The notes under the pieces were generated by a model, which ran no database searches, had not been told where the DNA came from, and saw only the letters and a program-made list of their open reading frames with translations. The translations under genes and the position numbers were made by a program. Positions 1-64,000 of a stretch of 64,000 nucleotides of DNA are shown in pieces. Source of the stretch: Nocardia beijingensis NBRC 16342 (GTDB lineage Bacteria > Actinomycetota > Actinomycetes > Mycobacteriales > Mycobacteriaceae); contig NZ_BDBC01000010.1 in assembly GCF_001612785.1 (NCBI RefSeq), positions 310,001 through 374,000 of the forward strand, in the 5' to 3' direction. The stretch's first letter is position 1. Every line of letters starts with the position of its first letter.

Positions 1-1088
1 TGGTTGACGAACGGACTGATCACCACGATCGCGCCGGGACGCAGGTCGAACCGGTCGAAATGGTCCGGCGCGAGCGCGGTGCGGCTGAACGCCCACGCCG
101 GCGGGTGCAGGCGCATCGCCTCGTCGATCGCGCGGCCGGTGTACTCCAGTTCGGGCAGTGCGGCGCGCATCGCGCCCGGATCGTCCATGCCTTCCGACAG
201 CAGGTCGATTTCGGCGCGCACCCGCTCGAGTGCGGCGGGGTTGCGGCACAGCTCGTAGATCGTCCAGGCCAGCGCCCCTCCGGTGGTCTCGTGACCGGCC
301 AGCAGGAAGGTCAGCACCTCGTGCCGCAGTTGCGCGTCGTCCATCGCGTGCCCGGCGTCGTCGCGGGCGGCGAGCAGCCGGGCCAGCAGCGAGTGGGCGT
401 CACCGTCGGTGTGCCGATGCCGCCGGATCACCTCGTCCACCACGTGATGCAGCCGCCGCCGCACGCCGTGGAAGCGCCGATTGCCCGGCGTCGGCACCCG
501 CGGCGGCACCTGGATCGGCGCGGCCATGTGCCGCATCACCCAGGAAACGCCGTCGCGCACATCGTCCTCGATCTGCGGGAGCACGCCGTCGATGTCCGCG
601 CCGAGTACCGCGCGGCACACCACGTCGGCGGCGAATCCCATCACCTCGGGCACCAGGTCGAACGCCGCGCCCGCCGCGGCGCGCGCGTCCAGGCGGGCGC
701 GTAGCCGGTGTCCGCACTCGACCATGAGCGGGATCTCGGTTTCCACGTGACGCCGCGCGAACGCGGGTTTGATCAAGGCGCGCTGACGCTTCCACAGTTC
801 GCCGCCGCTGGTCAGCAGGCCGGGACCGAGCAGATGGTTCAGGCTCCGGTAGCTGATCCCCTTCTCGTATCGTGTCGCGTGCGTGACCAGCACCTGTTCG
901 ATGTGCTCTGGCTCGACCAGCAGGTGCACGTGCTGGTGGGCCAGCCGCAGCCGCACGCTGCCGTGGGCGAGACCGGACTCGTAGAACAGGGTGAGCGGGT
1001 CGGCTCGATAGTCGGGGTAGGCGCCGAGCGGATGTCGCAGGACGGGACCGTCCAAGCGGCGGTCGCCGTTTCGGGTCAGCAGTGTCAT
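1..1088 (-). CDS. Cytochrome P450, C-terminus beyond the window
   Basis: Heme monooxygenase, likely oxidising a lipid-type product of the operon it closes. 362 codons are present. The I-helix oxygen-activation motif AGHETT is visible (H266-T269), as is the ExxR pair (E323, R326) followed by LHPPAW. The heme-binding Cys loop lies outside the window, so integrity cannot be judged. The ATG overlaps the stop of the upstream acyl-AMP ligase by 4 nt (ATGA), so it should be translationally coupled and belong to the same pathway. The family assignment is firm. The substrate is inferred only from context and could be a fatty chain attached to ACP. Confidence 0.93.
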   Translation of the reverse strand, partial: MTLLTRNGDRRLDGPVLRHPLGAYPDYRADPLTLFYESGLAHGSVRLRLAHQHVHLLVEPEHIEQVLVTHATRYEKGISYRSLNHLLGPGLLTSGGELWKRQRALIKPAFARRHVETEIPLMVECGHRLRARLDARAAAGAAFDLVPEVMGFAADVVCRAVLGADIDGVLPQIEDDVRDGVSWVMRHMAAPIQVPPRVPTPGNRRFHGVRRRLHHVVDEVIRRHRHTDGDAHSLLARLLAARDDAGHAMDDAQLRHEVLTFLLAGHETTGGALAWTIYELCRNPAALERVRAEIDLLSEGMDDPGAMRAALPELEYTGRAIDEAMRLHPPAWAFSRTALAPDHFDRFDLRPGAIVVISPFVN

Positions 1089-2833
1089 CGCGCGGCATCT
1101 CCCCCGCGCCCGGCGCCGACCAGCGCGTCGGGATCGACCTCGAGCAGGTGTCGTGCCGCGGCGCGCTGCACCTTCCCACTCGTGGTTTTGGGGATGCTGC
1201 GCGGCGCCACAATGCGTACGCCCGCGGCCAGTACCCCGGTCCGTTTGCTCACCGCGGCGCGTATCGCCCGGGCGAGCGCGTCGTATTCCTCTGGCACCAG
1301 AGCTGATTCGACGATCAGATGCAATTCTTCCGACATGCCTTCGGCGTCGGTCACTCCCACCGCGGCCACGCCGCCGGGCCGGACGCCCGGCACCTGTTCG
1401 GCGGCGATCTCGAAGTCGGTGGGCAGATAGTTCGCACCGCGGATGATGATCAGATCCTTGCGCCGCCCGGTGACCCGCAGTCGTCCATCCCGCAGATAGC
1501 CCATATCGCCGGTGTCCCACCAGCCGTCCACGCGCGTGGCCGCGGTCGCTTCGGGCAATCGGAAGTAGCCCGGCGTGGTGGACGGTCCGCGGAATTGCAC
1601 GCGGCCGATCAGATCCGGGCCGCGCGGGTCACCGTTCTCGTCCACGATCCGGACCTCGGTGCCCGCCACGGGTGCGCCGCAGTCGACGATGTCGAGCGCG
1701 TCGCCATCGTCGGACGGAACATCCACAGCCATATCGTCTTCGGCGAGTGCCCGGCGCGAGATCGAGTCGTATGCGATCGGCGCCCGCGGCTGTGACACTG
1801 TCACCGCGAGCGACGCCTCGGCCAACCCGTAGCACGGCACGAGCGCGTCGGACGGAAGTCCCCAGGCGCGGAACCGGTCGACGAACCGTCGCACCGTCGC
1901 CGGATGGATCGGTTCCGCTCCGCAGAACAGGAACCGCCAGGTGGACAGGTCCAGCCCGTCGAGTTCGCTGTCGGCGATCCGCGCCGCGGCATAGCCGTAG
2001 GCGAAATTCGGGGCGGCGGTGAGGGTTCCCCGATGCCGGTGGACCGCCCGCAGCCAGTCGGCCGGATGACGCAGGAAGCGGTTCGGCGGGATCAGCACCG
2101 CGTCGACGCCGCGGAACAGCGGCGTGAGGAATCCGCCGATCAGTCCCATGTCGTGGTGCAGCGGCAGCCAGCTCACCCAGGTGTCGCCGGGTCCGATCGC
2201 GGCGGCGCGGGCGATCTGCTCGCAATTGGCGGCCAGATTCGCGTGGGTGACCTGGACCCCCTTCGGTGCGCCGGTCGAGCCGGAAGTGGCCTGGATGAAG
2301 GCGAGATCGTCCGGTGCGGGCAGGCGAGGCGTCAACGCGGGTGCGTCCGGCGCGCCGGCCAGCGCGTGCAACACCGTGGCGTCGATCGCCGCCACCGACG
2401 TGGGCAGCGGCACATCGGCCAGCACCGATCCGGCGGCCACCACGGCCGCGGGTTCCAGATAGGCGAGCAGCCGGGTGAAACGGTCCAGGAATATCTCCGC
2501 CGCCCCGAATCCGCCCGGGGTGGCGATCGCCGTGGGCACCGCGCCGAGCAGCAGTGCGCCGAAGAACGCCGTGACGAACTCCGCCGACGTGGGCAGGCAC
2601 AGCAGCACCCGATCGCCCTCGCGCACCCCTGCGTCGGCCAATCCGGCCGCCGCCCGGCTCGCCACCTCTACGAGATCATCGTGCCGCCAGGCGATCTCGT
2701 CGGCGCCGGGTGCCGCGGCACGCTCGGCCATGATGGTCGTCGACGCCGCTGCCGTGCCCCGCTCGCCGCCTGCCAGCAGTGCGTGCACGATACTCGGGTA
2801 TGCCGGGCGCAGCGCATCGGATGGTGTGGTCAT
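1085..2833 (-). CDS. Fatty acyl-AMP ligase (FAAL-like adenylate-forming enzyme)
   Basis: Member of the ANL superfamily, 582 aa. It should activate a free fatty acid as acyl-AMP and load it onto the ACP encoded just upstream. Core motifs are seen: the P-loop TSGSTGAPKG (about residues 181-190), WDTGDMG (about 437), GRRKDLIIIRGANYLP in the hinge region, and the C-terminal lysine in TTSGKVQ (K554). The ATG at 2833 is chosen because it overlaps the ACP stop by 4 nt and begins the family-typical N-terminus. The long reading frame further upstream lies inside the ACP gene. A CoA ligase is the main alternative, but a neighbouring ACP and the FAAL-like hinge favour acyl-ACP loading. Confidence 0.88.
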   Translation of the reverse strand: MTTPSDALRPAYPSIVHALLAGGERGTAAASTTIMAERAAAPGADEIAWRHDDLVEVASRAAAGLADAGVREGDRVLLCLPTSAEFVTAFFGALLLGAVPTAIATPGGFGAAEIFLDRFTRLLAYLEPAAVVAAGSVLADVPLPTSVAAIDATVLHALAGAPDAPALTPRLPAPDDLAFIQATSGSTGAPKGVQVTHANLAANCEQIARAAAIGPGDTWVSWLPLHHDMGLIGGFLTPLFRGVDAVLIPPNRFLRHPADWLRAVHRHRGTLTAAPNFAYGYAAARIADSELDGLDLSTWRFLFCGAEPIHPATVRRFVDRFRAWGLPSDALVPCYGLAEASLAVTVSQPRAPIAYDSISRRALAEDDMAVDVPSDDGDALDIVDCGAPVAGTEVRIVDENGDPRGPDLIGRVQFRGPSTTPGYFRLPEATAATRVDGWWDTGDMGYLRDGRLRVTGRRKDLIIIRGANYLPTDFEIAAEQVPGVRPGGVAAVGVTDAEGMSEELHLIVESALVPEEYDALARAIRAAVSKRTGVLAAGVRIVAPRSIPKTTSGKVQRAAARHLLEVDPDALVGAGRGGDAAR

Positions 2834-3084
2834 GCCTGGTCCTCGACGTATCGCACGATCGTGGCGACCGTGGTCAGCCGGACCGCGACATCCTCGGGAA
2901 TGCTCACGGAGAACGCCTGTTCCAGCTGGATGGTCAGTTCGATGGCGGTCGGCGAGTCGAGTCCGTAGTCGATCAACGGTGTCGCCGGGTCCAACTCGGC
3001 GGCGGACACCCACAGCACCTCCCCGACGATCGCGCGTACCCGCGCCTCCAGATCGGCCGCGCCGATATCACCGCGCGTGCTCAT
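2830..3084 (-). CDS. Acyl carrier protein (first of two in the operon)
   Basis: 84 aa, normal ACP length. The phosphopantetheine attachment motif is YGLDSPTAIEL, with S44 as the modified serine. Acidic helices flank it. It overlaps the kinase gene upstream and the acyl-AMP ligase gene downstream by 4 nt each, so it is very probably the direct acceptor of the acyl-AMP made by the adjacent ligase. The operon carries another ACP at its 5' end, which suggests two acyl pools or two steps on separate carriers. Confidence 0.9.
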   Translation of the reverse strand: MSTRGDIGAADLEARVRAIVGEVLWVSAAELDPATPLIDYGLDSPTAIELTIQLEQAFSVSIPEDVAVRLTTVATIVRYVEDQA

Positions 3085-3929
3085 CCCAGCAACTTCCCTT
3101 CCGTCACGCAGGAGCGCACCGATTCCTCGATATCGACGCCGTCGCCGGTGTCGATGCGGTGGAATCCCACCTCGGGGAACGCGGTCGCGAGGGTTTCGCG
3201 CACCCGCTCGTAGCCGGTGCGCAGAGCGGCAAGCCGCTCGGCCGTCTCATGGGCCTCGACGGGCCCGTGCGCCGACCGCTGCACGCAGCGTGCCGCGGCC
3301 TGCTCCGGTGGCGCGTCCAGCCACAGCACCGCGTCGGGCAGTGTGGTGCGGAACCGTTCGGCGAAACCGGACACCGCGCCGGAGATGTCGCGTCCGACCA
3401 GCTCCGCGATTTCCGACAGCAGCAGCCACGGGTCCGGCGAACTGCCGAGCCGGGCGGCTTGGGCGTGCTGCCACGCCAGGATGTCGGCGAAGGTGCCGGG
3501 CCGATGCCGTTCCAGTACCGCGGCGATCTCGTCCTCCCGCTCGCGGCAGCGTCCGTCGGTGCCCGCCAGCGCCACATACAGCGGGCCGTAGACCAGCAGT
3601 TCGATCAGCGGATGCCGTTCGCAGACCAGCACATCCGGCGCCCAGGTGCGCAGAAGGTGCTGTTCGACCGGGCCGAACAGGGTCATCTGCAGATACATCG
3701 CGGTGGCCTTCATCGCCACGTCGCCGATCTCGTCGCAGCCGACGCTGAACGCTCTGAGCTGCCGGGACAGATCGGCGAGCGGGACGTCCCTGGTGTCGTG
3801 GAAGTCGGGGCAGGTCATCGAGGCGAACCGGCCGACCCCGGCGGGTTCGGCCAGCGCGCGCAGCCCGGCCAGCACCGAGGACTTCCCCGCGCCGTCGATG
3901 CCGACCAGTGCCACCCGGCGGGTGCTCAT
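3081..3929 (-). CDS. Thymidylate-kinase-like P-loop kinase
   Basis: 282 aa. The N-terminus carries a Walker A motif, VALVGIDGAGKSS, with K16. A CERHPLIE segment further on resembles the DR(Y/H) substrate loop of dTMP kinases. Family members usually transfer a phosphate onto a nucleoside monophosphate. Here it sits inside a lipid-type operon between a giant protein that ends in a second kinase of the same fold and an ACP, overlapping both by 4 nt. It is therefore more likely to phosphorylate a pathway phosphate or hydroxyl than dTMP. At 282 aa it is longer than housekeeping dTMP kinases (about 210 aa). Fold assignment is good; the substrate is unknown. Confidence 0.75.
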   Translation of the reverse strand: MSTRRVALVGIDGAGKSSVLAGLRALAEPAGVGRFASMTCPDFHDTRDVPLADLSRQLRAFSVGCDEIGDVAMKATAMYLQMTLFGPVEQHLLRTWAPDVLVCERHPLIELLVYGPLYVALAGTDGRCREREDEIAAVLERHRPGTFADILAWQHAQAARLGSSPDPWLLLSEIAELVGRDISGAVSGFAERFRTTLPDAVLWLDAPPEQAAARCVQRSAHGPVEAHETAERLAALRTGYERVRETLATAFPEVGFHRIDTGDGVDIEESVRSCVTEGKLLG

Positions 3930-6900
3930 CGGTCGTCCTCGCGCAACTGGGCGAGCACGGCGCGGGTGACATCGGCGGGCGCCGCGGCGCCGTCGAGGCG
4001 GATCCAGCCGAGTTCCTCCGACAGAGCGTCCAGCGCCTCGTGGCTGCGCTGCTGGAAGGTCAGGAACGACTCCTCGTCGCCGTAGCCGCTCTCGTAATCA
4101 CTGCGCAATCGCTTGCGCGCCAGCGCATCGTGCGGACGCACCGTGAGGTAGAAGGTGCGATCGGGCTCCGGGAACCCCGCCGCCAGGCTGCGCAGCACGG
4201 CCGGGTCACCGCCGTGGGCGACTTCGGTGGCGTAGTACTTGTACCAATAGGCGTTGGCGAGCACGATGTCCGCGTCGCGTTCGGCGGCCAGGTCCAGCGA
4301 GAGCTGCATGGCGTGGAACAGGAAGTGCGCACGGCTGAGCGGGCTGAGCAACTGGAGGTAGCCGTAGATCTCGGCGGGACTGCCCCAGGGCAGTTTCGAG
4401 GAGATCTTGGGGTCGAGGAACGCGTCCCAGATCGTCACCGCGGCCACGCTGTGGCCCTGCGCCTCGAACTCGGCGGCGATCCTCGCCACCTGGGTCGTCT
4501 TGCCCGAACCGTCGCCACCCGCCAGGCAGATGAGACGTTTGCGTGCGGTCAGTGCGGTGTCCTTTCCCGAACCGCGCGGAATACGCGGCAGTACTGTGAA
4601 ATTGGTTGTCTCGACGGGTGTTTCAGGCATCCGCCGGATCGGCGGCGGGTCCGTTTCCGGCGTTTCGCGAATCGCGGTGTCCGGTCGGTGCGCGTGGGAG
4701 ACCGACTCGGTCGCGGCGGGTTCGTCCGCCGGATCACCGCCGTCGAGGACCTGCACCACGCCCGCACCGCCGTCGACCCGGATGCGCTGGCCCGATCGCA
4801 CCGCCGTCGTCGCCCCCGCCACGTTCAGCACGGCCGGAATGCCGTACTCGCGTCCGATCACGGCCGCGTGCGACAGCATGCCGCCCACTTCGGTGACCAC
4901 GCCGGCCACCAACCCCAGCGCGGGCGTCCAGCCGGGATCGGTGAACCGCGTGACGAGGATGTCACCCTCGCGCAGCTGGTCGATGTGGTCCAGCGAGGTG
5001 ATCACCCGGGCCGTGCCCTCGGCCACGCCCGGGCTGCATCCGAGGCCGGACAGATCGCCATCGCCCACCGCGCGTACCGCGGCGACGGTCACCCCGCCGC
5101 CGAGTTCGTGCGGCGGCACGAGATCGCGGTAGCCCGCGTACATCGCACGGCGGTAGGCGATCACGGGCGCGAGGTCGCTACCGGCCGCGCGGCCCGCGAC
5201 CAGATCGGTCAGTTCGTGGATGGTCAGCTGGAACGCGTCGTCGGCGTGTTCAAGCACACCTGCCGCGGCCAGCCGGGTACCGGCTTCCACCACGTAGGCG
5301 CGGACCACGGCGTAGCACTGCGAGGAGAATTCGCGCATCCGCTCGCGGGCGACCAGATAACGCCGCATCCGCTCGATCTGCTTGTCCAGCGCCTTGGCGT
5401 ACCGCACCCGCGTCGTCGGCCGGGCACGGACCCGGGCGCGCACCGCCGCGAGCTCGGACTCGTAGCGTTTGCGCTGCTCCACCAGGGTGGTCGCGGGATC
5501 GGCGGGCACGGTCCCGTTGTCGAGCATCACCGCGATCATCGCTCGCACTCGCTGTGGGTCCTCCGACCAGCGCGGGCAGGTCAGATCGAGTTCGGCGTCG
5601 GCGTGGAAGCCTTGCTCGTCGAGAAAGGCCGCGAGCGCCGCGTCCCACTCCGGGCTGTCGAGCCCGGATTCCCGTGCCACTCGGTGCAATGCGACGATGC
5701 CGCGTTGCAGCGCCATGTGGCTGATCTCGGCGAGGCCGCCCATGAGGGCGATGGCCGAGGTGGTCGCACCGGTGGCCGCGTCCACCTTGTCCAGCAACTG
5801 CTTGAAATCGGTTTGCAGGCTGGAGTTGTGGTAGATGGTGGTGAAGTAGGTGCGCTCGGTGGCGGCGTGCACGGTGAGCAGGCAGTCGGCCAGGTCGGCG
5901 GCGAAGGTCGACTCGTCGGTCCGCGGCAGCGCGCTGACCCGTTCCCGCCAGGCCTGGTACTTGGCGGGCCAGCTCGCGGCGAACGCGTCCACCGCTTCGA
6001 GCTGTTCGCGATAGCTGCGCTGCACGGCCAGGGCGACCGGCAGCGCGCGAGCAATGATCAACGGCGTATTCGGGGTGCGAATCGGACCCTGCGGGCCGTA
6101 TTCGTTGAGGACGCCCAGATCGTCGTCGAAATGCTGCTCGTCGAAGCCGGGAATGCGCCGGAAGCACTGCTTCACCGCGCTGACGTTCCAGTAGGCCCGG
6201 CCGTAGTACATCGCCATCCAGTCCGGCTCCCGCCCCGGCTCGGCCAGCCCGAGTCCCTCGAAGAACCGCTGCATCGAGTACTGGAAGGCGTTGTCGTACA
6301 ACGAGAACATCATCGGCGTGCACACCCGCGCCGAGACGCCGCCGTCCCGGAGATCCGCGTCGGAGAACTGCTCGATGTCGGTGCGCCAGCTGATCGCGGT
6401 GACCGCGCGGGACTGCAACAGCCACAATGCGCCGTCGCCGTCGATCGCCCACTCGATGTCCTGCGGCCGATGCCTGCGCGCCTGCACGGTGAGCAGCAGC
6501 GCAGCCAGCGCCGCGGTGTCGGTGGCGTCCAGGTGGACGTCCTCCTGTCCCGCGTCGCGCGCCACCACGGCGCCATCCGACAGCCGAAGGGTGTAGCGAG
6601 TGGGCGCGACCTGCCCGGAGACCAGTCGCTCGCCCACACCGTGGCAGGTCTCCACCACCGCGTTCTCCTCGATGCCCGAAAGCACATCGATGCTGAAACC
6701 GACCCCGGCGCAACGAGCGGCGACCATGCGCTGCACCAAGACGGCGACACTCGCGTCCGCCTCGGCCAGGCCGCGCCGCGACAGGTAGGCCCGCACTCGT
6801 TCATTGCGCACCGACGCCCGGCACTGCTCGATGTGCGTCCGTAGCGCGGCCGCGTCGGTGATGTCCAGGTAGGACTCGTACTGTCCGGCGAAACTGGCGT

Positions 6901-9844
6901 CGTCGAGATCCTCGAGCACGCCGCTGGAGCGCGCGGCCACCGGGAATCCGCCGATCGACCGCACCCAGCCGGTCAGCTCGTCGTCGGCGACGGCGTCCAG
7001 GTCCAAGTCGGCGGGAACGACGAAGCCGGGTGGGACGGCGAATCCGTCGGAGAGCAATTCGTGCAGGGTGGCGGCCTTGGCGCCCGCCCGCGACGGGGTG
7101 AAGTCGGCCGCACCGAGGAACATCGGTGTCGGACCGGACGCGGTGGTGGGGGTGATCACGGTGGTGGCTCCTGTCGGCAGCAGAACCGGGCGAAGGTCGT
7201 GGCGGGCGGCCAGTTCCCGCGCTTGATGTACGCCGGCGGCGGTGAGCGCGCCGTAGGACGGGCTCGCGGTGCGCGGCTCGAAGCCGAGCAGCAGCGTCTC
7301 GGCCATGCACGCGTACACGATCCCGGCGGGCAGCCCGGTTTCCGGGAAGGGCGGGGTCTGGCCGAGCGGCAACGCCATGCGGCCGCCGCCGACCAGGGTG
7401 ATGTGCGGGTGTGCGGCTACCGCCGGGTCCACATCGCCGGGCACGGCCAGATCGCAGATCAGCACGGGGTGGTCGGCGGCGAGATGCTGGGTGGTGACCA
7501 GTGGCGCGGCCGAGTTGGTCGCGGTGACCACGACCCGGCAATCGCGCAGCGCGGTCAGGTCCTCGCTCACGACGACCTCGCCCGGCAGTCCGGCCGCCAC
7601 CCGGCGCAGCCGTGCCCCGGCGCCGGGCCTGCCCACCAGAACCAGCGAATCAGCCAGTGGCGCAACGAGTTCGGCCATCACCGCGCCGATATTGCCGAGC
7701 GCTCCGAGGATGCCGACCCGGCGCTGTCCCGGCGGGAGCGCGGTCAGCTCGGCGTGCAGCACCGCATAGGCGCAGGCCGCCGTGAGCGAATTGCCGGAGG
7801 TGACGGTGACGGTGTCCTCCGCTACCTCGCGCGCGGCGTCGGTGACGATCGACGTGTAGCCGCCCAGACCGATCACCCTGGCTCCGGCCGCTAGCGCCTG
7901 TTCGACCGCCAGCCACACCAGCTCCCGCACGTAGGCGCGTTCGCCGGCGCGCTGGTGCGCCACGATCTGCTCGGCCGTCAGCGGCACCGCGATCAGCAGC
8001 ATCTCGACCTCGGCCCCGGTCGGTGAGGTGATCGTCCGCCTGGTCAGTTCGAACGGATCGGCCACCGCGCGCAGACGGTCGAACAGTGCCGCGAACTGCT
8101 CGTCCGTCCATTCCGTCAGCTCGGGGGCGAGCCGGCGCAGATCCGCGACCTCGGGCAGGTTCGCCAGGAAAGCCACTCTGATCGGTTGGCGCGGATCTCG
8201 CGCCGGTGACGCGTCGGCACGCCGCGGGAGGGGCGCGCGGTCCAGCGCCGCGGATTCGGTGGTGACCGGTGCGGCCAAGTGGGCCAGCAGCCGGGCGTAC
8301 TCGCCGCGGTGCAGCAACGCGGCGACGTCGTCCAGCGCCGCGGCCAGCCGGTCGAGGTCGCGGTCGCTGACGAAGGCCGAAGGCTGAACCCGCAGCGTGG
8401 TCGGCGCCGACAGGGTCGGAAGCATGCGGATCGCGTGGCGATGCAACAGGTATCCGGCGACGACGTAGCCGAAAAGGTCGGGCGCGCAGATCTCGCGCAG
8501 CAGCGCGGATTCCGGCTCCGGTACCCGCAGCTCCACACCCTGGAGAAGACCGCGCCCGCGCACGGACACGATTTCCTTCGGCCAGCGGCGGGCCACCGCG
8601 TCCAGTCGCGACCGGAGCCGGGCACCCGCTTCGCTGATCCGGACCTGGTTGTCGCGCAGCAGGTCCAGCGCGGCGTCCGCGACCGTCGCGGACAGCTCGT
8701 CGTCGGCGAAGGTGGAGGTGTGATAGCGCCCGAAGTCGGCGACCGAGTGCCGCCGGTCGACCAGCAGCGCGGCGATCTTGACCAGTCCTCCGCCGAGCGA
8801 TTTCGACATCAGGTAGTAATCCGCGCGCACGCCGGACGGGGCCGACGCCAGGAACGTGCCGGTGCGTCCCATGCCGCTTTGGATCTCGTCGAAAACCAGT
8901 GCCGCCGCGTGCCGGTCCGCCAGTTCGCGCAGGGCCCGCAGGGTCTCGGCGGGGACCTCGCGGACGCCGCCTTCGCCCTGCACGGGCTCGGCGAACACCG
9001 CGGCGACCGGCGACAGACGCCGCCAGCTGCGAACGGGCGTGCCGGTGGCGTCGAAGCCAATGACGCCCACCGTGCACAGCTCATCCGCGAACGCGTCGGC
9101 GACCTCCTCCGGCGTCCAGGTGTCCAGCCTGCGCCGCTCGGGACCGGGCACCACCAAGTCGGCCGGGGTGTCGGCCTGCTCGGTGAGGGCGAAGGCCCCT
9201 GCGCTCTTGCCGTGGAACGCGCCGGCCAGCGAGACGAACACCGGCCCGCGTTCGCGTAGCCGGGCGATGTGCTCCAGCGTCTCGGTGAGCACCGCGGCGG
9301 CCGTACGCGGCTCGGCGTCGTCGGCGGGCGCGGCGGGTCGCACGTCGTGCAGGCCGTCGCGGCGCAGCCGACGCAGCGTGCGCCGGATGTCGGCGTCCAA
9401 GTCGGACAGGGCACGCGCGTGCGCGACCGCGGCGTGCCTGATCGCCGCTTCGACCGCATCCGCGCCGGTGGATCCGAAGGTGACGACGTACTCCCGGCCG
9501 GTGCTCGCGCCGACCGAATCGGACAGCCGCCGCGCCAGCCGCGCCGCGCCGGGCCGGACGCTGCCCTGCGCCACGAACGGCGCCTGCTGATTCAGCACCG
9601 CCGTCGCCGCTCGTACCAGCGCTGGATGGTTGTGCCCGAACAGTGCCGCGCCGAATCCGCCCACCAGATCCAGCACCCGCGTGCCGTCGGCGCGGACGAG
9701 ATGGTCGCCTTCCGCGGCGGTATACACCACGTCCAGGTGGCAGGATCGCAGCAATTGGGCCAGGCCGGGACGGTTGAACTCCGCGAAATCGTTCCAAACG
9801 ACGCTGCTTCGCCCCGATTTCCGCTCTTCGGCATGCGCGTTCAC
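3926..9844 (-). CDS. Multidomain fusion: class III aminotransferase, acyl-ACP reductase, RPH-like dikinase, TMPK-like kinase
   Basis: One uninterrupted frame of 1972 aa with a GTG start overlapping the upstream ACP stop (GTGA). Residues 1-515: PLP class III aminotransferase, with FDEIQSGMGRTG and Schiff-base lysine K348 in MSKSLGGG. Residues 554-888: resembles cyanobacterial long-chain acyl-ACP reductase, with GLGGYTSIV, SGNSLTAA, the nucleotide loop GALGNIGA and catalytic-type Cys C846 in YACMAETLLLGFE. Residues 905-1153: ATP-grasp of the PEP-synthase/rifampin phosphotransferase type (ARSSGVLEDLDDASFAGQY, QSRAVTA). Residues 1154-1590: helical region. Residues 1600-1698: swivelling phospho-His domain (GGMLSHAAVIGREYGIPAV, H1659). 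No PEP-binding barrel follows, so the layout matches rifampin phosphotransferase rather than PEP synthase. Residues 1768-1972: thymidylate-kinase-like domain (GGDGSGKTT, K1782). Domain calls are from motifs; the linked chemistry is inferred. Confidence 0.85.
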   Translation of the reverse strand: MNAHAEERKSGRSSVVWNDFAEFNRPGLAQLLRSCHLDVVYTAAEGDHLVRADGTRVLDLVGGFGAALFGHNHPALVRAATAVLNQQAPFVAQGSVRPGAARLARRLSDSVGASTGREYVVTFGSTGADAVEAAIRHAAVAHARALSDLDADIRRTLRRLRRDGLHDVRPAAPADDAEPRTAAAVLTETLEHIARLRERGPVFVSLAGAFHGKSAGAFALTEQADTPADLVVPGPERRRLDTWTPEEVADAFADELCTVGVIGFDATGTPVRSWRRLSPVAAVFAEPVQGEGGVREVPAETLRALRELADRHAAALVFDEIQSGMGRTGTFLASAPSGVRADYYLMSKSLGGGLVKIAALLVDRRHSVADFGRYHTSTFADDELSATVADAALDLLRDNQVRISEAGARLRSRLDAVARRWPKEIVSVRGRGLLQGVELRVPEPESALLREICAPDLFGYVVAGYLLHRHAIRMLPTLSAPTTLRVQPSAFVSDRDLDRLAAALDDVAALLHRGEYARLLAHLAAPVTTESAALDRAPLPRRADASPARDPRQPIRVAFLANLPEVADLRRLAPELTEWTDEQFAALFDRLRAVADPFELTRRTITSPTGAEVEMLLIAVPLTAEQIVAHQRAGERAYVRELVWLAVEQALAAGARVIGLGGYTSIVTDAAREVAEDTVTVTSGNSLTAACAYAVLHAELTALPPGQRRVGILGALGNIGAVMAELVAPLADSLVLVGRPGAGARLRRVAAGLPGEVVVSEDLTALRDCRVVVTATNSAAPLVTTQHLAADHPVLICDLAVPGDVDPAVAAHPHITLVGGGRMALPLGQTPPFPETGLPAGIVYACMAETLLLGFEPRTASPSYGALTAAGVHQARELAARHDLRPVLLPTGATTVITPTTASGPTPMFLGAADFTPSRAGAKAATLHELLSDGFAVPPGFVVPADLDLDAVADDELTGWVRSIGGFPVAARSSGVLEDLDDASFAGQYESYLDITDAAALRTHIEQCRASVRNERVRAYLSRRGLAEADASVAVLVQRMVAARCAGVGFSIDVLSGIEENAVVETCHGVGERLVSGQVAPTRYTLRLSDGAVVARDAGQEDVHLDATDTAALAALLLTVQARRHRPQDIEWAIDGDGALWLLQSRAVTAISWRTDIEQFSDADLRDGGVSARVCTPMMFSLYDNAFQYSMQRFFEGLGLAEPGREPDWMAMYYGRAYWNVSAVKQCFRRIPGFDEQHFDDDLGVLNEYGPQGPIRTPNTPLIIARALPVALAVQRSYREQLEAVDAFAASWPAKYQAWRERVSALPRTDESTFAADLADCLLTVHAATERTYFTTIYHNSSLQTDFKQLLDKVDAATGATTSAIALMGGLAEISHMALQRGIVALHRVARESGLDSPEWDAALAAFLDEQGFHADAELDLTCPRWSEDPQRVRAMIAVMLDNGTVPADPATTLVEQRKRYESELAAVRARVRARPTTRVRYAKALDKQIERMRRYLVARERMREFSSQCYAVVRAYVVEAGTRLAAAGVLEHADDAFQLTIHELTDLVAGRAAGSDLAPVIAYRRAMYAGYRDLVPPHELGGGVTVAAVRAVGDGDLSGLGCSPGVAEGTARVITSLDHIDQLREGDILVTRFTDPGWTPALGLVAGVVTEVGGMLSHAAVIGREYGIPAVLNVAGATTAVRSGQRIRVDGGAGVVQVLDGGDPADEPAATESVSHAHRPDTAIRETPETDPPPIRRMPETPVETTNFTVLPRIPRGSGKDTALTARKRLICLAGGDGSGKTTQVARIAAEFEAQGHSVAAVTIWDAFLDPKISSKLPWGSPAEIYGYLQLLSPLSRAHFLFHAMQLSLDLAAERDADIVLANAYWYKYYATEVAHGGDPAVLRSLAAGFPEPDRTFYLTVRPHDALARKRLRSDYESGYGDEESFLTFQQRSHEALDALSEELGWIRLDGAAAPADVTRAVLAQLREDDR

Positions 9845-10110
9845 GCTTGTGCTCCGAGCGCGGCTCGTCGACTGCCCGACGTCTTCGCCACTACATGTTC
9901 GGCCACGTCCCGCGCGGTGTACAGCGTCGCGGCTTCCTCGTCGGAGATAGCGATACCGAACCGCTGCTCGAGTTCGACTACCACCTCCACCGACCGAATA
10001 GAGTCCAGCCCGTAATCCAGCAATGGGATGTCCATGTCGATGTGCGGCACGTGCAGAACTCCTGCGAACAGCGCGCGCACATGCGCCGACACAGTCTCCG
10101 CTGCGTCCAT
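9841..10110 (-). CDS. Acyl carrier protein (first gene of the operon)
   Basis: 89 aa ACP with the attachment motif LLDYGLDSIRSVE, S37 being the predicted phosphopantetheine site. The ATG at 10110 is chosen over a TTG 24 nt upstream because a strong Shine-Dalgarno sequence, GAAGGGAG, lies 7 nt before it. The stop overlaps the GTG of the giant multidomain gene. It heads the translationally coupled series that runs to the P450. It probably presents an acyl chain to the acyl-ACP-reductase domain encoded next. The last residues are a short Ser/Arg/Ala tail of no evident function. Confidence 0.9.
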   Translation of the reverse strand: MDAAETVSAHVRALFAGVLHVPHIDMDIPLLDYGLDSIRSVEVVVELEQRFGIAISDEEAATLYTARDVAEHVVAKTSGSRRAALGAQA

Positions 10111-10123
10111 CCAGTGTCTCCCT

Positions 10124-10294
10124 TCACCGTCCAACAGCCCTTTTTCTCAGACGTGAGAAAAAGGTCTCGATGTGCATTCCCTGATCAATTCCCGAATACG
10201 GAATGCACAGCTCGGAGCGGGATTCGACACTACGAACCCGCAAACACAGCTCCTCCGATATCAACGAAACGTCTATCGAATCACTGTCCGTCAT
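10124..10294 (-). CDS. Possible leader peptide, 56 aa
   Basis: A short frame beginning MTDSDSIDVSLI and ending FFSRLRKRAVGR lies directly upstream of the first ACP gene and spans both leader hairpins. No good ribosome binding site and no recognisable domain are seen. It may be a genuine small upstream gene, a translated leader that senses ribosome progress, or chance. The C-terminal part, rich in Arg/Lys, is encoded by the hairpin itself. Confidence 0.2.
   Translation of the reverse strand: MTDSDSIDVSLISEELCLRVRSVESRSELCIPYSGIDQGMHIETFFSRLRKRAVGR
10139..10164 (-). promoter_or_regulatory. Perfect 11-bp hairpin in the operon leader
   Basis: CCTTTTTCTCA and TGAGAAAAAGG are exact complements separated by 4 nt. 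The hairpin ends 28 nt upstream of the ACP start codon. On the coding strand no T-run follows, so it does not look like a simple terminator. A protein-binding site or a translation-control hairpin is more likely. Confidence 0.5.
10171..10209 (-). promoter_or_regulatory. 10-bp inverted repeat in the operon leader
   Basis: TGTGCATTCC and GGAATGCACA are exact complements with a 19-nt loop. Together with the hairpin at 10139-10164 it gives the presumed 5' untranslated region two consecutive stems, which could form a regulatory RNA or operators. Confidence 0.4.
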
Positions 10295-10302
10295 CGACCG
10301 CC

Positions 10303-10314
10303 GCACTGCAGTGC
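10303..10314. promoter_or_regulatory. 12-bp perfect palindrome upstream of the operon
   Basis: GCACTGCAGTGC is fully self-complementary and lies 189 nt before the ACP start, outside the two leader stems. It is a candidate operator for an unlinked regulator, since no regulator gene is seen within the operon. Confidence 0.3.
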
Positions 10315-10417
10315 AATGACGTCGCCACCAGTTCTTTCATCTCTACACCCGCAAAATGGGTGGCGCAATTCAGCAGATCCCGTGGCTCACCCCCTTCAGC
10401 AGGCAGCTACGGGGAGG

Positions 10418-10651
10418 CTAATTTTCCGTCTCCCTGTCGCCGGAAACCAACTCCGACAGGAGCATTCGTGTCCGAAGCCAACCGTGCCCCAGACGCCTCG
10501 GCATCCCGTTCATCGATAGCAAACGATCATCCACAGTTACCCAGGGAACAGCAATCGATTCGCGATCGAGAATGGGCAGCTCATGCCCGACTTTCGCGGC
10601 GAAGCGACAAGAGTTCGAACCGACCCACCGGTATCTTCCACTCGAAATCAC
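10418..10651 (-). CDS. Unrecognised small ORF upstream of the ACP operon, 77 aa
   Basis: GTG-started frame on the same strand as the ACP operon. The protein contains a plausible folded segment (LPILDRESIAVPWVTVDD, then a helix-like LRTRMLLSELVSG). I do not recognise the family. Codon use is less G/C-biased at third positions than in neighbouring genes. It may be a small accessory gene of the pathway, a remnant of a larger gene, or spurious. Confidence 0.3.
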   Translation of the reverse strand: MISSGRYRWVGSNSCRFAAKVGHELPILDRESIAVPWVTVDDRLLSMNGMPRRLGHGWLRTRMLLSELVSGDRETEN

Positions 10652-11125
10652 CCCTACCGCATTTCGGCGGATAGAGGAAGACGTGTAACCGTCTTTTTAC
10701 CGCAGCCACGCGGCGACGCGAGGCCAGGAACTACCGGCTAACCCCCGGACGCCCGACCGCATGTGACGCCTCTCATTTTGTGCCGGCAAGTATGCGGAAA
10801 AGCTGTGACTGTCCACAATGATGCCCCCACCAGGACTTCGCCCAGGCCACGCCCCGGCGAAACGGTCCACTACTACTTCCGGGGCGAATGTGGACGACTC
10901 CCCTAGCCGACCGACTCCCACCCCATGGCCGAGTACATCATCTGCCTACCCACTCCGGAAGCCACAGAGCCCGACGACCCCGCCCGGGCAGCCCTCCAAG
11001 CCGCTAGGCACTCACAACTCCCCCCGAGGGATCCGCCTTCGCCCAGCAGCGCTACAGATCGTTGATGCAGCCGAGTCGCTGTTCGGCGATTCGGTGGACC
11101 GGACCGCACCCGGTTGACCGGACAC
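10652..11125. other. Intergenic stretch without a recognised gene
   Basis: Open frames here are short and have no recognisable domains. The stretch separates the multidomain operon from the integrase remnant. Confidence 0.5.
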
Positions 11126-11439
11126 AGCGCCGGCAACCAATGGCGTGATTACGGGCGGGTGTTCACGCCGAAACTCGGGCGTCCGATCGAGCCGCGCAAC
11201 GTCAGAAGATCCTCCGGCACAGCTCGATCACCGTGACGACCGGGATCTGCTTGGAGGTGATCGAGACGGTGAAGCGCGACGCGCTGGATTCGATGGACAC
11301 CCTGTTCGCCTCCTCCGACGACACCGCGAGCTGCACTGTCGTCAGTCGTGTCGTCGATCCCGGATTCGAGAGGTTCCTAAACGAAAAAGGTCAGGTCCGG
11401 CAACTCGCCGGACCTGACCTTGCGTTCCAGTGGAGCTAA
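11126..11439 (+). pseudogene. Tyrosine integrase remnant
   Basis: Two pieces of an actinophage-type integrase C-terminal half remain in different frames. The first (from 11126) reads as WRDYGRVFTPKLGRPIEPRN, the segment normally ahead of the catalytic HxLR box. The second (from about 11206) reads as ILRHSSITVTTG followed by KRDALDSMDTLF, the segment around the final catalytic His and the C-terminus. Roughly 35-45 residues between them, including the HxLR box, are missing, and so is the N-terminal half. It is not functional. Its position immediately beside a tRNA gene fits an integrated element that has since decayed. Confidence 0.7.
11387..11421 (-). terminator. Intrinsic terminator after tRNA-Ala
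   Basis: Perfect 14-bp stem (AAGGTCAGGTCCGG with its complement), 7-nt loop, followed on the minus strand by TTTTTCGTTT. It begins 10 nt past the tRNA 3' end. Confidence 0.85.
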
Positions 11440-11503
11440 GGGGACTCGAACCCCTGACCCCCACACTGCCAGTGTGGTGCGCTACCAGCTGCGCCATAGC
11501 CCC
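11431..11503 (-). tRNA. tRNA-Ala(GGC)
   Basis: A full cloverleaf can be drawn. The acceptor GGGGCTA pairs with TAGCTCC, with A as discriminator. The anticodon loop CTGGCAG gives anticodon GGC, and the T arm is AGGGG-TTCGAGT-CCCCT. CCA is not encoded. The gene is 73 nt and has its own terminator. The adjacent integrase remnant suggests it once served as an attachment site. Confidence 0.95.
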
Positions 11504-12196
11504 TGGTTGGTTGCGCTCCGGGTGTCCCCGCCGCGCTTGAATGAAGTTACACCAACGGTGTGTCGGCAACCAAATCGCCTCGATTCGGGGGTGACAGGAG
11601 GCGACGGATGGCGTTAGTATCGAACATGTGTTCGAAGTGATTTCGATTGTGCGGGGTGCGGGTCGGTAGGCGGTTGGACGCTCGGAATGGGCAGAGCAGA
11701 TGGGGTTGCTGGTTTGTTCGTTTCCGAGTGTCCAGCGGTCGCCTGGCGCGAGACGGATGTGCGCGCGGGCGTGGAGCGCTGGACTGGGATGGGCCGAGCG
11801 GTCGGCACGGCTCGCGGGTCGGGACGCAACGCGAAACAAGTAGCGGCGCAACCTCGTACGGGTAAATGAGACATCTCGAGGCGCGGTCTAGGGGCAGGGG
11901 GCCGGATCGCGCTGTCGAGTGCGCGGGCCGGGTGGCGGCAGGTGGAGCCGTTGCCCGGCCCTAGGCCAACCGAAAGCTCGGCGGGCGGCGATCTCGGGGG
12001 CTGGGGATGTCGGGTCGCGCCGTCGAGCGGGCCGGGGCGTCGATTTGGTGGAGTCGACGTTCCGGCCCTTCCTTCCGTCGAGGCCGGATCCGTCATGATG
12101 CCGAATGCAGCCGGTGCCGCGCCGGAAGCGGGACCGCGCTCGGTGAGGGAAATCACCGATATCGTCGGTGCCAGGAACAGCGCCGGGGTCCGCCGA
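11504..12196. other. Intergenic stretch without a recognised gene
   Basis: About 690 nt between the tRNA and the DsbA-like gene. The open frames present show no domain and look like composition artefacts. The tRNA promoter must lie at its left end. Confidence 0.5.
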
Positions 12197-12934
12197 TCAC
12201 CGGGTGAGCGAGACCACCCAGTTCTCGTCGTTGGTGTCGACCTTGGTCGTGCCGTCGAACACGGCGGGTGTGGCCGCGGAGCCGCCCAGTGCCGCGCCCA
12301 GCGCCGCCGTCTGCGCCATGGCGCTGCTGCGGGCGGAGTCGACCTTGGCTCCGGTCGCGATGCACTGCCGGACGGATTCGGTGGCCCCGGCGTCGCCCGC
12401 GATGGCGGCGAGTGCCTCGTTGCTGAGGTCTGCGCCGCCTTCGCTGGGGCGCTTGGTGGTGAACAGTTCGGTGTGGAATTTGGAGTAGACCGGTCCCGAA
12501 CCCGCCTCGGCCACACACTGGTTCGCCGCGACGGCGCGGGTGGAGTAATCCTTGCTCCGAGAGCGCGCGTCGAGGAAGTTCACCAGGCGATAGCGCACGG
12601 CCAGCGCGCCCTCATCGATCTGCTGCGCGATCTCTTGGCCGTAGATGCGCTCCAAGCTGCCGCAGCCGGGGCACAGCGGGTCCTCGAAGATGTCGATGGT
12701 CTTCTTCGCGTCCGGGCGGCCGAGCAGAATCGAACCGTTCTGTTCGAGCACCGAGTGCACCGTCTCGTTCCGCGCCGAACCGTAGCCGTCGTTCCGGACT
12801 GCCGCGTCGTCCCGCCCCCATCGGATCGCCGCGATGACGATCAGCACGATCAACACGAGAGCGACCGCACCGAGCGCATAGGTGGTCGCACTGGACATCG
12901 GCCGGGGCGTGTACTTCGAACGCGATTCGCTCAC
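12197..12934 (-). CDS. Membrane-anchored DsbA-like thioredoxin-fold protein
   Basis: 245 aa. A single hydrophobic segment at residues 20-38 anchors an extracytoplasmic thioredoxin domain. The redox motif is C88-P-G-C91, in DPLCPGCGSLE. The family (thioredoxin_4/DsbA-like, common in mycobacteria and nocardiae) works in extracytoplasmic disulfide chemistry, though the partner is unknown. The GTG at 12934 is chosen over an upstream TTG; an ATG at 12898 is another possibility. The MFS gene upstream on the same strand ends about 100 nt away, so co-transcription is possible. Confidence 0.85.
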   Translation of the reverse strand: MSESRSKYTPRPMSSATTYALGAVALVLIVLIVIAAIRWGRDDAAVRNDGYGSARNETVHSVLEQNGSILLGRPDAKKTIDIFEDPLCPGCGSLERIYGQEIAQQIDEGALAVRYRLVNFLDARSRSKDYSTRAVAANQCVAEAGSGPVYSKFHTELFTTKRPSEGGADLSNEALAAIAGDAGATESVRQCIATGAKVDSARSSAMAQTAALGAALGGSAATPAVFDGTTKVDTNDENWVVSLTR

Positions 12935-13038
12935 ATGGACACTTTGCCGCAACCAACCACCATTCCCGCCGCCGGGCCACCGATCCGATCCCTACCTGTC
13001 CCGTCCTGCGGCGACCGATCGGGGGCGAGCTGTCCTCG

Positions 13039-14631
13039 TCAGCGCCTGCGGCGGGCACGCCGCTGCGGCCGACGACGTTTGCCGCGAGACATCGGGCGTC
13101 CCGGCGGATCTGCCACCTCCGAGTCGACGACCGCGGTCCCCGGCGCGGGCGTCACAGTCCGGAAATCCGCTGCGCGACCAGCGCGATCGCCGCGCACAGC
13201 CGACGCGCGACGCGCCAACCCGTCGGACTCCGCCGACGCCCCGGCCACCGATTCAGGACCACCGGCGTGAAGCGCGTCTTCTACGCCGTCTCCACGCGGA
13301 GCCGCCCCGGAGGAGGCCACCACCGGCACCGCGCTGTCGGCGACCGGCGCGCCGGACACGTCGCTCAGCGCGTGATCGATTCGGGCTTGCCGCTCCGTGT
13401 CGTCCGCTCCGCCGGACTGGTCGGCGGGAATCTCCGATCGAACGGGAGTCCCCCGCCGCAGCGGCTCGGGGACGACGGCCCAGACGAGCGCGGCCACGGC
13501 CAGCAGCGCGCCGGTCACGCCGAGCGCCAGCCCATAGGACACCCGCTGGGCCAGGGCGCCCACGGCGACCGGCCCGATGACGGTGCCGAGGTCGGCGGCC
13601 ATCTGGAAGCCGGCCAGCACCGGGCCGCCGCGCGCCTTGGGGCCGATGATGTCGGCGACAGCCGCTTGCTGGGCGGGCGTGAACATGCCCGAGCCGAGCC
13701 CGGCCAGGAACGAGGTGGCGAGCAACCACGGCAACTCGGTTGCCAGGCCGAGCCCCGCGGTTCCCGCCGCGCACACCAGCGAGCCGACGATGACGAACGG
13801 TTTGCGCCCCCACCGGTCGGACAGTCGCCCGGAAGCGAACAGCACCGCCACGTTTCCCGCGGCGAACACCGTCAACGCGACACCGGCCATACCCGGCGCC
13901 TGGTGCAGCACCTCGACGACGAGCAGCGGCACCAACGCCATCCGGACGCCGAAGACGGCGGCTCCGTTGGCGAAGTTCGACAGCAGCACCGCCCGGTACT
14001 CCGGCCGCGCCAAGCCCTCCCGGAAGGACATCATGCGGACGCCGCCGACCGGTTCCGGCGCGGCCAGTTCCGAATGACGCAGGCTCAGGTGCACCACCAC
14101 GCTCACGGCGAGCAACGCGACGGCGTAGATGACGAACGGCCAGCGCAGCCCCAGTCCGGACAACCCGCCGCCGACCAGTGGCCCGCTCACCGAGCCGACC
14201 AGGAAGCTGGTCGACCACAACCCGGAGACCCGGCCGCGCTGCTCGGGCGGCGAGATCCGGATGACCAGCGCCAGCGACGACACGGTGAACATGGTCGATC
14301 CGATGCCGCCGAGCGACCGCAACAGCATGAGCTGCCAATAGCTCTGCGCCAACGCGCTGGCGCCGGTGGACACCGCGACGATCAGCAGGCCGCCGAGATA
14401 GACCGAGCGCTCCCCGAGCCGTTGCACCAGCCGCCCGCTGAGCGGCGCGAACAGCAACCGCATGAGAGCGAACGCGGACACGATCGCCGAAGCCGCCGCC
14501 ACGCCGACGCCGAAACCGCGCGCGAACTGTGGCAGCACCGGGGCGACCAGGCCGAAGCCGATGGCGATGACGAACGCGCCCCCGACCAGCACCCAGATCT
14601 CGGTGGGCAGGGGCTTGGATCTACCGGTCAC
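13039..14631 (-). CDS. MFS multidrug-type exporter with a long basic C-terminal tail
   Basis: 530 aa. The first 400 residues show the 12-helix major facilitator pattern, with the loop 2-3 motif GRLVQRLGER, a second copy GRLSDRWGRKPF, and the antiporter-type GSVSGPLVGGGL. About 130 C-terminal residues are hydrophilic and low complexity, and the protein ends in RGKRRRPQRRARRRR. Such a tail is unusual for the family and probably cytoplasmic. The GTG start overlaps the end of the phosphoglucomutase gene by 11 nt. The substrate is unknown. Confidence 0.85.
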   Translation of the reverse strand: MTGRSKPLPTEIWVLVGGAFVIAIGFGLVAPVLPQFARGFGVGVAAASAIVSAFALMRLLFAPLSGRLVQRLGERSVYLGGLLIVAVSTGASALAQSYWQLMLLRSLGGIGSTMFTVSSLALVIRISPPEQRGRVSGLWSTSFLVGSVSGPLVGGGLSGLGLRWPFVIYAVALLAVSVVVHLSLRHSELAAPEPVGGVRMMSFREGLARPEYRAVLLSNFANGAAVFGVRMALVPLLVVEVLHQAPGMAGVALTVFAAGNVAVLFASGRLSDRWGRKPFVIVGSLVCAAGTAGLGLATELPWLLATSFLAGLGSGMFTPAQQAAVADIIGPKARGGPVLAGFQMAADLGTVIGPVAVGALAQRVSYGLALGVTGALLAVAALVWAVVPEPLRRGTPVRSEIPADQSGGADDTERQARIDHALSDVSGAPVADSAVPVVASSGAAPRGDGVEDALHAGGPESVAGASAESDGLARRASAVRGDRAGRAADFRTVTPAPGTAVVDSEVADPPGRPMSRGKRRRPQRRARRRR

Positions 14632-16264
14632 CGGACAGCGCCTGCCCCACCAATTCCTCCGCGGCGGTCTGCACCTCGGCGAGGTGCTCCTGGCCGTGGA
14701 ACGACTCCGCGTAGATCTTGTACTTGTCCTCGGTGCCGGAGGGGCGAGCGGCGAACCACGCGTTCTCGGTGGTCACCTTGAGGCCGCCCAGCGGCGCGCC
14801 GTTGCCCCGCGCCCTGGTGAGCACGGCGGTCACCGGCTCCCCGGCGATCTCCTTCGTGGTGATCATGTCCGGAGTCAACTTCGCGAGCAGCTCTTTCTGT
14901 TCCGCGGTCGCGGACGCGTCGATCCGCGCGTAGGCGGGGCTGCCGTAGCGGCGTTCGAGTTCGACGTAGCGCGCCGACGGGCTCTGCCCGGTGACGGCCG
15001 CGATCTCACCGGCGAGCAGGGCGAGCAGGATGCCGTCCTTGTCGGTGGTCCAGACCGTGCCGTCCATCCGCAGGAACGACGCGCCCGCGCTCTCCTCGCC
15101 GCCGAAGGCGAGGCTGCCGCTGAACAATCCGGGCACGAAGAACTTGAATCCCACCGGCACCTCGTGCACGTCGCGACCGAGCACGGAGACCACCCGGTCG
15201 ATCATCGACGACGTCACCGCGGTCTTGCCGATCTTGGTCAGCGCGTCCCAGCCCATCCGGTTGGCGACCAGGTATTCGATGGCCACCGCGAGGAAGTGGT
15301 TCGGATTCATCAACCCGCCGTCGGGCGTGACGATGCCGTGCCGGTCGGCGTCGGCGTCGTTGCCGGTGGAGATGTCGTAGTCGTCCTTGATCGCGATCAG
15401 CGAGGCCATCGCGTAGCGGGAGGACGGGTCCATCCGGATCTTGCCGTCGCTGTCGAGCGTCATGAAGCGCCAGGTGGGGTCCACGAAGGGATTGACCACC
15501 TCGAGTTCGAGGTCGTAGCGCTGGCCGATCTCCTCCCAGTAGTCGACGCTGGCGCCGCCCATCGGGTCGGCGCCGAGCCGGATGCCTGCGCCGCGGATCG
15601 CGTCCAGGTTCAGCACGTTGGGCAGGTCGTCGATGTAGTGGCCGAGGTAGTCGTAACGTTCGACGCCGGTGGCCAGCGCGCGCTCCAGCGTGGTGCGCTT
15701 GACGCCGGTGAGCCCACCACGCAGCAGTTCGTTCGCGCGGGCGGCGATGGCGTCGGTGGCGGTGTTGTCGGCCGGACCGCCGTGCGGGGGGTTGTATTTG
15801 AAGCCACCGTCGCGCGGCGGGTTGTGCGACGGGGTGACCACGATGCCGTCGGCCTGGTGCTTGGCTCCGCCCCGATTGTGGCGCAGCACAGCGTGGCTGA
15901 GCGCGGGCGTGGGGGTGTAGCGGTCGCGCGCATCGATCACCGCCGTGACATCGTTGGCGGCGAGCACCTCGAGGGCGGTGGTCCAAGCGGGCTCCGACAG
16001 CGCGTGCGTGTCCCTGGCCAGATAGACCGGCCCGGTGATGCCCCTGGTGGCGCGGTACTCCACGATCGCCTGGGTGATCGCGAGGATGTGCGCCTCGTTG
16101 AAGGCGCCGTCCAGGCTGGAGCCGCGATGCCCCGACGTTCCGAACGTCACCCGCTGAGCCGGATCCTCCGCGTCGGGCACACGGCTGTAGTACGCCGTCA
16201 CCAGATGCGCGATGTCTTCCAGATCGGTGGGACGTGCGGGACGCCCGGCTCGATCGTGGGCCAT
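14621..16264 (-). CDS. pgm: Phosphoglucomutase (alpha-D-glucose phosphate-specific)
   Basis: Interconverts glucose 1-phosphate and glucose 6-phosphate, feeding glycogen, trehalose and cell-wall sugar nucleotides. 547 aa, the expected length. [10 protein letters not shown] lies at 41-50, the phosphoserine motif TPSHNPP has S146, the metal-binding loop DADADRHG is near residue 303, and FGGEESAG forms the sugar-recognition loop. The ATG at 16264 is preceded by GGAAGGGAG. An in-frame ATG further upstream would give a 19-residue extension without support. Cytosolic. Confidence 0.95.
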
Positions 16265-16311
16265 GCTCGGGTCTCCCTTCCGTATCGGCTGTGCCCGGCT
16301 CGTCATCAGGA

Positions 16312-16593
16312 TCATGTCCACGACCGCCCGGTCACCGCCGACCCGGCGGCCACGTTCACCTCGGCCGCCAGCCGGAACGCCTCGCCGCCGTACCTGCTGA
16401 ACGTGATCGGCGCGGTGCGGAAGCCCGCTTCCGTGTCGGCGGGCGATCGATCGCCCGCCGACGCGCCGCCCTGATCGCCGAGCCGCGCCGAACCGACAAT
16501 GCTAACGGCCACCGCGCGCGACGGCACCGGCGAGGCGAAAACCGCTGGTGCCGCGAGCGCTATGGCGCCGGGCTCGCCACGGGGTCTGGTCAT
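16312..16593 (-). CDS. Hypothetical protein, 93 aa
   Basis: Frame overlapping the DUF190 gene by 4 nt (ATGA) and ending 48 nt before pgm. There is a weakly hydrophobic N-terminal third (IALAAPAVFAS) but no recognisable domain or clear membrane helix. The coupling to the upstream gene is the only support. It may be spurious. Confidence 0.35.
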   Translation of the reverse strand: MTRPRGEPGAIALAAPAVFASPVPSRAVAVSIVGSARLGDQGGASAGDRSPADTEAGFRTAPITFSRYGGEAFRLAAEVNVAAGSAVTGRSWT

Positions 16594-16952
16594 CGCTCAC
16601 CTTCCTGCCACTGGTCCACCGGCGTCAAAGTGACGTTGACCGAGGTGAACAGTTCGGCGTTCCGCTCCACGAAGGCGCGCAGGCGTTCCGGCTCGTCGAC
16701 CAGCATCAGCATCAGCGGAAGGTGGTCGGCGATATCGAGCATGCGGGTGGTGTGCACATGCGAGGACGCGCCGTATCCCTCGATGCCGCGCCACACGCTG
16801 GCACCCGCCAGGCCACCGTCCCTGGCCCGGCGCACGATCTCGTGATACAGGGGCGTGTGCCGCCATTTGTCGTCCTCGTCGAGCAGCACGGTGAGCCGTG
16901 CCGCGGGGCGCCACCGTCCCGCCGTGGCGGCGCCCGCTTGCGAACCACTCAT
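16590..16952 (-). CDS. DUF190 family protein
   Basis: 120 aa. The core LTVLLDEDDKWRHTPLYHEI, then GLAGASVWRGIEGYGAS and LPLMLMLVDEPERL, is the PII-like fold typical of DUF190. The family is normally encoded next to CrcB (Fluc) fluoride channels, for which it may be a regulator. No CrcB-like membrane protein is found on either side here. It sits upstream of pgm on the same strand, with a dubious 93-aa frame in between. The family call is secure; the role is not established. Confidence 0.88.
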   Translation of the reverse strand: MSGSQAGAATAGRWRPAARLTVLLDEDDKWRHTPLYHEIVRRARDGGLAGASVWRGIEGYGASSHVHTTRMLDIADHLPLMLMLVDEPERLRAFVERNAELFTSVNVTLTPVDQWQEGER

Positions 16953-17532
16953 GCCTGCCCCCTTCCGTCGTGCCGTTCCCGTCGATCGCCGAGCCGAACC
17001 AGGTACTCACCGTGCCATGCCCGCGCCGGGCTGCGACGCCCCGGCCACGCCACCGCCACCCCCGAGGCGGACGAGCGCGGCGGGAAATGCCGCGCCCGGT
17101 CCGAGGAGTCTACGAACCTCGCGGGTGGGGTGGAAAAGGTGGTGCGACCGCCGGGTGCGCCGGTACAGGGGAGGGTGCACAGCAGCCTCTTGGCTACCCA
17201 CACCGAAGCGGTCGGAATCATCGGGATCCCGATCGCGAAGCATCCCAGGACATTTACCGCGTGAGCCGGACGGCGGACCGCGGGCCATCACGGCCCGCCA
17301 CATCTACTTACCTCGTATTTTGCACCAAAGATGGTGATTCGGGAGTGCTTTGCCGTGTGCGGAGGACGAACCGAGCGTGTCGTGCACGATACTCGGCGCC
17401 ACGAACCGCGATCCGGATCCGCACCGCGGAATGATTCGTTCCCACTCGGGCCGGATCGCTCGGGTCAACCGATCGGCAATCAGACAGCACAGCGCGGCTG
17501 CTCGCGCGGGCGCGTTGCTCGGCGAACGACGA
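16953..17532. other. Intergenic stretch without a recognised gene
   Basis: About 580 nt between the DUF190 gene and the terminator hairpin of the DHA2 exporter. No frame here has hydrophobic helices or domain motifs, so a missing crcB is not hidden in it. Confidence 0.5.
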
Positions 17533-17571
17533 CGGCCGCCGCCCCGCGACGGAATCGCGGGACGGCGGCCG
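17533..17571 (-). terminator. Terminator-like hairpin after the DHA2 exporter gene
   Basis: A 17-bp G/C-rich stem (one G-T pair) with a 5-nt loop, 38 nt past the exporter stop codon. No clear T-run, as is common in high-GC actinobacteria. Confidence 0.65.
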
Positions 17572-17608
17572 CTGCGCCGGAAACCCGGTCGGCGCTACCG
17601 CACTCGGG

Positions 17609-19108
17609 TCAGTGGGCGAGCACCGGCTCTCCCTCTGCGGGCGCGGGCGCCGTGCTCGGCATGAGCACCGCGGTGAGGACGCCGCCCGCCACGAAGATCG
17701 CCGTGGCCCACCAGAAACTGGTGGTGTAGCTCTCGATCGCGGACTGGGCGATGGTGAGCGGGTCCGGCGTGCGGGTGGACAGGTAGTCGGTGGCCGCGGA
17801 CGCCGCGATGGTGCTCAGCAGCGCCGTGCCGATCGATCCGCCGACCTGCTGGCTGGTGTTGATCATGGCCGATGCCACGCCGGCGTCCTCGTGCTGCACG
17901 CCCGAGGTGGCGCCCTGGAAGGCGGTCGACATCGCGCCGCCGAGGCCGAGACCGAGCAGGATCAGGGCGGGCAGGATGTGGGTGGCGTAGCCGGTGTCCA
18001 AACCGATCCTGGTCAGCCAGGCCATGCCCGCCGCAGCGATCAGGAAGCCGCCGCTGACCACGACCTTCGGGCCGAGTTTCGGCAACAGCAGCGACGGGAC
18101 GGTGGTCGAGGAAGCCACCATGCCCGCGACCATCGGCAGGAACGCCACTCCGGTCATGATCGGCGAGTAACCCAGGGTCAGCTGCATGTAGTAGGTGAGG
18201 AACAGGAAGATCGCGAACATCCCGATGCCCATGACGAAGACCGTCAGGTAGGAGGCGCCGCGCATCCGGTCGAGCACGATGCGCACCGGGAGCAGCGGGT
18301 GCGCGACCCTGGTCTCCAGCCAGGCGAACACCGCGATCAACGCCGCGCCGCCGAGCAGGAACGCGAGGGTGACGCCGTCGGCCCACCCGTCCGATTCCGC
18401 GTGCGAGAACCCGTAGACGATGCCGAACAGGCCCGCGGTCACCACGATCGTGCCCGGGATGTCGAGCTTCGGCCGCTCGGTGCTCGCGTGCTTGGCCAGC
18501 AACAGCACGGCGCCCACCAGGGCGACGGCGGCGAAGGCGAGGTTGACGAACATCACCCAGCGCCACGAGGCCCATTCGGTCAACGCGCCGCCGAGCAGCA
18601 GCCCGATCGCGCCGCCGGTGCCCGCGACGGCGCCGAAGATGCCGAACGCCTTGGCCCGTTCGGACGGTTCGGTGAAGGTCACGGTGAGCAGGGAGAGCGC
18701 GGCGGGCGCCAGCAGCGCGCCGAAGACGCCTTGTCCGACGCGAGCCGCGACGAGCATCTCGAAGCTGGTGGCCGCGCCACCGACGGCGGAGGCGACCGCG
18801 AAGCCGACCAAACCGACGATGAAGGTGTTGCGCCTGCCGAACAGGTCGCTGAGGCGTCCGCCGAGCAGCAGCAGGCTGCCGAACGCCAGGGCGTAGCCGG
18901 TCACCACCCAGGAGCGGTCGGCGTCGCTGAAGCCGAGGTCCTGCTGGGCGGCGGGCAGTGCGATGTTCACCACGGTCGCGTCCAGCACGACCATGAGCTG
19001 GGCGACGCCGAGGACGGCGAGCACCCACCAGCGCAGGGCGTGCGAGCCGCGCCGCCCACTTCCCGTTCGCTCCGGGGCAGGCGCCCCGCGGTCGATCGCG
19101 GTAGTCAT
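17609..19108 (-). CDS. DHA2-family (EmrB/QacA-type) MFS drug exporter
   Basis: 499 aa with about 14 hydrophobic segments. Motifs are LDATVVNIALP in helix 1 (the DHA2 motif D1), GGRLSDLFGRRN in loop 2-3, and GAVAGTGGAIGLLLGGAL (motif C). The family exports drugs or amphiphiles by proton antiport through the inner membrane. It is divergently paired with a TetR gene across a 117-nt gap containing repeated CGGAG/CTCCG elements, the usual layout for a repressor that controls an exporter and itself. Confidence 0.92.
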   Translation of the reverse strand: MTTAIDRGAPAPERTGSGRRGSHALRWWVLAVLGVAQLMVVLDATVVNIALPAAQQDLGFSDADRSWVVTGYALAFGSLLLLGGRLSDLFGRRNTFIVGLVGFAVASAVGGAATSFEMLVAARVGQGVFGALLAPAALSLLTVTFTEPSERAKAFGIFGAVAGTGGAIGLLLGGALTEWASWRWVMFVNLAFAAVALVGAVLLLAKHASTERPKLDIPGTIVVTAGLFGIVYGFSHAESDGWADGVTLAFLLGGAALIAVFAWLETRVAHPLLPVRIVLDRMRGASYLTVFVMGIGMFAIFLFLTYYMQLTLGYSPIMTGVAFLPMVAGMVASSTTVPSLLLPKLGPKVVVSGGFLIAAAGMAWLTRIGLDTGYATHILPALILLGLGLGGAMSTAFQGATSGVQHEDAGVASAMINTSQQVGGSIGTALLSTIAASAATDYLSTRTPDPLTIAQSAIESYTTSFWWATAIFVAGGVLTAVLMPSTAPAPAEGEPVLAH

Positions 19109-19135
19109 GTGTACCCTTTGTCTCGAGCATTGATC

Positions 19136-19200
19136 CGGAGGATTCTCCTCCGCTTACTCGGAGAAGCTATCACGATAACGGAGATAACGCCTCCGGTTAA
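19136..19200. promoter_or_regulatory. Candidate TetR operators in the divergent promoter region
   Basis: CGGAGGATTCTCCTCCG (19136-19152) has perfect 7-bp arms. Further CGGAG/CTCCG half-sites follow at about 19159, 19180 and 19191, the last two forming an imperfect inverted repeat around ATAACGGAGATAACGCCTCC. They sit between the exporter and regulator starts. Confidence 0.5.
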
Positions 19201-19225
19201 TCCGCGATGTTGATAGAATGCAGGT

Positions 19226-19906
19226 GTGAATCACGCCACGGTCGTCTCTCCACCCCGGCGCCTGCGGGCCGATGCCGCGCGCAATCAGCAGCGGATCATC
19301 GCCGCGGCGCGGGAACTGTTCGCCGACCACGGACTCGAGATCACTCTCGACGACGTGGCCGAGCGCGCCGGTGTGGGTGTCGGCACGGTGTACCGCCGCT
19401 TCGCGAACAAGAAGGAACTGATCGTCGAGGTCTTCGACCAGAACCTGAACGATTTCGCCGACGCGGCCGACGCCGCCTACCGGCATCCCGATCCCTGGTT
19501 CGGACTCGTCGAGTTCTTCGAATACGCGTGTCGACACATGGCTACGAACCGCGGATTCAGTGAGGTCATGCTGGAACTCGAAGACGACGAGACCGATCGA
19601 TTCGCGGTCGTGCGCGATCGCATCAAGCCGAAGGTGCACGCCATCTGCGCCCGCGCCCGCGACGCGGGCGTGCTCGCCGACGGCATCGAGCCCTCGGACT
19701 TCTTCGCCCTCGTGCACATGGTCGACGGACTCGCCGAGTTCGCCAAGCCGGTGAATCCCGATGTCTGGCAGCGGTATATGGCGATCATGCTGAACGGCTT
19801 GCGCGGCGACAACACGCCGCGCAGGCATCTCGACGTCCCCCCGCTGACCGACGACGAGGTCGAGCAGGCCAAGCAACAGCTGACCTGTAGCTGGCGCAAG
19901 CGGTAG
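19226..19906 (+). CDS. TetR-family transcriptional regulator
   Basis: 226 aa with a GTG start. The N-terminal helix-turn-helix spans about residues 20-67 (ITLDDVAERAGVGVGTVYRR, FANKKEL). The C-terminal ligand domain is hydrophobic and unassigned. Because it is transcribed away from a DHA2 exporter with palindromes in between, it most likely represses that exporter and responds to its substrate. Confidence 0.9.
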   Translation: MNHATVVSPPRRLRADAARNQQRIIAAARELFADHGLEITLDDVAERAGVGVGTVYRRFANKKELIVEVFDQNLNDFADAADAAYRHPDPWFGLVEFFEYACRHMATNRGFSEVMLELEDDETDRFAVVRDRIKPKVHAICARARDAGVLADGIEPSDFFALVHMVDGLAEFAKPVNPDVWQRYMAIMLNGLRGDNTPRRHLDVPPLTDDEVEQAKQQLTCSWRKR

Positions 19907-19960
19907 CGAAATCGAACCGTAAGTAGCGCACGTCACGTTCACTCCCGTAAAGTTGGTCAC

Positions 19961-21259
19961 ATGACCAACTCGTGGGTGAACTGGGCGGGCGATCAACACT
20001 GTGCGCCCGCGCTACTCGCCACCCCGCGCTCCGTCGGCGAACTGGCCGGCCTGCTCGCCGACGCCGAAGCCGACGACCGGCCCGTGCGCGTCGCCGGCGC
20101 GGGCCATTCGTTCACCGACGCCGTCCTGACCGACGGCACGCTGCTGAGCCTGGCGAAGCTGAACCGCGTGCTCGACGTCGACCGGGCCGAGGGCCTGGTC
20201 CGGATAGAGGCGGGTATCAGCCTGAACGCCGCAAGCACCGCCCTGCACGAGCACGGTCTCGCCTTCCCGAACCTGGGCGACATCGATGTGCAGACCGTCG
20301 CAGGCGCCATCGCCACGGCCACCCACGGCACCGGCGCGACCTTGCAGAACCTCTCCGCCGCGGTGCATTCGGTGGAACTGATGCAAGCCGACGGGACCCT
20401 GGTGGAACTGAACGAGCGGACCGATCCCGACGGTTGGCGGGCCGCGCGGGTCGGCATCGGCGCGCTGGGCGTCGTCACCGCCGTGACGCTGCGGATGGTG
20501 CCGTCCTTCGTGCTGGAGGGCATCGAGCGTCCGGTCCCGGTGGAGGACGTGCTCGCCGATCTGGATTCGTTCGTCGACGGCAACGAGCATTTCGAGTTCT
20601 ACATGTTCGCGCACAGCCCGCTGGCCATGACCAAACGCAACAACCGCGTGGCCCTGCCCGAACAACCCCGCCCGAAGGCGGTGGACTGGTTCACCGACAT
20701 CCTGTTGTCCAACCACTTGTTCGACGTGCTGTGCGGACTCAGCCGCAGGCAGCCGCGCCTGCTCCCGTGGATTCAGCGCGGCGCCGCCTACGCGGGCAGC
20801 TACCGGCGTCAGGTGGACCGCTCCTACCGCGTGTTCGCCTCGCCGCGCCTGATCCGCTTCACCGAGATGGAGTACGCGATCCCGCGCGAGCATTCCGTGG
20901 CCGCGATTCGCGAGATCAAGGAGCTGTCCACTCGTTTCGACACCCCGATGCCCATCGAGGTGCGCTGGGTCGCGCCCGACGACGCGTTCCTCTCCCCCGC
21001 CAGCGGCCGCGACACCTGCTACATCGCGGTGCACCAGTACCGCGGCATGGCCTTCGAGCCGTATTTCCGCGCCTGCGAAGCGGTTTTCGACCGCTACGAC
21101 GGCCGACCGCACTGGGGCAAACGCCACTTCCAGACCGCCGCGACCCTGCGTGGCCGCTACCCCGACTGGGAGCGGTTCGCCGAGGTGCGCCGCCGCTTCG
21201 ACCCGAAAGGGCGTTTCGCCAATTCCTACCTCGACCGGGTGCTCGGCCCGGTCGGCTGA
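19961..21259 (+). CDS. D-arabinono-1,4-lactone oxidase-like FAD enzyme
   Basis: 432 aa, vanillyl-alcohol-oxidase superfamily. The FAD-linking histidine motif is GAGHSF (H49), followed by GISLNAASTALHEHG and the FAD-binding core ATATHGTG. The ALO-type C-terminus contains HWGK near residue 385 and ends FDPKGRFANSYLDRVLG. The family oxidises aldonolactones to ascorbate-type products. In actinobacteria the physiological role is unclear. It lies 54 nt after the TetR gene on the same strand and may be cotranscribed with it. Confidence 0.9.
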   Translation: MTNSWVNWAGDQHCAPALLATPRSVGELAGLLADAEADDRPVRVAGAGHSFTDAVLTDGTLLSLAKLNRVLDVDRAEGLVRIEAGISLNAASTALHEHGLAFPNLGDIDVQTVAGAIATATHGTGATLQNLSAAVHSVELMQADGTLVELNERTDPDGWRAARVGIGALGVVTAVTLRMVPSFVLEGIERPVPVEDVLADLDSFVDGNEHFEFYMFAHSPLAMTKRNNRVALPEQPRPKAVDWFTDILLSNHLFDVLCGLSRRQPRLLPWIQRGAAYAGSYRRQVDRSYRVFASPRLIRFTEMEYAIPREHSVAAIREIKELSTRFDTPMPIEVRWVAPDDAFLSPASGRDTCYIAVHQYRGMAFEPYFRACEAVFDRYDGRPHWGKRHFQTAATLRGRYPDWERFAEVRRRFDPKGRFANSYLDRVLGPVG

Positions 21260-21278
21260 ACCCGGACCGCCGGGGAAT

Positions 21279-22034
21279 TCACCCCGGTCGTTGGGCGAGC
21301 AGTTCCGCGACCAGGCGGGGCACGGCCGTGCCGATGGGTTCGCGGATGATCTCGGTGGCCATGGCGTCGTACGGCGTGGGCTCGGCGTTCACGATCACCA
21401 GGTCCGCGCCGGCGCGCACGGCGATGGAGCACATCGACGCCGCGGGCTCGACCTGCAACGACGTTCCGATGGCCAGGAAGATGTCGCTCGTCTCCGCGGT
21501 GAGCGCGGCCTTGGTCATGGTGCGGCGGTCCATCTGCTGACCGAACATCACGGTGGCGGCCTTGAGGATGCCACCGCAGTCCGGACACGGCGGGTCGGGC
21601 TCGCCCGCCGCCACTCGCTCCAAGGTGGCCGACATCGAGGTCTGGTAGTCGCATTCGACGCAGACCACCTCGAACATGTTGCCGTGGATCTCGATCACCC
21701 GATCCGGCGACGACCCCGCCCGCTGATGGAGGCGATCGATGTTCTGGGTGATGATGGTGACCGTCCGCCCGGCCCGCTCCAAGTCGGCGAGCGCGCGGTG
21801 CGCCGCGTTCGGGACGGCCTGCCAGGCCGGATTGTCGCGGCGCGCGAGCCAGGCGCGTTGCCGCAGGGCGGGGTCGGCCACATAGTTCTGATAGGTCGAC
21901 AGCAATTCGGCGATGGGGTCCTCGGTCCACACCCCGCGCGGGCCGCGGAAGTCGGGAATGCCGGAATCGGTGGAGATGCCCGCGCCGGTGAGCACACCTA
22001 TCCGGCCGGTACGACTGCGCCAGTCGGTCGTCAT
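21279..22034 (-). CDS. Sir2-family NAD-dependent protein deacylase
   Basis: 251 aa. NAD-binding GAGIS (18-22) and GIPDFRG, TQNIDRLHQ, and catalytic H117 in IEIHGNMFE are all present. A complete zinc tetrad C125-x2-C128 and C150-x2-C153 is also present. It removes acyl groups from lysines using NAD in the cytosol. The ATG at 22034 is preferred over a start 9 codons upstream that has no ribosome binding site. It is convergent with the lactone oxidase and divergent from the MpaB-like gene. Confidence 0.93.
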   Translation of the reverse strand: MTTDWRSRTGRIGVLTGAGISTDSGIPDFRGPRGVWTEDPIAELLSTYQNYVADPALRQRAWLARRDNPAWQAVPNAAHRALADLERAGRTVTIITQNIDRLHQRAGSSPDRVIEIHGNMFEVVCVECDYQTSMSATLERVAAGEPDPPCPDCGGILKAATVMFGQQMDRRTMTKAALTAETSDIFLAIGTSLQVEPAASMCSIAVRAGADLVIVNAEPTPYDAMATEIIREPIGTAVPRLVAELLAQRPG

Positions 22035-22144
22035 GTCTGCACAGCCTAGGGGCAGCGACAAGATCGCCTGCCACGGATAGACGATGAGAGATTGTTAGGG
22101 TTATCATCTCATTGTATGAATCAGGCCGATCAAGGGAGATCACG

Positions 22145-23056
22145 ATGACCGCGTCCGTCGCACGCGAAACCCCCGGCGCGCGAACGCTGCCGCCTCGCCG
22201 CCCGATCGAACCGGGAACCCGGATGTGGGAACAGACCGGTCTGATCACGTTCTCCCTCACCGCGGGCTCGGCCTTCCTGCTGCAAACCATGGAGCCGACC
22301 ATCTCCGCTGTGGTGGACGAGTTCTCCACCTTCCGCACCGACCCGATGGGCCGCGCCACCCGCAGCCTTGCCTCGGTGATGATGTGGGTCTACGGCGGCG
22401 AGGAGGCGCTCGCGGAGGCCGACCGCCTGCGCGAGCTGCACGCGTCGCTGAACACCACCGACGCCGACGGCGTGCGCCACACCGCCCTGTCCAGCGCGCC
22501 ATGGGCCTGGGTGCTGCACACCGGGACGTTCGCCTTCACCGAGAGCGCCAAGTACTTCGCCAAGCGCCCACTCACCGCGGCGGACAAGGAAGCGTACTTC
22601 CAGGAGACGCTGCAACTGCTGCGCAACTTCTCGGTCGCGCCCAAGGAGATCCCGGCGAATTACACCGAGTTCGAGAAGTTCTTCGAGGACACCGTCGCGA
22701 ACCATCTGGTCGCCACCGACACCGCGCGCGATTACCTGCGGGTGATCCGCTCCGTCGCGCCGCCGAAGCAGCTGCCGCGCGTGCTGCGTCCGGCCTGGAA
22801 AGCGGCGGTGGCGCCGATCGGCTGGCTGCAGTACTTCGTGACGGTCGGCACCACGCCCGAGGTTGCGCGCCAGAAGCTCGGCCTGACCTGGACCGCGGCC
22901 GACGAACGCAAGCTGCGCGTGCTCGGCTGGCTGATCGCGCGGCTGGTTCCGCTGCTGCCGGAGCGGTTGCGCTACTTCCCGATCGCCTACGAAGCTCGCC
23001 GCCTCGAACGCGACCGGCAGCGGCTGCGCAAGATGATCGACCTGCGTCCGATCTGA
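22145..23056 (+). CDS. Oxygenase MpaB family protein (DUF2236)
   Basis: 303 aa. N-terminal PGTRMWEQTG and TMEPTISAVVDEFSTFRTDP, then TRSLASVMMWVYGG and WVLHTGTFAF with a His typical of the family, are features of DUF2236 proteins, heme-associated oxygenases related to fungal MpaB and rubber oxygenase Lcp. The ATG at 22145 follows AAGGGAG. The substrate is not known. A possible terminator hairpin follows at 23138. Confidence 0.8.
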   Translation: MTASVARETPGARTLPPRRPIEPGTRMWEQTGLITFSLTAGSAFLLQTMEPTISAVVDEFSTFRTDPMGRATRSLASVMMWVYGGEEALAEADRLRELHASLNTTDADGVRHTALSSAPWAWVLHTGTFAFTESAKYFAKRPLTAADKEAYFQETLQLLRNFSVAPKEIPANYTEFEKFFEDTVANHLVATDTARDYLRVIRSVAPPKQLPRVLRPAWKAAVAPIGWLQYFVTVGTTPEVARQKLGLTWTAADERKLRVLGWLIARLVPLLPERLRYFPIAYEARRLERDRQRLRKMIDLRPI

Positions 23057-23603
23057 TCGGCTCGCACCGAATCCGTACGCGGTGGACATGGGCAGCGGGG
23101 CGGTTCCCGCCACCATGACGTTCCACTGATCCACGCCAGCACCCCGGCCGACTCGCCTCGACCGGGGTGCTCGCGTCGGCGACGGACGCCGAGGCACGCT
23201 TCGCGATGCGATGTCGCGCGCGCGGCGATCCGCGGATCAGCTAGGTCCGGGTGATGCCCGTGTGCGGCCGCATCGAATCGCGTGGCCGGATACCGGCGGC
23301 TGACGAGCGCTCCGAACGTCGCAGGCATTTCGACGCGGTCATCCCGTGCGTCACCGCGGGGAACATTGCGCGTTGCCGCGCGGACCGCTCGGGCGCACAG
23401 CGGCTGCGTGACAGCGGATTACGGCCGCTGACCTGCGGCAGCCGTACGCGCGCGCACGCGACGGCACGGCGCGCCGTAACGATTCGCGGCGCGCTGGTAT
23501 ACGTATCTCATACGCTCCGAAAGCGTTTCGGCTCACCCAGCCGGGCGGCCGGTCCGGCAGCCAGCACACTTATGCTCCACCTTGCACATCGAAAGGCGTT
23601 CGT
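23057..23603. other. Intergenic stretch without a recognised gene
   Basis: About 550 nt between the MpaB-like and ArsC-like genes. It contains one terminator-like hairpin and otherwise only short featureless frames. Confidence 0.5.
23138..23171 (+). terminator. Terminator-like hairpin after the MpaB-like gene
   Basis: AGCACCCCGG and CCGGGGTGCT form a perfect 10-bp stem with a 14-nt loop, 82 nt past the stop codon. No T-run follows. Confidence 0.5.
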
Positions 23604-24017
23604 ATGTCCCACAAGCCCAGTGTGCTGTTCGTCTGCGAACACAACGCGGGCCGCTCGCAAATGGCCGCCGGGTTCCTCACCGCCCTCGCGGGCCACCGGT
23701 TCGATGTGCGATCGGCGGGCAGCGCACCGGCCGAGACCCTGAACGCCACGGTGGTGGACGCCATGGCCGAGATCGGCATCGATATCTCCGGCCACACTCC
23801 GAAGCCGCTCACCATGGACGCGATCGGCATCTCCGACGTGGTGGTCACCATGGGCGCGGGCGACGCCTGCCCGTTCTTCCCCGGCATCAGCTACCGCGAT
23901 TGGATGCTGCCCGACCCGGCCGACCAGACCATCGACGTGGTGCGCACGATCCGCGACCGCATCCGCATCCTGGTGGAGAACCTCATCGCCGAACTGGTCC
24001 CCGCGCCCGCGCGGTAG
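23604..24017 (+). CDS. ArsC-type arsenate reductase / low-molecular-weight phosphatase family
   Basis: 137 aa. The phosphatase loop CEHNAGRS holds nucleophile C11 and R17 and extends into SQMAAGF, the pattern of actinobacterial mycothiol-linked arsenate reductases. The acid loop is LPDPADQ. It would reduce arsenate to arsenite in the cytosol. No arsenite exporter or ArsR gene is next to it, so a general low-molecular-weight tyrosine phosphatase role is an alternative. A GAAAGG ribosome binding site precedes the ATG. Confidence 0.85.
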   Translation: MSHKPSVLFVCEHNAGRSQMAAGFLTALAGHRFDVRSAGSAPAETLNATVVDAMAEIGIDISGHTPKPLTMDAIGISDVVVTMGAGDACPFFPGISYRDWMLPDPADQTIDVVRTIRDRIRILVENLIAELVPAPAR

Positions 24018-24071
24018 GCGCTGTCCGATTCGTTCAAGACACGTCCGCACGCCGCTGCCTACGCTGCCGGC

Positions 24072-24461
24072 ATGACACCACAACTCGACGTGATCGGCAT
24101 CGTCGTCCGCGATATGGCCGCGTCGGTGGCCTTCTACCGCCGCCTCGGTCTCGACTTCCCGGCAGGCTCCGACCAGGAAGGGCACGTCGAAGCGGCGCTG
24201 CCCAACGGCATGCGGCTCACGCTGGACACCGAAGCCGTCATCCGGTCCTTCCACCCCGAGTGGACACCGCCGATCGGCGCGGGCCGTCTCGGGATCGCCT
24301 TCCGCTGCGCCGATCCCGCGGCGGTGGACGCGGTCTACGACGAACTCGTCGACGCCGGGTACCACGGCGAACTGAAGCCGTGGGACGCGTTCTGGGGGCA
24401 GCGCTACGCGGTGGTGCACGACCCGGACGGCAACGGCGTCGACCTGTACGCCGCGCGCTAG
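24072..24461 (+). CDS. VOC-family (glyoxalase/bleomycin-resistance-like) protein
   Basis: 129 aa, a two-module vicinal oxygen chelate fold. The start IGIVVRDMAASVAFYRRLG and the end HDPDGNGVDLYA are diagnostic. Such proteins bind a metal or a small ligand, giving isomerase, dioxygenase or drug-sequestering functions. The substrate cannot be told. The stop overlaps the stop of the convergent AraC gene by 4 nt. VOC and AraC genes are often paired. Confidence 0.88.
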   Translation: MTPQLDVIGIVVRDMAASVAFYRRLGLDFPAGSDQEGHVEAALPNGMRLTLDTEAVIRSFHPEWTPPIGAGRLGIAFRCADPAAVDAVYDELVDAGYHGELKPWDAFWGQRYAVVHDPDGNGVDLYAAR

Positions 24462-25156
24462 GACCGAGCGAGCAACCTTCCCAGCGGAATCCCGGCCAGG
24501 GCGCGCACCTCGCGGGACAGGTGCGCCTGGTCGGCGAATCCGGTCCGCAGCGCGGTGTCCGCGAGCGGTACGCCGCTGCGCGCCGCGGCCAGCGCGCGTT
24601 GCATTCGCAGCACCCTCGCGAGGGTTTTCGGGCCATAGCCGAAGGCGTCCAGGCAGCGGCGGTGCAGGGTCCGCTGGCCCACCCCGGCCGCGTCGGCGAC
24701 CGCCGCCACCGGCCACCCGGCGTCGAGCGCGCCGACCACCTTCCGCACGAGCGGATCGGCCGGTTCGGTCTCGGCCGCGCGCCGCCCTACGATCTGTTCC
24801 AGCGCCGCCGCCTGGTCACCGGCGTGCGCCATCCGGTCCACCAGCGGCCGGACCACCGCCGACGGCCACAGCTGGGCCAGATCGACGCGCCGATCGCGCA
24901 ACTCGCGCGCCGGGATGCCGAGCAACGGGGGCGCGGTACCGGGGAAGAACCGGACGCCCACGTATCGATCACCAGCCGATCCGCCCGGGTGGTGGGCCTT
25001 GGTGTCCGGCCCCGCGACGACCAACCGGCCGTTCATCCAGATCAGATCCATGCAGCCGTCGGGCAGCACCGGCAGCCCGGGGCCGTCGAGGGTCTTGGTC
25101 CACAACACGGCGCCCGCGTACCGCGACGGCCGCTCGCGATAGGCGACGTCGTCCAT
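24458..25156 (-). CDS. AraC-family transcriptional regulator
   Basis: 232 aa. The N-terminal half is an unassigned sensor part (LPDGCMDLIWMNGRL is typical of the DUF6597 subfamily). The C-terminal double helix-turn-helix occupies about residues 140-232 (VAAVADAAGVGQRTLHRR, LADTALRTGFADQAHLSREV). The ATG at 25156 is chosen by fit to the subfamily N-terminus. It is convergent with the VOC gene, which it may control. Confidence 0.88.
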   Translation of the reverse strand: MDDVAYRERPSRYAGAVLWTKTLDGPGLPVLPDGCMDLIWMNGRLVVAGPDTKAHHPGGSAGDRYVGVRFFPGTAPPLLGIPARELRDRRVDLAQLWPSAVVRPLVDRMAHAGDQAAALEQIVGRRAAETEPADPLVRKVVGALDAGWPVAAVADAAGVGQRTLHRRCLDAFGYGPKTLARVLRMQRALAAARSGVPLADTALRTGFADQAHLSREVRALAGIPLGRLLARS

Positions 25157-25228
25157 GATGCCGACGCTACTCCGCACCACCGACAGCACGAGCAGAGCGT
25201 CTCAAAAATATCGTCTCAATAAGACTGC

Positions 25229-25930
25229 TTATTTGAGATAGCGATACAACGTCGCCCGGGAGACACCCAGTTCCCTGGCGATGTCGGGGACGCTGCGGCC
25301 CCCCTCGTCGCGCAGCCGGCGGGCGAGTTCGATCCGCTCCGCGGTCATGGCCGCGGGCCTGCCCCTCGTCCCGGACGCGGACGGCCCCGGGTCCGTAGGC
25401 GCCAGCAACAGCCGCACTCCTTCCAGCACCTCCGCGCGCAGCTGTTCGACCGGCGCCTCGGCGTACAGCACCACCGGGTCGCTGAGCCCCGCCACCGCCT
25501 GTGTCGCCCTCACCCGCTCGGCGAAGGTGGCGTCCGGGCCCGCCACCAGGATGTTCGCCTGCATCATGGTCGTGCTGAACCGCTCGAAAATGGTTCCGGG
25601 AGCGGCCAGCGCCAGGTCCCTGACGTTGAGCCGGAGCAGGTAGCGGTGTGCGAGGAACACCTCGAGCAACCCTTCGATAACGCGACGGCGAGCCTCGCAC
25701 GGATCCGGATCGGCCGCCTCGGCGATGGTGCGCTCCATCGCCTCCAGCAACGGTTCGGCCAAACCGGCGAGGATGTCGTATTTGCTCGGGTAGTGGTACA
25801 GCACGCCCGCCTTGGAGATGCCCAGTTGCTCGGCGATCGCGCGGACCGAGGTGCGGTGGTAACCGTGCGTCCCGAACAGGTCCATGGCCACCTCGAGGAT
25901 GCGCGTACGGGTGGTCGTCTCGTCGCTCAC
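25229..25930 (-). CDS. TetR-family regulator with an extra C-terminal helix-turn-helix
   Basis: 233 aa with a GTG start. Residues 8-56 form a normal TetR DNA-binding domain (TSVRAIAEQLGISKAGVLYH). After the ligand domain, the last 44 residues form a second DNA-binding unit of the resolvase/Hin type: GRPAAMTAERIELARRLR and then SVPDIARELGVSRATLYRYL. This fusion is uncommon. It faces a flavin monooxygenase gene across two near-identical palindromes, so it probably represses that gene and itself. Confidence 0.88.
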   Translation of the reverse strand: MSDETTTRTRILEVAMDLFGTHGYHRTSVRAIAEQLGISKAGVLYHYPSKYDILAGLAEPLLEAMERTIAEAADPDPCEARRRVIEGLLEVFLAHRYLLRLNVRDLALAAPGTIFERFSTTMMQANILVAGPDATFAERVRATQAVAGLSDPVVLYAEAPVEQLRAEVLEGVRLLLAPTDPGPSASGTRGRPAAMTAERIELARRLRDEGGRSVPDIARELGVSRATLYRYLK

Positions 25931-25950
25931 GGTCCAGATCCTACTCGTTG

Positions 25951-25997
25951 ACTGACCGATGGTCAGTGCCTTACCTTCGTGACTGACCAACGGTCAG
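25951..25997. promoter_or_regulatory. Two TetR-type operators between regulator and monooxygenase
   Basis: ACTGACCGATGGTCAGT (25951-25967) and CTGACCAACGGTCAG (25983-25997) share the arms CTGACC/GGTCAG. Their centres are 31 bp apart, about three helical turns. They cover the region where divergent promoters must lie and match the usual TetR operator size. Confidence 0.75.
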
Positions 25998-26016
25998 CCA
26001 CACGAAGGAGGCGCTC

Positions 26017-27183
26017 ATGGCGCACGAACCCCGCATCCTCATCTCCGGCGCGAGCATCGCCGGACCGACGCTCGCGTACTGGCTGGTGCGCAACGGCTTC
26101 CACCCCACGGTCGTCGAGCGCAGCCCGGCACTGCGCGCGGGTGGCAACGGCGTCGACATCCGCGCCGATTCCGTGCGGATCGCCGAGCGCATGGGCGTGC
26201 TGCCGCGGCTGCGCGAACGCGCCACCGACATCCGCGAACTCACCTTCGTCGACGCCGCCGACCGCCGGGTCGCGGGTATGAGCATGAGCACCTTCAACGC
26301 GGAGGGCGACATCGAGATCATGCGCGGCGACCTGGCCCAGGTGCTGTACGAGGCGACCGCCGACGACGTCGAGTACACCTTCGGCGATTCGATCGCCGCG
26401 ATCACCCAGCACCCCGGCGGCGTCGAGGTGACCTTCGACAGCGGCAAGCAAGCCGAATTCGACCTCGTCCTCGGAGCCGACGGTTTGCATTCGCGCACCA
26501 GGAATCTCGCCGTCACGCCCGAATCCGACGCGCTGCACCACCTCGGCGTGTACTTCGCCACCGCGCGTATCGACGGCGATCTCGGACGACCACACTCGGT
26601 GACCCTTTACAACACACCGGGAAAGGTGGCGGGCGTCTACCGGTCGGGCGCCCATGACGTCGCTACGGCGTTCTTCGCCTTCCGGGAGGATCGCGTGCTC
26701 GATGTCGACCACCGCGACCAGGATGCCCAGAAAGCTCTGCTGCGCGAGTATTTCGACGATCGATCCTGGCAGGTGCCCACTCTGCTCGACTAGGCCACCG
26801 CCGACGACGGCTTCTACTTCGACGCGGTGAGCCAGGTTCGCATACCGGCCTGGTCGAACGGGCGGGTCGCGCTGGTCGGTGACGCAGGCTACTGCGCGAC
26901 GCTGCTGTCCGGAGCGGGCGCGGCGCTGGCCATCGAGGGCGCGCACCTGCTCGCGACCGAGCTGGCCGCGGCGGGCGGCGACCACCGGATCGCCTTCCGC
27001 CGCTACGAGCAAGTCCTGCGTCCGACCGTGCTGCGGGCCCAGCGTTCGGTGCGGGCGAGCAGTTCCATGCTGATTCCGGCCACCGGCGGCCACATCTGGT
27101 TGCGCAACCAGCTGACCCGCCTGATGGTGCTGCAGGCTCTCGCGTCCCGGGTCTACCGGCCGGTCACGGTGCGCGCCGCCTGA
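26017..27183 (+). pseudogene. FAD-dependent monooxygenase interrupted by an in-frame TAG
   Basis: 388 codons in one frame, broken only by an amber codon at 26791-26793 (codon 259). Upstream: the FAD-binding ISGASIAGPT and GADGLHSRTR. Downstream, in the same frame: FYFDAVSQVR and then ALVGDAGYCATLLSGAGAAL, the GD motif that completes FAD binding. Without readthrough the product loses this half and should not hold FAD. A single-base change from GAG or CAG would explain it, as would a sequencing error. The TetR regulator and operators upstream look intact. The enzyme class is the UbiH/PhzS-like aromatic hydroxylase or Tet(X)-like group. Confidence 0.85.
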
Positions 27184-27204
27184 GCGGCGGTCACCGGGCG
27201 CGAG

Positions 27205-27714
27205 TCAGCGCTGCGGCGCCGCGATCGGAACGATCTCGCGCGGCACGACGCGCAGATACGGATCACGATGAGCGGCGGCGATCTTCGATTCCGGGTCCCG
27301 GCAAGCCACGGTGACGTCGGTGTTCGGGACGGAGGAGAACGTCCATACCGTCACCCATTCCGTCCCGCCGAACGGCTCGGTCTTCTTCGCGTCCGACGAG
27401 CGCAGATCTTCATTCCGTCCGGAACTATCGGTGACCGTGCAGCGAATGCCGCCGGCGGCCTGGCCCCACGCGGCGGGAGCCCGGATATCGAGCACCACAT
27501 CGGCGGGCACCGGAACTTTCTTGGCTTCGCCCAGCAAAATACGGAGACCGCCGTCAGCCGCGTCGTCGTCATGTGCAGCGGCCGTCGTCGCCGCAGCGCT
27601 CGACGCGGCAGCGGCGCTCGTGGAGGTCACCGCCGCGCTCCCCTGCGGGTCGTCGGAACACCCGCACGCGGCGGCGGCGACCAGCGCGGTAATCGCCATC
27701 CAGCTCAGTTTCAC
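27205..27714 (-). CDS. Putative lipoprotein of unknown function
   Basis: 169 aa from a GTG start. The signal-like N-terminus MKLSWMAITALVAAAACGC ends in a lipobox-like site (C17, with Ala at -1 to -3, so weak). It is followed by a 40-residue Ala/Ser/Thr/Asp linker, then a compact domain with RCTVTDSSGRNEDLR and VWTFSSVPNTDVTVACRDPES that I do not recognise. Two Cys in that domain (IRCTV and VACRD) could pair outside the membrane. Probably cell-surface. Confidence 0.7.
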   Translation of the reverse strand: MKLSWMAITALVAAAACGCSDDPQGSAAVTSTSAAAASSAAATTAAAHDDDAADGGLRILLGEAKKVPVPADVVLDIRAPAAWGQAAGGIRCTVTDSSGRNEDLRSSDAKKTEPFGGTEWVTVWTFSSVPNTDVTVACRDPESKIAAAHRDPYLRVVPREIVPIAAPQR

Positions 27715-27926
27715 AGTCGGACCTCTCGTCGCGCCCACTCGTCAGGCGGTTGGTTCGGATCAGCCAGGCACTGAGCATGACAACGGGTCAGCGAAAAATC
27801 TTGGATACACGCCGAGGAACCGGCAATTGGGCCGCAATCTTCCGAATCCGCACCGGAGGGAATGAAATAGGGTTGAATTATCGATTCGCTTCGATCAGGC
27901 ACCTTATACGTTCGGGCAATCGCCAT
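27711..27926 (-). CDS. Possible small protein, 71 aa
   Basis: Frame overlapping the lipoprotein gene start by 4 nt (GTGA). It has clearly lower third-position G/C than its neighbours and four Cys residues (EDCGP, SSACIQ, LTRCHAQC). No known domain. The coupling to the lipoprotein suggests a real gene, and the composition suggests a recent arrival. It remains doubtful. Confidence 0.3.
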   Translation of the reverse strand: MAIARTYKVPDRSESIIQPYFIPSGADSEDCGPIAGSSACIQDFSLTRCHAQCLADPNQPPDEWARREVRL

Positions 27927-28822
27927 GCAGCCGAGGGTTTCTCCGCGCAGGCCGAGCGTCTTCCGGCCAGGATCGCACCGGTTGTCCGCCGTGATCCGAC
28001 CTCGGAGCCCTTCGGCTTCGGCCGTGACGTTCGCACGACCCGACGCCTCCTCCGCGCCCCCGGACGACGGGGCGCGGCGGCAGAGGGGGCTGTTTGTTCA
28101 TGGACGCCTTCGGCTCGCACCCGTGGCTGGGCGAGATGTTGCGCACGGTCGCCGGGCACGGACGCACGGCGTCGGACGTCCTCCATCGATCCGGTCACGC
28201 GCCGGCGTTGCCCATGCCCGATATCGGCGACCCGGACGCACGTGCCGGGTTCTCCGTAGCGCTCGGTTCGACGCGCGAGGGGCTCACGGCCCGACGGGCA
28301 AGGACGCGCCCGCCTGACCCGACCGGCTCGCGAGCTCGAAGTTCGTCGCGCCCAGCCCGCTGGCACGGGCCTGCGTGGACGGGCGGCTCGCGCCTCGCCG
28401 GGCGGCGACCATCACGGCGGAGCTGCTAGTCGCGCACCCCGATCAGGAAGGGTCGGTCCCGCGCGACTGCAAGCGGCCCCGGATGCCACGCAGGTCCGCT
28501 ACACCTCGGTGATCCACCGGGGCGTACGGCACGGCTGCACCGTGGGCGACACGGCGGTGTCCACGGGGACAGCCACAAACGGTCGCTGCCCGATCGTTCG
28601 TTCCGGCGAGGGAATAAAACAAGATTCGTCCGATGTTTGCGCTGGCGTGGCACGGACCTGCGTCTGGTTCGGTTCGCGTCACGGCAGCAACCGGCCGGTT
28701 TCGAAAAGGCATTTCCTCGAGACCGCCGGGGCGCATAGTGTGTCGGTAGGCGATCATCTGGAGGGCCACCATGGCGAAACTGTCGTGGGCAGCGGAACGC
28801 GAAGGCAGGGCGGAGCCCCGTC
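27927..28822. other. Gene-poor stretch, possibly decayed coding sequence
   Basis: About 900 nt. Short frames exist on both strands, such as one at 28094-28429 beginning MFMDAFGSHPWLGEML that then degenerates into Arg/Ser/Pro-rich sequence. None can be assigned. It may hold a decayed gene. Confidence 0.4.
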
Positions 28823-30217
28823 GTGCCTGACGGCCAGGAAACCTCCAGCGCGCGCACGTTGCGCGCAGCCACCCTCAGCGGCTACCGGGAAGCCGCGTTC
28901 ACCACCACACCCGCCACGCGCGCCATGCTGATCACCTTGGCGCTGCTGATCGCGCTGATCCTGGCCTACGAATCCAACGTCACCTCGGACGAGACCGTCG
29001 ACCACGGCTGGTTCGTCGCGCTCGCGCTGTCCGGGGTGTTCGTCGCGCGCGGGCTGCACCTGCGCAGGCCGATCACGCTGCCGCATCTCACCGCCGCGGT
29101 GCTGGTGCTCGCCGTCGCGCATCTGGCCTACCGCGCCGAGCATCAGGACGCGGGCTTCGTGCTGCTGGCCGCCACCGGCTTCGTGCTGGTGCTGCCCATA
29201 TCCAGCAAACCGCAGCCCGACCAGCTGTACCGGGTGGCCGAGCTGGTCGGCCGCACCGAAGGCGATCCGCTGGCGCCGTTCGCCCTGCACTCGGCCAAGA
29301 CCTACTTCTTCAACGCGTCCTCGACCGCCGCGATCGGCTATCGCGCCCGCTTCGGCATCGCCGCCGTGGCGGGCGACCCGATCGGTGATCGCGCGGCCTT
29401 CCCCGAACTGGTCGCGGCGTTCTCCGACTTCGCGGTCAACCAGGGCTGGCGCGTCGCCGTGCTCGGCGCGAGCCCGGAACTGGCCGAATTGTGGCAGGTG
29501 TGGGCACTGGAACATCGCGGGCTGCGCGCGGTGCCGATCGGCCGCGATGTGGTGCTCGACGTGGACGAGTTCAACCTCGTCGGACGCAAGTTCCGCAACC
29601 TGCGCCAAGCGGTGAGCCGCACGAAGAACTTCGGCGTCACCACCGAGGTGGTGTACGAGTCGGCGCTCACCGAGCAGCGGCGCGAGGAGTTGCTCGCCAT
29701 CGTCGACGAATGGCGGCGCGGCAGGCAGACCCGCGGCTTCTCGATGATCCTCGACCACCTGCTCGACGGGCGGAACCCCAACATGCTGGTGGTGATCGCC
29801 AGCGACGCCGACGGCAACCCGGTCGGCTTCCAGCGCTACGGCGTTTCGGGGCGGGGAAGAGAGCTGAGCCTCGATGTGCCGTGGCGGCGCAGAGACGCGC
29901 CCAACGGCCTGGACGAACGCATGATCGTCGATCTGGTCGACTACGCCGCCGCGCACGACATCCACCGGATCTCGCTGGCTTTCGCCCCGTTCCCGGAACT
30001 GTTCGCCGAGAAGGACAAATCGCGCACCGCCACGCTGTTCTACCTGCTGGCGCATCTGGCGGATCCGCTGATCCGGCTGGAATCGCTCTACCGCTTCCTG
30101 CGGAAGTTCCACGCGCTGTCGGAGCAGCGCTACGCGTTGGTCCGCTGGCGCGAAGTGGTGATGGCCGCCGCCGCGCTGCTCACCTTGGAGTTCGTCCCGC
30201 ACCGCCGCGAGTACTGA
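28823..30217 (+). CDS. DUF2156 / MprF-like membrane protein with a C-terminal acyltransferase domain
   Basis: 464 aa with a GTG start. Residues 33-130 contain about four hydrophobic helices. The remainder is the phosphatidylglycerol lysyltransferase C-terminal (DUF2156, GNAT-fold) domain: FFNASSTAAIGYRARFGIAAVAGDP, GRKFRNLRQAVSRTK, and MIVDLVDYAAAHDIHRISLAFAPFPEL in order. Relatives transfer amino acids from aminoacyl-tRNA to membrane lipids. This shorter version lacks the full flippase region of MprF. Inner membrane. The downstream dehydratase gene follows after 24 nt, suggesting an operon. Confidence 0.82.
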   Translation: MPDGQETSSARTLRAATLSGYREAAFTTTPATRAMLITLALLIALILAYESNVTSDETVDHGWFVALALSGVFVARGLHLRRPITLPHLTAAVLVLAVAHLAYRAEHQDAGFVLLAATGFVLVLPISSKPQPDQLYRVAELVGRTEGDPLAPFALHSAKTYFFNASSTAAIGYRARFGIAAVAGDPIGDRAAFPELVAAFSDFAVNQGWRVAVLGASPELAELWQVWALEHRGLRAVPIGRDVVLDVDEFNLVGRKFRNLRQAVSRTKNFGVTTEVVYESALTEQRREELLAIVDEWRRGRQTRGFSMILDHLLDGRNPNMLVVIASDADGNPVGFQRYGVSGRGRELSLDVPWRRRDAPNGLDERMIVDLVDYAAAHDIHRISLAFAPFPELFAEKDKSRTATLFYLLAHLADPLIRLESLYRFLRKFHALSEQRYALVRWREVVMAAAALLTLEFVPHRREY

Positions 30218-30241
30218 GCGGCACGGTAGGCGAGGAATCCG

Positions 30242-31195
30242 ATGGAACTGATCCACAGCGACGTCAAGGCCGCCGCCGCGCGGGTGGCCGGGCAGATCAG
30301 GCCGGTGGCCGTGGCGCAGGCCGACCACACGGGCGAACTGTGGTTCGCGTTGGAGTTCCTCCAGCACACCGGCAGCTTCAAAGCGCGCGGTGCGCTGAAC
30401 TTCTTGCTCGCGCACCGCGAGAACGGCACGCTTCCCCGGGTCGGCGTGACGATCGCCTCGGGCGGTAATGCCGGACTCGCCTGCGCGTGGGCGGCCCGCA
30501 GCCAGGGCATTCCAGCCACGGTGTTCCTGCCGACCACCGCGCCGCGGGTCAAAGTGGACCGGTTGATCTCCTATGGCGCCGACGTCCGCCTGGTGGGGAC
30601 GCAATACGCCGACGCGCTCGCGGCCAGTCGTGAGTTCGCCGACGCCACCGGCGCGCTGCTCTCCCACGCCTACGACAACCCGCTGATCGCGGCCGGGGCC
30701 GGCACGCTGATGACGGAGATCCACGCGCGCATCCCCGGTCTCGACGCCGTCGTGGTCGCCGTCGGCGGCGGCGGGTTGTTCGCGGGTGTCGCCACGGCCG
30801 CCGACCACTACGGTGTCCGGACCGTCGCCGTCGAACCCGCCCGTTGCCGCGCGCTGCACGCCGCGATCGCGGCCGGGCAGGTGGTGGACGTAGAGGTCGA
30901 CTCGGTCGCCGCCGACTCGCTCGGCGCCCGGCGCGCCACGGAGCTGGCGCTGACGGCCGCACAGCGTTACGACGTGACATCGGTGCTGGTCGAGGACGAC
31001 GCGATCATCGCGGCGCGCCGCGCGTTGTGGGCGCGGCACCGCCTCGCCGTCGAGCACGCCGCGGCGACCGCGCTGGCGGCGATCCGCGGCGACGAGCCCG
31101 CGTTCCGGTCCGCGCCCGGCGAGCGTGTCTGCGTGGTGCTGTGCGGAGCGAACACCGACCCGGCGGATCTGGCCGCCACCCGCCACGCCGACTGA
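30242..31195 (+). CDS. PLP-dependent serine/threonine dehydratase-like enzyme
   Basis: 317 aa, fold-type II PLP enzyme. The Schiff-base lysine is in TGSFKARGA (K47). The phosphate-binding glycine loop is VGGGGLFAG near residue 177, with ASGGNAGLACAWAA in between. It would deaminate Ser or Thr to a 2-oxo acid and ammonia; a racemase is an alternative. A GAGGAA ribosome binding site precedes the ATG. No regulatory ACT domain. It follows the DUF2156 gene by 24 nt. Confidence 0.88.
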   Translation: MELIHSDVKAAAARVAGQIRPVAVAQADHTGELWFALEFLQHTGSFKARGALNFLLAHRENGTLPRVGVTIASGGNAGLACAWAARSQGIPATVFLPTTAPRVKVDRLISYGADVRLVGTQYADALAASREFADATGALLSHAYDNPLIAAGAGTLMTEIHARIPGLDAVVVAVGGGGLFAGVATAADHYGVRTVAVEPARCRALHAAIAAGQVVDVEVDSVAADSLGARRATELALTAAQRYDVTSVLVEDDAIIAARRALWARHRLAVEHAAATALAAIRGDEPAFRSAPGERVCVVLCGANTDPADLAATRHAD

Positions 31196-31279
31196 CCGCG
31201 CATCGACGTATTTCCGACGAATCGGACGACACGGGGTTAGGCTCCCGCTGTCCTGTGCGATCCCGACGGAAGGCACACC

Positions 31280-31828
31280 ATGGCGCATACCTCACACATG
31301 GTTCCCATCGGCACACCGCTACCCGACTTCTCGCTGCCCGATCTCGACCAGCGGATCTACTCCCGCGACGACTTCGCCGACGGCCCCGGTCTGCTGGTCG
31401 TCTTCGCATGCAACCACTGCCCGTACGTCAAGCACATCGAGGCGGCGCTCGGCGAATTGGTCGACTCGCTGCCGTCCATGCCGACCGTGGCGATCTGCAC
31501 CAACGACGCGACCGCCTACCCGGACGACGCCCCGCTGCGACTGCGCGACCAGGCGATCCGCGCGGGTTGGACCTTTCCCTACCTCGTCGACGAGGAACAG
31601 CACGTGGGCCGGGCCTTCCGCGCCGCATGCACCCCCGATTTCTTCCTCTACGACGCGAACCTCCGGCTCGCCTACCGCGGCGCCTTCGACGAATCGACGC
31701 CGGGGAACGGCAAACCGCTGACCGGAAACGACTTGCGCACGGCCGTCGAAGCCGTGCTCGCGGGTCGGCCCGCACCGGAACCGCACCGGCCGAGCATGGG
31801 TTGCTCGATCAAATGGCGGGACGCCTGA
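31280..31828 (+). CDS. Thioredoxin-fold (AhpC/TSA-related) protein with a CNHC motif
   Basis: 182 aa. Starts with VPIGTPLPDFSLPDLD, then VVFACNHCPYVKHIEAAL with the pair C44/C47 at the thioredoxin active-site position, and CTPDFFLYDANLRLAYRGAFD. These are marks of a conserved cytosolic thioredoxin family of unknown partner. A third Cys near the C-terminus lies in PSMGCSIKW. Preceded by GGAAGG. It overlaps the end of the convergent DJ-1 gene by 20 nt. Confidence 0.88.
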   Translation: MAHTSHMVPIGTPLPDFSLPDLDQRIYSRDDFADGPGLLVVFACNHCPYVKHIEAALGELVDSLPSMPTVAICTNDATAYPDDAPLRLRDQAIRAGWTFPYLVDEEQHVGRAFRAACTPDFFLYDANLRLAYRGAFDESTPGNGKPLTGNDLRTAVEAVLAGRPAPEPHRPSMGCSIKWRDA

Positions 31829-32600
31829 AGACTTTCCCGCGTTCGCGTGCCCGGCGGATCGCGCTGCGCCACGCCAACTGCGGCACGGCGGCCGACAACC
31901 GGGCGAATTCTCCGAGGTTGCCCGGCTCGACCACGGTCCTGGCCTGCTGGGCGGTGGCGGCCAGCCGCACGGCGCGCGACGCTTTGCCGACGTGACCGGC
32001 ATCGTACGGCGGCCGCGGGTCGTACTCGATGATCAATTGAGCGGTCTGCGCCTGCTGCTCCCCGAAGATCTCCCCGACCAGCCACAGCGCCAGGTCGATG
32101 CCCGCGGAGACGCCCGCGGCCGTGACCGTCTTCCCGTCGCGCACCACCCGTTCGTCCGGGCGAGCGTCGGCGCCGAGTGCGCGCAATGCCGACTGCGCCA
32201 GCCAGTGCGTCGTGGCGGGCCGTCCGTACAGCAGTCCGGCGGCCGCCAGTACCAGCGAGCCCGTGCACACCGAGGTCGTCCACAGGGTGTTTCGGTGCGC
32301 TCGCCGCAGCCAGGCCAGCAGGGCGTCGTCGACCGCGGCCGCCGCCGAGCCGGGGCCACCGGGGACGAGCAGGATGTCGGGCGCAGGCGTCTCGTCGAAC
32401 GAGTGCGTGGCGCCAAGCACCAGCACCCCGCTGTCGGTGGTGATCGGTCCCGGCTCGTGCCAGACGAAGCGGATCTCCACACCCGGCGCGAAACGCAGCA
32501 CCTCGTACGGGCCGATCGCGTCGAGCGCGGTCATCCCCGGATAGGTCACTATCGCGATACGCACCGTCTTGCCCGCTGCGCGCCCTTCGGGTTCGGTCAT
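31809..32600 (-). CDS. DJ-1/PfpI family protein
   Basis: 263 aa. IAIVTYPGMTALDAIGPYEVL at the start, DILLVPGG, and the nucleophile-elbow TSVCTGSLVLAAAGLL with C112 identify the DJ-1/PfpI (class I glutamine-amidotransferase-like) fold, near isonitrile hydratases and the sensory half of GlxA regulators. There is no C-terminal AraC domain; instead about 60 residues of basic helix (IRRARERGKVFRRPAI) follow. The ATG at 32600 is chosen on family length. Confidence 0.85.
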   Translation of the reverse strand: MTEPEGRAAGKTVRIAIVTYPGMTALDAIGPYEVLRFAPGVEIRFVWHEPGPITTDSGVLVLGATHSFDETPAPDILLVPGGPGSAAAAVDDALLAWLRRAHRNTLWTTSVCTGSLVLAAAGLLYGRPATTHWLAQSALRALGADARPDERVVRDGKTVTAAGVSAGIDLALWLVGEIFGEQQAQTAQLIIEYDPRPPYDAGHVGKASRAVRLAATAQQARTVVEPGNLGEFARLSAAVPQLAWRSAIRRARERGKVFRRPAI

Positions 32601-32721
32601 CGTCGACCCCTCCGCCGAAAATTCGTGAGACGAAGAAAGAACAAGCCTTTCACTGCATCGGGCACGTGTCAATCGCTGCCATGATGTGCGCACCCACCGC
32701 TTCTCGACGAAAGGATTTCCG

Positions 32722-33237
32722 TTGACCGACTCAGGCGACCCGGGCGCGGTGGCGCGTCGTTACGTCGAGGCGATCGGCGCGCAGGACTGGCGAACCGTCG
32801 CCGACTGCTGGCGGCCCGGTGCGCGCGACGTGTTCGTCGGCGTCGCCGATCTGCGCGCTCCCGGCGAGATCGTGACCTTCTTCCGCGACGTGCACACCGC
32901 GGTCCCCGACCTGACCGTGGACATCCTCTCGGTCACGGCGCAAGACGAGCGTGCCGTGGTGCACTGGCGCATGCGCGGCCGTTTCGACGGCGCCGCGACG
33001 CTGATCGGGTTGGCCCCCAACGGAAGACAGCTCGACCTGCTGGGCACCGACGTGTTCGTCGTGCGAGAGGGGCTGATCGAGTCGAACACCGCGATCGTCA
33101 ACGGGTTGGACCTCGCCCGGCAACTCGCCGTGCTGCCTCCCCAGCACTCGATCGCCGAGCGAGTGCTGTTCGGGCTCGTCAATGCGATTGCGCCACTGGG
33201 CAAAGCGATCCGGGCGCGCAACCGCTCCGGCCGATGA
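32722..33237 (+). CDS. SnoaL/NTF2-like protein
   Basis: 171 aa from a TTG start with AAAGGA 7 nt upstream; a GTG at 32686 is an alternative. The body (VARRYVEAIGAQDWRTVADC, TFFRDVHTAVPDLTVDILSV, HWRMRGRF) follows the SnoaL-like cone fold that binds small hydrophobic ligands or acts as isomerase/cyclase. About 35 basic residues follow the fold. The role is unknown. Confidence 0.75.
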   Translation: MTDSGDPGAVARRYVEAIGAQDWRTVADCWRPGARDVFVGVADLRAPGEIVTFFRDVHTAVPDLTVDILSVTAQDERAVVHWRMRGRFDGAATLIGLAPNGRQLDLLGTDVFVVREGLIESNTAIVNGLDLARQLAVLPPQHSIAERVLFGLVNAIAPLGKAIRARNRSGR

Positions 33238-33307
33238 GCCCCCGCTGCCGATCCCGCCCGGATGAGGGACACTGGTCCAGGCACCGGGGATCGAAAGGGG
33301 TGGGACG

Positions 33308-34228
33308 TTGGCGACGATCGTCCTCGTACACGGCATCGCGCAGGAGCAGGAATCGGCCGACACGCTGGAGGCGCGCTGGCTGCCGGGGCTCGCGGGAGGC
33401 GTCCGCAACCACGGCGCACCGGAATTGGCGGATCGCTTGTGGCGCAACGGCACTCCCGGCGACTTGTCCACCCGCATGGCGTTCTACGGCGATCGGTTCC
33501 TGATCGAGGGCGCGCAGGGCACGGGTACCGAACTCGACGACGCCCAACTGGACCTGATGGAACAACTCGCGGCCGCATGGCTCGCCACGGCCGTGGACCA
33601 CGCCGGTGATCAGCGCGACCGGGCGACGGCCCGCCGCCTCGGCACCCCGCCACCGCCGGACGCGGTCGCGCAGGGAACTCGAGCGCGGCTGCGGCCCGCT
33701 CTGAACGCGCTGATGCGATTGCGCTGGTTCGCGCCGTTCGGATTCGGACTGGCGCAGAAGTTCGTCATCGCGGCGCTGTCCCAGGTCGCACGCTATTTCA
33801 CCGACGACGAGCTGCGGGAGTACGCCCAGCGGCAGGTGCTCGACCAGATCGGCCCGGACACGCGGCTGGTGATCGCGCACTCGCTCGGCAGCGTGGTCGC
33901 CTACGAAGCGCTGCACCGCACCGACCACCCCGTGGCCCTGCTGACCATGGGCTCGCCGCTCGGCCTGCGTTCCGTCGTGTACGACCGGCTGCGGCCGCAG
34001 CCGAGCGCCGTGCCGAAGGCGGTGACGAACTGGCACAACCTGGTGGACGAGGACGATCTCGTCGCGGCGCACCTCGACCTCGCACCGTTCTTCCCGCCGT
34101 GTCCCGGCGGCGCCGTCGTTCCGGTCACCGAGCCGCACTTCGACAACGGCGCGTCACCGCACGACTCCACCAGTTATCTCGTCAAGTCGGTCACCGGCGG
34201 CATCGTCGCGAAAGCGCTCGGCCACTAG
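33308..34228 (+). CDS. Alpha/beta hydrolase
   Basis: 306 aa with a TTG start preceded by AAAGGGG. IVLVHGIAQEQE forms the oxyanion region. The nucleophile elbow AHSLGSV gives S192, a variant of GxSxG with Ala at the first position. H285 in SPHDSTSY is a likely catalytic His. Family members include lipases and esterases that often act on lipids. No signal peptide, so probably cytosolic. The substrate is unknown. Confidence 0.8.
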   Translation: MATIVLVHGIAQEQESADTLEARWLPGLAGGVRNHGAPELADRLWRNGTPGDLSTRMAFYGDRFLIEGAQGTGTELDDAQLDLMEQLAAAWLATAVDHAGDQRDRATARRLGTPPPPDAVAQGTRARLRPALNALMRLRWFAPFGFGLAQKFVIAALSQVARYFTDDELREYAQRQVLDQIGPDTRLVIAHSLGSVVAYEALHRTDHPVALLTMGSPLGLRSVVYDRLRPQPSAVPKAVTNWHNLVDEDDLVAAHLDLAPFFPPCPGGAVVPVTEPHFDNGASPHDSTSYLVKSVTGGIVAKALGH

Positions 34229-34232
34229 CGTC

Positions 34233-34847
34233 CTACCGGACACCTTGGGACAGATGGACTTTCGCGTCCTCGTAGGTTCCTTCCTGCGCGGCGTCATCCC
34301 TGGTGTAGACCAGATGCAACACGCCGGTGCCGAAGGTCGCCGAGGACAGCAGGCGCAGCGCGACGGTGGGCGCGCCGTCCTGGAAAAGGCGCTCGCCCTT
34401 GCCGACCGCGATCGGATGCACCAGCAGATGCAGCTCGTCCAGCAGCCCGGCGGCCAGCAATTGACGGACGACCGAGACCGAGCCGCTCATGCCGATGTCC
34501 CCGCCCGGCTCGGCCTTCAACGCCGTCACCGCCTCGATCAGGTCGCCGTCGATCACTTCGGAATTGCGCCAATCGAATTCGAGCTTCTGCCGCGTCACCA
34601 CGATTTTGCGCGCATCGCCCAGTTTCGTCGCGAACGCCGCGTCCGGGCCGCCCGCCGCTTCGCGCTCGGGCCACGCGCCCGCGAAGCTCTCGTAGGTCTT
34701 GCGGCCGAGCAACAGGGTGTCGGCGGCGCCGAGCTGGGCGTCCACGGCCGCGCCCATGGCGTCGTCGAAGTAGGGGAAATGCCAGTCCTGCGGGTCTTCG
34801 ACGACGCCGTCGACGGAGATGAACAGACCGGCGGTGATCTTCCTCAT
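34233..34847 (-). CDS. Dihydrofolate-reductase-fold protein (RibD C-terminal family)
   Basis: 204 aa. MRKITAGLFISVDGVVEDPQ, LLLGRKTYESFAGAWP, and GSVSVVRQLLAAGLLDELHLLVHPI follow the RibD_C/YyaP pattern of NADPH-dependent reductases. A GGGAG ribosome binding site precedes the ATG. Housekeeping folate reductase is unlikely, because this subfamily is separate and usually accessory. Its substrate is unknown. Confidence 0.87.
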   Translation of the reverse strand: MRKITAGLFISVDGVVEDPQDWHFPYFDDAMGAAVDAQLGAADTLLLGRKTYESFAGAWPEREAAGGPDAAFATKLGDARKIVVTRQKLEFDWRNSEVIDGDLIEAVTALKAEPGGDIGMSGSVSVVRQLLAAGLLDELHLLVHPIAVGKGERLFQDGAPTVALRLLSSATFGTGVLHLVYTRDDAAQEGTYEDAKVHLSQGVR

Positions 34848-34942
34848 GTGCGTTGCTCCCGGATCGTGTTACGAGGGTGTCGCTTGATCCGACGGGACGA
34901 CGCGCGGGAACTCATCGGTCGGCCCGAACACTCGTGCCGCGG

Positions 34943-35899
34943 CTAACGGTTGGCGCCGGAGCCGTGGAACGCCGCACGATAGCTGTGCGGGCTCGTCCCG
35001 ACCACCCGCTTGAAGCGGTCACGGAACGCGGTCGGCGACCCGAAGCCGACCTGGCCCGCGATCCGATCGACCGGGTGGCTGGTGGCTTCGAGCAGATGCT
35101 GGGCCTGCCGGATGCGCGCGCGCAGCAGCCACTGCAGTGGCGTGGTTCCGGTGTGTTCGCGAAACCGCCGGTTGAGTGTGCGGGTGCTCATGCCGGCCTC
35201 GGCGGCGATGTCGTCGAGGGTGAGGTCGCGCGCGGAGTTGTCCTGGATCCAGCGCAGCACCGGCTCCAGCGTGGAGCCGCGCGGCGTCGGCGGCTGATCG
35301 TGCACGATGAACTGCGCCTGTCCGCCTTCGCGCTCCAGCGGCACGACCGACTTCCTGGCCGCGTCGGCCGCGACCGCCGAACCGTAGTCGCGGCGGACCA
35401 GGTGCAGGCACAGATCGATGCCCGCCGCGGCGCCCGCCGAGGTGAGCAGCGAGCCGTTGTCCACGTACAGCACGCCGGGGTCCACCTCGATGTCCGGGTA
35501 GCGGGCGGCCAGTTCGGCGGCGGCGAGCCAGTGCGTGGTCGCGCGGCGCCCGTTCAGCAATCCGGTCGCCGCCAGGATGAAGGCGCCGGAACAGATCGAC
35601 GCGATGCGGGTGCCCGCGGCGGCCGCTTGGCGTAGCGCGTCGATCACCTCGTCCGGCACCGGCAGGCCCACATCGGCGCAGCCGGGCAGCACGATCGTGT
35701 CGGCCTCAGCCAACGCATCGAGACCACGCGAAGCCCGCAGCGTGAACACGCCCGCGTCGACCGTCGGCTCGCACGCGCAGACCAGCACGCGGTAGGCGGG
35801 GCGGCCGTCGGGCAGACAGGTGCGTCCGAACACCTCCACCGGTGTGGCGAGATCGAACGAGATCACCTGGTCCAGCGCGAGGACGACCACGGTGTGCAT
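34943..35899 (-). CDS. GlxA-type transcriptional regulator (DJ-1 domain plus AraC HTH)
   Basis: 318 aa. Residues 1-180 form a DJ-1/PfpI domain (VVVLALDQVISFDLATPVEVFG, ASICSGAFILAATGLL). Residues 215-315 form an AraC double helix-turn-helix (LTLDDIAAEAGMSTRTLNRR, HPVDRIAGQVGFGSPTAFRD). The family senses small ligands through the DJ-1 part. The ATG at 35899 is chosen on homologous length. It is divergent from the small membrane protein gene at 36053, a possible target. Confidence 0.9.
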   Translation of the reverse strand: MHTVVVLALDQVISFDLATPVEVFGRTCLPDGRPAYRVLVCACEPTVDAGVFTLRASRGLDALAEADTIVLPGCADVGLPVPDEVIDALRQAAAAGTRIASICSGAFILAATGLLNGRRATTHWLAAAELAARYPDIEVDPGVLYVDNGSLLTSAGAAAGIDLCLHLVRRDYGSAVAADAARKSVVPLEREGGQAQFIVHDQPPTPRGSTLEPVLRWIQDNSARDLTLDDIAAEAGMSTRTLNRRFREHTGTTPLQWLLRARIRQAQHLLEATSHPVDRIAGQVGFGSPTAFRDRFKRVVGTSPHSYRAAFHGSGANR

Positions 35900-36052
35900 G
35901 GCAATAGTGTAGTTGGCCGGTCGATTCCAGCCACTGCCGGTCAACTGCGCGTTGTACGAACTCAGCAGTTCAGCACGGATGGCGAGAATCAGTCGATATG
36001 TGGCACTTTCGCCAATTCCTCGCGTCCCTGCCACTGGCTAGTCTCGACCGCC

Positions 36053-36508
36053 GTGACGAAGTTCCTGCTCTCGGTCCACGTGCTCGCCGTGATCATCGCC
36101 GTCGGACCGGTGACGGTGGCTGCCAGCATGTTTCCCGCCACCACCCGCCGTGCCCTGGCCCCGTCCGTGGCCGACCACAGCCCCGCCGTCCTCGGCACGT
36201 TGCACCGCATATGCCGGGTCTACGCGGCGCTCGGCGTGCTCGTCCCGGTGTTCGGCGCACTCACCGCTCTGAGTCTCGGCGTGCTCGGCGACGCCTGGCT
36301 GATCGTGTCGATCGGGTTGACCACGGCCGCCGCGGGCGTGCTCGCGCTGCTCGTGCTGCCGGGACAGCAGAAGATCCTGGCCGACCTCACCGGGACCACC
36401 CCGGCGCTGATCCGTCGTCTCGCCATGGACACCGGGGTCTTCAACCTGCTGTGGGCGGTGGTCACCGTTCTGATGATCGTGCGGCCGGGTTCGACGACCG
36501 GAGCATGA
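36053..36508 (+). CDS. Small membrane protein (DUF2269-like), about four helices
   Basis: 151 aa from a GTG start at VTKFLLSVHVLAVIIAVGP. Four hydrophobic segments are evident, with a GHxLAV-type first helix as in DUF2269 and related integral membrane proteins. Transcribed divergently from the GlxA regulator. Convergent with, and 3 nt from, the universal stress protein gene. Function unknown. Confidence 0.7.
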   Translation: MTKFLLSVHVLAVIIAVGPVTVAASMFPATTRRALAPSVADHSPAVLGTLHRICRVYAALGVLVPVFGALTALSLGVLGDAWLIVSIGLTTAAAGVLALLVLPGQQKILADLTGTTPALIRRLAMDTGVFNLLWAVVTVLMIVRPGSTTGA

Positions 36509-36511
36509 CGC

Positions 36512-37417
36512 TCAGTCGGGCAGGTGGCGGACTTCCATCGACAGGTCGCGGACGATCATGATCGGGCACGCCACCGACAGCAGCAGCGCCTGACTGGTCG
36601 AGCCGAGCAACATGCCGGCGAACCCACCCCTGCCCCGGCTACCGACCACGAGCAACTGGGCCTGCCCGGACCGTTCGAGCAGGCAGCGCTCGGGCCGGTC
36701 GGTCACGATCTCGCGGCGGATCTCGACATCGGGGAAGCGCTCCTGCCATCCGGCGAGGCTCTCCGCGAGCACGATCTGTTTTTCGGTGTCCACCGCGAGT
36801 TCGGCGCTCACCGACGGCACTTCGACGCCGGTCCACACGTGCAGGGCCAGCAAGGGCGCATCCCGAGCCGAGGCCTCGTGCAGCGCCGCTTCGATGGCGG
36901 GTTCGCTGATCTCCGTGCCGTCCACGCCGACCAGGATCAGCTGCTTCCTGGCCTCCTCGGTGAGCGGCGCGCCCTCCCGGACCACGACCAGCGGGCAACG
37001 CGCCCGGCGCGCGAGCGCCGCGCTGACCGAGCCGAGCAGCGCGCGCCGCACGGTCCCGCGTTCGCGGGTGCCGACCACCATCATCCGTGCTTCCCGGGTG
37101 CGGTCCAGCAGTGCAGGACCGACCGGCTCGTACACCATCTCGGTGGCGATCTCGATGTCGTGCAGCGCTCGCACTGCGATCCGCGCCTCCTCGGTCGCGG
37201 TGTCGAGCACCCAGCGCCCGTGCCCCTCCAACCGCGTGTAGTCGGTGCTGGTGAGCGGTTCGGTGACGCCGGGCCCGTAATCGGCGACCGGGTCGAGCAC
37301 GTGCACCAGGCGCAGGGGCGCCTGGTGCTGCGCGGCGGCCTGCGCGCCCCACGCGACCGCCGCCGACGATCCGGCGGAGCCGTCCACACCGACCACGATC
37401 GGCCCGTTGCTTCGCAT
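36512..37417 (-). CDS. Universal stress protein with tandem USP domains
   Basis: 301 aa. Two UspA folds: residues about 5-145 (IVVGVDGSAGSSAAVAWG, GTRERGTVRRALLGSVS) and about 155-300 (ILVGVDGTEISEPAIEAA, GSRGRGGFAGMLLGSTS). Both carry the ATP-binding G-x2-G-x9-G-S/T signature. In mycobacteria such proteins belong to hypoxia and dormancy responses. The ATG at 37417 follows GAAAGGAA. Cytosolic. Confidence 0.93.
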   Translation of the reverse strand: MRSNGPIVVGVDGSAGSSAAVAWGAQAAAQHQAPLRLVHVLDPVADYGPGVTEPLTSTDYTRLEGHGRWVLDTATEEARIAVRALHDIEIATEMVYEPVGPALLDRTREARMMVVGTRERGTVRRALLGSVSAALARRARCPLVVVREGAPLTEEARKQLILVGVDGTEISEPAIEAALHEASARDAPLLALHVWTGVEVPSVSAELAVDTEKQIVLAESLAGWQERFPDVEIRREIVTDRPERCLLERSGQAQLLVVGSRGRGGFAGMLLGSTSQALLLSVACPIMIVRDLSMEVRHLPD

Positions 37418-37490
37418 GCTCAGTTCCTTTCCTGACGAAAAGATCGAGCTCGGCATCGCCGGTTCCGGCCCTACCGGCGCGGCGGACCGG

Positions 37491-37889
37491 TCACCCGCCG
37501 CTGACGATGCACGCATACCCCACGTGGACGCCTTCACCGACGCGGAGGTCGATACTCGCCACATACGGCGGGTACGGCTCCTGTACCGCGCTGACGGTGT
37601 GCAAGCCCGGGGTGGCGGGCACCCAGTCGATCAGTGCGACGCCGCCGGACGGCCGCACCACGCCGAACGGAACGCCGTTGTCGTAGAACGTCACCGGCGC
37701 GACGGTGTCGGTCACCGTGGCTCGCGCGGTGTGGGTGCAGCCCGTCCCGTAGTTCGTCGCCAAACCGAAGTTGATGCCGGGATACATCCCTACCTGGGTG
37801 ACCGTGGCTCCGGCCGGAGAAGGACAAGCCAGCGCGAGTGCCGCGCCTGTTCCGATCGCCGCCGCTGTCGCGGCAACTCCTTTTCGCAT
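37491..37889 (-). CDS. Small secreted protein with an Ig-like fold
   Basis: 132 aa. A clear signal peptide (MRKGVAATAAAIGTGAALAL, cleavage near SPAGA-TVTQ) is followed by about 100 residues of beta-rich sequence (ATVTDTVAPVTFYDNGVPFG, ATPGLHTVSAVQ) with two Cys likely bridged. The pattern resembles bacterial Ig-like domain proteins widespread in nocardiae. Function unknown. Confidence 0.78.
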   Translation of the reverse strand: MRKGVAATAAAIGTGAALALACPSPAGATVTQVGMYPGINFGLATNYGTGCTHTARATVTDTVAPVTFYDNGVPFGVVRPSGGVALIDWVPATPGLHTVSAVQEPYPPYVASIDLRVGEGVHVGYACIVSGG

Positions 37890-38090
37890 GCGAGGTGGTC
37901 CTATCGGTCGTGAGTCGCTCTTCGTCGAACGGACGCCGGCCGCGCACCGGCGCGATAACTAGATAGTCACTCCCCCACGGCTTCGACGGGGGCAAACCGC
38001 GGAATATCGATCAGATGCCTTACCGACCGGCGGTCGTGTCGTACCGGCGTGGTTGTGTGTCCGGAGGTCTTGCCGAGATGGAGGTGTGGC

Positions 38091-38999
38091 GTGGTCGCGA
38101 TCGACTTCGAGCGGATGGTGCGCGGCGCGAGGCCGGTATCGGTCTGGCGATCGGTCGCCGCCCATGGGCTCGGTGGCGTCCCGCCGACGGCGCTGGTGCT
38201 GACGGGCATCGTCAGCGTGCAGGTGGGCGCGGCGGTGGCGAAGCAGCTGTTCGCCGCGACCGGCGCGGCCGGGGCGGTCACGCTGCGGCTGGTCTTCGCC
38301 GGCATCGTCCTGCTGGTGATCTGGCGCTCGTCGCTGCGGGTGGCGCGTCGTGCGCTGCCGGTGGTGCTCGGTTACGGCGCGGTGCTCGCGCTGATGAACC
38401 TCTCGTTCTACGAGGCGATCGACCGGATTCCGCTGGGCATGGCGGTGACCATCGAATTTCTCGGACCGCTGAGCGTCGCGCTGGCCGGATCACGCCGCTG
38501 GATCGACCCGCTGTGGGCGGTGCTGGCCGGGGCCGGAGTGCTACTGCTGACCAGGGCGGACGGCGAGGTGAACTGGACCGGGGTGCTGTTCGCGCTGGCC
38601 GCGGCGGCGTGCTGGGCCTGCTACATCCTGCTGAGTGCCGCGCTCGGCGAACAGACCAGCGGCGGCGGCGGTCTGGCGCTGGCCATGGCGTTCGGCGGGC
38701 TGATCATGCTGCCGGTCGGCGTCCTCGACGCGGGCGCGGCGCTGGTGCAACCCGGCGTGCTCGCGGCCGGATTCGCGGTGGCGATGCTGTCGTCGGTGCT
38801 GCCGTATTCGGTGGAGCTGGAAGCGCTGCGGCGCATCCCGCCGCGCGTCTTCGGCGTGCTGATGAGCCTGGAGCCCGCGGTCGCCGCGATCGCGGGCCTG
38901 CTCGTCCTCGGTCAGATCATGAATCTCGGACAGTGGGCGGGCGTGGCGTGCGTGGTCGCGGCGTCGGCCGGGGCGACGCGCACCGAAGCGAAGGATTGA
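38091..38999 (+). CDS. EamA-family (RhtA-like) exporter
   Basis: 302 aa from a GTG start placed 6 nt after GGAGG. About ten hydrophobic helices in two EamA repeats are evident. LVLTGIVSVQVGAAVAKQLF, NLSFYEAIDRIPLGMAVTIE, and LEALRRIPPRVFGVLMSLEP are characteristic of threonine/homoserine exporter RhtA relatives. Inner membrane. The substrate is probably an amino acid or related metabolite. Confidence 0.88.
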   Translation: MVAIDFERMVRGARPVSVWRSVAAHGLGGVPPTALVLTGIVSVQVGAAVAKQLFAATGAAGAVTLRLVFAGIVLLVIWRSSLRVARRALPVVLGYGAVLALMNLSFYEAIDRIPLGMAVTIEFLGPLSVALAGSRRWIDPLWAVLAGAGVLLLTRADGEVNWTGVLFALAAAACWACYILLSAALGEQTSGGGGLALAMAFGGLIMLPVGVLDAGAALVQPGVLAAGFAVAMLSSVLPYSVELEALRRIPPRVFGVLMSLEPAVAAIAGLLVLGQIMNLGQWAGVACVVAASAGATRTEAKD

Positions 39000-39014
39000 C
39001 GCGCGGATCGCAGC

Positions 39015-39902
39015 TCAGCGGGTTTGCCGAGAGGTATCCGGGTGCCCGGCGGCGCGCTGCTCATCGGCTGCCGTGGCGGGGTTGTCCGCGATCAGGCTGC
39101 CGAGCAGCGCCAGCGACCGTTCCGAGGACGATCCCGGCTCCGCGTGGTAGGCGATGAGCATCTGCCCCGGCGCGCCGTTCACGCTGAACGTCTCGTAGGA
39201 CAAGGTCAAGTTCCCGACCATGGGGTTGCGGAATGCCTTGACGCCCGCGGTCTTCACCCGGACGTCGTGGCGCGCCCACAGTTGCCGGAACTCCTCGCTC
39301 TTCAGCGACAGCTCACCGACCAGCTCGGTCAATCGCGGATCGTCCAGGTCCGCGCCCGCGGTCGCCCGCAGGCTGGCGACGGTGTCGGCGGCGATGGTCG
39401 GCCAATCCAGGTAGAGGTCGTGTGCCTCGGGATCGAGAAAGACCATGCGCACCTGATTGACCCCGGGAACGGAACACGAATTGACGGCCGCGGCCAGCGG
39501 GTTCGCCGCGAGAACGTCCAGGTATCTGCCCAGCACCAGGGCGGGAGTGTGCGGCCACGCGTTCATCAAGCGCAGCAGGCCGGGCGCGACGCGTTCGGGC
39601 CGCCGCGGGGCACGCTGGCGCTTGGCGGTCGGCCGGGCCAGCTCGCGCAGGTGCGCCGTGCCCTCCTCGTCCAGCGCGAACACCCGGGCGAGCGACGCGA
39701 TGACCTGTTCGGAGGGGTGCCGGTCGCGCCCTTGCTCCAGTCGCACGTAATAGTCGGCGCTCACCCCGGCCAGCAGGGCGATCTCCTCACGGCGCAAGCC
39801 CGCGACCCGCCGCTGGCCGCCGCCGGGGAGGCCGAAATCCTCCGGTCGCACCAGTTCGCGGCGCGCGCGGAGGAAGGCGCCCAGTCGATTGTCGGAGTCC
39901 AT
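39015..39902 (-). CDS. XRE-family regulator with an MmyB-like ligand domain
   Basis: 295 aa. The N-terminal HTH (residues 8-80) carries GLRREEIALLAGVSADYYVRLEQG, characteristic of the actinobacterial MmyB group. The C-terminal domain binds a hydrophobic ligand. It is divergent from an SDR dehydrogenase, the standard layout in which such regulators repress an adjacent oxidoreductase. Confidence 0.92.
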   Translation of the reverse strand: MDSDNRLGAFLRARRELVRPEDFGLPGGGQRRVAGLRREEIALLAGVSADYYVRLEQGRDRHPSEQVIASLARVFALDEEGTAHLRELARPTAKRQRAPRRPERVAPGLLRLMNAWPHTPALVLGRYLDVLAANPLAAAVNSCSVPGVNQVRMVFLDPEAHDLYLDWPTIAADTVASLRATAGADLDDPRLTELVGELSLKSEEFRQLWARHDVRVKTAGVKAFRNPMVGNLTLSYETFSVNGAPGQMLIAYHAEPGSSSERSLALLGSLIADNPATAADEQRAAGHPDTSRQTR

Positions 39903-40003
39903 GACCCGAGCGTAGGGCAGGCGACCGGCGCCTGGGTGGCCCTGCGACTCCCAGGAAGTCCGCAGCCTGTCAGGTGCGCGCGCGGGGCCGGAAGGTAGTG
40001 GAC

Positions 40004-40756
40004 ATGACGAACAACAACCTCACCGGCCGCGTCGCGGTCGTCACCGGAGCATCGAGTGGAATCGGAGCCGCCACCGCGCGGCGGCTCGCGCAGGGCGGCG
40101 CCAAGGTCGCGTTGCTGGGCAGGCGCAAGGATCGCATCGAGGAACTCGCCGCCGAACTCGGCGCGGACGCCATCGCGGTGGCCGCCGACGTTGCCGACCA
40201 GCAGTCCGTACGGGATGCCGCCGCCACGGTGCGCGCGGCGTTCGGGCCCGTCGACCTGGTCGTCGCGAACGCGGGCGTCATGCTCGCCGCGCCGTTCGAA
40301 TCCGCGCTCACCGACGAGTGGGACCAGATGGTCGGCACCAATGTCACCGGGCTGCTCTACACCGGGCGGGCGTTCATCGAGGACCTGCTCGCCGCCGCGA
40401 GCGAAGGCAAGCGCGCGGACCTGGTGCTGGTCGGCTCGATCGGCGGGCACACGGTCTTCCCGAACTACGCCGTCTACACCGCGACCAAGGCCGCGGTCGC
40501 GCACCTGACCCGCAATCTGCGCGCCGAGTTCGGGCCGCGCGGCGTGCGAGTCAAGAACATCGAACCCGGCTTCGTCGGCACCGAACTCGGCGATGGCATG
40601 CAGGACGAGCAGCAGCGCGCCGGGCTGGAGCAATGGCGCACCGCGATCAAGATCCTGGAACCCGGCGATATCGCCGACGCGATCGCCTACGCCGTCGACG
40701 TTCCCGAGCACGTCAACATCGCCGAGCTCGTCGTCGTGCCGACCCAGCAGGGCTGA
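40004..40756 (+). CDS. SDR-family oxidoreductase
   Basis: 250 aa classical short-chain dehydrogenase. The cofactor loop TGASSGIG lies at 14-21, NAG at NAGVMLA, and the catalytic pair is Y158/K162 in YTATK, with a Ser in VGSIGG. The ATG at 40004 follows GGAAGG. It is divergent from, and probably regulated by, the MmyB-type regulator. Substrate unknown. Confidence 0.93.
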   Translation: MTNNNLTGRVAVVTGASSGIGAATARRLAQGGAKVALLGRRKDRIEELAAELGADAIAVAADVADQQSVRDAAATVRAAFGPVDLVVANAGVMLAAPFESALTDEWDQMVGTNVTGLLYTGRAFIEDLLAAASEGKRADLVLVGSIGGHTVFPNYAVYTATKAAVAHLTRNLRAEFGPRGVRVKNIEPGFVGTELGDGMQDEQQRAGLEQWRTAIKILEPGDIADAIAYAVDVPEHVNIAELVVVPTQQG

Positions 40757-41045
40757 TCACCGACGCGTTCGCTGTCACCGTCCTGCGGATGACGGAGGTC
40801 GCCCCGGTGCTGCGCCACGCCAGGTCCGACGACGCCTCGGCAATCGCCGATCCGGTACTCGGCCTGCGGGACGCGCGTCGGGGCCACAGCCACGGCACTC
40901 TCCTGACCGCGCGTTCGCGCGATCTGTTCGGCCTCCGCACTCCGAGCGCGTCCGGGACACCGTCGCCGCCGCCCTGGACGGCGCGATGGCGGACTCGTCA
41001 TGACGACGTCGACCGGGTGGACGCCGCCGACCGGGCGCGACCTCG

Positions 41046-41936
41046 CTAGTCGAGGTCCGCCCACCCTGGCCACGGTCGCATGCCCTCGTCGCCGCGGATG
41101 TAGGCGAGGCGGCGCAGCGCCTGCCGCTGATAGGCGGGGTCGCCGGTGGCGGCTCGCAACGACTGCAAGGCCATCCGGAACTCCTGGATGTCACGCAGCA
41201 GATAGAAGCCGTCCCAGCGCATCACGTCCCGGCCGTATCCGGCACAGAATTCGGCGTACTGCGCGGCGGTGATCTTGTTGGCGGTCCAGCAGTCGATCGC
41301 CGTATGCACCAGATCCCACTCCGGCGGGCCGATCACCGCCCGGCCCAATCCGACCAGAATCACGTCGCCGTCGTCGCCGACCACGACGCCGTCGTCCCCG
41401 CCCGCGCCTCGGACCACCGACCACGGCAGGCCCCGCGGCAGGGCCTTCCAGCGGCCACGCAGTTCCTCCAGATGTTTGCGCAGCCAGCGGCGGTCGTCCT
41501 CGGTCACCGTCCGCGCGGCGTCGATCTCGTCCTCCACCCGAGCCAAGGGCGACATCCGGCGTAGCTCGAAGCCGGGCAACGGCAGCCGATGCAACTGTCC
41601 CAGCGCCCTGGCGACATCACCGGGCGTACCGGGATGATGCGGCGGCAACTCCTGCCAGAAGGTCACCGGCCTGCTGTCCACCACGACCGGCTGGGGGATG
41701 TCCGGGGCGACCCGCGTGGCGGAAACCCCACAGGTCTCCAGCCATCGAGCGACGGCGACTTCCCGGGAAGCCGCCAGCTTCTGTCCCCGCCCACCGATCC
41801 GCACGACGATTCCGTCACGCAACCGGTAGACCCCCTTCGCGCTCACCGGCTCGGCATCGCTCGCATCGACACCGACACTCACACAGGCGGCGCGCAGCAC
41901 CGACGGCGTGCCGTTGCCTGCGACATCCGCGGTCAT
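41046..41936 (-). CDS. Aminoglycoside-phosphotransferase-fold protein lacking catalytic residues
   Basis: 296 aa. The overall pattern follows the APH/choline-kinase fold: an N-lobe with GVYRLRDGIVVRIGG and EVAVARWLE, LGQLHRLPLP, and a C-lobe ending IGPPEWDLVHTAID. The catalytic loop, normally HGDxHxGN, reads VRGAGGDDGVVV, and the metal-binding ID(F/W) reads VGL. The base Asp, the Asn and the Mg-binding Asp are thus all absent. It is probably a pseudokinase that binds rather than phosphorylates. The ATG at 41936 follows GGGGGG. Confidence 0.8.
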   Translation of the reverse strand: MTADVAGNGTPSVLRAACVSVGVDASDAEPVSAKGVYRLRDGIVVRIGGRGQKLAASREVAVARWLETCGVSATRVAPDIPQPVVVDSRPVTFWQELPPHHPGTPGDVARALGQLHRLPLPGFELRRMSPLARVEDEIDAARTVTEDDRRWLRKHLEELRGRWKALPRGLPWSVVRGAGGDDGVVVGDDGDVILVGLGRAVIGPPEWDLVHTAIDCWTANKITAAQYAEFCAGYGRDVMRWDGFYLLRDIQEFRMALQSLRAATGDPAYQRQALRRLAYIRGDEGMRPWPGWADLD

Positions 41937-42230
41937 GTCGACCCCCCGCACCCACTGTGGGGGCAAGAGCTCCGCATCTCGGCTTCGAGCATCATGGCAG
42001 CCATCCAGATACCGGGGGGCTAACACCCCATTTTCCCTGGTCAGTGGACATTAATCACAGAATTCCACCAGCTTCAGCAACCAAACAGAATCCGGCCGAT
42101 TGGCCCGAATTACCCCAATTCGCGCACGCTCATCGAGCATGTGCCCCACGGTCACCGATCAGTTCCGCGAGCGCGCGCCGTCTACACCTACAGCCCGCAC
42201 TTGTGAACACCGCCCGAGAGGACGACCGCC

Positions 42231-42920
42231 ATGAGCACCACGGCACTGCCGCCCGTCACCGACACCGACACCTGGCAGCGCGAACTCGAAGCGCTTCGCG
42301 TCCGGGAGAAGGCCGCGACCAGGGAACTGGACGCGATCGCCGCCCAGCGCCGCCGCCTGCCGATGGTCGAGATGCCCGACTACACCCTCGAGGGCGAAGA
42401 CGGGCCGGTCCGGCTGGTCGACCTCTTCGACGGCATGCGGCAACTGATCGTCTACCACCACATGTGGTTTCCCGGCGAGAAGTGGCAGTGCGGCGGCTGC
42501 ACCGGATTCACGTCGCAGTTCACCCGCCTGGAGTTCCTGAACAACTACGACGCCAGGTTCGTCATCGTCACCCAAGGGCCGATCGAGGAGGCACTCGCCT
42601 ACAAGCGGCACGTCGGAAACAGGATGACCTGGTATTCCACGGCCAACAGCTCCTTCGGCGCCGACGTCGGCGCACCGCCCGGCGGAGGATTCGCGGTCAA
42701 CGTCTTCCTCCGCGACGGCGACACCGTCTACCGCACCTGGCACACCACCGGCCGCGGCACCGAACAACTCAGCCACTCCTTCGCCCTGATCGACCTGCTC
42801 CCCTACGGCCGCCAAGAGGAATGGCAGGACTCCCCCGAAGGCTGGCCCCAATCCCCCACCTACAGCCGATGGAGCAGCTCCCAGGACATCGCCGCGGCGT
42901 ACGGCGATCCGAACTCGTGA
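42231..42920 (+). CDS. DUF899 thioredoxin-like protein
   Basis: 229 aa. LRVREKAATRELDAIAAQRRRLP at the start, then LIVYHHMWFPGEKWQCGGCTGF with a CxxC pair, and NVFLRDGDTVYRTWHTTGRG are typical of DUF899, a thioredoxin-fold family. Cytosolic, function not established. Convergent with the XRE gene at 42933, 12 nt apart. Confidence 0.9.
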   Translation: MSTTALPPVTDTDTWQRELEALRVREKAATRELDAIAAQRRRLPMVEMPDYTLEGEDGPVRLVDLFDGMRQLIVYHHMWFPGEKWQCGGCTGFTSQFTRLEFLNNYDARFVIVTQGPIEEALAYKRHVGNRMTWYSTANSSFGADVGAPPGGGFAVNVFLRDGDTVYRTWHTTGRGTEQLSHSFALIDLLPYGRQEEWQDSPEGWPQSPTYSRWSSSQDIAAAYGDPNS

Positions 42921-42932
42921 AAGAAGGCCGGC

Positions 42933-43679
42933 TTACGCCACGTCCGGCGGTCGGTCGTATGCGTCGATAGCCGCCTTGGACGTCGAGGAGTCCTGCAACA
43001 CCAGCTCCCACGGACCGGAGTTGATCTCGAAACTCTTGCCGAACCCCACCCACTTGCCGGCCATCCGCGCGCCGGTCAGCTCGATCAACAACTGGATCGC
43101 CCCGTGGTAGTAGGCGCCGCGGTAGTAACCATCCTGGGCGGTGTGCTCACGCCATGTGCCCGTAGCCACGTGACCGTCGACGGTGAGGTCCATCTCCATC
43201 GACGACTGCGCCGAGTTCGGCAGGCTGCGAACCGTCAGGCGGTTGTCGTGCTGTAGCACCACCACGTGATGTACGGCCGTGAACGTCGCGTCTCGGCCGG
43301 ACGAGTAGTACTCGTAGCGGCTCAGCCAGATCCCCGAATAGTTGCCGGGCGTCCGCGGGCGCCGGGCGGCGGTGAACTGCTCGGGCGAGACTTCACCGAT
43401 AGCCGAGTCGACCACGGTCCCGTCCTCGCCACCGGACAGGCTGCGGCCGGCCATCACGGCACCGAATCCAAGCGATTCGATCGGCAGCCGCATCACCTTC
43501 TCGAGTGCCCGCGCGTGCGACGGCCGAGGGTTGGCGGTGAGCCCTGATTCCCAGCGCTGCACAAGGCGTTTGGTGGCGCTGGCGCATCCCGCTTCGCGGA
43601 GCGCCCGCGCTAGGTCGTCCTGGCTCATCAGACGCGCGTTCCGGGCCGCGCGGAGAGCCGTGTTAGGTGCGGAAGCCAT
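42933..43679 (-). CDS. XRE-family regulator with a beta-rich C-terminal domain
   Basis: 248 aa. HTH at residues 8-75 (LMSQDDLARALREAGC, KRLVQRWESGLTANPRPSHA). The C-terminal half (SGIWLSRYEYYSSGRD, VATGTWREHTAQDGYYRGAY) resembles a lipocalin-like or sensor domain found in this actinobacterial regulator group. It is divergent from two very small genes at 43867-44225. Confidence 0.85.
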   Translation of the reverse strand: MASAPNTALRAARNARLMSQDDLARALREAGCASATKRLVQRWESGLTANPRPSHARALEKVMRLPIESLGFGAVMAGRSLSGGEDGTVVDSAIGEVSPEQFTAARRPRTPGNYSGIWLSRYEYYSSGRDATFTAVHHVVVLQHDNRLTVRSLPNSAQSSMEMDLTVDGHVATGTWREHTAQDGYYRGAYYHGAIQLLIELTGARMAGKWVGFGKSFEINSGPWELVLQDSSTSKAAIDAYDRPPDVA

Positions 43680-43866
43680 GTCGCCACCGTAACGCTTTGA
43701 CGCCTAAATGTCGCCTTGAATAGACGCGGATTGACGCCGATTCCGTCATCGCACGGACACGACCTGTCGACCGACTCTGAACGTGGCCCCGGCGTCGGGT
43801 TCGAGTTCCGACCTCCCCGGCGTCGGGCGCCTGCCAACCCACACCACTATGCAAGGGGGTTTCGGA

Positions 43867-44031
43867 GTGACCGAGCTCGCAGTCACCCTTACTGTCATGG
43901 CCGCCGTCGGCGGCCTGCTGATCCTCGTGTTCTGGGTCCTGCCTTGGCTACTCGATCTCGGAGGCGATACAGACGAGCAGGTGCCGTTCCGTGAGGTCAT
44001 GGACCGCATCGAGAGCGAGGACAAGCGGTGA
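43867..44031 (+). CDS. Small single-helix membrane protein, 54 aa
   Basis: GTG start placed 7 nt after AAGGGGG. One hydrophobic segment (LTVMAAVGGLLILVFWVLPW) is followed by an acidic cytosolic tail (VPFREVMDRIESEDKR). Family not recognised. The next small gene overlaps its stop by 4 nt, so the two probably act together. Confidence 0.6.
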   Translation: MTELAVTLTVMAAVGGLLILVFWVLPWLLDLGGDTDEQVPFREVMDRIESEDKR

Positions 44032-44225
44032 CGACTCGGCGTTCCTGGGTGCAGGACTACTGCGAGGACGGCAACATGCCCGCCGACGCGAAGCACGCGC
44101 GTGGCCTGCTGAAGATCCACACGAACTGCGAACCGCCGTGCCCAAGAAAGATGTCCGCTGAGCGATATCTCCGGGACAGTGGCGAGGGCAACGCAGACAA
44201 GGACGGGGCGAGCGAGGACAGCTAG
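44028..44225 (+). CDS. Small hydrophilic protein, 65 aa
   Basis: GTG start within the GTGA overlap with the preceding small membrane protein gene. It contains WVQDYCEDGNMPADAKHARG and HTNCEPPCPRKMSAERYL, with three Cys that could bind a metal. Not recognised with certainty. The tidy overlap and divergent XRE gene suggest a conserved small module. Confidence 0.55.
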   Translation: MTTRRSWVQDYCEDGNMPADAKHARGLLKIHTNCEPPCPRKMSAERYLRDSGEGNADKDGASEDS

Positions 44226-44270
44226 CCCGACCCGTTACGTCCCGTAAGAGACCGACGCAGCGGCATGAAA

Positions 44271-44305
44271 AAGGCCCCTCACCTGCGAGGCAGGTGAGGG
44301 GCCTT
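44271..44305 (-). terminator. Intrinsic terminator after tmRNA
   Basis: Perfect 15-bp stem (AAGGCCCCTCACCTG with its complement), 5-nt loop, followed on the minus strand by a T-run. It starts 5 nt past the tmRNA 3' end. Confidence 0.9.
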
Positions 44306-44309
44306 GTCG

Positions 44310-44677
44310 TGGAGCTGCCGGGAATCGAACCCGGGTCCTCCGCCGCGTCTTCAGGGCTTCTCCGTGTGCAGTTCGCTGTGTCTCTACTCGGATCTCCGGG
44401 TCCCGCGAACAAGCCCGGATGACGATCCCAGTCGCTGTTCGATGTCCCGCCCTACTCCGCGACCGAGTAGGACGGTTAGCCCTCTAGCTGATGCCGGCAC
44501 CGGAGCCGAGGGCATGCCCCGGGCCGACAGAGACGCTCTGCTGATCAGGCAGCGAGAGCGTACTCGCGCTGATTGGAATCGGCGCTTAATTGGTTGCAAC
44601 GACGCTTACGGTGGTCTCTTGCCTGCACCGACACGCTTCCCCTGAATCAACGTACGCAGTCGAAACCGTTCAGCCCC
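44310..44677 (-). ncRNA. ssrA: tmRNA
   Basis: About 368 nt. The 5' end GGGGCTGAACGGTTTCGAC pairs with the 3' end CAGCTCC plus discriminator A, forming the Ala-tRNA-like part; the T arm GGGTTCGATTCCCGG is present. The tag reading frame at 44583-44545 encodes ADSNQREYALAA and then TGA, nearly the mycobacterial tag. It rescues stalled ribosomes together with SmpB, whose gene lies about 4.4 kb upstream on the same strand. CCA is not encoded. Confidence 0.97.
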
Positions 44678-45111
44678 GTACGTCCCGGCACCTTGCCGGG
44701 CTGTTCATGTTAACACCGGGGAGAGCCCGGATCATCCCGATATCCGGCGGTGGCGGTCGTCACGCTCGCGCGCGGTCCACGGAGGCGAATACCGCAGGTC
44801 AGATCCCCGGACACCCCCGGTCGGCGCGCCGATCGCCGGTGTCCGCGCGCCCGGACGCCCTACTTGCCACGCAGCCGGAGCGCAGATCCGGATACCGTCG
44901 GAAGTCCACCTCCGAATCGGCGGACCATCGTCCCGGCGGTGCCGCTCCGCGAGCACACGGGCCGACCGAAGCGCATGCCACGCGTCGGCCCCGATCCTTC
45001 CCGGATGCTGGTAGCCGATTCCCAAGGTCCGACGACCAACCCGACTTACACTGCACGAGCCGTACGATCGGCTCTGAGCAGCGGATCTCGATTTCAGACT
45101 AAGGAAACACT
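44678..45111. other. Intergenic stretch holding the tmRNA and lipoprotein promoters
   Basis: About 430 nt between divergently transcribed ssrA and the first lipoprotein gene. No supported gene is seen. Confidence 0.5.
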
Positions 45112-46425
45112 TTGGCAGTTCGCACCATTCGGGACAGGTTGCTGCGCCTGTCCGCCCTCACCGTGATCGCCGGACTCGTCCTGACCGGGTGTTCCGCCCT
45201 GCGCGACAAGTCCGCCCAAGGCGCCGAACCCGGGGTCACCTCCGATCCGTGTCCGAACGCGGTGGACTCGCGTAAAGGATGCATCTATCTCGGCGTGCTC
45301 TCCGATCTGACGAGTGGGCCGTTCGCCGCGCTGGGCAAGGACATTCACAACGGCCAGCTGGCGTTCTGGCGGGCGGTGAACGAAGCGGGCGGGATCGGCG
45401 GCAAGTACGAGGTGGACATCGCCACCTACACCGAGGACACGAACTACGATCTGCAGAAGCACGCCGAGGCCTACCGGAGAATCGAGCCGCATATCCTCGC
45501 GCTCTCGATGAGTCTCGGCACGGTGCAGACGCAGAAGGTACTTCCCGAGATGGACGCGGCGAACATGGTCGCCATTGCCGGAACCCTGTGGTCGGGCTGG
45601 CAATTCGAGAACAGTGACAAGGGTCTGCTGCTGGAGTCCGGCTACTCCTACTGCTCGGAGGCGATCATCGCGCTGGACTGGATCGCCGAGCACGACGCCA
45701 AGCCGAGTTCGATCGCCACCGTCAGCTACCAGGGCGACTACGGCGGCGACTACGCCACCGGCGCGAAGAAGTGGGCGTCGGCCAACCGGGTGGACCTGGT
45801 GGCACAGATCGACACCGAGCCGAACACCCAGATCGGCAATCAGGACGCCGCGGTCGCCAAGATCCTCAACAGCCGAGCGGACCTCGTGCTCCTGGCGACG
45901 GGACCCGCGGAAGCGGGCGAGATCATGGGGAAGGCGGCGCTGGCCGGTTTCCCCGGCAAGTTCCTCGGCTCGGGCCCGACCTGGAACGGCGGCCTCCTAA
46001 AAAGCCCCGCCGCCTCCGCGATCACCGCTCGCTACAACATGACCTCACCGCTGGACGGCTGGGACGGCACCAGCGCGGGCGCCAAGAAGGCCAGGGCTTC
46101 GGCGACCAGGGAACCGTCCACATGGGGCTATAGCGCAGGCTGGATGTTTTCGTATCCGATGAAAGCGCTGCTCACCCGGGCGGTCAACGAAGGCAAGCTG
46201 ACCCGCAAGGGCGTCCGGCAGGCCGTGCACGGACTGCGTGTGGACTACGAGGGCGCGATTCCCGAACACACGTACGGCGCGGTCAAACCCGACCTCACCC
46301 GGCAGCGCGCCGTCATCGAAGCGCCCGATCAGACCGCGCCGCTGGGCGCGAAGACCCTGGCGCCCGACTATCACGGCCCGACTCAGGACCGCATCACCCT
46401 CAACGAGCCCTGCGTACAGCCGTAA
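45112..46425 (+). CDS. Solute-binding lipoprotein, branched-chain amino acid receptor-like (copy 1)
   Basis: 437 aa from a TTG start with AAGGAA upstream. The signal peptide ends in the lipobox LTGC (C27). The mature part starts with DPCPNAVDSRKGCIYLGVLS and has the type I periplasmic-binding fold (GPFAALGKDIHNGQLAFWRAVNEAGGIGGKY, then SYQGDYGGDYATGAKKW). Such proteins deliver ligands to ABC importers or act as sensors. No ABC permease or ATPase gene is nearby. A second copy follows after 11 nt. Confidence 0.87.
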   Translation: MAVRTIRDRLLRLSALTVIAGLVLTGCSALRDKSAQGAEPGVTSDPCPNAVDSRKGCIYLGVLSDLTSGPFAALGKDIHNGQLAFWRAVNEAGGIGGKYEVDIATYTEDTNYDLQKHAEAYRRIEPHILALSMSLGTVQTQKVLPEMDAANMVAIAGTLWSGWQFENSDKGLLLESGYSYCSEAIIALDWIAEHDAKPSSIATVSYQGDYGGDYATGAKKWASANRVDLVAQIDTEPNTQIGNQDAAVAKILNSRADLVLLATGPAEAGEIMGKAALAGFPGKFLGSGPTWNGGLLKSPAASAITARYNMTSPLDGWDGTSAGAKKARASATREPSTWGYSAGWMFSYPMKALLTRAVNEGKLTRKGVRQAVHGLRVDYEGAIPEHTYGAVKPDLTRQRAVIEAPDQTAPLGAKTLAPDYHGPTQDRITLNEPCVQP

Positions 46426-46436
46426 GCGAGCGACAT

Positions 46437-47735
46437 ATGCCTGTTCACAGTAAATTTCGTCGGCTACTTCGTCTCGTGGCCGCTCCTCTCGCGCTCGGGC
46501 TGGTCCTGACCGGCGGCTGTTCGAGCTCCTCGCCCGGCGCCGCACCCGGCGTCACCCGGGAACCCTGCCCCCACGCGATCCAGCGGGACAAGGGCTGCAT
46601 CTATCTCGGCGTTCTGTCGGACCTGAACAACGGCCCCTTCGCTCCGCTGGGAAAGTCCTTGCAGGAAGGGCAGATCGCGTTCTGGAACGAGGTGAACAAG
46701 CAGGGCGGCATCGGCGGATACGAGATCGACATCACGACCTACACCCGCGACACGGCCTACGATCCGCGCAGGCACGTCACGGAGTTCGAGAACATAGCCC
46801 CGCACGTGCTGGCGCTCGCGATGAGTTTCGGGACCGCGCAGACGCTCGCGGTGCTGCACGAGATGGACGAGGCGGACCTGGTGACCGGGGCCGGCACCCT
46901 CTGGTCGGGGTGGCAGTACCGCGCCACCGACCGTGATCTGGTGCTCGACGACGGCTTCTCCTACTGCACCGAAGCAGTGCTGGGCCTGGATTGGTTCGCG
47001 CAGAACTTCTACCAGCCGCGCACGCTCGGCGTGGTCGCCTATCGCGGGAACTACGGCGGTGATTACGCCAGCGGTGCGCTCAAGTGGGCGTTGGACAACG
47101 GCGCGACGATCACCGAGCGGATCGACACCGGGCCCAACACCGAAGTCGGCACGCAGGACTACCCGGTCGCCGAGATCATGGCCGACCCGCCCGACGTGGT
47201 CCTGCTGGCCACCGGTCCGGCCGAAACCGCCGAAATCGTCGGCAAACTCGCGAAATCCGGTTACACGGGCCGCTTCCTCGGATCCACCCCGACCTGGAAC
47301 AGCGCGCTGCTCAAGACACCGGCCGCACCCGCGCTCACGGCCCTGTACAACTACACCTCGCCGTTCGACGGCTGGGACGGTGCGAGCACCGGAGCCCAGC
47401 GCGCCAGGAGCGCCGCGCCGAGCGAACCGACGAACTTCGGCTACAACCTGGGCTGGGCGATTTCGTATCCGATGAAGGCGCTGCTCACCAAGGCGGCCGA
47501 GACGGGCAGCCTGGACCGGCCGACCCTGCGCAAGACCCTCGCCGGGCTCACTGTCGATTCCGAAGGCATGGCTGCGCCGCAGGTCTATGGGCGCGACGAA
47601 CCCGATGTCGCGGCGCAGCGAGCGGTGATCAACGTGCCCGACGCGTCCACGGCGCTGGGTTCGCGCACCGTGGTGGCCGACTACCGCAGCCCGACGCTGA
47701 AACGCATATCGATCCGGGAACCCTGCACCCGCTGA
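46437..47735 (+). CDS. Solute-binding lipoprotein, branched-chain amino acid receptor-like (copy 2)
   Basis: 432 aa, a clear paralogue of the preceding gene. It shares REPCPHAIQRDKGCIYLGVLSD, GPFAPLGKSLQEGQIAFWNE, TLWSGWQ, YRGNYGGDYASGALKW and SPFDGWDG. The lipobox is odd: LTGGC, with an extra Gly before C28 compared with copy 1, so lipidation may be inefficient. It arose by tandem duplication and has diverged strongly. Probably cotranscribed with copy 1. Confidence 0.86.
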   Translation: MPVHSKFRRLLRLVAAPLALGLVLTGGCSSSSPGAAPGVTREPCPHAIQRDKGCIYLGVLSDLNNGPFAPLGKSLQEGQIAFWNEVNKQGGIGGYEIDITTYTRDTAYDPRRHVTEFENIAPHVLALAMSFGTAQTLAVLHEMDEADLVTGAGTLWSGWQYRATDRDLVLDDGFSYCTEAVLGLDWFAQNFYQPRTLGVVAYRGNYGGDYASGALKWALDNGATITERIDTGPNTEVGTQDYPVAEIMADPPDVVLLATGPAETAEIVGKLAKSGYTGRFLGSTPTWNSALLKTPAAPALTALYNYTSPFDGWDGASTGAQRARSAAPSEPTNFGYNLGWAISYPMKALLTKAAETGSLDRPTLRKTLAGLTVDSEGMAAPQVYGRDEPDVAAQRAVINVPDASTALGSRTVVADYRSPTLKRISIREPCTR

Positions 47736-47740
47736 TCCGC

Positions 47741-48162
47741 GCGGCCGGGACAGCTCTGTCAGCGGAACGGCTCCGGGCGACGGGACAGCTCCGGCGGCGG
47801 GACAGGTGCGGGCGACGGAAAAGCTCCGGCAGCGGGATAGCCCCGGGCAACGAAACAGCCCCGGGCAACGAAACAGCCCCGGGCAGCGGGACAGCAGCGG
47901 GCGACGGAAAGCTCCGGCAGCGGAACAGCCCCGAGCGACGGAACAGCCCCGCGCAGCGAAACGGCTCCGGGCAGCGGAACCGCTCCGGGCGACGGGGCGG
48001 CTGCGGGCAGCGGAACCGCTCCGGGCAGCGGGGCGGCTGCGGGCAGCCGGAACCGCTCCGGGCAGCGGGGCGGCTGCGGGCAGCCGGAACCGCTCCGGGC
48101 AGCGGGGCGGCTGCGGGCAGCGGAACCGCTCCGGGCAGCGGGACGGCCCTGGGCGGCGGGGG
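47741..48162. repeat. 18-bp G/C-rich minisatellite, about 21 units
   Basis: Degenerate tandem units of CCGGGCAGCGGAACCGCT type run without a break between the lipoprotein and EamA genes. Unit lengths of 17, 18 and 19 nt are mixed, so no single reading frame is kept, which argues against a protein repeat. Toward the right end a 36-37-nt dimer alternating GGAACCGCT and GGGGCGGCT units repeats about four times, implying recent expansion. Confidence 0.9.
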
Positions 48163-48259
48163 CTGGAACCCAGCCGGTTCTCCCTCGCTCGGGGCGGCCC
48201 AGCGCCCGTTGCCCCAGTCGTCTCCCGCTCGCTCAGCACATCCCGGCGGGCCGGTGAAC

Positions 48260-49123
48260 TCAGGCCGCGGCGATGAGTGCGACCGCGACAAGGGCGAGGA
48301 GCAGGCCGAATTGCTGCTGCCGGTGGACCCGCTCGCCGAGCAGAACCATCGCCAGCAGCACGGTCACCGCCGGGTAGAGCGAGCCGATCACGCTCACCAG
48401 CGACAGCAGTGATCCGTGGAAGGCGTACAGCAGCGCCGCGTTGCTGATGACGTCCAGCGCGCTGATGTAGCAGGCCAGGCGGAGTGGTTCACCGCGCAAC
48501 CGCCCGAACTCTCCCGCGGTGAGCGCGGTGAGCCAGACCACCGCGGTGGCCGCGAGCCGCTGCATGAGCAACGGCCACAGTCCCGAGTCCGACGCGGTCT
48601 CGTGGAAGAAGACGAACGCGAGACCGTACGCGGCGCCCGAACCGATGGTCAGCGCGGCTACCTTGCGAGTGAACCGTAGTTCGCGTCCGCCGGTGATCTC
48701 CTCCGTTACGTCGTCCGGCGATTCCCGGCTCACCAGCAGCACGGCGACCAGGGCGAACACGATGCCGGCGAAGGCGAGCGGACCGGGGCGCTCGCCGGTC
48801 GCCAGCCCGGCGAGCACCGGAATACCCGCGACCAGCACCGCCGTCAGCGGCGACACGACCGCCATCGGACCGTCGGCCAGCGCCGCGTAGAACCACCACA
48901 CCGCGACGCCGCTCGCGACGCCCGCCGCCGTGCCCCACCACAGCGACGCCGCGTCCGGGCTGCCGGGCACGAACGGGAGCAACAGGAGAACCAGCAGCAC
49001 CGAGAACGGATAGGTGTAGATGACGACACGCAGCGCGGTCACCCGCCGCGACGCCACACCGCCGTAGAAATCGCTCACGCCGTAGCCGACCGCGGCTACC
49101 AGCGCGAGCAGGACGGCGGTCAC
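48260..49123 (-). CDS. EamA/DMT-family transporter
   Basis: 287 aa from a GTG overlapping the smpB stop by 4 nt. About ten hydrophobic segments in two repeats are present, starting [20 protein letters not shown] and ending [29 protein letters not shown] is the standard final EamA segment. Inner-membrane exporter of unknown metabolite. Probably translated with smpB, although a functional link is unlikely. Confidence 0.88.
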
Positions 49124-49593
49124 CGCATGCCTTTGACCCGCCGTCCTAGTTCGCGGGTGACCTCTCGCTCGGCGGTGCGCCGGGCCAGGTCCTGCCGCTT
49201 GTCGTAGTCCTGCTTGCCCTTGGCCAGCGCCAGTTCGACCTTCACCTTGCCGTCGGAGAAATACATCGACAGCGGCACCAGCGTCTGGTTGCCCTCTCGC
49301 GACTTGCCGACCAGCCGCTCGATCTCGCGCTTGTGCAGCAGCAGCTTGCGCACCCGGCGCGGCGAGTGGTTGGTCCAGGTGCCGTGGCTGAACTCGGGGA
49401 TGTGCAGCCCACGCAACCACACCTCGCCGTTGTCCACCGTCGCGAAGGCGTCCACCAGTGAGGCCTTGCCCTCACGCAGGCTCTTCACCTCCGTGCCGAC
49501 CAGCGCGATCCCGGCCTCGTAGGTGTCCAGGATCGTGTAGTTGTGCCGCGCCCGGCGGTTGGTCGCGATGACCTTGCGCCCCTTCTCCTTCAT
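49120..49593 (-). CDS. smpB: SsrA-binding protein SmpB
   Basis: 157 aa, the usual length. [49 protein letters not shown] and the C-terminal [15 protein letters not shown] tail identify SmpB, the tmRNA partner that places it in the ribosome. The ATG at 49593 is the start of the conserved N-terminus. Its gene is on the same strand as ssrA but about 4.4 kb from it, and on the opposite strand from ftsEX. Confidence 0.97.
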
Positions 49594-49649
49594 AACGGTC
49601 CACTTTAAGTGACCAGGCAACCGGATTATTCCCGCAGGTCGCGGACGCG

Positions 49650-49892
49650 CTAACCACCTTGATGCACTACGAGGTAGAGCGCGAGGACGGCGAGGAACGC
49701 TACGAGCAGCGCCACCGTCGACATTCGCGGCACCCCGGGGCGCTGCGGTGGCGGACTGCGGCGCAGCCACACGTTCTCGACCGCCGGATCGGTCCTGCTG
49801 CGCACATAAGGCGGCGTGTCCGGGGTCTCACCCCCCACCGAGCTGATGGAAAGGTCATCGCCGGCGTCACTGGAACCATCACCCGGTGCCAT
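49650..49892 (-). CDS. Small protein with a C-terminal membrane anchor, 80 aa
   Basis: An acidic N-terminus, [20 protein letters not shown], and a Pro/Arg-rich middle are followed by a single C-terminal helix, [20 protein letters not shown]. Tail-anchored topology is likely. Not recognised; 56 nt upstream of smpB on the same strand. Confidence 0.55.
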
Positions 49893-49959
49893 AGCCAGAA
49901 CGGTAGCCGCCGCGACGGCGGCACGCCGCAAATCTCGCGCCGCGCAACACAGTTGGAAC

Positions 49960-51039
49960 TCAGGCCAGACGCCGCCGGAACGCCTCGGCGGACGCGCCGG
50001 TCGCCGGATCGACCGTGTGCACGCCCAGGTCGACGCCGTCCTCGGTGAGTTCGAGCACCATGAAACCCAGCTCGTGGTAGTTCTCGAAGAGCGCACCGTG
50101 GCCCGCGCTCGCCGCGAGCCGCGGCTCCGCGCCCACCGTTTTCGCGGCCGCACCCGACACGATCTGCCTGGTTCCCTTCGACTCCGTGGTGGGTTCCAGC
50201 ACTTGCAGCGAGTGATCGTGCCCGGACAGGATGAACTGGCAGCGCCCGATCACGTGGTCTTCGAAAAAGCGTTTCACGTGCACGCCGTTGATCGGTTCCA
50301 GCGAGAGACCCTCGTAGCGGCCCGCGTCCCCGTGCGGGCCGTTGTTGAGATACGGGTGGTGGGTGCAGGCGATCTTCCAGGTGGCGGGCGAGTCGGCGAT
50401 GGCGTGATCGAGCCAGTCGCGCTGCTCGTTCATGAACTGGCCGTCGACCGCCCAGTACGGCGAGAAGACCGGCGGCACGTAGGCCGCCAGCGGGTTGACG
50501 TCGAGGACGAAGAACTCGACGACGGGGTCGCGCTCCGGAATCCGCACCGAGTAGTAGCGGCTCGGCATCCACCAGCGCTGGGAGTTCGCGTGGTATTCCA
50601 CCTCGGCGTTGCCGCGCAGCAACCATCCGCCGTCACCGCCGAGAACCGAGCTGTTGTCGTGGTTGCCCAGCACCATCAGCCAGGGGAAGTCCAGTCCGGC
50701 GTTCGGGTTTTCGAACTTCTCGGTGAACTGGACGTCGACCGCGCTCTCGGGCCCGTGCTCGTAGATGTTGTCGCCGAGGCCCAAGGCCAGCGAGACGGGT
50801 TCGCGGCCGTGCAGCGCGCGCATGGCGTCGGCGACCGCCCACTGGGTGCGGGTGCCCGTGCCCGCGTCGCCGGTTACCAGCACTCGCACCCGGCGCTCGG
50901 CCGGGAAGGGGAACTTGGTGACGCCCTCGGCGACGGGTACCGCATGCGCGGGCGTGCGCCCGGCCAACGTGGTCCCGGCCGCGAGGGTGGCCGCACCGGC
51001 CAGGAACGTCCTGCGCCCGATCGTCTGGCTGCGGCTCAC
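49960..51039 (-). CDS. Tat-exported metallophosphoesterase (purple acid phosphatase-like)
   Basis: 359 aa from a GTG placed 4 nt after GGAGGA. The N-terminus IGRRTFLAGAATLAAG is a twin-arginine signal, so the enzyme should be exported folded. The calcineurin-type metal motifs appear in order: TGDAGTG, GLGDNIYEHG, LGNHDNSS, CTHHPYLNN and SGHDHSLQ. It hydrolyses a phosphoester outside the membrane. A pho-box could not be verified. Confidence 0.9.
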   Translation of the reverse strand: MSRSQTIGRRTFLAGAATLAAGTTLAGRTPAHAVPVAEGVTKFPFPAERRVRVLVTGDAGTGTRTQWAVADAMRALHGREPVSLALGLGDNIYEHGPESAVDVQFTEKFENPNAGLDFPWLMVLGNHDNSSVLGGDGGWLLRGNAEVEYHANSQRWWMPSRYYSVRIPERDPVVEFFVLDVNPLAAYVPPVFSPYWAVDGQFMNEQRDWLDHAIADSPATWKIACTHHPYLNNGPHGDAGRYEGLSLEPINGVHVKRFFEDHVIGRCQFILSGHDHSLQVLEPTTESKGTRQIVSGAAAKTVGAEPRLAASAGHGALFENYHELGFMVLELTEDGVDLGVHTVDPATGASAEAFRRRLA

Positions 51040-51115
51040 GCTGTCCTCCACGGTTTTCGGCGGCCCGGCTCGGCGGGCGTCCGCGCCGACCGGTGACCCG
51101 CGTGAGGGTAGCGGT

Positions 51116-52999
<1,884 letters not shown>

Positions 53000-53204
53000 C
53001 CTACGAGCGCACCGGCAGGGCGGTACCCGCGTGATTCGGCGTTCGCCCTGCTCGGCCGCCGAGTTGTCCCCATGTGGACAACTGAGACCCTCGCTTTCCG
53101 CCGCAGCGCGCCGACCTGCCGTTTCCTCCGCTCGAGCGGACTTCGCCGGGCCGCGGGCGCGATCGGGCGCTGTTATGTTGTCGCTCATGGCAAAAGGGAC
53201 AGGG

Positions 53205-54158
53205 ATGCGGGCGTACGCGGCGGTGCTCGGCGCCGTCGCCATGGCCGCCGGGATCACCGCGGCGATGCCTGCGGCGCGGGCGGAGACCTTCCCCGCCCGG
53301 TGCTCGGACGGCTGGGAGACCGCCACCGTGGTCGAAGGGGTCGGCAATCTGGAGAATCTCGATTCCGACGGGCGGGGCGGCTTCTACGTCACCGGCCTGA
53401 TGGACGGTTACCTGGGGCACGTCGACCGCGCGGGCCGGATGGAGAAGCTGGTCACGGACCTGTACCGCCCGGCGGGCGTGCGCGTCGCTGGGCGCTATGT
53501 CTACTTCCTCACCGGGGACGGGCTCAGCGAACCGCCGGGCACGCTCCAGCGCTACGACACCGAGACCGGCGCCGTCAGCGTCCTGCTCACCGGGTTGAAC
53601 GGGCCCAACGGCCTGCTGTTGCTGCGAGATGGCAGCCTGCTGTTCACCACGATCGGTCTCGGCGGGTCGAACGGGATCTCGCGCTACTGGCCGGACACGA
53701 ACGAGTACGAGCGGGATTGGTCGGTGCTTCCACCCGCCAACGGCCTCGCGCTGGCCGCCGACGGCGAATCCGTCTACGTCGACACCATGACGCTGCAGAT
53801 CCTGCGCGTCCGGCTGGACGATCCGGCGCACCCCACCGTCGTCTCCGGCATCCCGGACCTGGTCGCGCTGCCCGACGATATGGAGGCCACCAGGGCGGGC
53901 GCGCTGTTCGTGGCCGATCACGTGCTCGGCGCCGTCTATCAGGTGGACACCGCGACGGGCGCCACCTGCGCGATCATCACGGGCTTGATCAAGCCCGCTC
54001 CGGTGCGCAACCCGCCGGACGGCGCCACGTCGGTGCGCATCGACCGTGACGGGGACGCCTGGGCGCTGTTCGTCACCAGCATGGACGGCACGCTGCGCCG
54101 CATGCGCCCTCCGGCCGGGATCGACCTCACGCCCGCGACCCCGGGGCGGGCCGGATAG
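53205..54158 (+). CDS. Secreted beta-propeller protein (SMP-30/ScyD-like)
   Basis: 317 aa from an ATG preceded by AAAGGG. A signal peptide, MRAYAAVLGAVAMAAGITA, cleaves after AARA. The mature part has repeated propeller-type blades such as NLENLDSDGRGGFYVTGLMD, GPNGLLLLRDGSLLFTTIG and NGLALAADGESVYVDTM, as in SMP-30/gluconolactonase and strictosidine-synthase-like folds. Extracellular or periplasmic. Function unknown. Confidence 0.78.
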   Translation: MRAYAAVLGAVAMAAGITAAMPAARAETFPARCSDGWETATVVEGVGNLENLDSDGRGGFYVTGLMDGYLGHVDRAGRMEKLVTDLYRPAGVRVAGRYVYFLTGDGLSEPPGTLQRYDTETGAVSVLLTGLNGPNGLLLLRDGSLLFTTIGLGGSNGISRYWPDTNEYERDWSVLPPANGLALAADGESVYVDTMTLQILRVRLDDPAHPTVVSGIPDLVALPDDMEATRAGALFVADHVLGAVYQVDTATGATCAIITGLIKPAPVRNPPDGATSVRIDRDGDAWALFVTSMDGTLRRMRPPAGIDLTPATPGRAG

Positions 54159-54235
54159 CTCCGAACCCGCTCCGGCACACGACTGTCGCCGAGTTGTATC
54201 AGTGGCGGCCGCCCGGCAGAGGCTCGCGGACGCGG

Positions 54236-55015
54236 TCAGCGCAAGCGGTCGAGGACCTCGTCGTGCAGCAGACCGTTGGTGGCGATGGCGTCGCCGCCGT
54301 GCGGACCGGGTGCACCGTCCAGCGCGGAGAAACGCCCGCCCGCCTCACGGACGAGGATGTCGAGGGCGGCGAGGTCCCACAAGGAGACCTCCGGTTCCGT
54401 CGCGATGTCGACGGCGCCTTCGGCGAGCAGGCAGTAATTGAGGAAGTCGCCGTAGCCGCGAACACGCCAGACGTCGTCGGTCAGGGCGATGAACTGCTCG
54501 CGCAGGTCGCGGTCACGCCACCCGGACAGACTGGAGAACGCCAAACTCGCCGCGCTCAGCTCACCGACGGCGGACACCGAGATCCGCCGTTCCTGCCCTT
54601 CGAAGCTCGACCACGCCCCGGCTCCCGCCGCCGCCCACCAGCGCCGTGCCAGAGCGGGCGCGCTCACCACGCCCACGACCGGCGCGCCGTCCTCCAGCAA
54701 CGCGATCAACGTCGCCCAGACGGGCACTCCGCGCACGAAGTTCTTCGTGCCGTCGATCGGGTCGACCACCCATTGCCTGCCACTGAACTCGGCGGCGCCG
54801 CCGAATTCCTCACCCAGCACCGCGTCGTCCGGTCTGGCTTCGGCCAGCGCCTGCCGGATAGCCCGCTCGACCGCAAGATCGGCGTCCGACACCGGCGTCA
54901 GATCCGGTTTCGCGTCGACTTTCAGATCCAGCGCACCGAAGCGAGCCCGCGTGATCTCGTCGGCGACGTCGGCAAGCCGCAGGGCGAGTTCGAGATCGGA
55001 GGAATACACAGCCAC
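54236..55015 (-). CDS. hisN: Inositol-monophosphatase-family phosphatase, probably histidinol-phosphatase
   Basis: 259 aa from a GTG. GEEFGG, the metal motif [16 protein letters not shown], and [17 protein letters not shown] are the three family signatures. The subfamily pattern fits actinobacterial HisN, which dephosphorylates histidinol phosphate in histidine synthesis. Other his genes are not in the window, so another phosphomonoester substrate is possible. Cytosolic, Mg-dependent. Confidence 0.82.
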
Positions 55016-55367
55016 GCCCCGCACCCTATCGGCCCGCCCGCTCACCGCCTCTTCGTCCCGCCGCGCCCGGAAGCACAACCGCGTGTATATCTCCGGCCCA
55101 CCTGTCCCCGCCTCCACTGCCGGGCCGACGGACCACAGCGCTCCCACGCGTGATACGGGAAGGACCGGGGCTGCGGCTCCGGTCGCGAGTCCTCGCGATC
55201 CCGTCTCGGCGCGAGATGCCCCCTCGCGCTGCCGCCGAGCACGCGCACAGCCGAGGCGGTGCCCCTCGCGCCCGGCGGCGCCGCCGTACCGCGCCCACCG
55301 CCGCAGTCGGCAACGGCTCGCGGTGCCGCCGTCACCGTGCCGACGATGATCGTCACCGATCCCGACC

Positions 55368-55964
55368 TCACCCCACAGCTTCCAGCGACCGCGCCGCGGC
55401 CAACGCGGTCGCCCACCAGTGCAGTTGGTCGAGCATCGCCGTCGCGGCCGCCGCGGGCTCCTCGGGCTCCCTCAGCCGGCCCTCGTCGTCGAAGAGCAGG
55501 TAGTAGCGCGGGAACGACACGTAGTTGCGCACGGTGTGCGCGTTGAGCTCGTTGAAGATCTGCCGCAGGTGCTCGATGGCGAGCAGGCCGCCGGAGGCTC
55601 CGCTGTAGCCGACGAAACCGATCGCCTTCGCGTCCCACTGGGTGAAGTGCCAGTCGATGACGGCTTTGAGGGACGCGGGGATGCTGCGGTTGTAGTCGGG
55701 AGTGACGATGACGAAGGCGTCGGCCGCCGAGAGCCTGCGGGTCAGGTCGGTCATCCCTTCGGGCCGCTGCGGGTCCGGGTCCAGCGCCGGGGGCACCGCG
55801 GGCAGTTCCAGCGGAATCCGCGCCTCGGCCAAGTCGATGACGTCCACCTCGAACGAACCGTGCCGCCGCGCCTGCTCAGCGAACCACGCGGCCACGACCG
55901 GCCCGAAACGTCCCTCGCGAACGCTGCCGATGATCACCGCGAGCTTCAGTGGGGCGTTGGACAT
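55368..55964 (-). CDS. NADPH-dependent FMN reductase
   Basis: 198 aa flavodoxin-like fold. [18 protein letters not shown] at the start, [19 protein letters not shown], and [18 protein letters not shown] are typical of the NADPH-dependent FMN/azo-reductase family. A strong ribosome binding site, AGGAGGAAA, precedes the ATG. Divergent from an MmyB-type regulator, which probably controls it. Confidence 0.92.
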
Positions 55965-56106
55965 GCTTTCCTCCTAGAGATCACGAAGCGGCCCGGCCGG
56001 GCCGTCCATCTCAATCTGCTGCCGGGCGCGCGGCGCAGGGAGACCGCCGTAAGAGTGGTAGTGGCAGGGATACCCTCAGGGCGTTCGGCCTTGTTAGCTT
56101 CGTAGG

Positions 56107-56967
56107 GTGAGCGACAACGAATTGGGGCTGTTCCTGCGCACCCGCCGCGAAGCGGTGACGCCTGCCCAAGTCGGCCTGCCCACCGGAGCGCGGCGGCGCA
56201 CCCCCGGCCTGCGCCGCGCCGAGCTGGCCACGTTGGCCGGTGTGAGCGTGGAGTACATCACCCGCCTCGAGCAGGGCCGCGACCGGCGTCCCTCGCCCTC
56301 GGTGCTGTCCGCGCTGGCGGACGCGTTGCGTTTGAGCCCCGCCGAGCGCGTGCACCTGCATCGGCTGAGCAAGTCGGTGGACAGCGGCTTCACCTGCATG
56401 GGCGACGCGCAGCCGCTGCGCGAGGTGCGGCCGACGGTGCGCGCCATCCTGGACCGGCTCGAGCCGACGCCCGCGGTGGTGGTCAACCGTCTCACCGAGG
56501 TGCTGGCGCACACCGGCGCCTACCACCGGCTGATGGCGCCGACCGGACTCTTCGACGGACCCCATACCCCGCCCAACCTGGCACGTTTCGTCTTCCGCGC
56601 GTCCGGGGCCCGCGATGTCTACCCGGATTGGGAGCACGTCGCCGACGAGACCGTCGCCACGTTGAAACAGGGACCGTTCCGCGCCGACGCGCACATCGCC
56701 GCGCTCGCCGACGAACTCACCGTCACCGTCGGCCCGGCGTTCACCGACCGGGTGGAGACCGTGCCGAGCTTGGCCGCAGCCTCCGGCATCACCCGGCTGG
56801 CCCACCCCGAAGCCGGATCGCTGCGCTTGGCCTACGAGTTCCTCGACCTCTCCGCCGATGACGACCAGCGCGTGATCGTCTATCTGCCGGCCGACGAGGC
56901 CACCGCCGCGGCCCTCGACGCGCTCACCGGACGCCGTCCCGGAGGACTGCGCGCCGTCTCGGGCTGA
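56107..56967 (+). CDS. XRE-family regulator with an MmyB-like ligand domain
   Basis: 286 aa from a GTG. HTH RRAELATLAGVSVEYITRLE within residues 5-75, then the MmyB-type ligand domain (VVVNRLTEVLAHTGAYHRLM, VYPDWEHVADETVATLK). It is divergent from the FMN reductase gene, its likely target. The 142-nt gap between them holds both promoters. Confidence 0.92.
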   Translation: MSDNELGLFLRTRREAVTPAQVGLPTGARRRTPGLRRAELATLAGVSVEYITRLEQGRDRRPSPSVLSALADALRLSPAERVHLHRLSKSVDSGFTCMGDAQPLREVRPTVRAILDRLEPTPAVVVNRLTEVLAHTGAYHRLMAPTGLFDGPHTPPNLARFVFRASGARDVYPDWEHVADETVATLKQGPFRADAHIAALADELTVTVGPAFTDRVETVPSLAAASGITRLAHPEAGSLRLAYEFLDLSADDDQRVIVYLPADEATAAALDALTGRRPGGLRAVSG

Positions 56968-57537
56968 ACCGCAGCACAGCATGTGGGCCTCCGGGGGTCG
57001 CCACGTCCGGCGGATGTGCGGATGACGATCCAGCCGGTGACTCTCGCAGGGGTGGCAGCACCGCAGAGCTACCGGACTGCGCAGCGGTCCACCAGCCCCC
57101 GGCGGTCCGGCCGCCGCTTCGGCTCGGAATCGCCTCGGCCACAGTTCGCCGAGCCGAGTGCAGGCGCTTTCGGCGGCAGTGACCCGCGACGGAACGAGTG
57201 GAGTTCGCCACACTGTCCGCCGCGCCGCGAATCCGTCCGCCCGGCAAGACGACTGATCAGGCACAACCGGCGTCCACGTGCGCGGACGAACCAGACCTCC
57301 GCCGCGAATTCCAAACACCAACTGCGCCAAGCGCGGTCGCCGTTTATGGTGGAAACCCATGAGGCGTCCGTCACAGCGCACCGACCCGGCCCGCGATGGC
57401 CTGCGAGCGTTCGGCGTCCCGGTGATCCGCCCACCCGGCCCGCGCGCGGCGCGAGCCGCCCGCGCCGACGCCGTCCCCGGTCATCACGCGCGCACTCGTG
57501 TGCTGCGGCCGGAGCGGGGCAGCTAGGCTTGACGATC
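56968..57537. other. Intergenic stretch upstream of prfB
   Basis: About 570 nt without a supported gene. It must hold the promoter of the prfB-mscS cluster. Confidence 0.5.
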
Positions 57538-58653
57538 GTGCATCCTGACGTTTCCGCTGATCTCGCCGAACTCGACGCCACCCTCAAGACGGTCGAGTCG
57601 GTCCTCGACATCGACGAGCTGCGCCGTCGTATCGACGAGCTCGAACATCAGGCCGCCGACCCCGACCTGTGGAACGACCAGGACCACGCCCAGCGGGTCA
57701 CCAGTGAGCTGTCGCACGCACAGGGCGAGTTGCGCCGGGTGGAGGAGCTGCGCCAGCGGCTCGACGACCTGCCGGTGCTGTACGAACTGGCGGAAGAGGA
57801 AGAGGGCGAGGCCAGGACCAACGCGCTCGCCGAGGCCGACGCCGAGCGCGCCGCGCTGCGCAGCGACGTGGAGGCGATGGAGGTTCGCACGCTGCTGTCG
57901 GGCGAGTACGACAAGCGCGACGCATTGGTGAACATCCGCTCCGGCGCCGGCGGCGTCGACGCCGCCGACTGGGCCGAGATGCTCATGCGCATGTACATCC
58001 GCTGGGCCGACCGGCACAACTACTCGGTGGAGGTCTACGACACCTCTTATGCCGAGGAGGCGGGCATCAAGAGCGCCACCTTCGCGGTGAAGACGCCCTA
58101 CGCCTACGGCACGCTGTCGGTCGAGATGGGCACGCACCGGCTGGTGCGGATCAGCCCGTTCGACAACCAGGGCCGCCGCCAGACCTCCTTCGCCGAGGTC
58201 GAGGTGCTGCCAGTGGTCGAGACGACCGACCACATCGAGGTGCCCGAGACGGAGATCCGCGTCGACGTGTACCGCTCTTCGGGCCCCGGCGGCCAGAGCG
58301 TCAACACCACCGACTCGGCGGTCCGCATCACCCACCTGCCCACCGGCATCGTGGTCACCTGCCAGAACGAGAAATCGCAGCTGCAGAACAAGATCTCGGC
58401 GATGCGCGTGCTGCAGGCCAAGCTGCTGGAGCGCAAGCGGCAGGAAGAGCGCGCCGAGATGGACGCGCTGAAGACCAACGAGGGCGCGTCCTGGGGCAAT
58501 CAGATGCGCTCCTACGTGCTGCACCCCTATCAGATGGTCAAGGACCTGCGGACGAACTACGAGGTCAACAACCCGTCGGCGGTGCTCGACGGCGATATCG
58601 ACGGGTTCATCGAGTCGGGGATCCGCTGGCGAATGCGAGAGCAGGGTAGCTAG
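57538..58653 (+). CDS. prfB: Peptide chain release factor 2
   Basis: 371 aa from a GTG. The stop-codon-reading tripeptide SPF is at 206-208, and the peptidyl-transferase GGQ at 251-253 in [12 protein letters not shown]2 releases proteins at UGA and UAA. The gene is a single frame with no programmed +1 shift, as in other actinobacteria. mscS follows with no gap. Confidence 0.97.
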
Positions 58654-59514
58654 ATGAATGTCGCGGGCGTCCAGGCGATCGCTTCCACCGGTTTCACGAC
58701 GTGGCTACGCGGTTCGGGCCTGGAGATCGTGCTGCTCATCCTCGGCGCCATCCTGTTCAGCCGGTTCGCCACCTACGTGCGGGACCGGGTCACCCGCAGG
58801 ATCGACGCCGGATTCCGCAGCAGCGACGCGCTGGTGCGCACCGAGGCCGCCAAGCACCGGCACGCGCTGGCGCAGGTGATCACCTGGGTGGTGCTGACCA
58901 TCGTCTACGTGCTGATCACCATGGAGGTGCTGCGGCGCCTCGGCTTCGCCGTCACCGGATTGGTCGCGCCCGCCGCGGTGCTCGGCGCCGCGCTCGGTTT
59001 CGGCGCGCAGCGCATCGTGCAGGACATCCTCGCCGGATTCTTCCTGATCACCGAGCGGCAGTACGGATTCGGCGATGTGGTCCGCATCGCGGTGACCGGC
59101 GCCGCGGAGCAGGCGGAAGGTACGGTCGAGGACGTCACGCTGCGGATCACCACGTTGCGCAACGCCGATGGTGAAGTGATCACGGTGCCCAACGGCCAGA
59201 TCGTGAAGGTCACGAACCTGTCGAAGGATTGGGCGCGCGCCGCGATCGACGTGCCGGTGGCCGCGAGCGCCGACATCACCAGGGTCAACGAGATCCTGCA
59301 CGAGGTGGGCGCGAAGGCGTACGAGGACGTTCGCCTGAAGCCGCTGCTGCTCGACGAGCCCACCGTCATGGGTGTGGAAGACCTGACCGTCGACCAGATG
59401 AACATCCGAATGGTTGCCCGGACGTTGCCGGGCAAGCAGTTCGACGTCGGACGCGAGCTGCGGGTACGAATCGCCGCAGCGCTGCGCCGGGAGGGAATCA
59501 GTGAGACCACGTAA
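58654..59514 (+). CDS. MscS-family mechanosensitive channel
   Basis: 286 aa. Three N-terminal hydrophobic segments are present. Helix 3 and beta domain follow the MscS pattern: GLVAPAAVLGAALGFGAQRI, VQDILAGFFLITERQYGFGD and TTLRNADGEVITVPNGQIVK. It relieves osmotic stress in the inner membrane. The ATG immediately follows the prfB stop, so translation is coupled. This prfB-mscS-ftsE order is common in actinobacteria. Confidence 0.92.
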   Translation: MNVAGVQAIASTGFTTWLRGSGLEIVLLILGAILFSRFATYVRDRVTRRIDAGFRSSDALVRTEAAKHRHALAQVITWVVLTIVYVLITMEVLRRLGFAVTGLVAPAAVLGAALGFGAQRIVQDILAGFFLITERQYGFGDVVRIAVTGAAEQAEGTVEDVTLRITTLRNADGEVITVPNGQIVKVTNLSKDWARAAIDVPVAASADITRVNEILHEVGAKAYEDVRLKPLLLDEPTVMGVEDLTVDQMNIRMVARTLPGKQFDVGRELRVRIAAALRREGISETT

Positions 59515-59656
59515 ATCCACGGCGATCCTGATGGCAACTTGGGTCGCCACGTTCGTGCTGTACGTATTCGTGAAACCCGACGAGACGACCACCGCTCCGG
59601 CCACCCTGGTCAACGCGGTGCCCGCCGCGATGTTCACCGACTCGTCCGAGCGCTGA
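59501..59656 (+). CDS. Small single-helix membrane protein, 51 aa
   Basis: GTG start behind a very good GGAGGGA site, overlapping the end of mscS by 14 nt. A helix, [19 protein letters not shown], is followed by a Thr/Pro/Ala-rich extracytoplasmic tail. It resembles in place and type the small protein encoded between mscS and ftsE in mycobacteria, though it is shorter. Function unknown. Confidence 0.65.
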
Positions 59657-59741
59657 GCCGAGCGGGACGGACCGGGCGCCGCACTGTCACCCACGGTTGA
59701 CAACGCAGGCCGCGCGTGGTTGCTGGTTACACTGGCTCCCC

Positions 59742-60431
59742 GTGATAACCATGCGGAACGTGACCAAGTCGTACAAGACCTCGACGCGACCCGCGCTGGA
59801 CAACATCACCGTCGATGTGGGCAAGGGCGAGTTCGTCTTCATCATCGGACCGTCCGGCTCGGGCAAGTCGACCTTCATGCGCTTGTTGCTGAAGGAGGAG
59901 ACGCCGACGGCGGGCGAGATCAGAGTGGCCGATTTCCGGGTGGACCGCTTACCCGGCCGCAAGGTGCCCAAGTTGCGCCAGCGGATCGGGTGCGTATTCC
60001 AGGACTTCCGGCTGCTGCAGCAGAAGACCGTGTACCAGAACGTCGCGTTCGCGCTGGAGGTCATCGGCAAGCGGCGCCAGTTCATCGACCGCACGGTTCC
60101 CGAGGTGCTCGACATGGTCGGTCTCGGCGGCAAGGCCGACCGGCTGCCGACCGAGCTCTCCGGTGGTGAACAGCAGCGCGTCGCGATCGCGCGGGCCTTC
60201 GTGAACCGGCCGCTGGTGCTGCTGGCCGACGAACCGACCGGCAACCTCGATCCCGACACCAGCGCCGACATCATGATGCTGCTGGAGCGGATCAACCGCA
60301 TCGGCACCACGGTGGTGATGGCCACCCACGACAACCACATCGTCGACGCGATGCGCAGGCGGGTGGTCGAGCTCGACCACGGCCGCCTGGTGCGGGACGA
60401 GGCGACCGGCGTGTACGGGGTGGGCCGGTAA
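59742..60431 (+). CDS. ftsE: Cell division ATP-binding protein FtsE
   Basis: 229 aa from a GTG, matching actinobacterial FtsE in length. Walker [10 protein letters not shown] (K42), ABC signature [15 protein letters not shown] and Walker [12 protein letters not shown] are present. With FtsX it forms an ABC-like complex that activates peptidoglycan hydrolases at the septum. Its stop overlaps the ftsX start (TAATG). Confidence 0.97.
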
Positions 60432-61336
60432 TGCGCGCGAGCTTCCTTTTCGGCGAGGTCTTCGCGGGCCTGCGCCGCAACGTCACGATGACCATCGCGA
60501 TGATCCTGACCACCGCGGTCTCGCTCACCATGCTCGGTGGCGGCCTGCTCGCGGTGCGCATCGCGGACAAGACCGAGCAGTACTTCCTGGACCGGCTCGA
60601 GGTGCGGCTGTATCTCACCGAGGACGTCTCGGCCAACGACCCGGACTGCTCGCTGGACCCGTGCCGCTCGCTCATGGCCGATCTCAAAGCCACCGGCGGC
60701 GTCGAATCGGTCCAGTTCCTCAACCGGGAGGAAGCGGTCCGCGAGGCCAAGGAGAAGACCTTCAAGGATCAGCCCGAGTTGGCCAAGTACGTCAGCGAGA
60801 CGCCGCTGCCGGCGTCGCTGCGGGTCAAGATGGAGAACGCGGAACTCTATCCGACGATCTACGAGAAGTTCTACGACCGCCCCGGCGTCGGCATGGTGCG
60901 CAACGACAAGGACATCGTCGACCGGCTGGTCAGCCTGTTCGACGGGTTGCGCAACGCGGCGTTCGGCCTGGCCGTGCTGCAAGCGCTGGCCGCGGTGATG
61001 CTGATCGCGAACATGGTGCAGATCGCCGCGTTCACCCGGCGCACCGAGGTCGGCATCATGCGGTTGGTCGGCGCGACCCGCTGGTACACCCAGTTGCCGT
61101 TCCTGCTCGAGGCCGTGGTCGCCGCGCTGGCCGGATCGGTGCTCGCGATGCTCGGCCTGCTCATCGCCCGTCCGCTGGTGATCGACCGCGCTCTCGGCGA
61201 CCTGTTCGCCAGCAAGGTCTTCCCGCGCATCACCGGCGACGACATCGCGATGACCGCGCTGGTCATCGCCCCGGTCGGCATCGTCTTCGCGGCCATCACG
61301 GCCTACGCGACGCTGCGGTACTACGTGCGCGAGTGA
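60431..61336 (+). CDS. ftsX: Cell division protein FtsX
   Basis: 301 aa. Four hydrophobic segments: one near residue 30 (MTIAMILTTAVSLTMLGGG) and three in the C-terminal half (AVLQALAAVMLIANMVQIAA and later). The extracytoplasmic domain between the first two has Cys residues (DPDCSLDPC). It partners FtsE. A hairpin lies 7 nt after the stop. Confidence 0.97.
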   Translation: MRASFLFGEVFAGLRRNVTMTIAMILTTAVSLTMLGGGLLAVRIADKTEQYFLDRLEVRLYLTEDVSANDPDCSLDPCRSLMADLKATGGVESVQFLNREEAVREAKEKTFKDQPELAKYVSETPLPASLRVKMENAELYPTIYEKFYDRPGVGMVRNDKDIVDRLVSLFDGLRNAAFGLAVLQALAAVMLIANMVQIAAFTRRTEVGIMRLVGATRWYTQLPFLLEAVVAALAGSVLAMLGLLIARPLVIDRALGDLFASKVFPRITGDDIAMTALVIAPVGIVFAAITAYATLRYYVRE

Positions 61337-61343
61337 TCATCGG

Positions 61344-61371
61344 GGGCCGGTGGCGTCTGCGCCACCGGCCC
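61344..61371 (+). terminator. Terminator-like hairpin after ftsX
   Basis: GGGCCGGTGGCG and its exact complement form a 12-bp stem with a 4-nt loop, 7 nt after the ftsX stop codon. No T-run. Confidence 0.7.
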
Positions 61372-61463
61372 GGACGAATCACCGTCGAGCTCGTGCACGC
61401 GGGGACGATCGCGGGCAGCGCCGCACCGCGACAAGTTCTATGCGCGGCGTCGGTCGCGGGCCT

Positions 61464-62087
61464 TCACAGCACGAGATCGGTGAGCTGGTCCCAGTCGAGC
61501 TGAATCCGGATCGGCAGGTCGACGGCGAAGGCGGTCTGCGGTTTCAAGACGCGGGCGAGCCGGTAATGCCCCACACTGTGGTCGAGGCCGTAGGTCTCGA
61601 TGGCGGTCACTTCGGTGTCCGACACGCTGACCAGCCAGTACCAGGGGATCCCGGCAGCGGCGTATTCGCCCATTTTCTCGAGCCGGTCCGTTTTGACATG
61701 GCTGGGCGAGATGATCTCGACGGCGATCTTCAGATGGCGTGCGGGCATCGGTCGCACATCCGCCGGCACGCACTCGAACAGCGCGATGTCAGGACGCCGA
61801 ATCGTCGCCCGGGGCACTTCCCAGAGCACCACGTCGAAGTCGTGGTTGGCGTCCAGACAGGCCGACGGATCCTCGGCCATGTATTCACGAGCCGCCGATT
61901 CCAGCATTGCCAGCAGCCGGTGTACGGCTTTCTGATGCGCCCTACTCGGTGATTCGCAACGAACCGCATCCCCGTTCACCACCTCGACCAAGCGGCAGAA
62001 CTCTTCGGGAAGCTCGCGCCAGATGTCGACCGTGATCGGCTCCGGCTGCACATTGTCCGGCCGCGCCCAGTCGAAGATCGCTGACAT
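61464..62087 (-). CDS. Uma2-family (DUF820) PD-(D/E)XK nuclease-fold protein
   Basis: 207 aa. CRLVEVVNGDAVRCESPS, RRPDIALFE and KIAVEIISPSHVKTDRLEKM follow the Uma2 pattern of the restriction-endonuclease-like fold. YAAAGIPWYWLVSVSD completes the core. The family is widespread in actinobacteria and cyanobacteria and of unclear cellular role. The ATG at 62087 fits family length. Convergent with ftsX. Confidence 0.87.
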   Translation of the reverse strand: MSAIFDWARPDNVQPEPITVDIWRELPEEFCRLVEVVNGDAVRCESPSRAHQKAVHRLLAMLESAAREYMAEDPSACLDANHDFDVVLWEVPRATIRRPDIALFECVPADVRPMPARHLKIAVEIISPSHVKTDRLEKMGEYAAAGIPWYWLVSVSDTEVTAIETYGLDHSVGHYRLARVLKPQTAFAVDLPIRIQLDWDQLTDLVL

Positions 62088-62556
62088 GGGTCGGATTCTA
62101 ATCAGGGCGCCCGTGTCGGCTACCTCGTCGACATCGCCTGTCGCCGCCATGCGTCTCACCGCCGTCACGTTCGGCACAAGCTCCGCAGCTCGCTCCCCCA
62201 CGGCGCAACCTCATCCGAGCGTTCGACATCTGCGGCACCGGTAACGAATCGGCATCGATCGTGGCTATGGCCTTGGAGTGGGGCGAATCGGCGGCGGTAA
62301 TTCCGGCTATCTCGGGTCGAGAGGTTCGCGTCCGTTCCGAAAGCGCAGCTCATCGCGTTGCACGGCATGGCATGAGGCTGGACAGGGAGGACGGCCGGAC
62401 CCCCGGACGCAACTTTGGGCACTTGTCCAGCAAGGCGTGGATCACCCGCGTATGCTGCACCTCGACGCACTTCTTACTCCGCAGTAAGATAGCCTTACTC
62501 CGGAGTAAGATAGCTCGGGAAAGACCGCACCAACCCATCCGAGAAAACAGGTGATG
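62088..62556. other. Intergenic stretch upstream of the acyl-CoA dehydrogenase gene
   Basis: About 470 nt with no supported gene. The right end holds two operator-like palindromes. Confidence 0.5.
62473..62509. promoter_or_regulatory. Two tandem operators before the acyl-CoA dehydrogenase genes
   Basis: CTTACTCCGCAGTAAG (62473-62488) and CTTACTCCGGAGTAAG (62494-62509), the latter a perfect 16-bp palindrome, lie 21 bp apart centre to centre, two helical turns. They precede the likely start by about 50 nt, a good place for a repressor such as a TetR-type fatty-acid regulator. Confidence 0.78.
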
Positions 62557-63945
62557 ATGAGCACTCGAGACAGCGCAACGAAGCGACGTCCAGACACGTC
62601 CGCGGTCGGCCTGAACCAACCCAAGCGGGATTGGATGGGCGCCGCGATGCGGGTCATGACGACCATTACCGGGTCGGAACTGGCCGAGAAATACAACCTG
62701 CGCAAGCCGATCGAGCGCGTCACCTACGAGGGCACCAAGACCGGCTTCCGCACGCTGGGCGCGGCGACCCGCGCGTTCGCCAAGGTGGCGGGCGGTGGCG
62801 CGCCCAAGCGCCTGGCCGCCAACGAAGCGAAGAACAAGGACTTCTTCGACCTGACGCCGACCGACGAGCAGCAGATGATCGTCGAGACGGTGAAGGAGTT
62901 CGCCGCCGAGATCCTGCGCCCGGCCGCCTACGAAGCCGACAACGCCGCCAAGGCGCCGCGCGACCTGCTCGAGCGCGCGGCCGAACTCGGCATCACCCTG
63001 ATCAACGTGCCCGAGGAACTCGAGGGTGCGGCCTCCGAGCGCGGCGCGGTGACCAACTCGCTGGTCGCCGAGGCCCTTGCGCACGGTGACATGGGCCTCG
63101 CCCTGCCGATCCTGGCGCCGAGCGGCGTCGCGGTGGCGCTCGCCCAGTGGGGCAGCGACGCGCAGCAGAAGACCTACCTGCCCTCCTTCACCGGGGAGAA
63201 CGTGCCGCAGGCCTCGGTGGTGATCAGCGAGCCGCGCGCCCTGTTCGACCCGTTCGCCCTGGACACCAAGGCGGTGCGCTCGCCGAGCGGCTACCGCATC
63301 TCGGGTGTGAAGAGCCTGGTGCCCGCCGCGGCCGACGCCGAGCTGTTCCTGATCGCCGCCGAGCTCGACGGCCGTCCCGCGCTGTTCATCGTCGAGTCGG
63401 ACGCGCCGGGCCTGGTGGTGGAGGCCGACCCGAGCATGGGTCTGCGCGCCGCGGGTCTGGGCAGGCTGATCCTGGACAACGTCGCGGTCGGCACCGACGC
63501 CATCCTGGGCGACGGCGACGCCACGTCCCGCGCCGAGGAGTACGCCGACGCCGTGCGCCTGGCCCGCCTCGGCTGGGCCTCGCTCGCCGCGGGCACCGGC
63601 CGCGCCGTGCTGGACTACGTGATCCCGTACGTCAACGAGCGCGAGGCGTTCGGCGAGCCGATCTCGCACCGTCAGGCGGTGGCCTTCATGGTCGCCAATA
63701 TCGCGATCGAACTCGACGGCCTGCGGCTGGTCACCCTGCGCGGCGCGTCCCGCGCGGAACAGGGCCTGTCCTTCGGCCGCGAGGCGGCGCTGGCCCGCAA
63801 GCTCGCCACCGACAAGGGCATGCAGATCGGCCTCGACGGCGTGCAGTTGCTCGGCGGCCACGGCTTCACCAAGGAACACCCGGTCGAGCGCTGGTACCGC
63901 GACCTGCGGGCCATCGGCGTCGCCGAGGGTGTCGTGCTGATCTGA
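62557..63945 (+). CDS. Acyl-CoA dehydrogenase family protein
   Basis: About 462 aa; GTG and ATG codons 3 and 6 nt upstream are alternative starts. A 95-residue N-terminal extension precedes the dehydrogenase fold (LTPTDEQQMIVETVKEFAAE, NEREAFGEPISHRQAVAFMV, LLGGHGFTKEHPVERWYRDL). It would oxidise acyl-CoA in beta-oxidation using FAD. A second gene starting 35 nt later at 63980 may encode a partner subunit, as in heteromeric mycobacterial FadE pairs. Regulated probably through the palindromes upstream. Confidence 0.92.
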   Translation: MSTRDSATKRRPDTSAVGLNQPKRDWMGAAMRVMTTITGSELAEKYNLRKPIERVTYEGTKTGFRTLGAATRAFAKVAGGGAPKRLAANEAKNKDFFDLTPTDEQQMIVETVKEFAAEILRPAAYEADNAAKAPRDLLERAAELGITLINVPEELEGAASERGAVTNSLVAEALAHGDMGLALPILAPSGVAVALAQWGSDAQQKTYLPSFTGENVPQASVVISEPRALFDPFALDTKAVRSPSGYRISGVKSLVPAAADAELFLIAAELDGRPALFIVESDAPGLVVEADPSMGLRAAGLGRLILDNVAVGTDAILGDGDATSRAEEYADAVRLARLGWASLAAGTGRAVLDYVIPYVNEREAFGEPISHRQAVAFMVANIAIELDGLRLVTLRGASRAEQGLSFGREAALARKLATDKGMQIGLDGVQLLGGHGFTKEHPVERWYRDLRAIGVAEGVVLI

Positions 63946-63979
63946 CCGGCCCGTTCCGTTTTCCAGGAGACCTTCACCA

Positions 63980-64000
63980 ATGATCAATCTCGAACTCCCC
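63980..64000 (+). CDS. Start of a downstream gene, likely a second acyl-CoA dehydrogenase
   Basis: Only the first seven codons (MINLELP) are in the window, preceded by AGGAGA. Position 35 nt after the acyl-CoA dehydrogenase gene suggests the same operon and a related partner. The product is inferred from context only. Confidence 0.5.

Follow-up and report, generated by a model that had tools for sequence, protein, structure and literature searches.

Mycobacterial interspersed repetitive units (MIRU-VNTR) are intergenic tandem repeats that belong to a dispersed family and have longer units, and bidirectional hairpin terminators are a known class of structure between convergent genes. Copy number at bacterial VNTR loci varies within a species. 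In the available part of one source minisatellites are small variable segments for strain typing, and replication slippage between short repeats is invoked there for variable segments in general (PMC2884548). For strains of N. seriolae, tandem-repeat events are low and consistent according to the available part of the report (PMC13186243). The locus described here appears in none of the titles or abstract openings among the matches listed for the literature on Nocardia tandem repeats, VNTR and minisatellites.

The array lies in the window, the whole stretch of 64,000 nucleotides of Nocardia beijingensis NBRC 16342 that was analysed. Like bacterial intergenic minisatellites and VNTR loci it consists of head-to-tail degenerate units of about 18 nt, is noncoding, occurs in one lineage and contains a homogeneous part. 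The variation known for VNTR loci is found within species, whereas the window array was compared between species, with one genome per species. With MIRU-VNTR it shares the form of an intergenic tandem repeat in a related actinobacterial genus, but unlike a MIRU it has no second noncoding copy that was found in its own genome. The gap also holds, on the side of the EamA gene, a G+C-rich inverted repeat that is common to the window genome and eight of ten close relatives and in this resembles a bidirectional hairpin terminator. In contrast to such terminators, the inverted repeat adjoins the array and is not the array itself, and it is weakened in the window genome. The array is of a known kind: a real, noncoding, lineage-specific minisatellite.

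The array and its neighbouring genes

Two TRF rows cover the array, one with period 18 (47760-48159, 22.3 copies, 74% matches, score 327) and one with period 88 (score 362), while the best score in 500 dinucleotide shuffles of 47741-48162, which is 78% G+C, was 94. The tandem array reported in the preliminary description is therefore real. TRF, shuffles and the unit parse agree that the tandem repetition exceeds chance, and the unit length falls within the roughly 10-100 nt of minisatellites. The earlier count of about 21 units has to be raised to 22 according to the hand parse; the lengths of 17-19 nt given then were correct. The right part of the array is more homogeneous than the left. From u13 to u21 the lag-2 identity is 0.89-1.00 against an adjacent identity of 0.67-0.78, which bears out the 36-37-nt dimer noted towards the right end.

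Table 1. Features of the PBP-EamA gap and its flanking genes in the window.
Feature	Position	Strand	Description
Peripla_BP_6 substrate-binding lipoprotein gene (PBP)	46437..47735	+	Second of a tandem pair; left convergent neighbour; Pfam
Degenerate minisatellite	47758..48152	.	22 units of 17-19 nt (hand parse and TRF); core like CAGCGGAACAGCTCCGGG
Left part of array, u01-u12	47758..47970	.	More diverged; mean pairwise identity 0.72; u06 = u07
Right part of array, u13-u21	47971..48134	.	Dimeric; two alternating unit types, 36-37-nt dimers
Imperfect inverted repeat, possible composite stem	48138..48203	.	Last unit and right flank; arms 48138-48162 and 48179-48203
Weakened copy of the shared inverted repeat, candidate bidirectional terminator	48186..48220	.	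Alignment, folds, arm pairs
EamA-family transporter gene	48263..49123	-	Right convergent neighbour; Pfam

Pfam assigned Peripla_BP_6 to both tandem lipoproteins, EamA to the transporter and SmpB to the product of the next gene. The site of the array is thus, as described before, the 3' gap of a convergent pair formed by a Peripla_BP_6 gene on the plus strand and an EamA gene on the minus strand. From the PBP stop codon to the EamA stop codon this gap measures 524 bp in the window genome and the array lies inside it, outside the genes and without signal in a crude coding test. The wider surroundings include a tmRNA gene (44309-44677, minus strand, by ARAGORN) and the SmpB gene (49123-49770, minus strand), which are about 4.4 kb apart; the two tandem Peripla_BP_6 lipoprotein genes (+) and the EamA gene (-) are located between them, and the end of smpB coincides with the start of the EamA frame.

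The same gap in other Nocardia

For measurement of the gap 53 loci were supplied, of which 38 were usable, representing the window genome and 20 others (some genomes were fetched repeatedly). The other 15 had no EamA gene beside PBP in the available stretch (L068, L071-L073, L087-L091, L093-L097, L099). Also left out were EamA loci with no PBP in reach (13 loci: L038-L045, L050, L052-L055) and seven distant paralogues (L056-L062). Gaps were compared at L046-L049, L051, L063-L067, L069, L070, L074, L075, L080, L092, L098 and L100-L105. All 13 loci returned for the PBP protein in the scan of named genomes were titled Nocardia. Five of the ten close relatives were equated with their G-numbered genomes through identical gap sequences.

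The convergent pair recurs in 20 other genomes, and the array was absent from the gap in all of them; the gap ranged there from 1 to 315 bp compared to 524 bp in the window genome. Among the close relatives it measured 315 bp in N. gamkensis, 184 in N. niwae, 177 in N. arthritidis, 168 in N. exalbida, 165 in Nocardia sp. CY41, 161 in G061, 145 in N. araoensis, 104 in N. abscessus, 85 in N. abscessus BJ06-0146 and 33 in N. asiatica. In ten relatives only 1-7 bp separate the two genes (G087, G146, G057, G064, G127, G032, G045, G094, G016, G038). Gaps of 33-315 bp belong to the abscessus/niwae/araoensis group and those of 1-7 bp to ten other Nocardia. The sole TRF row with a score of at least 30 in the relatives' gaps longer than 20 bp was a 19-bp trace of 1.9 copies in N. 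niwae, and at a score of at least 60 the array was present in the window genome only among the 43 loci L063-L105. In L034-L062 an 18-nt array like that of the window was not found; other arrays occur in L040, L041 and L050, and short two-copy rows in L059 and L060. The arrays of L040 (789-955, G058) and L041 (837-955, G047), both from related Nocardia, have 37-50-nt units unlike the window's unit and are located about 0.55-0.7 kb past the 3' end of EamA.

In a PBP tree of 30 distinct sequences the window genome pairs with N. araoensis (G039) with support 99/98, and the gap of this gene-tree sister has no array. When the two gaps are aligned the right side can be matched, and the left side over some dozen bases only. 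A seed of the array was sought in eight sister gaps and recognised in none, as the similarity each time fell short of the 5% level against 200 mononucleotide shuffles (19/200 at the lowest). The presence of the array differs between lineages, as for a VNTR, in a comparison that is between species only (0/20 relatives). In the simplest history, the array was gained on the window genome's own branch, and it is most likely young.

A dispersed MIRU-like family was not detected: the search of the own genome, with 40 of 162 first-look candidates scored, gave one other match. This match, C68:43-188, was rejected as a second copy, as it lies in a proline-rich, coding-looking low-complexity frame (GC3-GC2 0.36). 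Weak matches to the array occur in at least 62 of 148 genus genomes, the window genome included, with four candidates scored per genome. Of 29 loci followed in other genomes, 22 are in a frame with GC3-GC2 of at least 0.21 and seven are not (L004, L006, L010, L018, L019, L021, L029). L004 (1504-1665, Nocardia G132) carries 23 perfect copies of the 7-nt unit CGGGCAG, without a clear coding signal; so many perfect heptamers in a row could vary greatly in number.

A scan of 464 kb, made up of 400 kb of the same contig and the window, gave 14 array regions with a score of at least 80. Nine are in coding-looking frames (GC3-GC2 of at least 0.26). Five have no clear coding signal, namely the window array, L108:1636-1888, L109:13683-13847, L113:19490-19551 and L123:16697-16785, and the units of the latter four differ from those of the window array. 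On the window's contig, L108 1636-1888 has 53-nt units and L109 13683-13847 has 32-nt units. The other contig arrays, together with those in L040 and L041, indicate that sporadic minisatellites recur in Nocardia. Within the window itself a 21-nt unit occurs twice at 62473-62514, 95% alike (CTTACTCCGCAGTAAGATAGC).

Folding, the shared inverted repeat and termination

The preliminary description had suggested that the array may fold as RNA, which the folding results do not bear out. Compared to 100 shuffles the whole array is not special, with a z of 0.31 on the plus strand and of -1.48 on the minus strand, where it is slightly better (7/100 as good), and in this it does not have the fold expected of an intrinsic terminator. 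Rfam gave no match at the gathering score in 46000-50000. At 48161-48175 a compact hairpin of 6 bp was noticed by eye; its fold is ordinary (z -0.56 on plus, -1.26 on minus). The composite repeat of Table 1 is the best inverted repeat that the window genome has at the gap's right end; 2 of 100 mononucleotide shuffles did equally well. The stretch 48136-48226, which was chosen around this stem, folds with z -2.02 on the plus strand (6/200 shuffles as good) and z -0.35 on the minus strand. This fold is the main result for a structural role, and a modest one.

The inverted repeat shared with the relatives beats shuffles in seven of eight of them (z -2.7 to -5.4), the exception being N. gamkensis (z -0.25); the stretches folded for it and for the composite stem were chosen around the stems, which flatters these z values. 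The window copy gives a bulged fold of -15.5 kcal/mol with z -0.76 (+) and 0.01 (-). N. asiatica and N. abscessus BJ06-0146 were left out of the alignment and folds: the best repeat in the 33-bp gap of the former is 5, and in the latter a single arm remains, with 53 of 100 shuffles as good. When the best repeat was sought over the whole gap, the number of mononucleotide shuffles per 100 that did as well was 1 for N. niwae and N. exalbida, 2 for N. abscessus, 6 for N. araoensis, CY41 and G061, and 37 for N. gamkensis. It was 6 for N. arthritidis as well, where the best repeat is another one. In this search the inverted repeat does not reach strong significance in all species. Its arms, which were picked by eye, pair in 90 of 96 cells. 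A two-sided change is found in one of 12 pairs, which occurs as G-C and A-T with G-T forms; the remaining changes break pairs, and covariation is therefore thin. From its place and shape, the shared inverted repeat is a better terminator candidate than the array.

A role of the array in termination should nevertheless be considered. Convergent transcription might be blocked or ended by the array, or by its right edge plus the flank, which would thereby have replaced the weakened inverted repeat. Such a replacement would be consistent with the good folding of the inverted repeat in seven of eight relatives and not in the window genome, with the composite repeat that joins the last unit to the flank and its plus-strand fold, with two terminator-like matches that the array holds on the minus strand (0.4 expected), and with short inverted repeats read by eye within several units. 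The ordinary fold of the whole array and the minus-strand value of the composite stretch argue against it, as does the favourable choice of the folded stretches. Furthermore, the paired genes are only 1-7 bp apart in ten relatives and 33 bp apart in N. asiatica, which shows that these genomes need neither the array nor the inverted repeat. We regard this explanation as unlikely. An extended version, in which the minisatellite grew beside a decaying bidirectional terminator, pairing between edge and flank replaces the latter and the unit number tunes transporter/lipoprotein read-through, is very unlikely.

Other explanations and the origin of the array

According to the preliminary description the mixed unit lengths break every reading frame. 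This is correct for periodicity, but not for stop codons, since several frames are stop-free. Frames of 442 aa (+) and 591 aa (-) cross the array, and a single long open frame could in principle be that of a gene with a low-complexity tail. Where these frames overlap the PBP gene, however, they are out of frame with it or antisense to it, and units of 17, 18 and 19 nt disrupt the frame. In addition, a crude test of codon-position G+C gave no coding-like value for the best frame across the array (GC3-GC2 = 0.03), and the relatives' gaps lack the array. Successive units occupy all three phases, which leaves no periodic protein encoded, and a repeat protein, already dismissed in the earlier account, was rejected in view of the frame shifts between units and the absent coding signal. 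A gene with a low-complexity tail is extremely improbable. The array could also be a DNA element that is bound by a protein or forms a replication-stalling structure, in view of the many copies of a similar motif and the excess of G over C on the plus strand (187 vs 143). A further hint is the G4Hunter maximum of 1.36, which exceeds the window's 99% point (1.16), although it stays below the 99.9% point (1.56). Four runs of three G or C with loops limited to 7 bases do not occur in the array, and a G-quadruplex was rejected on that account. Considering also that the sole other match in the own genome is a coding-looking low-complexity stretch, a DNA element is highly improbable. Equally improbable is a draft-assembly artefact, at least in the unit number. 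The assembly is a draft of 113 contigs, and short reads can yield a wrong count for dimers as nearly identical as those at the right end, but most units differ from one another and the flanks of the array join the expected genes, as in the relatives.

In view of the above, we consider it very probable that the array is a lineage-specific intergenic minisatellite and a VNTR candidate. The 3' gap would have contained a short G+C-rich seed that was duplicated and then extended via replication slippage or unequal exchange, the latest growth possibly taking place at the right end in steps of 36-37 nt. The array may be tolerated because there is no reading frame in the convergent gap, whose length among relatives lies anywhere between 1 and 315 bp. 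The array is probably without a dedicated function and, as a putative VNTR, likely varies in copy number within the species.

The array is a candidate typing marker for the window's Nocardia species. It would be of greater importance only if it affects termination between the PBP and EamA genes. As it stands, it illustrates clearly how a minisatellite was gained on the branch of one species, the site being readable in the sister and in other relatives.
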